Shown here piece by piece: positions 1 through 39,770 of a stretch of DNA of 39,770 bases. Origin of the DNA: Chloroflexota bacterium (lineage in GTDB: Bacteria > Chloroflexota > UBA11872 > VXOZ01); NCBI GenBank assembly GCA_028874195.1, contig JAPPLM010000077.1:1-39770 (forward strand), written 5' to 3'. Made by a program: the position numbers and the translations under genes. Numbering within the stretch: the stretch's first letter is position 1; each line of letters begins with the position of its first letter. The notes beneath the pieces were generated by a model. That model had not been told where the DNA came from. It did no database searches and saw only the letters and a program-made list of their open reading frames with translations.

Positions 1-293
1 CTCTCTTTGCACCCCGTGTACGCCTTGCCAGGCGGGGGACAAGCCCCCGCGCTACATGGAACGGAAAGTCTTGATCAATCATCTTCTCGTTGCCAAAAGT
101 CCACCGCCGCTACCAACTGCGTACCAAGACTACGAAAGTCAGCCCGGTGCTCCGTTCCTGAGTCAACCGGGGTCGTTGGGTGTAAGCATATAGAACCTGA
201 TGTCTCGCAAACCATCTGCAGCACCGTATCCTCCGCTAGCTGCTAGAATTAAAAGAGATACCGACACACGATCTGCACTATACGAGGTAATCA
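1..293. other. Leading intergenic segment
   Basis: No convincing gene is seen. The reading frames open here lack family resemblance and a ribosome-binding site. The segment holds a GC-rich hairpin at 32-50. Its 3' end carries the GAGGT ribosome-binding site of the next gene, about 6 bases before the ATG at 294. Confidence 0.5.
32..50. repeat. GC-rich hairpin repeat, copy 1
   Basis: A perfect 7-bp stem (GCGGGGG/CCCCCGC) encloses the 5-base loop ACAAG. The same stem with the reverse-complement loop (CTTGT) recurs at 38357-38375. In both copies the right arm is followed by GCT-A/T-CA, so the similarity extends past the stem. Confidence 0.7.
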
Positions 294-629
294 ATGCAGA
301 AATTCATCTTCTTCTACCACGCGTCGCCGGAAGCCATGCAACGCATGGGCAGCGCCTCGCCGGAGGACCAGCAGGCGCACTTTGCCAAGTGGCAAGCGTG
401 GACAGAGAGCAATGCGGACGCCCTGGAAAATGCCGGCACGCCACTGGGCGGTGGGCAGGTGCTGACCGCTTCAGGCAGCTCCGAGGCAACAAGCACGATC
501 ATGGGATATGCCATTCTCCAGGCAGAGGACATGGCGGCCGCCCAGGCCATTCTCAACACCGATCCCTTCCTCGACCAGGGCGAGGGCTGCTCCATCGAGG
601 TCTATGAGTGTATGTCGATGCCCGGATAG
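294..629 (+). CDS. YciI-like (DGPF/YCII-related) protein
   Basis: This 111-residue protein resembles the YCII-related (DGPF-type) family of small dimeric alpha/beta-barrel proteins. It opens with MQKFIFFYHA, and has a middle helix with HFAKWQAW, a strand beginning ATSTIMGYAIL, and the helix AEDMAAAQAIL followed by DPFLDQG and EVYECM. That order (beta strand, helix, then a strand, a 'xxDPF' turn and a last strand with a conserved E) is typical of the family. Members often accompany ECF sigma factors or are of unknown enzymatic role. No sigma factor gene lies next to it here. The ATG start is backed by GAGGT about 6 bases upstream. Biochemical function is unknown. Confidence 0.8.
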   Translation: MQKFIFFYHASPEAMQRMGSASPEDQQAHFAKWQAWTESNADALENAGTPLGGGQVLTASGSSEATSTIMGYAILQAEDMAAAQAILNTDPFLDQGEGCSIEVYECMSMPG

Positions 630-690
630 TTGCGATTGCCGGGTTGGCCTGAAAAGTGGATGCAATGGGGCGCTCGGCATGCCATTCGTC

Positions 691-710
691 ACTCCGGCGT
701 CCGCCGGAGT
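691..710. repeat. Perfect 9-bp-stem hairpin
   Basis: ACTCCGGCG pairs perfectly with CGCCGGAGT across a 2-base TC loop. No T-tract follows on either strand, so it looks like an interspersed palindromic unit and not a terminator. It lies 62 bases after the YciI-like gene. Confidence 0.75.
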
Positions 711-782
711 CCAGAGTCTGCGCGTGTGTATCCCGGCCTTCCCCGCCAGCCCGGTCAGAGGTCTGCCACCTGAGAGAAAATG

Positions 783-814
783 GAATTCGCGCCCCCGCGC
801 GGGGGCGCGAATTC
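783..814. repeat. 32-bp perfect palindrome
   Basis: The 32 bases read identically on both strands: 14-base arms beginning and ending in GAATTC surround a central GCGC. It can form a cruciform or a strong RNA hairpin. No T-tract follows, so it is not an obvious terminator. Function unknown. Confidence 0.85.
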
Positions 815-869
815 GCGGGAATCACCATGGCCTTGCCCTGGCCGCACAAGGGAATCAACGTACGTTTCT

Positions 870-902
870 CCGTTCGTGCTGAGCCTGTCGAAGCATGAAC
901 GG
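870..902 (-). repeat. 33-bp dispersed palindromic element, copy A
   Basis: Read on the reverse strand, this begins CCGTTCATGCTTCGACAGGC and ends CAGCACGAACGG. The outer arms CCGTTC and GAACGG pair. It is one of five copies in the window (others at 8690, 23586, 23885 and 38251), all between genes. Confidence 0.85.
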
Positions 903-1120
903 AGAGAAGAGAGCTAAGAGTTGTGTTACCCATTTCCTCCGGCGTTCACCACTCGACGATGCTCAGGGCGAACGGTAGATCGGCTATTCTAATAGGAATA
1001 ACGGTTCGAGAACTAGCAGCTTCGCGAATATGACCCTCTGAAGGCCACTCGCGGGGCCGCCTTCGAGACCTCGCTCCAAAAGTGGCGCAGTTTTCACTCC
1101 AACTTCCGTGGAGCAACGGC

Positions 1121-2101
1121 ATGGAGTATCGACAGCTTGGCACAACCGGCGTGCGGGTTTCCACTATTGCCTACGGCACTTTTCCGCTCGGCACCTATAC
1201 CGATACCGCCGCGGGCGTGCGCATGATTCACGCCGCTATGGACCGCGGCGTGAACTTCATCGATACGGCGAACGTCTACTTCCACGGCCGGTCGGAAGAG
1301 ATTGTAGGAAAGGCGCTCAAGGGGCGCCGCCACGCAGCGGTGCTGGCCAGCAAAGTGGGTCGCGTGGCCGGCGCAGGTCCGAACGAGAGCGGCTCCTCGC
1401 GCTACCACATTGTCCGCGAAGTCGAAGGGTCGCTCCGGCGTCTCCAGACCGACTACATCGACGTCTACTACATCCACATCCCGGACCCCACCACGCCGCT
1501 GGAAGAGACCTTCCGCGCGCTGGACGACCTCGTGCGGCAGGGCAAAGTGCGTTACCTTGGCACATCTCACTTTGCCGCCTGGCAGATCGTGCACGGGCTG
1601 TGGCTGGCGGAACGCAACCGGCTTGCGCCCTGGGTCGCAGAGCAGCCGCGGTATTGTCTGATCGACCGCGCCATCGAGCAAGAGGTAATGCCCATGGCGC
1701 AGGCGCACGGTATCGGTATCGTCGCCCACAGCCCGCTTGGCGGGGGCTTCCTCACGGGTAAATACAAGCCGGGCGAGCCGCCACCGCCGGACTCACGCTT
1801 TGCCGCGCGTCCGGACGGCATCACCTCACTGCCCCAGCATTACGACCTGATGATGACCGAGCCAAATCTGGCAGTAGTAGATGCCGTGCGTGCGCTCGCA
1901 CGTGAGCACAGCACCACGCCCAGCGCCATTGCTTTGGCGTGGGTAATGGCCAAGCCGTTCGTTTCCTCGGCCATCATCGGCCCCAAGAATCCATTCCAAC
2001 TCGAGGACAATCTGGCAGCCGCAGATATTGCACTCTCGCCGCAAAACATAGCGTACCTCGACTCCGTTTCCGATTTTGCACGTAGCCTTGTGCGCACCTA
2101 A
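1121..2101 (+). CDS. Aldo/keto reductase
   Basis: This 326-residue NAD(P)H-dependent oxidoreductase has the aldo/keto reductase (alpha/beta)8 barrel. The catalytic tetrad is visible: Asp48 in FIDTANVY, Tyr53, Lys78 in LASKVGR and His119 in DVYYIHIPD. The C-terminal cofactor-binding region contains SSAIIGPKNPFQLEDNL. It looks like the AKR11/AKR13-type 'general stress/L-fucose-dehydrogenase-like' reductases that start with MEYRQLGTTG. I chose the ATG at 1121 because family members begin there; the frame is open 39 bases further upstream but those residues match nothing. The substrate cannot be deduced. Neighbours are unrelated, so it is probably a single-gene unit. Confidence 0.92.
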   Translation: MEYRQLGTTGVRVSTIAYGTFPLGTYTDTAAGVRMIHAAMDRGVNFIDTANVYFHGRSEEIVGKALKGRRHAAVLASKVGRVAGAGPNESGSSRYHIVREVEGSLRRLQTDYIDVYYIHIPDPTTPLEETFRALDDLVRQGKVRYLGTSHFAAWQIVHGLWLAERNRLAPWVAEQPRYCLIDRAIEQEVMPMAQAHGIGIVAHSPLGGGFLTGKYKPGEPPPPDSRFAARPDGITSLPQHYDLMMTEPNLAVVDAVRALAREHSTTPSAIALAWVMAKPFVSSAIIGPKNPFQLEDNLAAADIALSPQNIAYLDSVSDFARSLVRT

Positions 2102-2175
2102 GACATAACGTAATTTGGACGCACACCTCGAAAAACTGACAAGAGACCCTCGATAGACCCACGGTGCATTACGCG

Positions 2176-3111
2176 CTACGTGGGTGCCGATCCATCAAAG
2201 GCTCCCAAAAGGAAACCGGCAACACGCTCGACATATGCATCCCTGAGCTTCTCATGCGCGCGGCCATGTCCCGCATCGGGAATAATCCACAGCTCTTTCG
2301 GTCCTTCCGCCGCGAGATAGAGCTGATAGGCGTCCTGCACGTAGACGACGTCATCCTCCGTACCGTGAATTATGAGAAGTGGGCACGGCGCGGTGTGCTT
2401 GATGCGGTCTATCGGCCGCACCCTGCCAAGCACGTGATCCAGCTTCTCACCCACAAACCGGCTTGAGAACCATACCGTGGGCGTGCGAAAGATGGAGGGA
2501 GGCAAGCCGGCAATTCTGCGAAAGCCGTGATCTATAGCTCCTCTGAGCGTGGCAAACGCGCTGTCGGTCACCAAAGCGCGCACACCCATGCCATCCTCAA
2601 GCGTAAGGAGCGCCGTCGCGCCGCCCATGGAGACACCGTACACGCCGATGCGATCCGGGTCCACGTCGCCGCGCGACCGGAGATACTGAAGCGCGCCAAT
2701 GACATCCCGCCGCTCCCGCAGTCCCAGTGTTGTCACCTCTCCTTCGCTCGCGCCATGCCCGCGAAAGTCAAACAAGAGGGATTGGAAGCCGTGAGCTAAG
2801 AGGTCGTAGGCGAGATGCACCAGGCCGAAGTGGTTGGTGCCAAAGCCATGAAGCATGAGCACCGTGCCTTGCGGCTGCGGATGCGCCAGAAACCAGGCGG
2901 CCAGCCGTGTGCCGTCAGCAGCGGGAAAAGCCAAAGGCTCCAGCGCCGGTGTCTCCGCGGGGAGTCCATCCAGCCGCCAGGTGCGGTCCGGGTGCACAAG
3001 GGTGTGCCCTGTGCGCGCGGAAATCACCAGCACCACCCCGACTGCAACGACTGCAATCAGGCTGGCAAGAACAAGTATCTGCACGTAAAGACCGGCGAGC
3101 GCTTGGAACAC
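2176..3111 (-). CDS. Membrane-anchored alpha/beta hydrolase
   Basis: This 311-residue protein starts with one hydrophobic segment (about residues 11-31) that should anchor it in the membrane, followed by an alpha/beta-hydrolase domain. The oxyanion-region HGFGTNH (about 88-94), the nucleophile elbow GVSMGG (Ser161), an acidic residue in HGTEDDVVY (Asp253 or Asp254) and His282 in DAGHGRA form a plausible catalytic triad. The overall shape matches the serine aminopeptidase/'YqiK-BAAT-like' hydrolases often annotated as alpha/beta hydrolase or lysophospholipase. The start is a GTG. It is divergent from the secreted protein at 3413 and convergent with the aldo/keto reductase. The substrate is unknown. 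Confidence 0.88.
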   Translation of the reverse strand: MFQALAGLYVQILVLASLIAVVAVGVVLVISARTGHTLVHPDRTWRLDGLPAETPALEPLAFPAADGTRLAAWFLAHPQPQGTVLMLHGFGTNHFGLVHLAYDLLAHGFQSLLFDFRGHGASEGEVTTLGLRERRDVIGALQYLRSRGDVDPDRIGVYGVSMGGATALLTLEDGMGVRALVTDSAFATLRGAIDHGFRRIAGLPPSIFRTPTVWFSSRFVGEKLDHVLGRVRPIDRIKHTAPCPLLIIHGTEDDVVYVQDAYQLYLAAEGPKELWIIPDAGHGRAHEKLRDAYVERVAGFLLGAFDGSAPT

Positions 3112-3412
3112 GTTTTTCCACTCTCTGCTTTGCGACGCTCTTCACTTATCGTAGCAGCGCGGCCGGACGGTAGCTCTATTGCGCTCACACCCAATTTCTG
3201 AAGATAGTCGGATAAAGGCGGTAGCGGCCGTACGACACAGAAGTTACCTGGCAGACTTTGGAACTGGCAGAGGAATCTCTGCTATTGTCCTAGCTACAAT
3301 AACAAAGTAATATACTCTTACTTATCACGAAACGTCGTATCTTTAGTCACGATTGCTCTTTCATTTTCGCACGGAGTTCCTGCTGTTCATTCCAGTAACG
3401 GGAGAACCAGCA
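3112..3412. other. Divergent intergenic region, probable promoters
   Basis: This 301-bp region separates the divergent hydrolase and secreted-protein genes, so it should carry both promoters. The stretch at about 3285-3345 is clearly more AT-rich than the surroundings. I cannot assign -35/-10 pairs with normal spacing. An inverted repeat (GCAGAG-GAAT-CTCTGC) lies at 3267-3282. GGGAG just before 3413 is the likely ribosome-binding site of the secreted protein. Confidence 0.45.
3267..3282. promoter_or_regulatory. Short inverted repeat, possible operator
   Basis: GCAGAG and CTCTGC flank a 4-base GAAT spacer, just upstream of the AT-rich part of the divergent intergenic region. The position fits a regulator-binding site, but a 6-bp arm can occur by chance, so this is tentative. 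Confidence 0.25.
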
Positions 3413-5218
3413 ATGAAGCGTCTCGCGGCATTTCTCGGGTTTTTCCTATTCCTGCTATTTTCGAATTCTGTCGCGGCAGCCGAGTGCCAGTTCGTTCTCG
3501 GCTTCAAGACCATTCGCGATCTCATCGGCCATGAAACCGTTGGCGAGTGTTTGGAAAACGAGCACCACGGCGCCAATGGCGACGCGCTGCAGAAGACCAC
3601 CGGCGGCCAGCTTGTCTGGCGCAAGGCCGACAACTTCACCGCCTTCACCGATGGCTACCGCTCCTGGATCAGCGGCCCCAACGGTCTGGTGCAGCGGCTC
3701 AACAGCGAACGCTTTCCCTGGGAAGCGGACTACGCCCCCGGCGGCGGCATTGCTACCCCTACTCCCACGCCAACGCCGGTGGCGATGGCGACTTCAGTCC
3801 CAGTAGACTCACCGACGCCCACAGCCACCCCTATAGTCGAGCCAATTCCCACCCTGGTCGAGCTGGCTATGGCTTCCCCTTGGTACCGGGACGGCCTAGG
3901 TGGCAGTGAGCACCAAACTCTTCGGGCCTTGCTAAAAATCGATAAGAGCAACCCCCAGTTTTTCGAGAAGATGTCTACTTGGGCTTGGCTGTTCGACAAT
4001 GATATGACTGGGGATGAAGAACGCGTTATCTGGTACATCGCCGATCTCGGCGCACGTATGCCACAGTTTACGTCCAATATAGTTGCACTGCCATGGCTTG
4101 CCGACGGTATCGAGGCTTGGGAACGGAGGGCGGTCTCTTTCTTGAAAGATGCGGCTGAGAACAGCCTAGATTTCGCGATAGAACTCGTAACCGCACCCTG
4201 GGTTGTAGATGGCCTCACCCTCGTTGAATCCGAATATGGGATTGTTCAGTTGGCAACTCTTGCAGGGAATTCGTTCATTGAAATCGGGAGACCGGAGCTT
4301 GCGCGGCGGGTTATGGGCCTCATCCCCTATCCGTCCAAAGACGTTGACTTCTTTCTGGTCTATGCATTGAGAGACCTTGCTCTGTATAGCCCGGAGGGAT
4401 TGGAGCGCCTGTTTAGGCAGCCATGGTTTCGCGACGGCTTAGATGAGGAAGAGCGTATCTATCTGATTGCTGCAGGAGGCACCCGCTTGGGCGCCGACCA
4501 ACTCTTCAAGCCATATTCCATAGCTTCCTCGACGATTGCCTTGCCCCAGGCCGGCGTTGTCAATCTGTGGTTTGTCCATAGACAATCGGCTCGCATCGGC
4601 CGGGTCGCAATTGCAAGCTTAGAGAGGGCTGTGCAGGACAACGAGCAGTTCTGGGAAATTCCCTTTCCCGTAAACGACGTGATTCTGACTACTCTGCACG
4701 GGCCGTATTCTCGTAACATCCACCTACGCCACGTAATCCAAGTCACACCGCGCTCGGTAGAGCCCGTAGTCATCCATCATGAAATAGCCCACTACTACTT
4801 TCGCACGGGGCCTACCTGGCTCGATGAAGGCGGGGCTACATATGTAGAGGAATTCTTTGTTGTCTCCCGAGGAAACGTACGGAGACAGGCAGTCCCCACT
4901 ATATGCCGGCAAAACGGGGTCAATAACCTCCAGGACCTAGTTGAACTTGACAGCGGGCCCGTATGGAACAGATGCAGATACCCCATGGGCTTGAACTTTC
5001 TGGTGACCCTGCGCGCTGCGATGGGTAACGAGGCATGGCTGTCGGCCTTACGAGCGATCTACTCGGAATTCGGGTACGAACGGATCTTTTCAATCTCTGT
5101 TTCGGACATCGATGACGAGGTGGTCTATCGAGCGTTCATGGAGCATGCGCCCAAGAACCTGAGAAATGAGGTCAGGGATGTCTTTAGACGCCTCCATGGC
5201 GGGCCGTTTGTCGATTGA
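3413..5218 (+). CDS. Secreted repeat protein with HExxH metallopeptidase-like domain
   Basis: This 601-residue protein is not assigned to a named family. It has a signal peptide (residues 1-23, cleavage near VAAA-E). Residues 24-104 form a Cys-containing module with CQFVLGFKTIRDLIG, GECLENE and NGPNG-like turns; I recall similar N-terminal modules in secreted Chloroflexota proteins. A Pro/Thr linker follows at 115-147. Residues about 150-345 carry at least four copies of a roughly 35-residue unit centred on PWYRDGL, AWLFDND, PWLADGI, PWVVDGL and PWFRDGL. The C-terminal part has HHEIAH (His456, Glu457, His460) and, 12 residues later, WLDEGG (Glu472), the spacing of a gluzincin zinc site. It is probably extracellular. 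I chose the ATG at 3413 because of the GGGAG site and signal peptide. Peptidase activity is inferred only. Confidence 0.8.
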   Translation: MKRLAAFLGFFLFLLFSNSVAAAECQFVLGFKTIRDLIGHETVGECLENEHHGANGDALQKTTGGQLVWRKADNFTAFTDGYRSWISGPNGLVQRLNSERFPWEADYAPGGGIATPTPTPTPVAMATSVPVDSPTPTATPIVEPIPTLVELAMASPWYRDGLGGSEHQTLRALLKIDKSNPQFFEKMSTWAWLFDNDMTGDEERVIWYIADLGARMPQFTSNIVALPWLADGIEAWERRAVSFLKDAAENSLDFAIELVTAPWVVDGLTLVESEYGIVQLATLAGNSFIEIGRPELARRVMGLIPYPSKDVDFFLVYALRDLALYSPEGLERLFRQPWFRDGLDEEERIYLIAAGGTRLGADQLFKPYSIASSTIALPQAGVVNLWFVHRQSARIGRVAIASLERAVQDNEQFWEIPFPVNDVILTTLHGPYSRNIHLRHVIQVTPRSVEPVVIHHEIAHYYFRTGPTWLDEGGATYVEEFFVVSRGNVRRQAVPTICRQNGVNNLQDLVELDSGPVWNRCRYPMGLNFLVTLRAAMGNEAWLSALRAIYSEFGYERIFSISVSDIDDEVVYRAFMEHAPKNLRNEVRDVFRRLHGGPFVD

Positions 5219-5554
5219 GCGCCCGCAAACCCGGCAGCCTTCCTTAAGTGTGAGTCTCTCCCAGTCCCGCTAACGCACTGATCCAGTGCTGCAACCTACG
5301 CTTCGTGATAGAATTGCGAGCGTGTCGCTGAAGCCGAAAAAGCCCGGTGAGGCAAGGCAAATCGGTTGCCAGCCAAGCGCACAGTGCCTCTTTGTTGAAT
5401 CAACGATTCAGTCAGAACTGAGAAACTGTGGCTGCACCTCTTGTGCAGTATTCAACACCGATTCGCTTGATCCTGTAACTCTCCAACCCGGTGTTCTCAC
5501 TCCGCTTCGAGACGTCTCGCAGATAGTTGCACACGGACGCAGGATCAACCTCGA
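5219..5554. other. Intergenic region before comEC
   Basis: These 336 bases contain a GTG-started 90-codon frame (5286-5558) that overlaps the comEC start, has no recognisable domain and has no clear ribosome-binding site, so I do not call it. No terminator hairpin with a T-tract was seen after the secreted-protein gene. The comEC promoter should lie here. Confidence 0.4.
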
Positions 5555-7747
5555 ATGACACGCATATTGGGGCCGGCGTTTCTGAGCGGCATCGTGCTGG
5601 GGACCCTCCTGCCGCCGTTTCCGCTGGTGGTTCTTGCCCTCTTGTTGGTGAGTTGCCTGGGATTGGCGGCGGTGGGCGCGCGTCCCGTGGCGCTGGGCGC
5701 ACTGCTCCTCATCGCCGCCGCGCTGGGCATGGTCCGCTATCACACCGCCGTGACCGCCAACACCCCTAATCCTTTGGAGCCGTACTTTGCTCAATCGGTC
5801 ACAATGCGCGGCTGGGTGGCTTCCGAGCCGGTCCGCTCCGAGCGCAGCACGCGCATAAGGTTTCGCGCCGAGGCCGTTTTCACCGACGATGCCTGGCAGC
5901 CGATCTCCGGTCAGACGTGGGTAACGCTGCCGCCCAGGTTCCCGGCCCAGTATGGCATGGTGTGGGAACTCAACGGACGCTTGGAGGGGTTGGAGAGCTT
6001 GAACAGCCCTTCCTACCAGCGCTACCTCGAGCGGCGTGGCGCCCAAGCGCTCCTGGCCTTTCCTCAGGTGGAATTCCTGCCGGGGGAACGCGGAGCGCCA
6101 TTCTTGCGCGTGCTCTTTGAGGTAAAGGAAAGACTCCTTACTACCATAGACACCATCCTACCGCGACCGCACGCCCCGCTGCTGCAAGGGATACTGCTCG
6201 GCGCGCGGGCCGGCATCCCCGCCACGCTGCGCCAGGCGTTCGACCTCTCCGGCACCACCCATCTCATTGCTATCTCCGGCTTCAACATGACCATCGTTGC
6301 CATCATGCTGGAGAGCGTCACGCGCCGCTTGTTCGGTAGGCGGGCCCTCTGGCTGAGCATGGGCGGTGTCGCGCTGTACACGATTCTCGTCGGCGCAAAT
6401 CCCGCTGTAGTCCGCGCGGCGGTCATGGCAATACTGCTGCTCTTTGCCGCCACGCTGGGACGGGACCGCGATCCCTGGTCGGCGCTCTCGCTCGCAGCGG
6501 TGGCCATGACGGCCTGGGATCCTAATATCCTCTGGGACGTGGGCTTCCAGCTTTCCGTAGCCGCCACGGCCGGACTGCTTGTTCTCTCGGATCCGCTGCA
6601 TGGACGGCTGCGCTGGCTGCCGTACCCGTTGCCGGCCATCATTGCTCCGACGCTTGCCGCCCAGCTTTTCGTCCTCCCCTTGCTGCTTTTCGTATTCGGT
6701 CGCGTCTCGCCGTTCTTTCTCATCAGCAATGTGCTGGCCATACCGCTCATCCCCTGGATCATGCTGAGCGGCGCGGTGGCAACGGCGGCAGGCCTCGTCC
6801 ACACCGCCACCGGCCAAGTCTTGGCGTGGAGCGCATACCTGCCTTTGGAAACCTTCATCCGCATCGCCACGGAGGTAAGCCGCTGGCCGTCTCTCACCGT
6901 TACCGCAGGGGCACTGTTGCCGGCCGTGCTAGCGGTAGTCCTTACGGTGCTCGTTGTCGCTTGGACGCGCCGCAGAATTCCAGTGCCAGGACCAAGTAAC
7001 CGTTTTGACGAAACCCCTCTCTCCTGGACCACCATTTTCAGCCTCGGCACGGTTGGGAGCATCCTCTTCGTGCTGTGGGGGAGCCTGGCGGTGGAGTTCA
7101 ACCGGCAACCCAGCGTGACGCTGCTTGAGCGCTCCCTCGGCAGTACCGTCATGATTGAAACGGCCAATCGCCGCCCTTTGCTCGTCGGCTTCCGCGAGCC
7201 GCCCAGCCGCTATGACCTAGATCGCTTGCTGCCCATCTGGCAGCGCGACAATACGCTCTGGATCGGTGGCAGCGAAACGTTGCCGCCCCGCGAATACAGC
7301 GGGAACACGCTCCAGTACGACGGAGACGCCTGGGTATTTGGCGCGCGCGAGGCCGATGAACGCTTACCTAGCGGCGACCGGTATCGCATTGCACTCGGCC
7401 CCGCTGCCGCTCTGAGCATTCACGCTGAAAGCACGCCGGAGTTCGTGCTCGCCAGGTTTGGCAGCCAGCAACTTGCTATCATACAAGCAAACGCTACCGT
7501 AACTCGCGCGCAGCCGGTTGCGGTGCTCATCGTGCAGGGGGCACTCACACCCGCGCGGCTGGCACACTTCTTGACTACATTACAGCCGCGCCTGCTCGTC
7601 TTGGATGAACCGTGGCTGGACGAAAACGATGCCCGGTGGCGGGCGCAGGGCGTGAAAGTAGTGCGTCCTCCCGCTCGCGGCTACGTGACACTGCGCTGGG
7701 ATGGCCGGACGTGGCAGATAGAACCATCTGAAAGGGAAGAACGATGA
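5555..7747 (+). CDS. comEC: ComEC/Rec2-family DNA-uptake channel protein with degenerate C-terminal domain
   Basis: This 730-residue polytopic protein should form the inner-membrane channel that passes single-stranded DNA during natural transformation. N-terminal hydrophobic helices (about 1-65) are followed by a soluble DUF4131-type segment with YFAQSVTMRGWVASEP, then the Competence domain (about 200-480) with LISGFNMT-like HLIAISGFNMTI, GANPAVVRAAVMA and WDVGFQLSVAATAGL, all hallmarks of ComEC. The C-terminal 200 residues sit where ComEC normally has a metallo-beta-lactamase-like domain. The usual DVGQGD is replaced by ERSLGS and no HxHxDH motif is present. The start ATG follows AGGA. The stop overlaps the proC start (ATGA), so the two are translationally coupled. 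Confidence 0.9.
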   Translation: MTRILGPAFLSGIVLGTLLPPFPLVVLALLLVSCLGLAAVGARPVALGALLLIAAALGMVRYHTAVTANTPNPLEPYFAQSVTMRGWVASEPVRSERSTRIRFRAEAVFTDDAWQPISGQTWVTLPPRFPAQYGMVWELNGRLEGLESLNSPSYQRYLERRGAQALLAFPQVEFLPGERGAPFLRVLFEVKERLLTTIDTILPRPHAPLLQGILLGARAGIPATLRQAFDLSGTTHLIAISGFNMTIVAIMLESVTRRLFGRRALWLSMGGVALYTILVGANPAVVRAAVMAILLLFAATLGRDRDPWSALSLAAVAMTAWDPNILWDVGFQLSVAATAGLLVLSDPLHGRLRWLPYPLPAIIAPTLAAQLFVLPLLLFVFGRVSPFFLISNVLAIPLIPWIMLSGAVATAAGLVHTATGQVLAWSAYLPLETFIRIATEVSRWPSLTVTAGALLPAVLAVVLTVLVVAWTRRRIPVPGPSNRFDETPLSWTTIFSLGTVGSILFVLWGSLAVEFNRQPSVTLLERSLGSTVMIETANRRPLLVGFREPPSRYDLDRLLPIWQRDNTLWIGGSETLPPREYSGNTLQYDGDAWVFGAREADERLPSGDRYRIALGPAAALSIHAESTPEFVLARFGSQQLAIIQANATVTRAQPVAVLIVQGALTPARLAHFLTTLQPRLLVLDEPWLDENDARWRAQGVKVVRPPARGYVTLRWDGRTWQIEPSEREER

Positions 7748-8568
7748 TCCGAAAGTTGGCAGTCGTCGGGGGCGGCGCTATGGGTGAGGCACTTTTGGCT
7801 GCGGCTATCGCTCAAGACGTGTGCCCTTCCGACGCGATCTCGGTCGGCGAGCCCGTAGCGAGCCGCCGGGCGCATCTCGCAGAAACTCACGGCGTTGGCG
7901 TGGATTCAGACAACGCCAAGGTGGTTTCCGGAGCCGACGTCGTCATCCTTGCCGTTAAACCTCAGCAGATCCAGGAGGCGTTGCCGCCGCTGCGAGAAGT
8001 CTTGTCGCCTGACGCGCTGGTGATTTCCATTATGGCCGGCCCACAACTGGGCACCATCGGCGCGCTCCTGAACCACGGGCGTCTGGTGCGCGCTATGCCC
8101 AGCATCCTGGCGACTATTGGTGAAGCAGCCACGGTGTGGACGGCAAGCGCAGAAACAACCGCCGAGCAACGGGCACAGGCACAGGCGCTCTTCCAGGCGG
8201 CGGGACTGGAGCTTGCCGTACCGGACGAGCACTACCTGGACATGGCGACCGCCGTGAACGGCAGCGGGCCGGGTTTCGTCTTCCTGCTGCTGGAAGCCCT
8301 CATCGACGGCGCCGTCCGGGTCGGTTTGCCCAGAGATACGGCAGCCGCGCTCATCATTCAAACGGTAAAAGGCTCCGCCCTCATGGCGCAGAACCAAGAA
8401 GAGCACCTGGCCGCACTCCGTAATCTTGTCACCTCGCCCGGCGGTACCACCGCGGCAGGCTTGCAGGCACTGGAAGCAGGCGGCGTGCGCGCGACCTTGC
8501 AGGATGCGGTCATGGCGGCGTATCGCCGCTCGCAGGAACTCGCCGCGCCGGATTCGGGCCAACACTGA
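7744..8568 (+). CDS. proC: Pyrroline-5-carboxylate reductase
   Basis: This 274-residue enzyme reduces 1-pyrroline-5-carboxylate to proline with NAD(P)H, the last step of proline synthesis, in the cytoplasm. The Rossmann motif VVGGGAMGEAL is at the N-terminus. LAVKPQQ, RAMPSILATIGE (family: RAMPN-PA--G-G), NGSGPGFVFLLLEALIDG and VTSPGGTTAAGLQALE are the recognised ProC signatures. The length is normal. The start codon overlaps the comEC stop (ATGA at 7744-7747), so it is expressed with comEC. Pairing of proC with competence genes is mainly positional; no functional link is implied. A copy of the 33-bp element follows it. Confidence 0.95.
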   Translation: MIRKLAVVGGGAMGEALLAAAIAQDVCPSDAISVGEPVASRRAHLAETHGVGVDSDNAKVVSGADVVILAVKPQQIQEALPPLREVLSPDALVISIMAGPQLGTIGALLNHGRLVRAMPSILATIGEAATVWTASAETTAEQRAQAQALFQAAGLELAVPDEHYLDMATAVNGSGPGFVFLLLEALIDGAVRVGLPRDTAAALIIQTVKGSALMAQNQEEHLAALRNLVTSPGGTTAAGLQALEAGGVRATLQDAVMAAYRRSQELAAPDSGQH

Positions 8569-8689
8569 GAGATATGGGGCGACCTCTGCTAGTTTTCGGC
8601 TGCCTGACGTCACAGCGCGTACAGACTCAGTAGCGAAATGTCACTTTGCCCTTGGTGCCTACGCCCACAGTTCGAGGGCAACCCGACAA

Positions 8690-8722
8690 CCGTTCATACT
8701 TCGACAGGCTCAGTACGAACGG
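8690..8722 (+). repeat. 33-bp dispersed palindromic element, copy B
   Basis: Begins CCGTTCATACTTCGACAGGC and ends CAGTACGAACGG, nearly identical to copy A read on the opposite strand. It lies between the convergent proC and esterase genes. Confidence 0.85.
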
Positions 8723-8803
8723 TTTTGGAAACGCGCACTTTAGGAACTCAGCGGCACGGCGGCGCTAAATTCCAAGAATGCCTCAGTATCCCAATTGCGT
8801 GGC

Positions 8804-9847
8804 CTAAAGCCAGCGCCGCAGCCAGTCCACCGCCACTGTGCCGTGCCACTGGTGTTCGCCTTCGAAAACGTCGAGCGCCAGCCGGTCCGATTCTTCGAGC
8901 ATTGTGTAGACTTTCGCCAGTTTGTTGTAGGCGTCGTGCACGCCGGGGAGGGGGAAAATGGGGTCCTCCGTACCCGCCTCGATGAGCAGCGGCCGCGGCG
9001 CGATGAGAGCGCCAATGTCAGCCATCTCCGCATGCTGAACAATGCCCGGAATGTAGTTGTCTTCACAATGGCGCATTGCCATGATCGACCATTGCCACGT
9101 GCAGAAGTAGCCGCTGATTACGGCAGTCGTGATGCGAGGATCCATTGCCGTGGCAAACGTCGTCACGGTCCCGCCGCCGGAGAGTCCCACGCACGCCAAC
9201 GTATCTGCCTTCGCAAGGCCCGTTTGCCGGACATAGTCAATGACCCGCATTACGTCCCACACCCGCATGCCAACCATCGTGCGGCCCAGCAGCATTGCAT
9301 TCATGCTCGCTTGGCGGCACGAGGACTGACCCGGCGCCTGCGCAACGTCCTCCAATTCCCGTCGCTCGCCGAACCCACGCTGCTCAGGCGCAAATACAAG
9401 AAAGCCCTGCTGGGCAAGTTGCCGGCCGTAGTCGTGGTTGCAACGGCACATGTGTTCCGCAATCTGCTCGGTCTGGGGTTCGCCGATCACTTCCTGTACC
9501 CCGGAGCCGTGGCCGTTCAGCGCAATCACGGTGGGGTAGGGCGCTTGCCCGGTCTGCGGTGTCAGTACGTATAAGGGCAGGCGGACGCCGGGCTCGCTGA
9601 TGATCTCGATTTTCTGTTGAGTGTAGCCGTCCTTTTCTGCGGTCGCTAAGACCTGGGGCTCAAGATCGCCACGCGGCCGGCTAAAGCCGCCCAAGAGGCT
9701 GGCTACTGTGGCACGAAGAGCCGCCTGCCACTGGGCAAAACCGGCCTGTCCTATCGCCCCGTAGTCGTAGGCGGGAACTGTCTGAGCATACACCTGGCGC
9801 ACGTGGGTCAGTGGGGCGTACTGCGCCGGTGTGCTTGGATTTGTCAT
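8804..9847 (-). CDS. Alpha/beta hydrolase, acetyl-xylan-esterase/dienelactone-hydrolase type
   Basis: This 347-residue cytoplasmic-looking protein (no signal peptide) has an alpha/beta-hydrolase fold. Features include ALNGHGSGVQE near the oxyanion hole, the nucleophile motif GLSGGG, the acid in EAGTEDPIF and the histidine in GEHQWHG near the C-terminus. EQRGFGER between strands is typical of the large acetyl-xylan esterase-like/Abhydrolase_7 group. The start ATG at 9847 has GGAGGCAG about 6 bases upstream. It is convergent with proC. It is probably an esterase of small acyl or sugar esters; the actual substrate is unknown. Confidence 0.88.
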   Translation of the reverse strand: MTNPSTPAQYAPLTHVRQVYAQTVPAYDYGAIGQAGFAQWQAALRATVASLLGGFSRPRGDLEPQVLATAEKDGYTQQKIEIISEPGVRLPLYVLTPQTGQAPYPTVIALNGHGSGVQEVIGEPQTEQIAEHMCRCNHDYGRQLAQQGFLVFAPEQRGFGERRELEDVAQAPGQSSCRQASMNAMLLGRTMVGMRVWDVMRVIDYVRQTGLAKADTLACVGLSGGGTVTTFATAMDPRITTAVISGYFCTWQWSIMAMRHCEDNYIPGIVQHAEMADIGALIAPRPLLIEAGTEDPIFPLPGVHDAYNKLAKVYTMLEESDRLALDVFEGEHQWHGTVAVDWLRRWL

Positions 9848-10168
9848 GTCACTGCCTCCAGATGAGTTCTATTTGCCATTTCCCGGTCATTCTCGGTTGT
9901 CTTGGATGGCACATTCTTCACTTCAACAATGCCGGAGCCTGCAACCCGTCCACCAACGCGGTTCTCTATTGAGTTTCCCCAAGCCCGTTACCTCCACCCA
10001 ACTCTCGCGAGCATAGGAACCTTGGGCAAGCGGCCAGAGGCTCCACCCATGTCTACACATGCAATAGACTTGGTTTCTCCCCAAGAAGCAATATTGAGTA
10101 TACTAGGAATAAGGCGAACCGTTAGGTAACGCTCTGAGTGAAGATCACAATCCGTCAGGATAGGCTCG
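9848..10168. other. Divergent intergenic region before grpE
   Basis: These 321 bases separate the divergent esterase and grpE genes. No frame is convincing. I looked for a CIRCE operator (TTAGCACTC with its inverted partner) that would place grpE-dnaJ under HrcA and found none. A TATACT hexamer at about 10095 could be a -10 box, but no well-spaced -35 box was seen. Confidence 0.4.
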
Positions 10169-10912
10169 ATGGCACGTAAGAAAGCGAAAGAAAGCAAGAA
10201 GAAAGCAGCCGAGAAAGCACCAGCGAGTGCCTCCGGCAGCGAAGACGCGGCGGTCGCAGCAGCAGCCGTTACGGAAGACGAAAACGACGGCACATCGGAC
10301 ACCGGGACCGGCGCCGATGAACTGATCGAAGAACTGCGGTCTGAGGTTGCTGCTGCCGGCGAAGCGCTGGGTGCGAAGGAAGAGGAATTGCAGCAAGTCC
10401 GGGAAGCCTTGGCCCGCGCCCGCGCCGACTTTGCCAATTTTCGCCGGCGCACGCAGCAAGAGCAGGAAGAGCAGGGAAAATTCGCCACAGCGCTCCTGGT
10501 GGCGGAGTTTCTCCCCATCCTCGATAATTTCGAACGCGCTTTGGACACCATTCCCCGCGAGCTTCGCTTCTTCTCGTGGCTCCAGGGTGTCGACCTGGTC
10601 CACCAAATGGCGCGCAACGTGCTCGAGAAACGCGGACTGGAGCCGATTGATACACTAGACAAGCCCTTCGATCCCAACTATCACGAAGTAGTGCTTCGTG
10701 AAGGTGAGGACGACGGCAGCGACGTCGTCGTGCTCGAAGAGCTGCAAAAAGGCTACGTCATGTACGACCGCGTATTGCGTCCCAGCCTGGTAAAGGTTGG
10801 GCCACCGCAAAGTGAAGACGACGCGGCTGAGCAGGAAATAGATGAAGCGGGTGCGAGGGATTCCGGCTCAGAGTCCGAATCTCTCCCGCAATCCGATACT
10901 GAGCAAGCATAG
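10169..10912 (+). CDS. grpE: Nucleotide exchange factor GrpE
   Basis: This 247-residue protein is the ADP-release factor for the chaperone DnaK in the cytoplasm. A Lys/Ala/Glu-rich disordered tail (1-50) precedes a long coiled coil (about 50-100, RADFANFRRR at its end). ILDNFERALD, FDPNYHEVV and GYVMYDRVLRPSLVKV are the conserved GrpE core motifs. A roughly 35-residue acidic Ser/Glu tail follows, making it longer than most GrpE proteins (about 190-200 residues). AGGATAGG lies just before the ATG. dnaJ starts 25 bases after its stop; dnaK, usually between or near them, is absent. Confidence 0.95.
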   Translation: MARKKAKESKKKAAEKAPASASGSEDAAVAAAAVTEDENDGTSDTGTGADELIEELRSEVAAAGEALGAKEEELQQVREALARARADFANFRRRTQQEQEEQGKFATALLVAEFLPILDNFERALDTIPRELRFFSWLQGVDLVHQMARNVLEKRGLEPIDTLDKPFDPNYHEVVLREGEDDGSDVVVLEELQKGYVMYDRVLRPSLVKVGPPQSEDDAAEQEIDEAGARDSGSESESLPQSDTEQA

Positions 10913-10937
10913 GCCCGCATTGGCAGAATAAGGACGA

Positions 10938-12059
10938 ATGAGCACAAAAGCAGACTATTACGAAACGCTCGGGGTTGGGCGCAACGCCTCTGAGGCCGAA
11001 ATTAAACAGGCCTTTCGCACGCTTGCCCGGCAGTATCATCCCGACGTGAACAAGGATCCGAATGCCGAGGCGCGCTTCAAAGAGATCAACGAAGCCTACG
11101 AGACGTTGCGCGACCCCCAGAAGCGGCGCGCCTACGACCTCTTCGGTCACAGCAATGGGCGTTCCGGCGGCTACCCGCGCGGCGTTGACCCCGCCGACAT
11201 GGGCGGCATCGGCGACATTTTCGAGGCGTTCTTTGGCGTTGGCGCGCGGCCCTCGGCGCGCTCGGGACCGGAGACCGGCACCGACTTGCGCATGGACTTG
11301 ACCCTGGACTTTGCGGAAGCCGTCTTTGGCGCGGAGAAAGACATCGAAGTCTCCCGCTTGGAGTCCTGCCCGGGCTGCGAGGGCAGCGGCGCCGAACCGG
11401 GCAGCAAGATCGGCACCTGCACGGCGTGCAAAGGGCAAGGCCAAGTGCGCCGGATGCAGTCAAACTTCTTCGGGCAGTTCACCACCGTCGCCACGTGCTC
11501 GCGCTGCGGCGGCGAGGGTAGGGTACCGACCGTGCGCTGCGGCACGTGCACAGGCAGCGGACGCACGAAGCAAAGCCGCACGATATCCGTCAAAGTGCCG
11601 GCCGGCGTGGATACAGGACTGCGCATCCGCCTGGGCGGCCAGGGCGAAGCCGGTCCCAAGAACGGTCCCCGCGGCGACCTCTACGTATTCGTTACGGTGC
11701 GCCCGGACGAGCGCTTCGAGCGCGAAGATGACGACATTCACGTTGACTACCGCGTGAACTTCGCCCAAGCGGCCCTCGGCGACACGGTTGTTATCCCTAC
11801 ACTGGAAGGCAATGAGAGTCTGGACATTCCCGCCGGAACGCAATCCGGCTCGACCTTCACCCTGCGCCGGCGCGGTGTGCCGCACCTGAACGGCGGCGGC
11901 CGGGGCGATCAGCACGTGCACGTGCACGTTGAGACACCTAAACGCCTCTCTGCCCACCAGAAGGAACTGCTCAACGAACTCGCCAAGTCGTTTGGCGGCG
12001 CGACGAACCCACAGGACGACAAGGGTTTCTTCGACAAGATGAAGGATGCGCTGGGGTGA
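10938..12059 (+). CDS. dnaJ: Chaperone protein DnaJ
   Basis: This 373-residue full-length type I DnaJ stimulates the DnaK ATPase and delivers substrates. The J-domain (residues 5-70) has HPD at 34-36. A Gly-rich segment follows. The four zinc-finger repeats are intact: CPGC at 144-147, CTAC at 161-164, CSRC at 187-190 and CGTC at 201-204, each followed by G-x-G. The C-terminal peptide-binding domain has VPAGVDTGLRIRLGGQGEAG. AAGGA precedes the ATG. Its stop TGA overlaps the GTG start of the next gene (GTGA), a tight translational coupling. Confidence 0.96.
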   Translation: MSTKADYYETLGVGRNASEAEIKQAFRTLARQYHPDVNKDPNAEARFKEINEAYETLRDPQKRRAYDLFGHSNGRSGGYPRGVDPADMGGIGDIFEAFFGVGARPSARSGPETGTDLRMDLTLDFAEAVFGAEKDIEVSRLESCPGCEGSGAEPGSKIGTCTACKGQGQVRRMQSNFFGQFTTVATCSRCGGEGRVPTVRCGTCTGSGRTKQSRTISVKVPAGVDTGLRIRLGGQGEAGPKNGPRGDLYVFVTVRPDERFEREDDDIHVDYRVNFAQAALGDTVVIPTLEGNESLDIPAGTQSGSTFTLRRRGVPHLNGGGRGDQHVHVHVETPKRLSAHQKELLNELAKSFGGATNPQDDKGFFDKMKDALG

Positions 12060-12934
12060 ACCAGGTCTGGTTCGGTGATAACCTGCCCATTCTCGCACAG
12101 TTCCCAGACGAATCCTTTCCGCTCATCTACATTGATCCGCCGTTCAACACCGGCAAAGAGCGCCTCTACACGCGCGTGCGGACGGTGGCTGCCCCAAACG
12201 GCGACCGGACGGGCTTTCACGGCAAGCGCTACCGCACTACGCACACGAGCAGCAACACGTACGCTGATGAGTTTGATGACTTCCTCGCGTTCTTGGAGCC
12301 GCGCTTACGCGAAGCCTATCGTCTGCTAACACGAACCGGCACACTCTACTTCCACATAGATTATCGTGAAGTCCACTATTGCAAAGTGCTGCTTGACCGC
12401 ATCTTTGGCAGAGATTGCTTCCTGAACGAGATCATCTGGGCGTATGACTACGGCGGCCGCACCAAGCGAAAGTGGCCGCCAAAGCACGACAACATCCTTG
12501 TATATGTAAAGGATATCGACCAGTATCACTTCAATGCAGACGCCGTTGATCGTGTGCCCTACATGGCGCCCGGCCTGGTAGGACCGGAGAAGGCGGCGCG
12601 CGGCAAGCTGCCTACCGACGTTTGGTGGCATACGATCGTGCCGACCAATAGCAAGGAGCGCACGGGCTATCCCACGCAGAAACCCCTCGGCATTCTGCGG
12701 CGTATCGTCCTGGCTTCGTCACAATCCGGAGATACGGTGCTGGACTTCTTCGCGGGGAGCGGGACCACCGGAGCGGCGGCCCATGAATGCGACCGTTCCT
12801 TCGTGCTCATTGACAACAATCCGCAGGCCATCGCAATCATGCGGCAGCGCTTTGCGGACATCCCGAACGTGTCCTTTCAGGAACCTACAAAGCCGGAGAG
12901 CGTCGCTGGCGCAACGGGCGGGCAAAAAGAATGA
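12056..12934 (+). CDS. Site-specific DNA methyltransferase (beta class), orphan
   Basis: This 292-residue protein is a predicted S-adenosylmethionine-dependent DNA amino-methyltransferase. Catalytic motif IV YIDPPFNTG is at residues 25-33, and the SAM-binding motif I DFFAGSGTTG comes near the C-terminus (230-239). Catalytic-before-SAM order defines the beta class. Other conserved pieces are TGTLYFHIDYREVHY, LNEIIWAYDYGG, and ERTGYPTQKPLGILRRI. The DPPF tetrad fits N6-adenine or N4-cytosine methylation; the target sequence cannot be read from the gene. No restriction endonuclease lies nearby. The GTG start overlaps the dnaJ stop, and its stop overlaps the prmA start (ATGA), so it is embedded in the chaperone-prmA transcript. 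Confidence 0.92.
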   Translation: MNQVWFGDNLPILAQFPDESFPLIYIDPPFNTGKERLYTRVRTVAAPNGDRTGFHGKRYRTTHTSSNTYADEFDDFLAFLEPRLREAYRLLTRTGTLYFHIDYREVHYCKVLLDRIFGRDCFLNEIIWAYDYGGRTKRKWPPKHDNILVYVKDIDQYHFNADAVDRVPYMAPGLVGPEKAARGKLPTDVWWHTIVPTNSKERTGYPTQKPLGILRRIVLASSQSGDTVLDFFAGSGTTGAAAHECDRSFVLIDNNPQAIAIMRQRFADIPNVSFQEPTKPESVAGATGGQKE

Positions 12935-13848
12935 GCGCGCCAGCACGTTGGCTGGAACTCTCCGTGCGGGCGCATCAAGAGGCGGCGGAGACGGTGGCGG
13001 CGCTGCTGCATAAGTGGGGTGAAGGCGGCATCGCGATCTTCCAAGACCACGAGCAAGAGACCGTTGACCACGATCCCCGCCCGGTCGGCGCATGGCTCAC
13101 CCTGACCACGTATGTGCCCGATACCAACGCGCTAGCCGCACGGCGTGACGGCCTCGAAAGAGACTTGTGGCACCTGCACGCTTTTCACGGCGACTTGGTG
13201 GGTGAGTTGGGAACGCAGTGGGTCGCGGAAGAAGACTGGGCCAATGCTTGGAAGCAATTCTATACCGTGCTCCACATCGGCGAGCGCCTAGTCATTAAGC
13301 CGCGCTGGCAGGACTACGATCCCGCTCCGGACGAGATTGTGATCGCGCTCGATCCGGGCATGGCCTTTGGCACCGGCACGCATCCTACGACCCAACTCTG
13401 TTTGGAGGCACTCGAGAGATTGCCGGTGAAAGGAAAAAATGTGCTCGACGTGGGCACCGGCTCAGGCATCCTGGCAATTGCCGCGGCCGCGCTCGGCGCG
13501 GGGCGCGTAGATGCGCTCGATATGGACCCGATCGCCGTATCGGCCGCCCGTGACAATGTGGCGCAAGCGGGACTGGCGGGCGCTATCACCGTCAAAGAGG
13601 GATCCCTGCCGCTATCGGACCCTTCTCTGAAGTATGACGTTGTGCTCGCCAACATCACCGCTCAGACTCTCATCACACTGGCCCCGCACCTGCGAGCAGC
13701 GATCGCGCCCCACGGACGACTGCTCGCCTGTGGCATCATTGACGCGAAGGCCAGCGAGGTGCTTGCCACCTTCGGCGCAGAGGGCTTGACCCTGCTGAAC
13801 CGCAGGGAGGCGGGCGATTGGGTGCTGCTGGAACTGGAACCGCCTTAA
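12931..13848 (+). CDS. prmA: Ribosomal protein L11 methyltransferase PrmA
   Basis: This 305-residue enzyme methylates ribosomal protein L11 on amino groups using SAM. The N-terminal substrate-recognition domain ends before WQDYDP. LDPGMAFGTGTHPTTQLCL is the PrmA signature, followed by SAM motif I DVGTGSGILAIAAAALGA, the acidic residue in ALDMDPIAV, and the catalytic-loop LANITAQTL. The length is normal. The ATG overlaps the stop of the methyltransferase gene (ATGA). A dnaJ-prmA neighbourhood is common in bacteria; the inserted DNA methyltransferase is the unusual part. Confidence 0.95.
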   Translation: MSAPARWLELSVRAHQEAAETVAALLHKWGEGGIAIFQDHEQETVDHDPRPVGAWLTLTTYVPDTNALAARRDGLERDLWHLHAFHGDLVGELGTQWVAEEDWANAWKQFYTVLHIGERLVIKPRWQDYDPAPDEIVIALDPGMAFGTGTHPTTQLCLEALERLPVKGKNVLDVGTGSGILAIAAAALGAGRVDALDMDPIAVSAARDNVAQAGLAGAITVKEGSLPLSDPSLKYDVVLANITAQTLITLAPHLRAAIAPHGRLLACGIIDAKASEVLATFGAEGLTLLNRREAGDWVLLELEPP

Positions 13849-14124
13849 GCCTTGAATCGCTAAAGGCAGAACGCCACTACCGGCGACAGATTGCAAGGTG
13901 CGTACCGCCGGTTCCGGTTCAATGCCGCACACTAAACCGCTGCCGCAAAAGCGCGGAGCGCCTTGAGCACCAGCTCTCCGGAGAGCTTTATCAAAAGTAG
14001 GCCGCCATTACGACGAGATGCCCATTACGACGGACACACCCGGTGCAAGCGCAATGCCAGCCGCACTACCTTGATCTGGAACCTGGATGAAGCGAGCGCC
14101 GACCTTTCGAAGGAGCAACACACT
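13849..14124. other. Intergenic region with a 16-bp palindrome
   Basis: The frame of the following gene extends upstream to a TTG at 13963, but those residues resemble nothing and the ATG at 14125 has AAGGAG at a good distance, so this stretch is treated as non-coding. It contains the palindrome at 13972-13987. Confidence 0.5.
13972..13987. terminator. Perfect 16-bp palindrome, possible weak terminator
   Basis: AGCTCTCC and GGAGAGCT are exact reverse complements with no loop, followed by only a short TTAT. It could end the grpE-prmA transcript, but without a proper T-tract the case is weak. Confidence 0.3.
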
Positions 14125-16236
14125 ATGGAGAAACAGACGAAGCGGGTGTACGTAATCGGCCTGGACGGCATGATGTTCCCCATGTACGAGCGGTTCGCCG
14201 CCGAGGGATTGTTGCCGAACCTCAAGAAGCTGGCCGATGCCGGCATCGTCGGCGAGGCCTATCCCTCCATGCCGGTGTGGACGCCCACAAACTGGACCAC
14301 CCTCGCCACCGGCGCGCACACCGGGACGCACAGTGTTTCGCGCTGGTTTCTCAACCTGCCCAATCCCAAACACGAGGACAAGGCGCTCTCCGCGTTCGTT
14401 CGCCCGGCGGTGGCGGCGGAAAACATCTTCGAAGCAGCCGCGAAAGCCGGGCTCAAGAGCGTGGCCGTCCATTACCCGGCAGCCTCTCCCAGCCAGTCCC
14501 CGCTCGCTCACGTCATTGACGGGTTCGGTCATCCCAACTACGGCAGCTCGCCCTTCGAGGTCACGCCCGCCTGGGGCTACACAACCCAGGACAACGTCAC
14601 CAACAGCACCAGAGTCGTCTTGCAACCGGCCAGAGCGTCAGATTATAAGACAGAGAGCGTCCAAGCATCGCTCTTGGATACGGCCCGCCAGGCGCCGCTC
14701 GCAGACGGCTCGTGGCAGAATCTCCCGGAATGCCCGGCAGGTAGCAACCCGCCCCTGGAATTCCCCATCGAAATCATCACCAAGCGTGAGGGTGAGAATG
14801 AGACCCTCTGGGGCCTCGTCCTCGACACCCAGGGCAAAGGATACGACACCATCGCCATTTGCGCGGCACGCGACGGCAGCACGGAACTCGGTCGAATGCG
14901 CGTCGGCGCTTGGAGCGACTGGATCTACCGCTCCTTCAAGGTCGAAGGTTCTGAACAGGCAGCGGCGTTTCGCTGCAAGATCGTGGAGCTCACACCCAAT
15001 GCCAGCCGCCTGCTGCTCTATCGATCGCAAGTCATGCACGTGGACGACTTCTGCGAGCCGCCCGCATTGAGCAAATCGCTGGTTGTGCGCTTTGGACCGT
15101 ACTTGGAGCACGCCTCCGTGTTCCCCTACGTCTGGGGCATCGCCGATCTCGACACCTGCCTGGAAGAGATCGAGTACCAGTGCCAGTGGATCGCCCGCGC
15201 GGGCAAGTTTCTGCTCGAAGAGCAGGACTATGCCTTGCTCTATACGCACATCCACATCTTCGACTACATAAACCACCACTTCCTGCCGCTCGTCGATCCC
15301 GCCTGCCCCGGGTATCGCGAGGAAAACGCCGCGGAAGGCTGGCGCGCCTATCGCGAGTCATACGAAATCGCCGACCGCCTCTTTGCCACGCTCTTAGAAG
15401 ACTCGCCGGGCGACACTGCCGTGATAGTTGTCTCCGATCACGCCGCTATTCCCCAGTTTCGCGCCACGGACATACCGCGCCTGCTCCACGACAACGGTTA
15501 TCTGGCGTATAAGGAGCCGGTGGCGCACTTCGACCCCAACGAAGACTTTGCCAAGATCGACATGGAGCGCACGAAGGTCTTCATCACGCCCGTGCGCAAT
15601 TACGAACTCTTTATCAACGCGCCGGAGGGGTCGGAGGAGTATGTGCGCATCCAGCGCGAGATCATCACGCTGCTGCGCTCGTGGGTGGATAAGGAAACCG
15701 GACAGTGCCCCGTCGCCGTAGCTCTGCCCAAGTACCATGCCGCGCTCATGGGCTGTTGGGGGGAACAGTGCGGCGACATCGTCTACGCCATGGAGGACGG
15801 CTACGTGAGCGGCTACCCCGGCGGCGACGCGGAAGGACAAGACCCATACGTCTTCAAACCGGGGGAGTACGGCGCGCACCATGGCCCGTATCTGCCCACC
15901 GCCCGCACGGCGCAATCGTCTAATCTGGCATACCTATTGGCACAGGGCCCCGGTCTGAAGCAAGGCTATCAGCGTCCGGTCGAACGCCTCGGCTACGTGC
16001 ACATGACAAGCGTCGTGCCGCTGGTCTGTCACCTGCTCGGCATCGAGCCGCCGGCTCAGTGCCAGGGCGTCTTGCCGCGCGATTTCTTGGAAGGTGTCGC
16101 GCCCACTGCCGACCGTGCCGACGCTCTGCCGGATTGGGAGTGGGGCACTCAGGTGGACGGCTGGGGCGATCGCGTCTGGACGCAGAAACGCGACATGTTC
16201 GAAGGTTTTATGCCGGGGTACGAACGCGAAGACTAA
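14125..16236 (+). CDS. Type I phosphodiesterase / alkaline phosphatase superfamily protein
   Basis: This 703-residue protein belongs to the alkaline phosphatase superfamily, type I phosphodiesterase/nucleotide pyrophosphatase branch. It begins VYVIGLDGMM, where Asp14 should bind metal. VWTPTNWTTLATG carries the likely nucleophile (Thr53 by alignment with TFPNHxTLxTG). Later metal ligands are the Asp and His of IHIFDYINHHF and the Asp-His of VVSDHAA; a final histidine is likely in YGAHHGP. A 200-300-residue insertion between the first and second ligand sets is larger than in simple family members. There is no signal peptide, so it is cytoplasmic. AAGGAG sits about 9 bases before the ATG. It ends 11 bases before a strong terminator. 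The substrate (nucleotide, lipid or sugar phosphate) is not evident. Confidence 0.9.
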   Translation: MEKQTKRVYVIGLDGMMFPMYERFAAEGLLPNLKKLADAGIVGEAYPSMPVWTPTNWTTLATGAHTGTHSVSRWFLNLPNPKHEDKALSAFVRPAVAAENIFEAAAKAGLKSVAVHYPAASPSQSPLAHVIDGFGHPNYGSSPFEVTPAWGYTTQDNVTNSTRVVLQPARASDYKTESVQASLLDTARQAPLADGSWQNLPECPAGSNPPLEFPIEIITKREGENETLWGLVLDTQGKGYDTIAICAARDGSTELGRMRVGAWSDWIYRSFKVEGSEQAAAFRCKIVELTPNASRLLLYRSQVMHVDDFCEPPALSKSLVVRFGPYLEHASVFPYVWGIADLDTCLEEIEYQCQWIARAGKFLLEEQDYALLYTHIHIFDYINHHFLPLVDPACPGYREENAAEGWRAYRESYEIADRLFATLLEDSPGDTAVIVVSDHAAIPQFRATDIPRLLHDNGYLAYKEPVAHFDPNEDFAKIDMERTKVFITPVRNYELFINAPEGSEEYVRIQREIITLLRSWVDKETGQCPVAVALPKYHAALMGCWGEQCGDIVYAMEDGYVSGYPGGDAEGQDPYVFKPGEYGAHHGPYLPTARTAQSSNLAYLLAQGPGLKQGYQRPVERLGYVHMTSVVPLVCHLLGIEPPAQCQGVLPRDFLEGVAPTADRADALPDWEWGTQVDGWGDRVWTQKRDMFEGFMPGYERED

Positions 16237-16247
16237 AGGGGAAAACC

Positions 16248-16286
16248 AAAGAGCCATGCAGTTGCCTGCACGGCTCTTTCTCTTTC
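16248..16286 (+). terminator. Rho-independent terminator of the phosphodiesterase gene
   Basis: AAAGAGCC (16248-16255) pairs with GGCTCTTT (16272-16279), and inside it TGCAG pairs with CTGCA around a TTGC loop. A pyrimidine run (CTCTTTC) follows. It begins 11 bases after the stop codon. Because both arms end in A/T runs, it may also act for the convergent lipoprotein gene. Confidence 0.85.
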
Positions 16287-16354
16287 ACAACGGAATTGCT
16301 TCGACCCTGTAAGTCTTTACCTAACTGCGCGGAGTTCACGCCCAAGACATTATG

Positions 16355-16771
16355 CTAAATTGAATTGGGGATATTCGCCGTAATCACGCCGCGCAACGTT
16401 CCGCCCCCACCGGTCACCGTGAACTCGTATATCCCCGGTGGAAGGATGAGCTCCAGCGTGTAACTTTGCCCGGCAGAAATCGACGCTGTCTGGTCGTCAA
16501 TCGACTCGCCAGTGAGCGTGAAGGTACGCGACTGCTGCGCCTTATTGTGAATCTCTATGTGCACGGGACCGCGCGGCACGGCAATTGCAGACGGCGCAAC
16601 GCCCTCGCCATCGATGGTCAAGACCACATTGGTCGGCTCTTGCTCTTGATCTTCAAACTCGCCTGTTACCGCTTGTTCATCGAGAGGCCTGTCCGATGCC
16701 GTCGGGCCTATGCGGCATGCGCTTAAGCCAACCACCATTAGAACAAGCAGTATGCTTGCCGCTATTCTCAT
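16355..16771 (-). CDS. Predicted lipoprotein with cupredoxin-like domain
   Basis: This 138-residue protein has a lipoprotein signal peptide ending at lipobox GLSAC (Cys19), so it should be lipid-anchored outside the cytoplasmic membrane. A short linker rich in Glu/Gln follows, then a beta-sandwich-like domain with NVVLTIDGEGVAPSAIAVP, VHIEIHNKAQQSRTFTL, LELILPPGIYEFTVTG. That strand pattern resembles EfeO/plastocyanin-like cupredoxin domains, but the usual His/Cys/Met copper ligands are not evident, so metal binding is doubtful. The ATG at 16771 follows GGAGGG; an in-frame GTG at 16783 is less likely. It converges on the phosphodiesterase gene. Confidence 0.75.
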   Translation of the reverse strand: MRIAASILLVLMVVGLSACRIGPTASDRPLDEQAVTGEFEDQEQEPTNVVLTIDGEGVAPSAIAVPRGPVHIEIHNKAQQSRTFTLTGESIDDQTASISAGQSYTLELILPPGIYEFTVTGGGGTLRGVITANIPNSI

Positions 16772-16911
16772 GAAACCCTCCACATCTTGTTAGAGTCTGT
16801 CCCAACCCCCGTGCAAACCACCCACCAAACGGGCACATCACACTTACATTAGTCTATTGCACCATAGAGTATCACTTCGCGTGAGATTGTGCATCCCCAC
16901 GTTTCGCGCCG

Positions 16912-17769
16912 TTAGGATTCCGGCAAAGAGACCGGTGGCCGCGCGGCGCCTGCCACAGTCTGCAGTGAACGCGGCAACTCGCGCAAGGCAGAGTGATTGC
17001 CTTTGCCATGCCGCTTGACGCTTACAATCTCCGCCATGACGGCCACGGCGATTTCCTGCGGCGTCCGGGCGTTGATGGCAAGTCCAACCGGGGCATAGAC
17101 GCGCGCGAGCTGTTCGGGCGTTACCCCTTCCTCGAGCAGCCGCCGGTAGACCGTTAACACACGCCGCTTGCTGCCAATCATGCCGATGTACGGCGCCGGC
17201 GAATCCGCCACCCGCATGAGCACCTCTTCATCATGCTCATGCGCGCGCGTGACAAGCACCAGATACGTCGTGCGATCAATTGCTATCTGTGCGGGAACGG
17301 TACCAAACGGTATGCAGAGCACTTCATCAGCGTGAGGAAACCGCTCCCGCGTGGCAAAGTCCGCGCGGTCATCCACCACAACGACTTCAAAGTCCAGAAT
17401 CCTGCCGATCTCATGCAGCGGCACGGCAATGTGTCCGGCTCCAATCACGACCAGCCGATCAGGGGGCAAGAGCGGTTCATAGAGTAACTGAACGTAGGCG
17501 CGGCTGCGTCGCGGGGCGGGAGTCCCATCCGGCAAGTACTGCTTAAGCCCCGGTTCACCCTCCTCGATTGTGTTTGCAGCCTGTTCACACGCTGCTCGGT
17601 CAAGCTCCTCGGAGCCTAGCGAACCGTGACTCACTCCGTTTGCGGAGATAAGGAGCTTAACGCCGAGTTTCACGCCGTTGTCGACGCCGCGGGAATTGAC
17701 GACGGTAACCATTACTGCCGATTCGCGGCGTTTCAGCGCCGCCGCCACATGTTTTGCCAGAGGTAGCAC
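16912..17769 (-). CDS. XdhC/CoxF-family molybdoenzyme maturation protein (two-domain)
   Basis: This 285-residue protein resembles the XdhC/CoxI family, which inserts sulfurated molybdenum cofactor into xanthine/CO dehydrogenase-type enzymes. Residues about 5-85 correspond to the XdhC_CoxI domain, but the usual GGGC-(V/I)E motif is replaced by GSLGSEELDRAA with no cysteine. Residues about 105-265 form a Rossmann domain: LVVIGAGHIAVPL, VVVVDDRADFATRERFP, YLVLVTRAHEHDEEVL, YIGMIGSKRR. GTG start with GAGG upstream. The partner single-domain protein at 17986-18306 keeps the cysteine, so the two may work together. No molybdenum hydroxylase gene lies in the window. Confidence 0.88.
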   Translation of the reverse strand: MLPLAKHVAAALKRRESAVMVTVVNSRGVDNGVKLGVKLLISANGVSHGSLGSEELDRAACEQAANTIEEGEPGLKQYLPDGTPAPRRSRAYVQLLYEPLLPPDRLVVIGAGHIAVPLHEIGRILDFEVVVVDDRADFATRERFPHADEVLCIPFGTVPAQIAIDRTTYLVLVTRAHEHDEEVLMRVADSPAPYIGMIGSKRRVLTVYRRLLEEGVTPEQLARVYAPVGLAINARTPQEIAVAVMAEIVSVKRHGKGNHSALRELPRSLQTVAGAARPPVSLPES

Positions 17770-17985
17770 TAGCGCATGCCTCGTAAATTCCTCGCATGAC
17801 TAACCGTAATCTGCATATGCCACGGTCCTTGGCCGAAGCGAGGGCGGCGCTCGCAGTCAGCCAGCGCTCGCGTGACGGCTCAATGCCGGTTTCCAGTTAC
17901 GCAATGGCGAAGAATCCGGCAGATTCAGCAACAAGAGAAACCGGTTCCGGAAAGGCGTCCCACTTATGATCCATCCTCATTCGGA

Positions 17986-18306
17986 TCACGCCGGCGTGGC
18001 TTCCGGTTGCCAAATGTCAATGAAAACCGTAAGCGTGCCGCCACAGACGTCACCCATCACGTCGTCGTTCAAGTCCACTTCCACGACGCGGGACGCTCTT
18101 GCGCGCAGCGCCGCGGTTGCTTCCTTCCACACTTCCGCTTCCACGCATCCGCCCCCAATTGTGCCCTGGGTGCGCCCATTTTCATGCACGAGGAGCTTTG
18201 CGCCCACCTTCTGCGGCGTGGAACCGCGTGCCTGTATTACGGTAGCAACCGCTAGGCACTCCTCCTGCTCAAGGCGTTCAACCACGTCGTCGTAAACCGT
18301 ACGCAC
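17986..18306 (-). CDS. XdhC_CoxI-domain protein (single-domain)
   Basis: About 106 residues forming a stand-alone XdhC_CoxI domain: VYDDVVERLEQEECLAVATV, RGSTPQKVGAKLLV, and the Cys motif GTIGGGCVEAEVW, ending TLTVFIDIWQP. In the family this cysteine region is linked to handling of the molybdenum cofactor. The start is uncertain. The GTG at 18306 has AGGAG about 11 bases upstream and matches where family members begin; a TTG at 18342 would add 12 residues. It precedes the two-domain XdhC protein in the same orientation with a 216-bp gap. Confidence 0.82.
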   Translation of the reverse strand: MRTVYDDVVERLEQEECLAVATVIQARGSTPQKVGAKLLVHENGRTQGTIGGGCVEAEVWKEATAALRARASRVVEVDLNDDVMGDVCGGTLTVFIDIWQPEATPA

Positions 18307-18450
18307 TTGCCAGTCAACTCCTGTTCCTGCGACCAATTTCAATAATAGAGAAGCGCTTGCAACCGGTCAAAACGGACAGCCGCGGCCGACGCTGCCTACG
18401 GTCGAGGAGGCCCAGTAAGCAATACGCGCTTGCGTGTTCCGCCGCACGCG

Positions 18451-18792
18451 TCAACCAGGCGGCCAGCCCAGCTTGCGTCCGCCGAGGAGATGGAGGTGAA
18501 GGTGGTCCACGGACTGCCCCGCCGCGCGCCCGCAGTTGAAGACGAGCCGGTAGCCGGTTTCGCCGATGCTCTCCTGCCCCGCGATAGTGTTGGCGGCCAG
18601 GAACATCTCGCCCAGGAGCGCCGTGTGTCCCTCATCGAGTTGGGCAACCGATTCAATGTGTTCGCGCGGCACGATGAGGACGTGCGTCGGCGCCTGTGGC
18701 GTAATGTCGCGAAACGCGACGATCTGGTCGCCCTCGTAGATCAATTCTGTCGGCAGGCTGCCATTTACAATGCCGCAAAAGATGCAGTCCAT
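18451..18792 (-). CDS. HIT family protein (HinT-like)
   Basis: This 113-residue protein is a histidine-triad nucleotide-binding protein, probably a purine nucleoside phosphoramidase. CIFCGIVNG at the N-terminus, VAFRDITPQAPTHVLIVPR in the core and the triad HLHLHLLGG (His97, His99, His101) are all present. The length and layout match HinT. AGGTGG lies a few bases before the ATG at 18792. It precedes no obviously linked gene, and the 159-bp gap to mtaB upstream may hold its own promoter. Confidence 0.95.
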   Translation of the reverse strand: MDCIFCGIVNGSLPTELIYEGDQIVAFRDITPQAPTHVLIVPREHIESVAQLDEGHTALLGEMFLAANTIAGQESIGETGYRLVFNCGRAAGQSVDHLHLHLLGGRKLGWPPG

Positions 18793-18951
18793 CTACCACC
18801 TCACTTCTCTACAGCCGCCAGACGTGCACGCCGATTCGCCCCACACAAGCTGAATTAGGCACGTGAGTCAGACTTCACAAGCGCACACCTGATCAACCGC
18901 CAACATCTCATTCTAATCATTTGCCAAGTCGGTCTCGGTGGCAGCAATGCG

Positions 18952-20328
18952 TCAAACCTTAACGCTCCGCACTGCGTCATCTACCACCTCACCCAACACA
19001 CCGTCATCGTGCGGCTCGACAAGTCGCACCGCACTTATCGCACCTGCAGCAATCGTATCACTCTTGACGTACACACGCAGGTAGTTATCGGTACATCCGC
19101 GCCATAGTCCTTCTGCTGCCTCCTCCCAGACAACATCGAGTGTGGAACCGAGGAATCGCTCTCTGTAGGCCTGCCGCAGCGCCGGCACCTTTGCCAAGAG
19201 CCGCTGCACACGCTGCTTGCGCAAGGCAAAAGGCACGTGCCTGTCGAAGTGCGCCGCGCTCGTGCGGGGCCGGATGGAGTACGGAAAGACGTGGAGATCG
19301 GCGAATGCCATCTCTTCGATGAACGCCGCCGTCTCGCCAAAGTGTTCCTCGGTCTCGCCGGGAAAGCCCACGAGCACGTCGGTCGTGAGGGCGAGCTCGG
19401 GGCAAATCTCGCGAGCGCGCCACACGATTTCGCGGTATTCCTCCAAAGTGTGGCGCCTATTCATGCGCCGCAGAATGTGCGGGCTGCCGCTTTGTAGCGG
19501 TAGGTGCAGGTGCCTACAGATGCGGGGATGGGCGAACAATTCCAAGAATGCGTAATCGAAATGCATCGGATTGATCGAGCTTATGCGCACGCGAGACACG
19601 TCAGTTTCGTCAAGGATGCGTTGGATGAGGGCGGTCAAGCTGCTGCCGGCGGCAGGATCCTCATAGTCACCGATACAGACACCCGTTAGCACAACCTCCG
19701 CCACACCTTGTGCATGCAGGCCCTGCACACGTTCCACAATCTCAATCGCCGGACGCGAGACCGAGCGGCCGCGGGCGCGCGGGACGATGCAGTACGCGCA
19801 GGCATGCCAGCAGCCGTCCTGCACTTTGACGAAGACCCGGCTGCGGGTCCGGCTTGCCTTTGGCTGGAGCAGCGCGGCATAGGCCAGTTCTTCGGGCGAG
19901 AGCGGCTCCGGCATCGGCACGCCCCGCTCTTGCAGCGCGTTGGCAACGATATCCACCAAGTCAGCCTGCTGGTCGCGCTGGACTACCAGCGCATCGGGCA
20001 CTACCGCAGCCGCCTCTTCCGGCGACACGGCGGCATAGCAACCCGTCACCACCAAGACACCGTGCGGGCCGGCAAGCTGGGCGCGGCGGATCATCTGGCG
20101 CGACTTGCGATCCGCCACGTGGGTCACCGTGCAGGTGTTCACCACGCTTACTTCAGCCGGTTCGCCAAACGCCACCGGCGTGAAACCCGCTTGCGCAAAG
20201 CGCTCGCGCATTTCCTCCGTCTCTGCCTGGTTCACCTTGCACCCAAGCGTGAGCACCGCGCAACGCGGCGCGCCTACGTCCTCCCGCACGGACGCGTCAT
20301 GCTGTTTTTCTGTAATTGCAACGGCCAT
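18952..20328 (-). CDS. mtaB: tRNA (t6A37-C2) methylthiotransferase MtaB
   Basis: This 458-residue radical-SAM enzyme converts t6A37 to ms2t6A in tRNAs reading ANN codons. The N-terminal UPF0004 domain has TLGCKVNQAETEE with cluster cysteines Cys30, Cys66 and Cys97. The radical-SAM motif DGCWHACAYC supplies Cys173, Cys177 and Cys180. LHLPLQSGSPHILRRMNRRH and DVLVGFPGETEEHF are family motifs, and a TRAM-like C-terminus follows. GCKVNQ(Y/A)E favours MtaB over MiaB. The length is normal. It is the first reverse-strand gene after the SDR gene with a 150-bp gap. Confidence 0.93.
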   Translation of the reverse strand: MAVAITEKQHDASVREDVGAPRCAVLTLGCKVNQAETEEMRERFAQAGFTPVAFGEPAEVSVVNTCTVTHVADRKSRQMIRRAQLAGPHGVLVVTGCYAAVSPEEAAAVVPDALVVQRDQQADLVDIVANALQERGVPMPEPLSPEELAYAALLQPKASRTRSRVFVKVQDGCWHACAYCIVPRARGRSVSRPAIEIVERVQGLHAQGVAEVVLTGVCIGDYEDPAAGSSLTALIQRILDETDVSRVRISSINPMHFDYAFLELFAHPRICRHLHLPLQSGSPHILRRMNRRHTLEEYREIVWRAREICPELALTTDVLVGFPGETEEHFGETAAFIEEMAFADLHVFPYSIRPRTSAAHFDRHVPFALRKQRVQRLLAKVPALRQAYRERFLGSTLDVVWEEAAEGLWRGCTDNYLRVYVKSDTIAAGAISAVRLVEPHDDGVLGEVVDDAVRSVKV

Positions 20329-20478
20329 CGGTAGCTTTGACTGCTATGACTTCTCAAATCATGTATGACATTGGGTAGAAGGCCCAAGGTCCTCAAGAGC
20401 ACCGGAATAGGCCCATTCCTTCGGCTGTGCGGGCCCTACAGTGTCTTCGTCACCACTATCTACTTATACCACAACGGT

Positions 20479-21252
20479 CTACGCCATCAGCGAACCGCCG
20501 TTGACGTCCAGGCAAGCGCCGGTGACGTAGCTGGACTCGTGGCTGACAAGAAAGACCACCACGCTTGCCAACTCTTCCGGTTGGGGCAGACGGCGCAGGG
20601 GCGTGGCTTCGACCATGTGGCTACGCTCTTCCTCCGTCATGTTGTCCCAAGCGGCTTGGAGCGCCGGGCCGCTGATCGTAAAGCTGGGCACGAGGCAGTT
20701 GACGTTGATGCCATGCGGCCCGAGCTCCTTCGCGAGCTGACGCGTCAGGCCGATAATGCCGATCTTGGCGGCGATGTATTCCGGAGTGACCTGACCGAAC
20801 CACGCCGTGCCCCGCGCGGCGCGAGAGGAGACGTTTACGATCTTCCCGCTCTGCTGCCGTTTCATGTGCGGCACAACGTGCTTGATGCAGAGCATGGTCG
20901 TGGTGAGATTGCTGGCGATGATCTCGTCCCAATGCGCCCGGTCGATCTTCTCTATCTCAGATTCCGCAGCCTGCTGTCCGGCGCCGCCCGCGTTGTTGAC
21001 GAGGATGTCGATTCGCCCAAACTCCTCCATCACCTGGCTTACCATCCCTTGCACCTGCTCCTCGTCGGTCAGATTCGCCTGGATCGCGCGTGCTTGCCTG
21101 CCGAGCGCGCCAATGTCCCGCGCCGTGCCTGCGCCGTCTAGCACGTCAACCACAGCCACACGGCCGCCTTCCCGCGCGATGGCCTGCGCATACGTCGCGC
21201 CCAGCCCGCCGGCCGCACCGGTGATAACTGCCACTTTGTCCCGCAAGCGCAT
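20479..21252 (-). CDS. SDR family oxidoreductase
   Basis: About 257 residues of a classical short-chain dehydrogenase/reductase. With residue numbers counted from a GTG three codons upstream, the cofactor motif TGAAGGLG lies at 14-21, NNAGG near 89-93, and the catalytic serine (145/146), Tyr162 and Lys166 lie in EYIAAK. An Asp (VVDV) after the second strand suggests a preference for NAD. The C-terminus VTGACLDVNGGSLMA is typical of 3-oxoacyl-ACP reductase/glucose dehydrogenase-like SDRs. I chose the ATG at 21252, which has GGAAAGG 8 bases upstream, over the GTG at 21261. The substrate is unknown; a TPP enzyme and an acid-sugar dehydratase nearby make a sugar or polyol conceivable, but that is only proximity. 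Confidence 0.92.
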   Translation of the reverse strand: MRLRDKVAVITGAAGGLGATYAQAIAREGGRVAVVDVLDGAGTARDIGALGRQARAIQANLTDEEQVQGMVSQVMEEFGRIDILVNNAGGAGQQAAESEIEKIDRAHWDEIIASNLTTTMLCIKHVVPHMKRQQSGKIVNVSSRAARGTAWFGQVTPEYIAAKIGIIGLTRQLAKELGPHGINVNCLVPSFTISGPALQAAWDNMTEEERSHMVEATPLRRLPQPEELASVVVFLVSHESSYVTGACLDVNGGSLMA

Positions 21253-21340
21253 GCGTTTCACCTTTCCAATTAGGCGCTAATCAAACCCCTACTAAGCAGA
21301 ATCCTCTTCCGATCCTACAAATGGGTGCATTGCGCGGCTT

Positions 21341-21763
21341 CTACTGGAGTTTCCAAAGCAGTGCGTCTTGTTCGCCAGCAAGCTGAAGACTCGGGTCGTT
21401 CAACTCGACCCAGAAAAACGAAAACGCAAAGGGTCCGCCGGTGCCGGCGTGCAACTCGTAGTGAAGCCACGTGTCCGGCGCAACGGCAGTGAGCCGAAGA
21501 TGGTAGAAGTGTCGGTCATGACGGTAGGGCTCAGCTTCCCAAAGTCGGTGACCCAAATACGCCTCTATATGCACTGCCGATAATGGCAGCCCGGTTTCCT
21601 CGTGCACTTCACGCAGCACGGCCGCGTCGAGCGTCTCACCCTCTTCCACGGTTCCCGCAGGCACTTGCACACCGGCTTCAGGAAAGTCGCGGTGCCTGAA
21701 GACCAGGAGTTCGTCTCCCCGGGTGATGTACGCAAGCACTTTCTGTGTCGTCGCCAACTGCAT
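21341..21763 (-). CDS. NUDIX hydrolase
   Basis: This 140-residue protein contains a complete Nudix box, GTVEEGETLDAAVLREVHEE followed by TG (residues 37-58), matching Gx5Ex7REUxEExGU, which binds Mg2+ and cleaves nucleoside diphosphates linked to another moiety. The N-terminus KVLAYITRGDELLVFRH and YHLRLTAVAPDTW later fit the fold. The substrate is unassigned. It lies 38 bases downstream of the TPP-enzyme gene in the same direction, so co-transcription is likely. Confidence 0.92.
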   Translation of the reverse strand: MQLATTQKVLAYITRGDELLVFRHRDFPEAGVQVPAGTVEEGETLDAAVLREVHEETGLPLSAVHIEAYLGHRLWEAEPYRHDRHFYHLRLTAVAPDTWLHYELHAGTGGPFAFSFFWVELNDPSLQLAGEQDALLWKLQ

Positions 21764-21801
21764 GCCACTTCACTTCAAGACTGTAGAAATCACCACAGCC
21801 G

Positions 21802-23508
21802 CTACTCTGCTTGCAATGCCGCCAAGCGCTGGCGCAGGTCGAGCTCCGGCGTCTGCCAGGGGTCGACGCGCACGTCGAGCAGTGCCGGACCGCCAAGCGC
21901 AAACGCTGTTTCCAGTGCCGGCGCGAGCTCGGAAGGGTCTCGCACCGCCAAACCCTCGCAGCCAAAGCCCCGCGCGATGAGGGCAAAGTCAGTATCGGGA
22001 AAGTCTACTTCCTCGTAGTCCGCGCTGTAGTTCAGCATCTCCGAAATCTTGCTGTAGCCCAGGCAGCTATTGTTCAACACGACCACAATTATGTCTAGTC
22101 CATACTTGGCGAGCACAGCCAGCTCACCGAGCGCGTAGGTCACGCTGCCGTCGCCTACCACAACCACCACCTTGCCCTCCTGCTGCGCGAACCGCGCGCC
22201 GATTGCCGCGGGTACGCCAAATCCCATGGTGGCGAGACCACGCGGAAACAAAAAGCGCTGGCCGCCCCGCATTGCACGCAGATAGCTGCCCACCCAGCCC
22301 ACCGAGAAGCTCGCGTCAGAGACCACGATATCTTCAGGATTCAGCTGCGCTTGGATCTGCGCCATAAGGTGCTGCGGGCGGATGGGCGGTCCGGTGTCGT
22401 TCATTTCCGCCCCAATCACGTTGTGCCACTGCTTTTTGAGGATGTTTACTTGGCCCAGCCATGCATTCCGCTCCACTTGGCAGTCCGTACAGGCAACCGC
22501 CAGCGCCTCCAGCCCCGCGCGCGCATCGGCCACCATCCCCGCCGCCACGGGAAAGACCTTGCCGACTTCCGCCGGATCAACGTCCAAGTGCACCACTGTT
22601 TGCGTTTCCGTGGGCTGGGTCCACGCCGACGTCACCTGCTGCGACGACTTCATGCCTACCAAGAAGACTACATCGGCGGCGGCGACCACCTGGTTTGCCG
22701 CCTCCGAGCCGTACTGTCCGCCCATCACGCCAATGGCCAGAGGATGGTCGTCAGGAAAGACACCTTTGCCAGCAATGGTGGTGGCGACCGGAATCTGAAG
22801 TTGCTCCGCCAAACTGCGGAGAGCCTCCCACGCCTGGGATATCGCCACACCGCCGCCCGCCACAATGACAGGGCGTTCAGCGCCACGGAGCACGCTCGCC
22901 ACAGCCTTCACGTCTGCGGGATCCGGATGGGCGCGCCAAGCGGGAAAGCGGCCGGCACGCGGGCTGCTCACCACCTTAACCGTGCTTTCGTCCCAGTCTT
23001 CCTTGAACACGTCCGCCGGAATGTCGAATACCACCGGCCCCGGCCGCCCCGCCGTCGCGAGTTGAAAACTATAGCGCACAGTATCGGGCAGCGACTCCTG
23101 CGTGGCGACGCGAAACGTGCCTTTTGTGATAGGTGTAAAGGGAGACACTTGTTCCACGCCCTGTGCCGTGCAACCGCGTTCGTTCCACACCATCCAGTTG
23201 CGGGGCGCGTTGCTCAGAATCCCCAACACGGGAATAGAGGAGTTATAGGCTTCAGCCATACCTGAGGGCAGCTTGAGCACGCCCACGCCAAACGCGGCAT
23301 CACAGACGCCCACCTTGCCGCTCACCCGGGCGTAGCCATCGGCGGCATAGGCGCTGGACCGTTCATCGCGCACGGCGATATGCTGCACCTTCTGCCTGCG
23401 GCGATGCAGCGCATCGTTGAGCGGATAGCCCTGCCCGCCGATGGCGCCAAAGACGTACTCCACGCCGTGGGCCATGAGCAGTTCCGCGAGCAGGTCTCCG
23501 GTATTCAT
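21802..23508 (-). CDS. Thiamine-diphosphate-dependent enzyme (acetolactate synthase-like)
   Basis: This 568-residue protein has the three-domain layout of the pyruvate oxidase/acetolactate synthase family. The PYR domain has VFGAIGGQGYPL and the activating glutamate Glu49 in VRDERSSAYAADGYAR. The middle domain has PVIVAGGGVAISQAW and WTQPTETQTVVHLDVDPAEVG. The PP domain has GDGSVTYALGELAVLAKYGL (from 452) with the distal NN at 479-480, binding ThDP-Mg. It is a lone subunit with no ilvN/ilvC neighbour, so it is probably not the biosynthetic acetolactate synthase; oxalyl-CoA decarboxylase-, sulfoacetaldehyde- or benzoylformate-type activities are possible. GAGGAAGG precedes the ATG. Confidence 0.9.
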   Translation of the reverse strand: MNTGDLLAELLMAHGVEYVFGAIGGQGYPLNDALHRRRQKVQHIAVRDERSSAYAADGYARVSGKVGVCDAAFGVGVLKLPSGMAEAYNSSIPVLGILSNAPRNWMVWNERGCTAQGVEQVSPFTPITKGTFRVATQESLPDTVRYSFQLATAGRPGPVVFDIPADVFKEDWDESTVKVVSSPRAGRFPAWRAHPDPADVKAVASVLRGAERPVIVAGGGVAISQAWEALRSLAEQLQIPVATTIAGKGVFPDDHPLAIGVMGGQYGSEAANQVVAAADVVFLVGMKSSQQVTSAWTQPTETQTVVHLDVDPAEVGKVFPVAAGMVADARAGLEALAVACTDCQVERNAWLGQVNILKKQWHNVIGAEMNDTGPPIRPQHLMAQIQAQLNPEDIVVSDASFSVGWVGSYLRAMRGGQRFLFPRGLATMGFGVPAAIGARFAQQEGKVVVVVGDGSVTYALGELAVLAKYGLDIIVVVLNNSCLGYSKISEMLNYSADYEEVDFPDTDFALIARGFGCEGLAVRDPSELAPALETAFALGGPALLDVRVDPWQTPELDLRQRLAALQAE

Positions 23509-23585
23509 AGGCGCCTTCCTCGTCCGTTGAGAACACTATCCCCTATGCTGATTCTCTGGCATCTTCTGCTTAGCCCAATGCGCAT

Positions 23586-23632
23586 CCGCTCATGCTTCGA
23601 CAGGGGCTTCGCGCAGCCCTCAGCACGAACGG
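23586..23632 (+). repeat. Dispersed palindromic element, copy C (expanded)
   Basis: Same ends as the 33-bp element (CCGCTCATGCTTCGACAGG ... CAGCACGAACGG) but 14 bases longer, because GGCTTCGCGCAGCCCT replaces the central GC. The outer stem is extended too: CGCATCCG before it pairs with CGGATGCG after it. Confidence 0.8.
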
Positions 23633-23884
23633 ATGCGCGGCCGTGCGCTAATTATCGGAAGCGCATTTCTATGGGCGAACCTTTCTCTCTCGGATTGGTT
23701 CCAAGGGCATGGTCATCGGTAGCCTATCCAATGAGAAGATACCGCATTCGCCAAGCTGCCTGCGAATTGGGCTCCGCCAGCATTTTTTGGGCAACTCTTC
23801 GAGATTGAACCCCTGAAAGTCTAGCCGCTACCCACTGGTTATGTCTGCGCAAAGGCGATACCATACAGCCAGCGAACAAGCTTT

Positions 23885-23917
23885 CCGTTCGCACTGAGCT
23901 TGTCGAAGTGTGAACGG
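23885..23917 (-). repeat. 33-bp dispersed palindromic element, copy D
   Basis: Reverse-strand reading begins CCGTTCACACTTCGACAAGC and ends AGTGCGAACGG. A few substitutions from copies A and B, with the same outer CCGTTC/GAACGG pairing. Confidence 0.8.
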
Positions 23918-23996
23918 AGACGCTGCGTAATGCGACCACGCGCGTATTCTAGTGTCCCTTCCGCAACCCCATGACAAAATGAGGAACGCCTTAATC

Positions 23997-25136
23997 ATGA
24001 AAATCACCGCCGTACATGCGCTTCCCATCGACCGCTATCTCTTTGTCCAAATCGAGACCGACGCCGGCATTACGGGCCTGGGGGAGTCCGGCACGTGGGG
24101 ACACCTGGAAGCTTCCCAAGCGGCTATGGAGAAATTCGGCGCCTATTTGATCGGGGAAGACCCCGCCCGCATCGAGCACCACTGGAACGTCATGTATCGC
24201 ACGGCGCACTTCCGGGGCTCGGCGATCATGGGCGCGCTTTCCGCCATCGATATCGCGCTGTGGGACATCAAGGGCAAGCAACACAGCGTGCCCGTCTACG
24301 ACCTGCTGGGCGGCAAGTGCCGTGACAAGGCGCGGGTCTACTACCATGTCTACGGCCGCACCATCGCGGAGCAAGTGCAAGGCTGCATCGAAGCCCGCGA
24401 TCTAGGCTTCACGGCCGTCGGGCACCTCAACCCGTTGCTCGACGAGGGACGGGACGAACCTTTCTTCAAGACCCACGCCGCCAGGATTGGCGAGGCCGCC
24501 GATAACGTGCGCCAGTATCGCGAGGCCGTCGGCACCGACGTGGACCTCTGTATCGAAATTCACCGCCAATTGACGCCCGCCGAAGCCGTGGTGCTCGCTC
24601 GCAGCATCGAACCGTATCACCCCTACTTCTACGAAGACCCCACCCTGCCCGACAGTTTCGACGCCATGGCACAGATTGCGGAAAAGATCGGCATTCCCAT
24701 TGCCACGGGCGAGCGGCTGCATACGCTCCACGAATTCCAGATGCTCCTCACCCGCGGCGCCGTGCAGTACGTACGCCCGGACGTGTGCCTCGTCGGCGGC
24801 ATTTCCGGCACCAAGAAAATTGCGGCGCTGGCAGAGGCGCACTACGTGGGCGTGGTGCCGCACAACCCGCTCTCGCCGGTGAGCACCGCCGCCTGCCTGC
24901 AAGTGGCCGCCTGTATCCCGAACTTCGCCATCCAGGAGTACCCCATCGGCGAAGACCGTCCGCCCAAGAGCGAAATCGTGCGGACAGCCGCGCAGTGCGA
25001 GCAGGGCTTTCTCATCATTCCCGATGCGCCGGGCATTGGCATCGAGCTTATGCCGGACGCCGCCGCCAAGTATCCGCCCGTGCCGCGTCCCACAGGCGCG
25101 CGCCTCCACGTGGACGGCAGCGTGGTGGACCAGTAG
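23997..25136 (+). CDS. Mandelate racemase/muconate lactonizing enzyme family dehydratase (galactonate-dehydratase-like)
   Basis: This roughly 379-residue enolase-superfamily enzyme probably dehydrates an acid sugar. KITAVHALPID opens the capping domain, which ends ALSAIDIALWDIKGK. Metal-binding and catalytic positions in the barrel are CIEIHRQLTP, FYEDP, ATGERL, and the base-bearing VPHNPLSPV. The D-galactonate dehydratase group has the same DxH/HNP layout. Here the first ligand position reads Glu (EIH) where many members have Asp. I chose the ATG at 23997, which has GAGGAA about 10 bases upstream; the frame is open to 23952. The exact sugar acid is not determinable. It is divergent from the TPP enzyme and 45 bases upstream of a small secreted protein. 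Confidence 0.9.
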   Translation: MKITAVHALPIDRYLFVQIETDAGITGLGESGTWGHLEASQAAMEKFGAYLIGEDPARIEHHWNVMYRTAHFRGSAIMGALSAIDIALWDIKGKQHSVPVYDLLGGKCRDKARVYYHVYGRTIAEQVQGCIEARDLGFTAVGHLNPLLDEGRDEPFFKTHAARIGEAADNVRQYREAVGTDVDLCIEIHRQLTPAEAVVLARSIEPYHPYFYEDPTLPDSFDAMAQIAEKIGIPIATGERLHTLHEFQMLLTRGAVQYVRPDVCLVGGISGTKKIAALAEAHYVGVVPHNPLSPVSTAACLQVAACIPNFAIQEYPIGEDRPPKSEIVRTAAQCEQGFLIIPDAPGIGIELMPDAAAKYPPVPRPTGARLHVDGSVVDQ

Positions 25137-25181
25137 GCTCGATTCTACTTGCAATTGCATTCCATTGCGGAGCAAGGAGAA

Positions 25182-25577
25182 ATGGCGATCGCTCGTGGAC
25201 AAGGCAACCTACTGCGACCTCTTGGTTTGGCCGTTCTCGCCCTGTGGTGTCTGGCAATGCCGGCCGCCTGCGGGGCAGGAGGTGATGCCGAGATCGAGGT
25301 CCGCATCATAAACCTATCGCAATTTGACTTCACCGAAGTGAGCATCGGCGATCAGACCTACGGCGACATTGCCACCGGCGCTACCAGCGACTACAAGACT
25401 GTTCGCACAAGCCTCCGCTATGCCGTCGTCAAACTGACCGCCGACGGCCGCAAGGTTACGGGACAGACGCTCAATCTAGGCGCCAAACGCTTTACCTACG
25501 AAATAGATGTCGTTGACCTCTTGGCGGGTCAACTCAAGATCGAGGTGGTGCCGGAAAAGGACTCAGACGCAGATTGA
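25182..25577 (+). CDS. Small predicted secreted protein, unknown function
   Basis: A 131-residue protein not matched to a named family. It has an N-terminal hydrophobic stretch (about residues 13-27, LGLAVLALWCLAMPAAC) typical of a signal peptide. The cysteine after PAA could be a lipidation site, but the -3 residue is Pro, not the usual Leu/Val/Ile. The remaining 95 residues look all-beta (IEVRIINLSQFDFTEVSIGD, YAVVKLTADGRK, FTYEIDVVDLL), ending in an acidic tail. AAGGAG precedes the ATG at 25182. It follows the dehydratase with a 45-bp gap and could share its transcript. Confidence 0.7.
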   Translation: MAIARGQGNLLRPLGLAVLALWCLAMPAACGAGGDAEIEVRIINLSQFDFTEVSIGDQTYGDIATGATSDYKTVRTSLRYAVVKLTADGRKVTGQTLNLGAKRFTYEIDVVDLLAGQLKIEVVPEKDSDAD

Positions 25578-25643
25578 GAAACTTGGCGCACGAATCCCCA
25601 TTTATGGAGGGAACGGCATTCGCAAGAGCCGCAGTTAAACACC

Positions 25644-26288
25644 CTAGCCGAGACGCGAACGCAGTTTCGCCCAGCGCGTGAAGGCGTGGACGAACCAGGA
25701 GCTTTGGCGTTTCACCAGGCGTCCTTCCCGCAGCGAATCCAAGAAGGTCTGCGGCGAGTCGAAGTCCGCCATCTCGACGTAGGAGCGGCCCAGTTCGTGC
25801 GCCGTGTGGGAATCGCTGGCCGCTACTGAAATCAGTCCATGCTCAGCGGCCAGCAATTCAGCGCGCCGGTTGTCGCGCGCAAGGGCCGTGCGCGCATTGA
25901 AGACTTCCATTATGTCTACTTCTGGCAGGACTCGCAGTAGGGCCGCTTCCGTGAGACGCGACTGCCGGAACCGATCAAACGGGTGAGGGATCATCACCAG
26001 TCCTTGCTGATCGCGAATCTGCCGGATCGTTTCCTCCGGCGTGAGGTCGCGGGCGATTTCCTCCTCCAAGAAGAGACCGATGATCTCGCCTTCACAGGTC
26101 CGCACCTCGCTCCCCACGATCACGCGCAGAGGCGCCCATTCCCGCAGCGCCAGCGCTCCGGCGATGGTGTTGTGGTCCGTAACCGCCACACAGTCGATGC
26201 CCGCGCGCTGCCAACCCTCTACGGCGCGTTCCAGCGCGAGTTCAGAGTCCGAAGAGTACTCCGTATGGGTGTGTAGATCGACGCGCAT
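25644..26288 (-). CDS. PHP-domain phosphoesterase
   Basis: This 214-residue protein has a PHP (polymerase and histidinol phosphatase) metal-dependent phosphoesterase domain. Motifs in order: RVDLHTHTEYSSDS (HxH plus Asp), AVTDHNTIAG, VIPHPFDRFR and ASDSHTAHELG, which give the trinuclear metal site. Small stand-alone PHP proteins of this type hydrolyse phospho-nucleotides or -oligonucleotides (YciV/RNase AM-like), but this one is shorter than those. The ATG at 26288 begins right at the domain; an upstream TTG at 26306 is possible. It follows galE on the same strand, separated by palindromic repeats. Confidence 0.88.
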   Translation of the reverse strand: MRVDLHTHTEYSSDSELALERAVEGWQRAGIDCVAVTDHNTIAGALALREWAPLRVIVGSEVRTCEGEIIGLFLEEEIARDLTPEETIRQIRDQQGLVMIPHPFDRFRQSRLTEAALLRVLPEVDIMEVFNARTALARDNRRAELLAAEHGLISVAASDSHTAHELGRSYVEMADFDSPQTFLDSLREGRLVKRQSSWFVHAFTRWAKLRSRLG

Positions 26289-26349
26289 CAAGTGTTTCTT
26301 TCCCAAGTCCGTCCCGTCAGCCTATTCTACTCGTGTGTCATTACCGCAA

Positions 26350-26492
26350 CGATTCCGTCATTCCCGTGAAAACTCGCCCCGTTCCGGGGCGCAGAATCCA
26401 TCTTCTCCTCTCAACTCCCGCGAGAAAGCCGACCCTTACCCCCGTATCGAGTACGGGGCAGGCTCTAGCCCTCTCCCAGAGAAAGAGAGGGG
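26350..26492. repeat. Composite palindromic repeat, copy 1 (galE 3' end)
   Basis: Three hairpins in a row: CGCCCCG-TTC-CGGGGCG (26375-26391), CCCCGTA-TCGAG-TACGGGG (26440-26458), and a CCTCTC/GAGAGG arm pair (about 26470-26490). The second and third, with GCAGGCTCTA between them, match an inverted copy inside galE at 26814-26880. The galE stop codon (26465-26467) falls within this repeat. Confidence 0.85.
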
Positions 26493-27655
26493 ACAGAGCC
26501 GTAGCCGTTTGGATGTCGTTGCTCCCAGTCCCACGCGCTGCTAATGATGGTCTCCAGGTCCGAGTATGCCGGTTTCCACCCCAACTCGCGACGGATCTTC
26601 TCCGCACTAGCGAGCGATGCCGCCGCATCGCCGGGGCGGCGGGGGCATTCCCGCGCCGGTATCGGACAGCCGGTAATGCGCCGCGCCATCTCGATGACTT
26701 CAAGGTTAGTCGCCCCTTCCTCGCTGCCGATGTTGTAGATAGTGACTCCACTCGCTCCGTCGTTCCCGCGAGATGAAACCCCTGCGTCACCCTGTTCGGC
26801 AGGAGACGTATCTCCTCTCCCTTGAGGGAGAGGGTTAGAGCCTGCCCCGTACGTGATACGGGGGTGAGGGTGAATCTCTGGAGGCCCGCCAGATTCCCCT
26901 GGGCTGGCAGCGTCCAGCGAGAGATTCCGCAGGCTGGCACCCATCTGCTCGACCGCCAGCAAATGCGCTTGCGCCAGATCGCGCACGTGAATGTAGTCCC
27001 GGCTGGCAGTGCCGTCGCGGGTCGCGTAGTCCGTGCCGTACAGATCCAGGTGCGGCCGCGCGCCTTGCGCCACTTGCAGGACTATGGGGATGAGGTGGCT
27101 TTCCGGTTTATGGTCTTCTCCATACTTGGCCGTAGCGCCCGCCGCATTAAAGAAGCGGAAGACGGTCGCAGTGGTACCATGCGCCTGCGCATACCACTGG
27201 ATGATGCTTTCCACCTGGCGTTTGCTTTCGCTGTACGGATTGAGCGGGTCAATCGGATGATCCTCTCCAATCGGCAGCGACCCCGGTGTGCCGTAGACAC
27301 CGGCGGTAGATGAAAATACGATGCGCGGCACATTTGCCGCGAGCATGGCATCCAGAACATTGAGCGTATTGGCGGCATTGTTGCGGAAGTACTTGCCGGG
27401 ATCGTGCATCGATTCGCCCATCTGGATGTAGGCCGCCATGTGCACGACGACGTCCGGCGCGGCAGCACGCATTGCCTCACGCACGCCGGCGGGGTCCGCC
27501 GTGTCTCCGCAGACAAACGTTGCCCGTGGGTCGACCGCGGCCCGGTGGCCTGTCGATAGGTTGTCGAAGACAACGACATTGTGACCGCTATCCAGCAGCA
27601 ACTCGGTCACGACACTGCCGATGTAACCGGCGCCCCCTGTTGTGAAGACGTTCAC
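26465..27655 (-). CDS. galE: UDP-glucose 4-epimerase with in-frame repeat insertion
   Basis: This 396-residue extended SDR interconverts UDP-glucose and UDP-galactose. TTGGAGYIGS binds NAD; SSTAGVYG (about 115-122) and the YSESK of PYSESKRQVE (Tyr141, Lys145) form the active site; RFFNAAGA and YGTDYATRDGTASRDYIHV follow as expected. Family members are about 330 residues. The excess comes mainly from residues about 240-303, encoded by a palindromic repeat (26747-26940), between LAVEQM and VTIYNIGS, where the chain normally passes straight from helix to strand. The last ten residues (after HPNGYG) come from a second repeat copy that supplies the stop. All catalytic residues are intact, so activity may survive if the insert loops out. 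Confidence 0.9.
   Translation of the reverse strand: MNVFTTGGAGYIGSVVTELLLDSGHNVVVFDNLSTGHRAAVDPRATFVCGDTADPAGVREAMRAAAPDVVVHMAAYIQMGESMHDPGKYFRNNAANTLNVLDAMLAANVPRIVFSSTAGVYGTPGSLPIGEDHPIDPLNPYSESKRQVESIIQWYAQAHGTTATVFRFFNAAGATAKYGEDHKPESHLIPIVLQVAQGARPHLDLYGTDYATRDGTASRDYIHVRDLAQAHLLAVEQMGASLRNLSLDAASPGESGGPPEIHPHPRITYGAGSNPLPQGRGDTSPAEQGDAGVSSRGNDGASGVTIYNIGSEEGATNLEVIEMARRITGCPIPARECPRRPGDAAASLASAEKIRRELGWKPAYSDLETIISSAWDWEQRHPNGYGSVPSLSLGEG
26747..26940 (-). repeat. Palindromic repeat inserted in frame within galE, copy 2
   Basis: About 190 bp within galE that encode about 64 residues absent from the family. It contains hairpins CCTCTCCC-TTGA-GGGAGAGG (26814-26833) and CCCCGTA-CGTGA-TACGGGG (26845-26863). 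Read on the reverse strand, the core matches copy 1 at 26440-26480: CCCCGTATC, GTACGGGGCAGGCTCTA and CCCTCTCCC are shared. The encoded peptide HPHPRITYGAGSNPLPQ is Pro/Gly-rich, as expected of repeat translation. Exact insertion edges are estimates. Confidence 0.85.
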
Positions 27656-27799
27656 TCAGACACTCTCCAAGGGCATGCACTGAGTCCCCACTTTCTTCCT
27701 AAACCTCACCCGGTATCGCATCGTCCGGAGCATAAACTCGAACTCGCTTGTTAACGGTCGCATCTTCGCGAATTTGGGTGCCTCGGCAGTGCGATACCT

Positions 27800-27841
27800 G
27801 GATTCCTCGGTTTCCCAACCGCGCTTCCGCCGCAATGACGG
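27800..27841 (-). repeat. Solo repeat resembling the ends of the GIY-YIG element
   Basis: Read on the reverse strand, it starts CCGTCATTGCGGCGGAAGCG and ends CGAGGAATCC. The left end of the GIY-YIG element at 32543 reads TGTCATTCCGAGCGGAGCGC and continues to GAGGAATCT, so both share GTCATT, a GCGGA/AGCGC-type middle and GAGGAATC. It lies upstream of galE with no nuclease gene. Similarity is judged by eye. Confidence 0.5.
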
Positions 27842-27915
27842 TGACTGCACATCTTCGTCTCAATTTAATGCTAGCGCGCTTCCCCTATCCACATCAAACC
27901 AAACACAGCGCTTCT

Positions 27916-29133
27916 TTAACGCTCTTTATCAACATTCGGATACGGAAAGCGTCGGCGCAAAGCGGAATAAAGCCCAAAGCTGCCCAGGAGCAGCACTCCG
28001 TCGACAAGAAAGACACCGGAAAGTGAAAGCGAGGCCACCATGCCACTGGCAACTCTGCCGGCGGCGGTTCCGCCTAAGCCTACGCTCGTCAACAATCCAA
28101 ACCCGGCGCCGCGCCGCTCCGGCGGCACGAACGGCTCAGCCGCCGTATACACCAACGCCGGGATCGTGCCCGTGAAAAGGGACAGCAGCGGGCGAAACAC
28201 AAGCAGATGCCAAAGCTGGCTGGCGAAGAAGAGCGGCACGCACACAATGGCGGCGCCGATGAGACCCGGCAGCACAGCAAGATGCGCCAACCGGGTAGGA
28301 ACAACCCGCCCGATGAAGGCATTTGCTGCCACAAACGTCGCCGCGCTCAGGGCAGTGATCAGCCCAACGAGTACTGCTATGCGGTCCGCAGCGACGCCAA
28401 GGTGTTGCAAGTAAAGCGGAATCATGGGAATAGTGCTGCCCTCGGCATACAGGGCGACCAGCAGCACAATGGAAAGCATTGCCATCTGCGGCTGCGCAAA
28501 GATGATCTGCCAGGGCGAGCCGTTAACGGTCTCCGTACGCTGCTGCTTGAGCTCCCGCCCGGTCGGATACCCGAATGCGACTATGGCCGTGGCAATCCAA
28601 AACATCACGCCGGCCAGCACAAAGATTGCTTTCAATCCGAAGACCAGAGCAACGGCGCCGCCTAGGGCCGGCGCCAAAATTGGCGCGCCGAAGTTTACCA
28701 TCTGCAGCCAACCGAAGGCCCGCACCATATCTTCCCGCGGCGCGTGCTCAGCGATGGCCGCAGCAAAAAACGTCCAGTACACGCCACAGATTCCAAAGAG
28801 CACGCGTCCGATCAAGAGGTGCCAAGGGCTTGTTGCCAGCGCCAAGGCGGCAATGGTAAGTCCACCGAGACCCAGGCCCATCAGGGCCATAGGCTTGAGG
28901 CCGATACGGTCGCCGATCAGACCGAGATAGGGAACGAAAATCGCGGACGTAAGCGGCGTAATCGCCACCAAGACGCCGCTCCAGCGCGCGGCAAGCCCCA
29001 CGTCATCTATGCCCAACTCTCCCATGTAGAGCGGCACGAACGGCAGGAACGCCGGGACGCCGAGTTGGGCGGTGAATGCCGCAAGAAGTATGGGGAAGAG
29101 ACGCCGTTGCCAGGATGTCACTAGCGGGGGCAT
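27916..29133 (-). CDS. MFS transporter
   Basis: This 405-residue membrane protein has about 12 hydrophobic segments and major-facilitator features. The loop between helices 2 and 3 carries YLGLIGDRIGLKPM, close to the G-x-L-a-D-r-x-G-r-k motif A. VLFGICGVYWTFFAAAIAEH and the second-half equivalent RRGAGFGLLTSVGLGGTAAG match drug/sugar exporter-type members. The substrate is unknown. Its ATG (29131-29133) lies upstream of the mazG stop, so the two frames overlap by 13 bases and are probably co-translated. Confidence 0.9.
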   Translation of the reverse strand: MPPLVTSWQRRLFPILLAAFTAQLGVPAFLPFVPLYMGELGIDDVGLAARWSGVLVAITPLTSAIFVPYLGLIGDRIGLKPMALMGLGLGGLTIAALALATSPWHLLIGRVLFGICGVYWTFFAAAIAEHAPREDMVRAFGWLQMVNFGAPILAPALGGAVALVFGLKAIFVLAGVMFWIATAIVAFGYPTGRELKQQRTETVNGSPWQIIFAQPQMAMLSIVLLVALYAEGSTIPMIPLYLQHLGVAADRIAVLVGLITALSAATFVAANAFIGRVVPTRLAHLAVLPGLIGAAIVCVPLFFASQLWHLLVFRPLLSLFTGTIPALVYTAAEPFVPPERRGAGFGLLTSVGLGGTAAGRVASGMVASLSLSGVFLVDGVLLLGSFGLYSALRRRFPYPNVDKER

Positions 29134-30515
29134 CCCCAGGGATTGCTCGTGGCGAGCTTGGCCTCTTCCCAGAGGGAATCCAGTTTCTCGAATGAGTAGT
29201 CGCCGAGTTCACTGCCCGCGTTGCGGGCGACTTCCTCCATATAGGCAAAGCGCCGCCGGAACTTGCTGTTTGATGCCCGCAGCGCCTCTTCCGCATCCAC
29301 TTCCAGCCACTTGGCAACCTGTGCCATGACGAAGAGCACGTCGCCCAGTTCTTCAAAGCGCTCCTCTGTGGTTTCGGCTGCGTCCAATTCGTCCATCTCC
29401 TCGCGCAATTTGGCCATGACACCGTGAAGATCAGGCCAATCGAAACCCACCTTGACTACGGCTTTGCCTATAGCTTGCGCCGTTGCCAGGCCGGAAAGCG
29501 AGCGAGGAACCCTATCGAGCAGCGATTGTCGTTCTTTGCCCTGGGCCGCATGCTCCGCCTGCTTGATCGATTCCCAATTGGCGAGAGCTTGCTCGGCACT
29601 GCCCACAGAGCGATCGCCAAACACGTGCGGATGGCGGCGGACGAGCTTCTCGCTGATGCCGTGCACAACGTCATCGAAGGAGAAATCGCCTTGTTCCTCG
29701 GCAATCTGCGCTTGAAAATAGACCTGTAGGAGCAAGTCGCCGAGCTCTTCGCGGAGAGCGTCCATGTCATCTTCATCCAGTGCGTCCAGCACCTCGGCGG
29801 TCTCTTCGAGCAAATGCCTCTTGAGTGTCTGATGGGTCTGCTCTTGGTCCCACGGGCAGCCGTCTGGGGCGCGCAGCCGTGCCATAATCCACCGGAGTGT
29901 AGCCGGTTCCTCAAGACGTGCGAGGTTTGTCAGCGGCGGGATGTAGAGCGCGTCCGGATTCTGCGCCAGCGCTTCGCCAAGTGAAAGCCGGTATGACCCA
30001 GGAGCAGAGTCCCCCGCAAGAACCAGGGCGTCTACTTCATGAGTCGCGGGATAGTGTCTCTTGATTGATTGCAATTGGTGCGGCGGCACGTTCGCTGCCA
30101 GCACGAGCAGCCCCGCATCTCCCACGCCACCGATCGTCTCCACTCCGCTTACTACCATGTGAGGAGTGCTATCCAGCGGAAGGTGCGCGTAGGCCCATTC
30201 CAGCAGGCTAGGCGCAGCCTCCAGCCGCACGCCCCACCCCGCTGCTGTCGCTTGCCGGTGAAGCTCGCGCGCGCGTCCGTCATCAAGCAGCGGATGCCCG
30301 ACGGCGGCATAGGCGAAGTCTTCACCGTTCTCAAGTAGTCTCTGCCTCTTTGCCGTGCTCGCTGCCTGCGCGTGCTCACCGCATTGCTGCCTGATTGCGG
30401 GGTGCCGTGGATTGCCGGCGAGCAGCGGGATTGAACCCTCCAAGCATGCAGAAGCAGCTTCTGAAAGCGGACAAGCGCCGCTTGGGTCCAGACCTAGCAG
30501 GAGCAACTGAGGCAT
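29121..30515 (-). CDS. mazG: Nucleoside triphosphate pyrophosphohydrolase MazG with N-terminal methylase-like domain
   Basis: About 464 residues. The C-terminal half has two MazG units that cleave NTPs to NMP and pyrophosphate. The first contains LRAPDGCPWDQEQTHQTL, LLEETAEVLDAL and LREELGDLLLQVYFQA with the metal-binding E-x-x-E and E-x-x-D residues. The second has LREEMDEL and FEELGDVLFVMA. The N-terminal half looks like a degenerate tetrapyrrole-methylase (YabN-type) domain: LLLLGLDPSGACPLSEAA, YAAVGHPLLDDG, LEAAPSLLEW. I chose the ATG at 30515 with GGGAG about 11 bases upstream; the frame is open to 30623 and an ATG at 30542 is possible. It overlaps the MFS gene and is divergent from gcvT. 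Confidence 0.92.
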   Translation of the reverse strand: MPQLLLLGLDPSGACPLSEAASACLEGSIPLLAGNPRHPAIRQQCGEHAQAASTAKRQRLLENGEDFAYAAVGHPLLDDGRARELHRQATAAGWGVRLEAAPSLLEWAYAHLPLDSTPHMVVSGVETIGGVGDAGLLVLAANVPPHQLQSIKRHYPATHEVDALVLAGDSAPGSYRLSLGEALAQNPDALYIPPLTNLARLEEPATLRWIMARLRAPDGCPWDQEQTHQTLKRHLLEETAEVLDALDEDDMDALREELGDLLLQVYFQAQIAEEQGDFSFDDVVHGISEKLVRRHPHVFGDRSVGSAEQALANWESIKQAEHAAQGKERQSLLDRVPRSLSGLATAQAIGKAVVKVGFDWPDLHGVMAKLREEMDELDAAETTEERFEELGDVLFVMAQVAKWLEVDAEEALRASNSKFRRRFAYMEEVARNAGSELGDYSFEKLDSLWEEAKLATSNPWGCPR

Positions 30516-30741
30516 AGGTATATCCACTCCCTTCCGTGCCATTGTATCACGCTGCATTGACCGCCTTCTGACCTCCGTTAGGGTGCACAAAATGCACGAA
30601 AACCGAGGCTTCTTACAGTCCATGATACTGCTGTGAGTTGCAATGCACTCACGTTGAAGGCAGTGCTGGGAGTGGGTAGAATAGGCGTAGTCAGGGTGGC
30701 CCGAAATTCATTCTCTCCGCTAATCTCAATACGGAATCGCA

Positions 30742-31845
30742 ATGCAGTTGAAGCATACGCCTCTCTATGCAACCCACGTCGCGGCAGGTGCGCGCATCGT
30801 GCCCTTTGCGGGCTGGGAAATGCCCGTCCAATACGAAGGCGTCATTGCCGAGCACCAGGCTGTGCGCAACGCGATCGGCCTGTTCGACATCAGCCACATG
30901 GGCATTCTCGACTTCGCCGGTGAAGGCGTGAATGCTTTCCTGGACGGCATCCTTACCAACAAAGTTTCCGACCTTGCGGAGAATCAGATTCGGTACAGCC
31001 TTATTTGTCGGCCGGATGGCGGCGTGCTGGATGACGTGCTGATCTACCGGTTGCCGACGCACTATCGGCTGGTGGTCAATGCCTCCAACACCGACAAGAT
31101 AGTCGACTGGCTGGAACATCAGAACGCGACCCAGCATTGGTCGATCGAAGTCGCTGTTAAGAATAGCAGTCTTGCCTTACTCGCAGTACAGGGCCCGGGG
31201 GCAACCCCGCTCCTGCAAGACATGATTGGGGCAGCCGCAGACCTCGCTGCGGTCCGCTATTACCGCGGTACGCAAGTTCCCTTTCTCGGCCAAACCATAA
31301 CCGCTACGCGCACCGGCTATACCGGTGAGGACGGCTTTGAACTCTTCGTCCCTGCCGACGACGCGGAAGAAGCCTGGCACGCGCTCCTTGAAAAAGGCGC
31401 GCCACACGGCATAAAGCCGGTCGGCCTCGGCGCCCGCGATACCCTACGGCTGGAAGCGGGTTTGCCGCTGTACGGGCACGAGTTGGATGATGCGACGTCA
31501 CCCTTTGACGCCGGCCTGCAGAAGTTTGTTCGTTTCAGGAACCGTCAATTCATTGGCAAAGAGGCGCTCTTGGAAGAGCGGCGCATGGGTCCTGATAGGG
31601 AGTTGATCGGCTTGGAACTCATCGATCGCGGCATCGCGCGTGAGGGAACGCTCGTCGTCGTAGATGGTGAAGATGTCGGCGTCGTCACCAGCGGCACATT
31701 CAGCCCGACACTGCAAAAGGCGATTGCTATCGCGAACGTCGAGACGGGAACCGCGCTCGTGGGGTCTACGCTGCACGTGCGCGTGCGCGCAGACCTGCGC
31801 AAAGCCAGAGTGGTCGCATTACCGTTCTATCAACGCCCGCGGTGA
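30742..31845 (+). CDS. gcvT: Aminomethyltransferase (glycine cleavage T protein)
   Basis: This 367-residue enzyme takes the aminomethyl group from lipoylated GcvH, releases ammonia and forms 5,10-methylene-tetrahydrofolate. LKHTPLYATHVAAGARIVPF opens the protein, AGWEMPVQY and GLFDISHMG follow, and RTGYTGEDGFELF and GARDTLRLEAGLPLYGHELD are the folate-site and C-terminal family motifs. The length is normal. It is the first of the four glycine cleavage genes, followed by gcvH after 210 bp. The upstream region does not show a glycine riboswitch that I can recognise. Confidence 0.96.
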   Translation: MQLKHTPLYATHVAAGARIVPFAGWEMPVQYEGVIAEHQAVRNAIGLFDISHMGILDFAGEGVNAFLDGILTNKVSDLAENQIRYSLICRPDGGVLDDVLIYRLPTHYRLVVNASNTDKIVDWLEHQNATQHWSIEVAVKNSSLALLAVQGPGATPLLQDMIGAAADLAAVRYYRGTQVPFLGQTITATRTGYTGEDGFELFVPADDAEEAWHALLEKGAPHGIKPVGLGARDTLRLEAGLPLYGHELDDATSPFDAGLQKFVRFRNRQFIGKEALLEERRMGPDRELIGLELIDRGIAREGTLVVVDGEDVGVVTSGTFSPTLQKAIAIANVETGTALVGSTLHVRVRADLRKARVVALPFYQRPR

Positions 31846-32055
31846 GTGGCGTACCGCTCGCGCAAGCAGACGCAGCGCGCACACTTTCGCACAATGTTTG
31901 AGCGGAACGCATGCGTAGATAGTCGCATCGGACCAGATACACGCTAGTCACAAAGATTGCTAGAAGCCAGCGGAAGCGCTGCGGTATCATGGGGGCGGCA
32001 TAGAGGAATGCACGTGCCGCCAATCCGCCAAAGGTGAAACGCAACGGAGAAGCAT

Positions 32056-32451
32056 ATGAACATACCGGACGAATTGTGCTACACCAAGGAACACGAGTGG
32101 GCGCGCATGGAGGGGGATCTCTGCGTGGTCGGCATCACCGATTACGCGCAAGGTGAGCTCGGGGACATCGTCTACGTAGAGTTGCCGGAGCCGGGCACCA
32201 GCGTGGACATCATGGGCGAGTTCGGCGTGGTTGAGTCCGTGAAAACGGCGTCCGACCTCTATTCACCCATTGCCGGTGAAATCGTGGAGATCAACGACGA
32301 ACTCGCCGACAGCCCGGAATTGGTGAACGATTCCCCGTATGACGAGGGCTGGATGCTAAAGATCCGGCCTTCGAACCTCGATGAGGACTGGGAAACGCTG
32401 CTGGATGCAGAGGGCTATAAGGCCGTCGTCGCAGAATCCGGCGAGCATTAG
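32056..32451 (+). CDS. gcvH: Glycine cleavage system H protein
   Basis: This 131-residue lipoyl carrier shuttles the aminomethyl intermediate between the P and T proteins. YTKEHEWAR at the N-terminus, GITDYAQGELGDIVYVELPE, the lipoylation site Lys63 in VESVKTASD, and SPYDEGWMLKI are diagnostic. The length is typical. The ATG follows GGAG (about 8 bases upstream). After its stop, 710 bp separate it from gcvPA, of which 405 bp are the GIY-YIG unit. Confidence 0.97.
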   Translation: MNIPDELCYTKEHEWARMEGDLCVVGITDYAQGELGDIVYVELPEPGTSVDIMGEFGVVESVKTASDLYSPIAGEIVEINDELADSPELVNDSPYDEGWMLKIRPSNLDEDWETLLDAEGYKAVVAESGEH

Positions 32452-32542
32452 GAAGTTTCCCTATATTGGGCCGCGGCAGTCTGGCGAAACTGACCTGGCA
32501 GCACTTCGTTACTCACTGTCATTAATATGCGAGCGTAGTTCC

Positions 32543-32580
32543 TGTCATTCCGAGCGGAGCGCAGCGGAGAGAGGAATCTA
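32543..32580 (+). repeat. Left inverted repeat of the GIY-YIG unit
   Basis: Outer 14 bases TGTCATTCCGAGCG match the right end perfectly in inverted orientation. The repeat continues through GAGCGCAGCGG to GAGGAATCTA, ending just before the TTG start of the nuclease gene at 32587. Confidence 0.8.
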
Positions 32581-32586
32581 AAGAAC

Positions 32587-32901
32587 TTGGCCAAGAGTCA
32601 AAACAGAACTTACTGCGTGTACATCCTGACCAATAGTGTCCGAACGCTCTATGTAGATGTCACCAACGATCTCTTTCGGCGAATACATGAGCATAGACAG
32701 AAACTCATTCCGGGTTTCACAAGGAAGTACAATTTGACGTGGCCGGCCTACTATGAAGAGACGTCGGACGTAGAATCGGCTATAGCGCGAGAAAAGCAGA
32801 TCAAAAAGTGGCGAAGAAGCAAGAAAATCGCGCTCATCGAATCAGCGAATCCCCGTTGGATGGACTTGGCGCTGGACTGGTATGAACAGGCTGCACCTTA
32901 A
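32587..32901 (+). CDS. Small GIY-YIG nuclease-domain protein
   Basis: This 104-residue protein consists almost only of a GIY-YIG domain of the small YhbQ/UPF0213-like type. YCVYILTN gives the first motif part, LYVDVTNDLFRRIHEH the second, then PGFTRKYNLTWPAYYEE and AIAREKQIKKWRRSKKIALI, which are close to the consensus of this group. In the YIG part the usual glycine is Asp (LYVDV in place of LYVGV, residue 24), which could weaken catalysis. The conserved Arg (31/32) and the Glu of the EE/EKQIK region remain. The start is a TTG at 32587; no ATG fits. The gene is wholly contained between inverted repeats within the gcv cluster. Confidence 0.85.
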   Translation: MAKSQNRTYCVYILTNSVRTLYVDVTNDLFRRIHEHRQKLIPGFTRKYNLTWPAYYEETSDVESAIAREKQIKKWRRSKKIALIESANPRWMDLALDWYEQAAP

Positions 32902-32903
32902 TT

Positions 32904-32947
32904 CTAGATTCCGCGAACACTTGTTCGACGCTGCGCTCGGAATGACA
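32904..32947 (-). repeat. Right inverted repeat of the GIY-YIG unit
   Basis: The outer 14 bases are the exact reverse complement of the left end. It also contains a small hairpin, CGAACA-CT-TGTTCG (32914-32927), not present in the left copy, and TAGATTCC, matching GGAATCTA at the left. Confidence 0.8.
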
Positions 32948-33161
32948 TATGAAGCAAACCTCGAAGCGTTTTCGGCGAAGTGAGGCCAAACCACTGTGCA
33001 CTCTGACAGTTCACTTAGACCGCGTGCCACAGAATTGCCTCGTGGTTGAATCTTGCAAAGCTTCTTGGGTTGAGCATGGATGAAGAATTGCATTAGGTGG
33101 TTTGATTTAAAGAGCAATTTCTGGGAAGTCTGACGGTTCTTGCTTTAGTGAAGAAGGTGCC

Positions 33162-34520
33162 ATGGATTACGTACCACACAGTGACGAAGATCGCGAGGCG
33201 ATGCTGCGCGCGATTGGTGTAGCCTCCACAGAAGATCTCTTTCAAGACATTCCTGCAAACGTGCGCCATCCGCACCTCAACTTGCCGCCGGGGATGTCCG
33301 AGCCGGAAGTCATCCGCCACCTGCAAGCGCTGGGCCAGCAGAATAGCAACGTGCTCGAGATGCCGAGCTTCCTGGGCGCCGGCTGCTACAACCACTTCAT
33401 CCCCAGCATCGTGAATGCGCTCATCCTGCGGGGTGAATTCCTTACGAGCTACACGCCGTACCAGCCCGAACTTTCCCAAGGCACCTTGCAGGCCATGTAC
33501 GAATTTCAGAGCATGGTCTGCCTGCTCACCGGCATGGACGTGGCGAACGCGAGCATGTACGACGAGGCCACCGCGACCGCGGAAGCGGTACTCACGGCCT
33601 GCAGCATCACCAAGCGCTCCAAGGTCGTTGTACCGGACACGTTCCATCCCACGACACTGGAAGTACTGGAGACCTACGCCGAAGGCCGCGAGCTTACCCT
33701 CGTACGTGTGCCGACGTTCACTATAGATGATGACGGCGCCTTTCATGATTGTTGGGACGCCGTTGGCGCCGCTATCGACGACGACACCGCCTGCGTTGCC
33801 GTGCAAGTGCCAAATTTCTTCGGCTGGGTACATGAGTGCCAGGACATCGCGGAAACCGTGCACGCCCACCGAGCCATGCTGGTCGTGAGCGCCGATCCCG
33901 TCGCGTTGGGCATCCTGACACCGCCGGGAGAGTACGGCGCGGACATCGTCACCGGCGAGGGGCACAGCCTCGCCCTGCCGCCTGGACTTGGCGGCCCGCG
34001 TCTCGGCCTCTACGCCACACGCAAGAAGTATCTGCGCCAGATGCCCGGCAGAGTCTCAGGCATGACCGAAGACATTGAAGGCAAACGCGGTTTTGTCTTG
34101 ACGCTCCAGGCCCGCGAGCAACACATCCGCCGCGAAAAAGCCACGTCAAATATCTGCACCAACGAAGCCCTGGCGGCACTGGCATTCACGATCAATGTGA
34201 GCTGGCTCGGGCCGGAGGGCATGCGCAAGAAAGCGGAACTCTGCCTCGCCAAGTCCCACTACGCCGCGGCGCAGCTAGACGCCTTGCCCGGCTTTGCGGT
34301 TTCAGCGCCCGGACCGTATATCAAGGAGTTCGTGGTGCACTGCCCCTCCCAAGTGCACCATGTGAACGAGCATTTGCTTGAACACGGCGTGCTGGGCGGC
34401 TACGACCTTGGGAACGTACGCGCTGAGCTTGACCGCCACATGCTCGTCTGCGTTACGGAGCTTAATACGCGACAGGACATTGACCGACTCGTTGCGACGC
34501 TGCGCGATTTTGAAGCCTAG
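33162..34520 (+). CDS. gcvPA: Glycine dehydrogenase (decarboxylating) subunit 1
   Basis: This 452-residue protein is the N-terminal half of the split glycine decarboxylase (P protein), which with GcvPB decarboxylates glycine and loads GcvH. DYVPHSDEDREAMLRAIGV at the start, FLGAGCYNHFIPSIV, TPYQPELSQGTLQAMYEFQS and QVPNFFGWVHEC are family hallmarks, and NICTNEALAALAFTI lies in the C-terminal part. The length matches two-subunit systems. The ATG has GAAGG nearby. It is followed by gcvPB after 83 bp. Confidence 0.96.
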   Translation: MDYVPHSDEDREAMLRAIGVASTEDLFQDIPANVRHPHLNLPPGMSEPEVIRHLQALGQQNSNVLEMPSFLGAGCYNHFIPSIVNALILRGEFLTSYTPYQPELSQGTLQAMYEFQSMVCLLTGMDVANASMYDEATATAEAVLTACSITKRSKVVVPDTFHPTTLEVLETYAEGRELTLVRVPTFTIDDDGAFHDCWDAVGAAIDDDTACVAVQVPNFFGWVHECQDIAETVHAHRAMLVVSADPVALGILTPPGEYGADIVTGEGHSLALPPGLGGPRLGLYATRKKYLRQMPGRVSGMTEDIEGKRGFVLTLQAREQHIRREKATSNICTNEALAALAFTINVSWLGPEGMRKKAELCLAKSHYAAAQLDALPGFAVSAPGPYIKEFVVHCPSQVHHVNEHLLEHGVLGGYDLGNVRAELDRHMLVCVTELNTRQDIDRLVATLRDFEA

Positions 34521-34603
34521 ACTTCTCGATTAGTACTCTAATTCCCTGAATCCACAATCGAACAACCACGAGCAACGTCACTTACAGACAATCAGGAAAC
34601 GCA

Positions 34604-36061
34604 ATGATACAAGAAGCAGAACCCCTAATCTTCGAGCGCAGTTCTCCCGGACGCCACGGATACTCATTGCCCGATAGCGACGTGCCTCCGTTAGAAGAAG
34701 ATGCAGCCATACCGGCGCATTGGCAACGCTCGTCGCTGCCGCTGCCGGAAGCGTCTGAACTCGATGTCGTACGGCATTTCACCCGCCTCTCCCAGCGCAA
34801 TTACAGCATCGAGCACGGCTTCTACCCGCTGGGCTCCTGCACAATGAAGTACAACCCCAAGGTAAATGACGCCGCCGCGGGCCTGCCGGGCTTCTCTTTC
34901 GTGCACCCGCACCAGCCGGAGAGCACCATCCAGGGCGCGTTGGCGCTCATACACGGTCTTTCCCGGTTGATTATGGAGATCACCGGCTATGCCAACTGTT
35001 CGCTGCAGCCGGCGGCAGGCGCCCACGGCGAACTCTGCGGCGTGCTCATGATGCGCGCACATCACGTCAAACAGGGCAACCCGCGCCGCAAGATGATCAT
35101 TCCGGATTCTGCTCACGGCACCAACCCGGCCACCGCCGCCATGTGCGGTTACACCGCTATCGAGGTGCCTTCCAGTGAGCGCGGCACCGTGGATATGGAC
35201 GCATTGGCGACGCTGCTCGATGAAGACGTGGCCGGTCTCATGCTCACCGTGCCGAATACGCTCGGCCTCTTCGAGCAGGACATCGTGGAGATCTGCCGCA
35301 TGGCGCACGAGGTCGGCGCGCTCGTCTACTGCGACGGAGCCAACATGAACGCGCTCTTGGGCACGGTGCAACCCGCTGCCTTGGGGCTGGACGTGCTTCA
35401 TCTCAACTTACATAAGACCTTCACCACGCCTCACGGCGGCGGCGGCCCCGGCGCGGGCGCGATTTGTGTGAACGAAACACTGGAACCGTATCTGCCCGTT
35501 CCGCTCGTCAAAGAGCAAGACGGCGCGTATGCCTGGGACTACGACCGCCCCGATTCCATCGGCCGCATCCACTCGTTTTACGGCAATTTCCTCAACCAAG
35601 TCCGCGCCTACACGTACATCCGTACGCTCGGCGCCGAGGGTATCAAACGGGCTGGCGAATACGCCGTCCTGAACGGCAACTATCTCAAAGAACGCCTCCG
35701 CGACGCCTACGCCCTGCGCTACGACCGCACCTGCATGCACGAGGTCGTCTTCGCGGGACTGAAGGAGAAGGCCGAGGGCGTGCGCACGCTGGACGTGGCC
35801 AAGCGCATGATCGACTACGGTTTCCACCCGTCCACGGTCTACTTCCCGCTGATCGTGCCGGAAGCTCTGATGATCGAGCCGACGGAGACCGAGAATAAGG
35901 ACACGCTCGATACCTTCATAGACGCGCTTCTCGCAATCGCCGAAGAAGCGCAAACTTCCCCTGAATTGCTCAAAGAGGCTCCCGTTTCCGCTCCCGTGCG
36001 CCGCCTTGACGAGACTACGGCCGCCCGCCGTCCCAACCTGCGCTGGCAACCGCCTGAATGA
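34604..36061 (+). CDS. gcvPB: Glycine dehydrogenase (decarboxylating) subunit 2
   Basis: This 485-residue protein is the PLP-binding half of the split glycine decarboxylase. Motifs include RNYSIEHGFYPLGSCTMKYN, LQPAAGAHGELCGVLMM, PDSAHGTNPATAAMCGY, and the Schiff-base lysine Lys271 in LNLHKTFTTPHGGGGPGAG. The C-terminal DYGFHPSTVYFPLIVPEALM is typical. The length is normal. It ends the gcv cluster; the next gene is 184 bases away. No terminator was recognised after it. Confidence 0.97.
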   Translation: MIQEAEPLIFERSSPGRHGYSLPDSDVPPLEEDAAIPAHWQRSSLPLPEASELDVVRHFTRLSQRNYSIEHGFYPLGSCTMKYNPKVNDAAAGLPGFSFVHPHQPESTIQGALALIHGLSRLIMEITGYANCSLQPAAGAHGELCGVLMMRAHHVKQGNPRRKMIIPDSAHGTNPATAAMCGYTAIEVPSSERGTVDMDALATLLDEDVAGLMLTVPNTLGLFEQDIVEICRMAHEVGALVYCDGANMNALLGTVQPAALGLDVLHLNLHKTFTTPHGGGGPGAGAICVNETLEPYLPVPLVKEQDGAYAWDYDRPDSIGRIHSFYGNFLNQVRAYTYIRTLGAEGIKRAGEYAVLNGNYLKERLRDAYALRYDRTCMHEVVFAGLKEKAEGVRTLDVAKRMIDYGFHPSTVYFPLIVPEALMIEPTETENKDTLDTFIDALLAIAEEAQTSPELLKEAPVSAPVRRLDETTAARRPNLRWQPPE

Positions 36062-36245
36062 ACTGGGGTATGCCGAGTTTTCGCCAGTCCGTTAGAGTCT
36101 TTGCTTCAGGCACAAGGTTGCGGGTCCGGAAGTGGGATTGGGCTGGGGTAAAATTCACATATCTAAGTGTGTTGGTGAGTCGCGAAAGCCGCATCCATCC
36201 CAACCTTGAAATTCAGGACCGTCTCTACAGCTAGGGGTCTGGATC

Positions 36246-36860
36246 ATGATGACCGAGGAAGTGAGGATTGTTGCGGGCATCGATGAGAAGTATGTGAACG
36301 ACGCTCTCCGCTTGGCCTACGACGCTTTCGCCAAGAAATTTCGCATAGGATTTAGGGATGCCGACGACTTAGTTCGGCTCTTTCACGACTCGGTCGATCC
36401 GACGAGTTGCATCTCGGCTGTGGTGACGGGGCAATTCGCGGGAATCTTGACCTACCAGACGGCAAGCCAAGAGTTCTACCATCTGAATCCAGCCGCGATA
36501 TTTACTCGTTTCTTGCCATGGAGAGCGATGCGCATGCTGCTCAACCTCATGCTGCTCGCCGACGAACCCAAGCCAGATGACTTCGTCGTGGATTCTCTGG
36601 CTGTTGCGGAGTCGTGTCGGGGCATGGGCGTCGGCACAGCGCTGCTACAGCAGGCAGAGGAGCGTGCCCGCGCAATGGGTAAGCGCACAATGTCACTGGG
36701 GGTCATCGCAGAGAACGACGGCGCCATCCGCCTGTATGAAAGGCAAGGCTACGATACCACGCGCAAATGGCACGGTTTCTTTGTGCGGCTTGCATTCGGT
36801 TCGGCAGAGGTGCTACGCATGGAAAAGCCTCTTGTGGCTGACCCCCAATCCCATGGGTAA
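36246..36860 (+). CDS. GNAT-family N-acetyltransferase
   Basis: About 204 residues with a GCN5-related acetyltransferase fold. The central strand and acetyl-CoA loop are VDSLAVAESCRGMGVGTALL, containing the R/Q-x-x-G-x-G/A-like RGMGVG. A helix with AEERARAMGKRTMSLGVIAE and the C-terminal NDGAIRLYERQGYDTTRKWHG follow, typical of motif B. The substrate is unknown. Two start choices, 36246 and 36249 (adjacent ATGs), differ by one residue. It lies alone between gcvPB and the convergent tgt gene. Confidence 0.88.
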   Translation: MMTEEVRIVAGIDEKYVNDALRLAYDAFAKKFRIGFRDADDLVRLFHDSVDPTSCISAVVTGQFAGILTYQTASQEFYHLNPAAIFTRFLPWRAMRMLLNLMLLADEPKPDDFVVDSLAVAESCRGMGVGTALLQQAEERARAMGKRTMSLGVIAENDGAIRLYERQGYDTTRKWHGFFVRLAFGSAEVLRMEKPLVADPQSHG

Positions 36861-37001
36861 GAGTTCGCGTGACCTGCTGCGAATTTCCACCATACAGAGT
36901 ACCAGACTGGCTGGCACGCCGAGCAAGAGGAGGGGATGCATGATCGCCTTTCATCACGTGAATCTTGCCTGTGAATGCCACACTCCCTGCCTCTTGGAGC
37001 G

Positions 37002-38177
37002 CTAGGACTTTCCGCCTTCCCGCCGGGCCTGCCACTTGCGCCGCTGTTCCACCCGCACTTCCTCGGAAGCGGGCGTATAGGCCTTGAGAAAGCGCTCCTT
37101 GAATTCCGCGAAGCGCTGTTCGCGGATTGCGGCGCGCGCATTCTCCAGCAGGCGAAAGACAAAGCGTAGATTGTGCAGCGTTGCGAGGCGGTGGTAGAGT
37201 AGCTCTTCGCTGCGGCAGAGGTGATGCAGATAGGCGGCGCTGTAGTGCGCGCAGGTAGGGCAGTCGCACGTCGGATCCACAGGCGCTTCCTGCGTGCGGA
37301 ACGCGGCCTTACGGATGTTCACTCGGCCCGTAGGCACGAAGAGCGCACCGTGTCGCGCCAAGCGCGTCGGCAACACGCAATCAAAGAGATCCACCCCGTT
37401 CCCGATGGCTTCCAAGAGATCTTCCGGTGAGCCGACACCCATCAGATAGCGGGGCTTTTGCTCAGGCAGCATAGCGTGCAGCCCCGCCAGCATACGGTGC
37501 ATTTCGGCTTTCGACTCGCCCACGCTCAACCCGCCAATCCCGTAGCCGGGAAAGCCGATCTCTTCAAGTGCCCGTATCGCGCGCTCGCGCAGATCCAGGT
37601 GCAAGCCCCCCTGCACGATGCCAAAGAGGGCCTGATCATCCCGCCGCTTGGCGTCCCTGCAGCGGGTTGCCCACTGCAGCGTGCGCGCCAACGCCGCTTC
37701 ATCCGCCGCATGATCAGAGGGCTGGGGGGTCAGGTGGTCGAGGGCCATAATGATGTCAGCGCCCAGCGCTTCCTGCACCGCAACTGCCCGCTCCGGACTG
37801 AGTACGTGCCTGCTGCCGTCGAGATGCGAGCGAAACGTCACTGCCTCGTCGGTCACGTCCACGCGGTGCGCCAAGCTGTAAATTTGATACCCACCGCTGT
37901 CGGTGAGGATGGGTCCCGGCCAGCGCATAAACCGATGCAGACCGCCTAGCTGCGCCATTACCTCGGCGCCCGGCCGGAGCATCAGGTGATAGGTGTTTGC
38001 CAGCACCATCTCCGCGCCGAGGACGCCTACCTCGTCGCTCGTAAGCGCCTTGACGCTGGCCTGCGTCGCCACAGGCATGAAGGCGGGTGTCTGCACTGCG
38101 CCGTGCGGCGTGCGCAGCGTACCCACGCGGGCGGCGCTGTCTGTGGCTTCGATGCTGAGTGAGACTACACTTGACAT
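37002..38177 (-). CDS. tgt: tRNA-guanine(34) transglycosylase (Tgt)
   Basis: This 391-residue enzyme exchanges guanine for the queuine precursor at the tRNA wobble position. TDSGGYQIYSL carries the general-acid Asp93. DLFDCVLPTRLARHG carries the nucleophile Asp266. The zinc site is Cys304, Cys306, Cys309 (CDCPTC) and His335. The length and motif order are normal. GGAG lies a few bases before the ATG. It is convergent with the GNAT gene. No other queuosine gene is in the window. Confidence 0.96.
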   Translation of the reverse strand: MSSVVSLSIEATDSAARVGTLRTPHGAVQTPAFMPVATQASVKALTSDEVGVLGAEMVLANTYHLMLRPGAEVMAQLGGLHRFMRWPGPILTDSGGYQIYSLAHRVDVTDEAVTFRSHLDGSRHVLSPERAVAVQEALGADIIMALDHLTPQPSDHAADEAALARTLQWATRCRDAKRRDDQALFGIVQGGLHLDLRERAIRALEEIGFPGYGIGGLSVGESKAEMHRMLAGLHAMLPEQKPRYLMGVGSPEDLLEAIGNGVDLFDCVLPTRLARHGALFVPTGRVNIRKAAFRTQEAPVDPTCDCPTCAHYSAAYLHHLCRSEELLYHRLATLHNLRFVFRLLENARAAIREQRFAEFKERFLKAYTPASEEVRVEQRRKWQARREGGKS

Positions 38178-38250
38178 GACCTACTCCAAAGCTACACCCG
38201 CCCCCGCCAGCCAACCGAACGAAGTTTCATCACCCCCTGCCATCTACACA

Positions 38251-38283
38251 CCGCACGTACTTCGACAGGCTCAGTACGAACGG
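38251..38283 (+). repeat. 33-bp dispersed palindromic element, copy E
   Basis: Begins CCGCACGTACTTCGACAGGC and ends CAGTACGAACGG. The right two-thirds is identical to copy B; the left arm has diverged. Confidence 0.8.
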
Positions 38284-38356
38284 CGGGCGGTCATGCAGCC
38301 GATTCGAGACCTCGCCGCAGACTGCAAAAGACAGAGCCGCTAGGTTTCCGTGTAGA

Positions 38357-38375
38357 GCGGGGGCTTGTCCCCCGC
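38357..38375. repeat. GC-rich hairpin repeat, copy 2
   Basis: GCGGGGG-CTTGT-CCCCCGC, same stem as 32-50 with the loop in the opposite strand sense, followed by GCTTCA in place of GCTACA. Confidence 0.7.
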
Positions 38376-38556
38376 GCTTCAACTGTAGCGTTTCGCAATA
38401 CACCTTGCATACAGGGACAGTGGTGGGTCTTTGCCACTCCTGTAAGATGCGCACCGGCTGCGCACGCGGTACCATATCCGCTGGACACAGTAAATGACAC
38501 CCACCTGCCACATCGCCAGTAACCACTCTTGCATCGTAAACAGAGGAGAAACATCC

Positions 38557-39591
38557 ATGCGCGCTGTACGCTTTCATTCGTTTGGAGGGCCGGAGACCCT
38601 ACAACTCGATACCGTGCCGGTGCAAGAGCCCGCAGCGGATGAGGTCCTCGTCAAAATCCACGCATCGGGCGTGAACCACCTCGACATTTGGTTGCGCATC
38701 GGCGCGCGGCCGGGCATTGAACCGCCGCACACACCTGGATCCGAGGTCGCGGGTGAAATCGTGCAAGCCTGAGAAGCCGCAACGAACGTCTCTGTAGGAC
38801 AACGAGTGGCGGTGTCTCCGTGGGCGTTCTGCAACGCCTGTGAGTTCTGCCTACAGGGCGAAGAGAGCATTTGCGCTAGCGGCCACATCATCGGCACGGC
38901 CCCCAACCAAGGCGGCTACGCGGAGTACATCACGGTGCCGGCGTCAATTGCCGTACCCATTCCGGATTCTCTTTCGTACGACGCGGCTGCAGCCCTCACC
39001 CTGGCCGCCATCACCTCCTGGCACATGCTCTACCGGCGCACCCGCGTTCAGCCGGGGGAATGGGTGCTCGTGCAGGCGGCCGGCAGTGGTGTCGGCGTCT
39101 ACGCTGTGCAGATTGCGCGGTTTCTCGGCGCGCACATTATCGCCACTGCCAGCACCAAGGAGAAACTCGACCGCGCACAGGCTTTGGGCGCGGAGGCCAC
39201 CATCAACTACGGCGAAACGGACCTTGTCGACGCAGTGAAGCACATCACCAACGGACGCGGCGTAGATGTCGTTTTCGAGCACGTGGGCGAAGCTACGTGG
39301 GAGCAGAGCATTCGCTCGCTGGCGCGCAACGGGCGGCTCGTCACCTGCGGGGCGACGACGGGGCGCGCTGGCAAGGTGGACATCGGTTACCTCTACACGC
39401 GCCAGCAGAGCTTACTCGGCAGCATGGGCGGCAATCGCCTGGACCTACAGCACGTGCTCGGGCTCGCCGAACGCGGGATACTGAATCCGGTGCTCGATAC
39501 CGTATTCCCACTGGAGGAGGCGCAAAAGGCGCACGAACGCATGGCCGCGCGCGCACAATTCGGCAAGATGCTACTGCATCCAACGGAGTAG
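38557..39591 (+). pseudogene. Zinc-type alcohol dehydrogenase/quinone reductase-like gene with an in-frame stop
   Basis: The intact product would be about 344 residues of a medium-chain dehydrogenase. The N-terminal part MRAVRFHSFGGPETLQLDTV to GSEVAGEIVQA is in the same frame as the rest, and the only defect is TGA at codon 72 (38770-38772). After the stop come EAATNVSVGQRVAVSPW, the structural-zinc cysteines of FCNACEFCLQGEESIC, the Rossmann motif AAGSGVGVYAVQIA and the C-terminus AQFGKMLLHPTE. Homologous proteins run straight through at this point. A CGA or GGA to TGA change would explain it. A GTG at 38806 could start a truncated product lacking the first 83 residues, which is unlikely to work. 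AGAGGAG precedes the ATG. Confidence 0.85.
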
Positions 39592-39770
39592 ATCGGGTAT
39601 GAGTTAGACGTGCGGTGTCCCGTGTCCCCATACCCATTCTTGAGGGACAAGTGGTCTTGCCAGGCCAAAGAGATTCTGTGTGGTAGCCAGACTCTGTGAA
39701 CACATCTTCAGACTACAAGAGAAGATGGATTCCCTAGACTCACAAACGAAGTGCAACACTTTGCTAAGGT
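39592..39770. other. Trailing segment
   Basis: No gene, repeat copy or terminator recognised in the last 179 bases. Confidence 0.4.

Follow-up and report, generated by a model that had tools for sequence, protein, structure and literature searches.

A permissive loop of GalE in a Chloroflexota genus is best described as having taken up small palindromic repeats in frame, in successive insertions nested in one another

The locus examined here raises the question of how the gene for a metabolic enzyme came to carry palindromic repeat DNA inside its reading frame while the frame stayed open. The window, that is, the whole stretch of 39,770 nucleotides that was analysed, comes from an uncultured Chloroflexota bacterium and corresponds to contig C33 in genome G000 (3.5 Mb, 81 contigs); the genomes compared with it are metagenome-assembled, where this is known. 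The gene galE, at 26465-27655 on the minus strand, starts with GTG and encodes a UDP-glucose 4-epimerase of 396 amino acids. The open reading frame matches the TIGR01179 galE profile (E=2.6e-106), and its best match among solved structures, as determined with Foldseek, is the Nostoc GalE 8wxk (TM 0.95 by target length). Solved GalE chains match the protein in two stretches with the insert between them, which for 8wxk are residues 3-236 and 305-381. Alignment with GalE of the genus and of outgroups, together with the predicted confidence (pLDDT), places the whole in-frame insert at 26750-26938 on the minus strand, about residues 240-302, between HLLA and YNIG. An initial annotation of this DNA had placed about 64 extra residues between the YIHV-helix region and VTIYNIGS. 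The open reading frame and the alignment agree with that position and with a frame that is open throughout, and the extra stretch is real, but the net gain relative to the outgroup protein L006 is slightly smaller, at 59 residues. The GalE alignment shows no variation at S116, Y141 and K145, consistent with the known catalytic residues of the family, and the protein is presumed to be active. A second copy at the level of GalE was not found in G000, where the next best match is 29% identical.

All five species of the genus that were compared have an insert at this one exact site, and all of the inserts are in frame. The net gains are 59 residues in G000, 51 in G004, 46 in G002, 34 in G003 and 26 in G001; G005 (69% complete) gave no GalE orthologue, and the genus comparison therefore covers G000-G004. 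GalE proteins of outgroups from the same class and from other phyla (mostly 323-336 amino acids) have no insert. Nor do all relatives carry an unrelated sequence of equal length at the site, as congeners differ in length and outgroups have none. Repeats are known to cause misassembly, and an artefact of assembly was the other reason for doubt that had been raised. The inserts come from five species with separate assemblies, have different contents at a common site and keep the frame, which excludes an assembly artefact; to an error of assembly or binning we accord next to no probability.

The insert had been interpreted as a single palindromic repeat, a Pro/Gly-rich double hairpin. The DNA is indeed palindromic and in frame, and both hairpins are present, but the structure is a composite of several nested layers, and the part that encodes HPHP-RITYGAGS-NPLPQGRG appears to be a later addition to an older repeat of the CGTC-1 REP type. 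This older layer is preserved best in G001, where galE carries GGATTCCCGCTTTCGCGGGAATGACGG (peptide DSRFRGNDGG), an exact CGTC-1 unit on the opposite strand. The G001 copy ends with GACG, the reverse complement of which is the CGTC head, and contains ATTCCCGC-GAAA-GCGGGAAT, an 8-bp stem starting with AT and a 4-nt loop; the ATGG that precedes ATTCCCGC reads as a CC(A)-like tail on the repeat's own strand. In the other species this layer is decayed or loop-extended. The window keeps the GACG and mainly the right half of the repeat, GTTTCATCTCGCGGGAACGACGG, at 26757-26779 on the minus strand (peptide RGNDG). The stem is broken, and alignment with G001 and G004 weakly indicates a probable left remnant at 26927-26944 on the same strand. 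The CGTC-1 layer of the window is too decayed to be recognised on its own, and its identity is read from G001 and the alignment.

Repeat B of the galE insert, ATTCACCCTCACCC-TRA-CCCTCTCCCTCAAGGGAGAGG, is present in G000 and G004 and absent from G001, G002 and G003. In the window, its 5' part, ATTCACCCTCACCC, lies at 26862-26875 and its 3' part, TAACCCTCTCCCTCAAGGGAGAGG, at 26814-26837 with a hairpin at 26814-26834, both on the minus strand. Between them lies module A, the 24-nt palindrome CCGTATCACGTACGGGGCAGGCTC at 26838-26861 on the minus strand, which encodes RITYGAGS. Module A is absent from the B copy of G004 at this site and is found inside the B of the insert in G000 only. The distribution of the layers and the percent identities point to an order in which the CGTC-1 REP (repeat C) came first, followed by B and then A, so that the founding insert would be the REP found across the genus, with B and A added later. 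The view that a repeat of this kind can spread into coding DNA and spare the gene therefore needs to be narrowed: the DNA is tolerated in frame, but B and A would have entered an insert that was already permissive and not a naive GalE.

A survey by Di Nocera et al. (2013, PMC3733652) defined CGTC-1 REPs by a CGTC head, an 8-bp stem beginning with AT, a 4-nt loop and a CC(A) tail, and placed both the Neisseria dRS3 and the R. conorii RPE-6 elements in this family. The survey found CGTC repeats in five phyla, Chloroflexota not among them, described in-gene arrays of 43-82 residues, and reported REPs in uvrA and other repair genes. The G001 galE copy resembles this family, in which the unpaired head may also be TGTC or CCTC, in head, stem, loop and CCA-like tail, and repeats of the C type are dispersed in many, mostly intergenic copies. 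The resemblance extends to pairs with facing heads (MDSRFRGNDG ... RHSRESGNPS), to in-frame copies in genes including uvrA, and to the lack of a linked transposase. The differences are the Chloroflexota host, the overlay by other repeats, and an array in UvrA of G003 that is roughly 320 residues long versus the 43-82 reported. The link between RPE-6 and the founding REP of galE is taken from the description in PMC3733652 only. By that description, the likeness to Rickettsia palindromic elements proposed in the initial annotation is right in kind. In the account of these elements given in PMC10969869 (which cites Ogata 2000, 2002), they are units of about 150 bp with a conserved peptide. As there, a palindrome lies in frame inside metabolic and other genes and is tolerated in the product, which in the case of galE is indicated by the alignment, dN/dS and the predicted structure. 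Unlike a unit of ~100-150 bp with a conserved peptide, the galE insert is a mosaic of units of 24-41 nt, and the peptide depends on the frame, which varies by gene; the comparison is one of descriptions.

The same repeats occur at the 3' end of galE. A second copy of B with A, in the opposite orientation, lies at 26432-26491 on the plus strand (A at 26442-26465) and contributes the final codons of the gene and its stop. The two B plus A copies of the window differ from each other in loop and arm. G000 and G002 have module A in the 3' B copy; G004 and G001 lack it. The identities suggest that G000 and G004 are sisters, in which case the distribution requires at minimum either two gains, or a single gain together with a precise loss. 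Downstream of galE, a CGTC REP at 26356-26400 on the plus strand has another palindrome (CGCCCCGTTCCGGGGCG) in its loop. Repeat content differs between species across the syntenic region; repeat D (CCGTTCGTGCTGAGCCTGTCGAAG type) has four copies in the window, at 870-893, 8699-8722, 23885-23908 and 38260-38283, and its presence varies among the related genomes.

Module A itself occurs twice in the window versus 0.00 expected from 100 dinucleotide shuffles. The exact 25-base pattern of the module was found 29 times in G000, and the reversed pattern used as a control was not found there. Among 62 distinct copies with flanks, the junction is CC^T, with C at -2 in 98%, C at -1 in 95% and T at +1 in 96%. 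When the flanks are joined they restore the empty host repeat in 46 of the 62, without duplicated bases and hence without the target-site duplication of a classical MITE. The host repeats are B (CCCTCACCC^TARCCCTCTCCC), C (TGGATTCCCGCC^TTCGCGGGAATGACGG), D (CCGTTCGCCC^TGAGCCTGTCGAAGGG) and E (GGTTTGCAACC^TGCGCC); in C the junction is located in the hairpin loop, and in B, D and E within the repeat. One unit with one junction in unrelated hosts suggests, as judged from these sequences, that A moves on its own. We tentatively propose, at a shade below an even chance, that the 24-nt module A is a mobile element in its own right and enters the palindromes of several unrelated repeat families precisely at CC^T without duplicating its target, its six open frames allowing it to enter coding repeats without breaking them. 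Cyanobacteria reportedly have comparable small dispersed repeats (SDR), which Elhai et al. are said to have described in 2008 as units of ~21-27 nt with a preferred target that are nested in other repeats. Module A would be like these in unit size, in its preferred target (the CC^T junction) and in nesting, and it is present or absent at the galE 3' end depending on the species; the phylum is a different one, and the likeness is by description.

The exact 25-base pattern was found in 13 of 400 Chloroflexota genomes and in 3 of 224 genera. Module A is plentiful in another genus of the class (g3, from another family: G029, G025, G007, G013, G028 and G015) and absent from the sister genus of g3, g5, a patchy distribution that suggests transfer or loss. 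Copies of A at L040, L041 and L048 hold another palindrome within their loop, which makes a third level of nesting. Two contigs from a viral collection carry A (L159 9261-9285 and L160 3556-3580), one of them in a B-like context; these could be a vehicle, or host DNA in the collection. A search for plasmid carriage gave no match, and neither did a search of a literature collection for the sequence of module A.

Some agent presumably moves C, B and A, and no transposase linked to any of the three was found. The genus does have REPs of the GTAG type with a RAYT: in G000, G001 and G002 a Y1 transposase gene lies between inverted GTAG REPs of type F (GTAGCGCGGGGGCTTGTCCCCCGC), forming a REPtron (L149 1367-2034 on contig C45 of G000; also L150 and L151). 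Repeat F also occurs in the window at 32-55 and 38352-38375. The GTAG head is absent from A, B and C, the galE insert contains no F, and on present evidence the Y1 enzyme cannot therefore be assigned to the insert. As its gene is flanked by F only, a RAYT as the mover of the insert was rejected for now. A and B may instead have arrived by recombination between repeat copies, through gene conversion or template switching at hairpins and not by transposition. This would fit the lack of a linked transposase, the coexistence of B copies with and without A in the genus, and the presence or absence of A between species in the 3' B copy. However, homologous exchange between copies of one host repeat does not explain one fixed junction of A in four unrelated host repeats, and the loops and arms of the two B plus A copies of the window differ. 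We regard recombination as possible but somewhat doubtful.

Selection on the gene was estimated from G000 and G004. The core of GalE has a dN/dS of 0.09 (95% interval 0.06-0.14) and is under purifying selection, whereas the insert, aligned without A, has a dN/dS of 0.78 (0.38-1.70) and is near neutral, with a wide interval that leaves room for weak constraint. AlphaFold predicts a confident GalE fold (mean pLDDT 85.9, 295 residues above pLDDT 90). The insert, between the helix at 224-249 and the strand at 304-309, is predicted to be disordered, with residues 256-258 and 260-300 at pLDDT < 50; it is modelled as the surface loop that the initial annotation had suggested looking for. The repeat-derived tail of the protein (389-396) is also predicted to be disordered. 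Retention of the insert in all five congeners and the lower end of its dN/dS interval would be compatible with a functional, lineage-specific extension of GalE, such as a binding or regulatory loop kept for its role. That explanation is unlikely given that the insert ranges from 26-59 residues with little common sequence besides RGNDG-like pieces, has no predicted structure, is made of pieces that match dispersed repeats elsewhere in the genome, and has identical peptides in unrelated proteins. Removal of the insert before the enzyme works, whether intron-like, by bypass or by protein cleavage, has no direct support; the insert RNA folds slightly better than shuffles (z -1.76), but an Rfam search gave no match, on which an intron or structured-RNA reading was rejected, the frame is open throughout, and length and sequence vary freely between species. 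We consider removal very improbable.

Successive insertion of REP, B and A is the explanation that we favor, and as a whole we consider it highly probable. In an ancestor of the genus, a CGTC-1 type REP would have landed in frame in galE, in the loop that leads from the helix following YIHV to the YNIGS strand. Two features may account for its being tolerated by the enzyme: the loop is a surface linker remote from the catalytic residues, and REP units are generally readable. The permissive loop would thereafter have kept gaining and losing repeat DNA: B would have entered before the split of G000 and G004, and A, which at 24 nt is frame-neutral, would then have nested in B in the lineage of the window. 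Selection would hold the frame and the enzyme core and not the sequence of the insert, which would drift as a disordered loop.

The distribution of the repeats was determined in a 440-kb sample of G000 (~80% coding) and a 400-kb sample of G001, with genes called by a simple codon model, so that the figures are estimates. In G000 there are 92 repeat clusters, 76 intergenic, 8 at gene ends and 8 well inside genes; in G001 3 of 53 clusters are inside genes. In the combined 840 kb, repeats of the C type are intergenic in 35 cases, at gene ends in 4 and inside genes in 8. Repeats C and D are inside genes in 10 of 75 cases versus 1 of 66 for E, F and H (Fisher p=0.01, with small counts and a post hoc grouping). 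Five of six frames are open in the 27-nt CGTC-1 unit and all six in the 24-nt module A, properties that help explain their survival in frame. In-frame copies of CGTC type are present in a 3-hydroxyacyl-CoA dehydrogenase/enoyl-CoA hydratase fusion (L106 9497-12034), where the insert is common to all five species, a HerA-like ATPase (L093 8173-10086) and a Type ISP restriction enzyme (L105 7993-11391). Further in-frame copies were found in an ABC transporter linker, a DUF2298 protein and, in G001, a methyltransferase. The most striking other case in the genus is uvrA, in which two linkers are expanded across the genus (L129, L130, L131, L133 and L134). The open frames are 1149 amino acids in G000, 1068 in G004, 1201 in G002 and 1098 in G001, compared with 962 and 979 in outgroups, which have short turns at the first linker site. 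The long array of G003 UvrA (L131) consists of RHSRESGNPS/MDSRFHGNDG repeats derived from CGTC REPs.

In-frame palindromic repeats are familiar chiefly from Rickettsia and from several other bacteria, and in-frame REPs as such have already been described. What is new is the setting in Chloroflexota, a phylum unlisted for CGTC REPs in PMC3733652, the visible layering and module A. In five related genomes one can follow an insert that founded the site, an overlay added later and a third, nested element, all in an enzyme whose core is constrained. With the galE series it can be tested whether loops derived from repeats remain neutral or gain a use. The uvrA arrays of the genus echo the bias toward repair genes reported elsewhere. 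Module A, a tiny palindrome that is possibly mobile and has a fixed junction, lends itself to testing; if it is indeed mobile, it would rank among the smallest mobile DNA units known.
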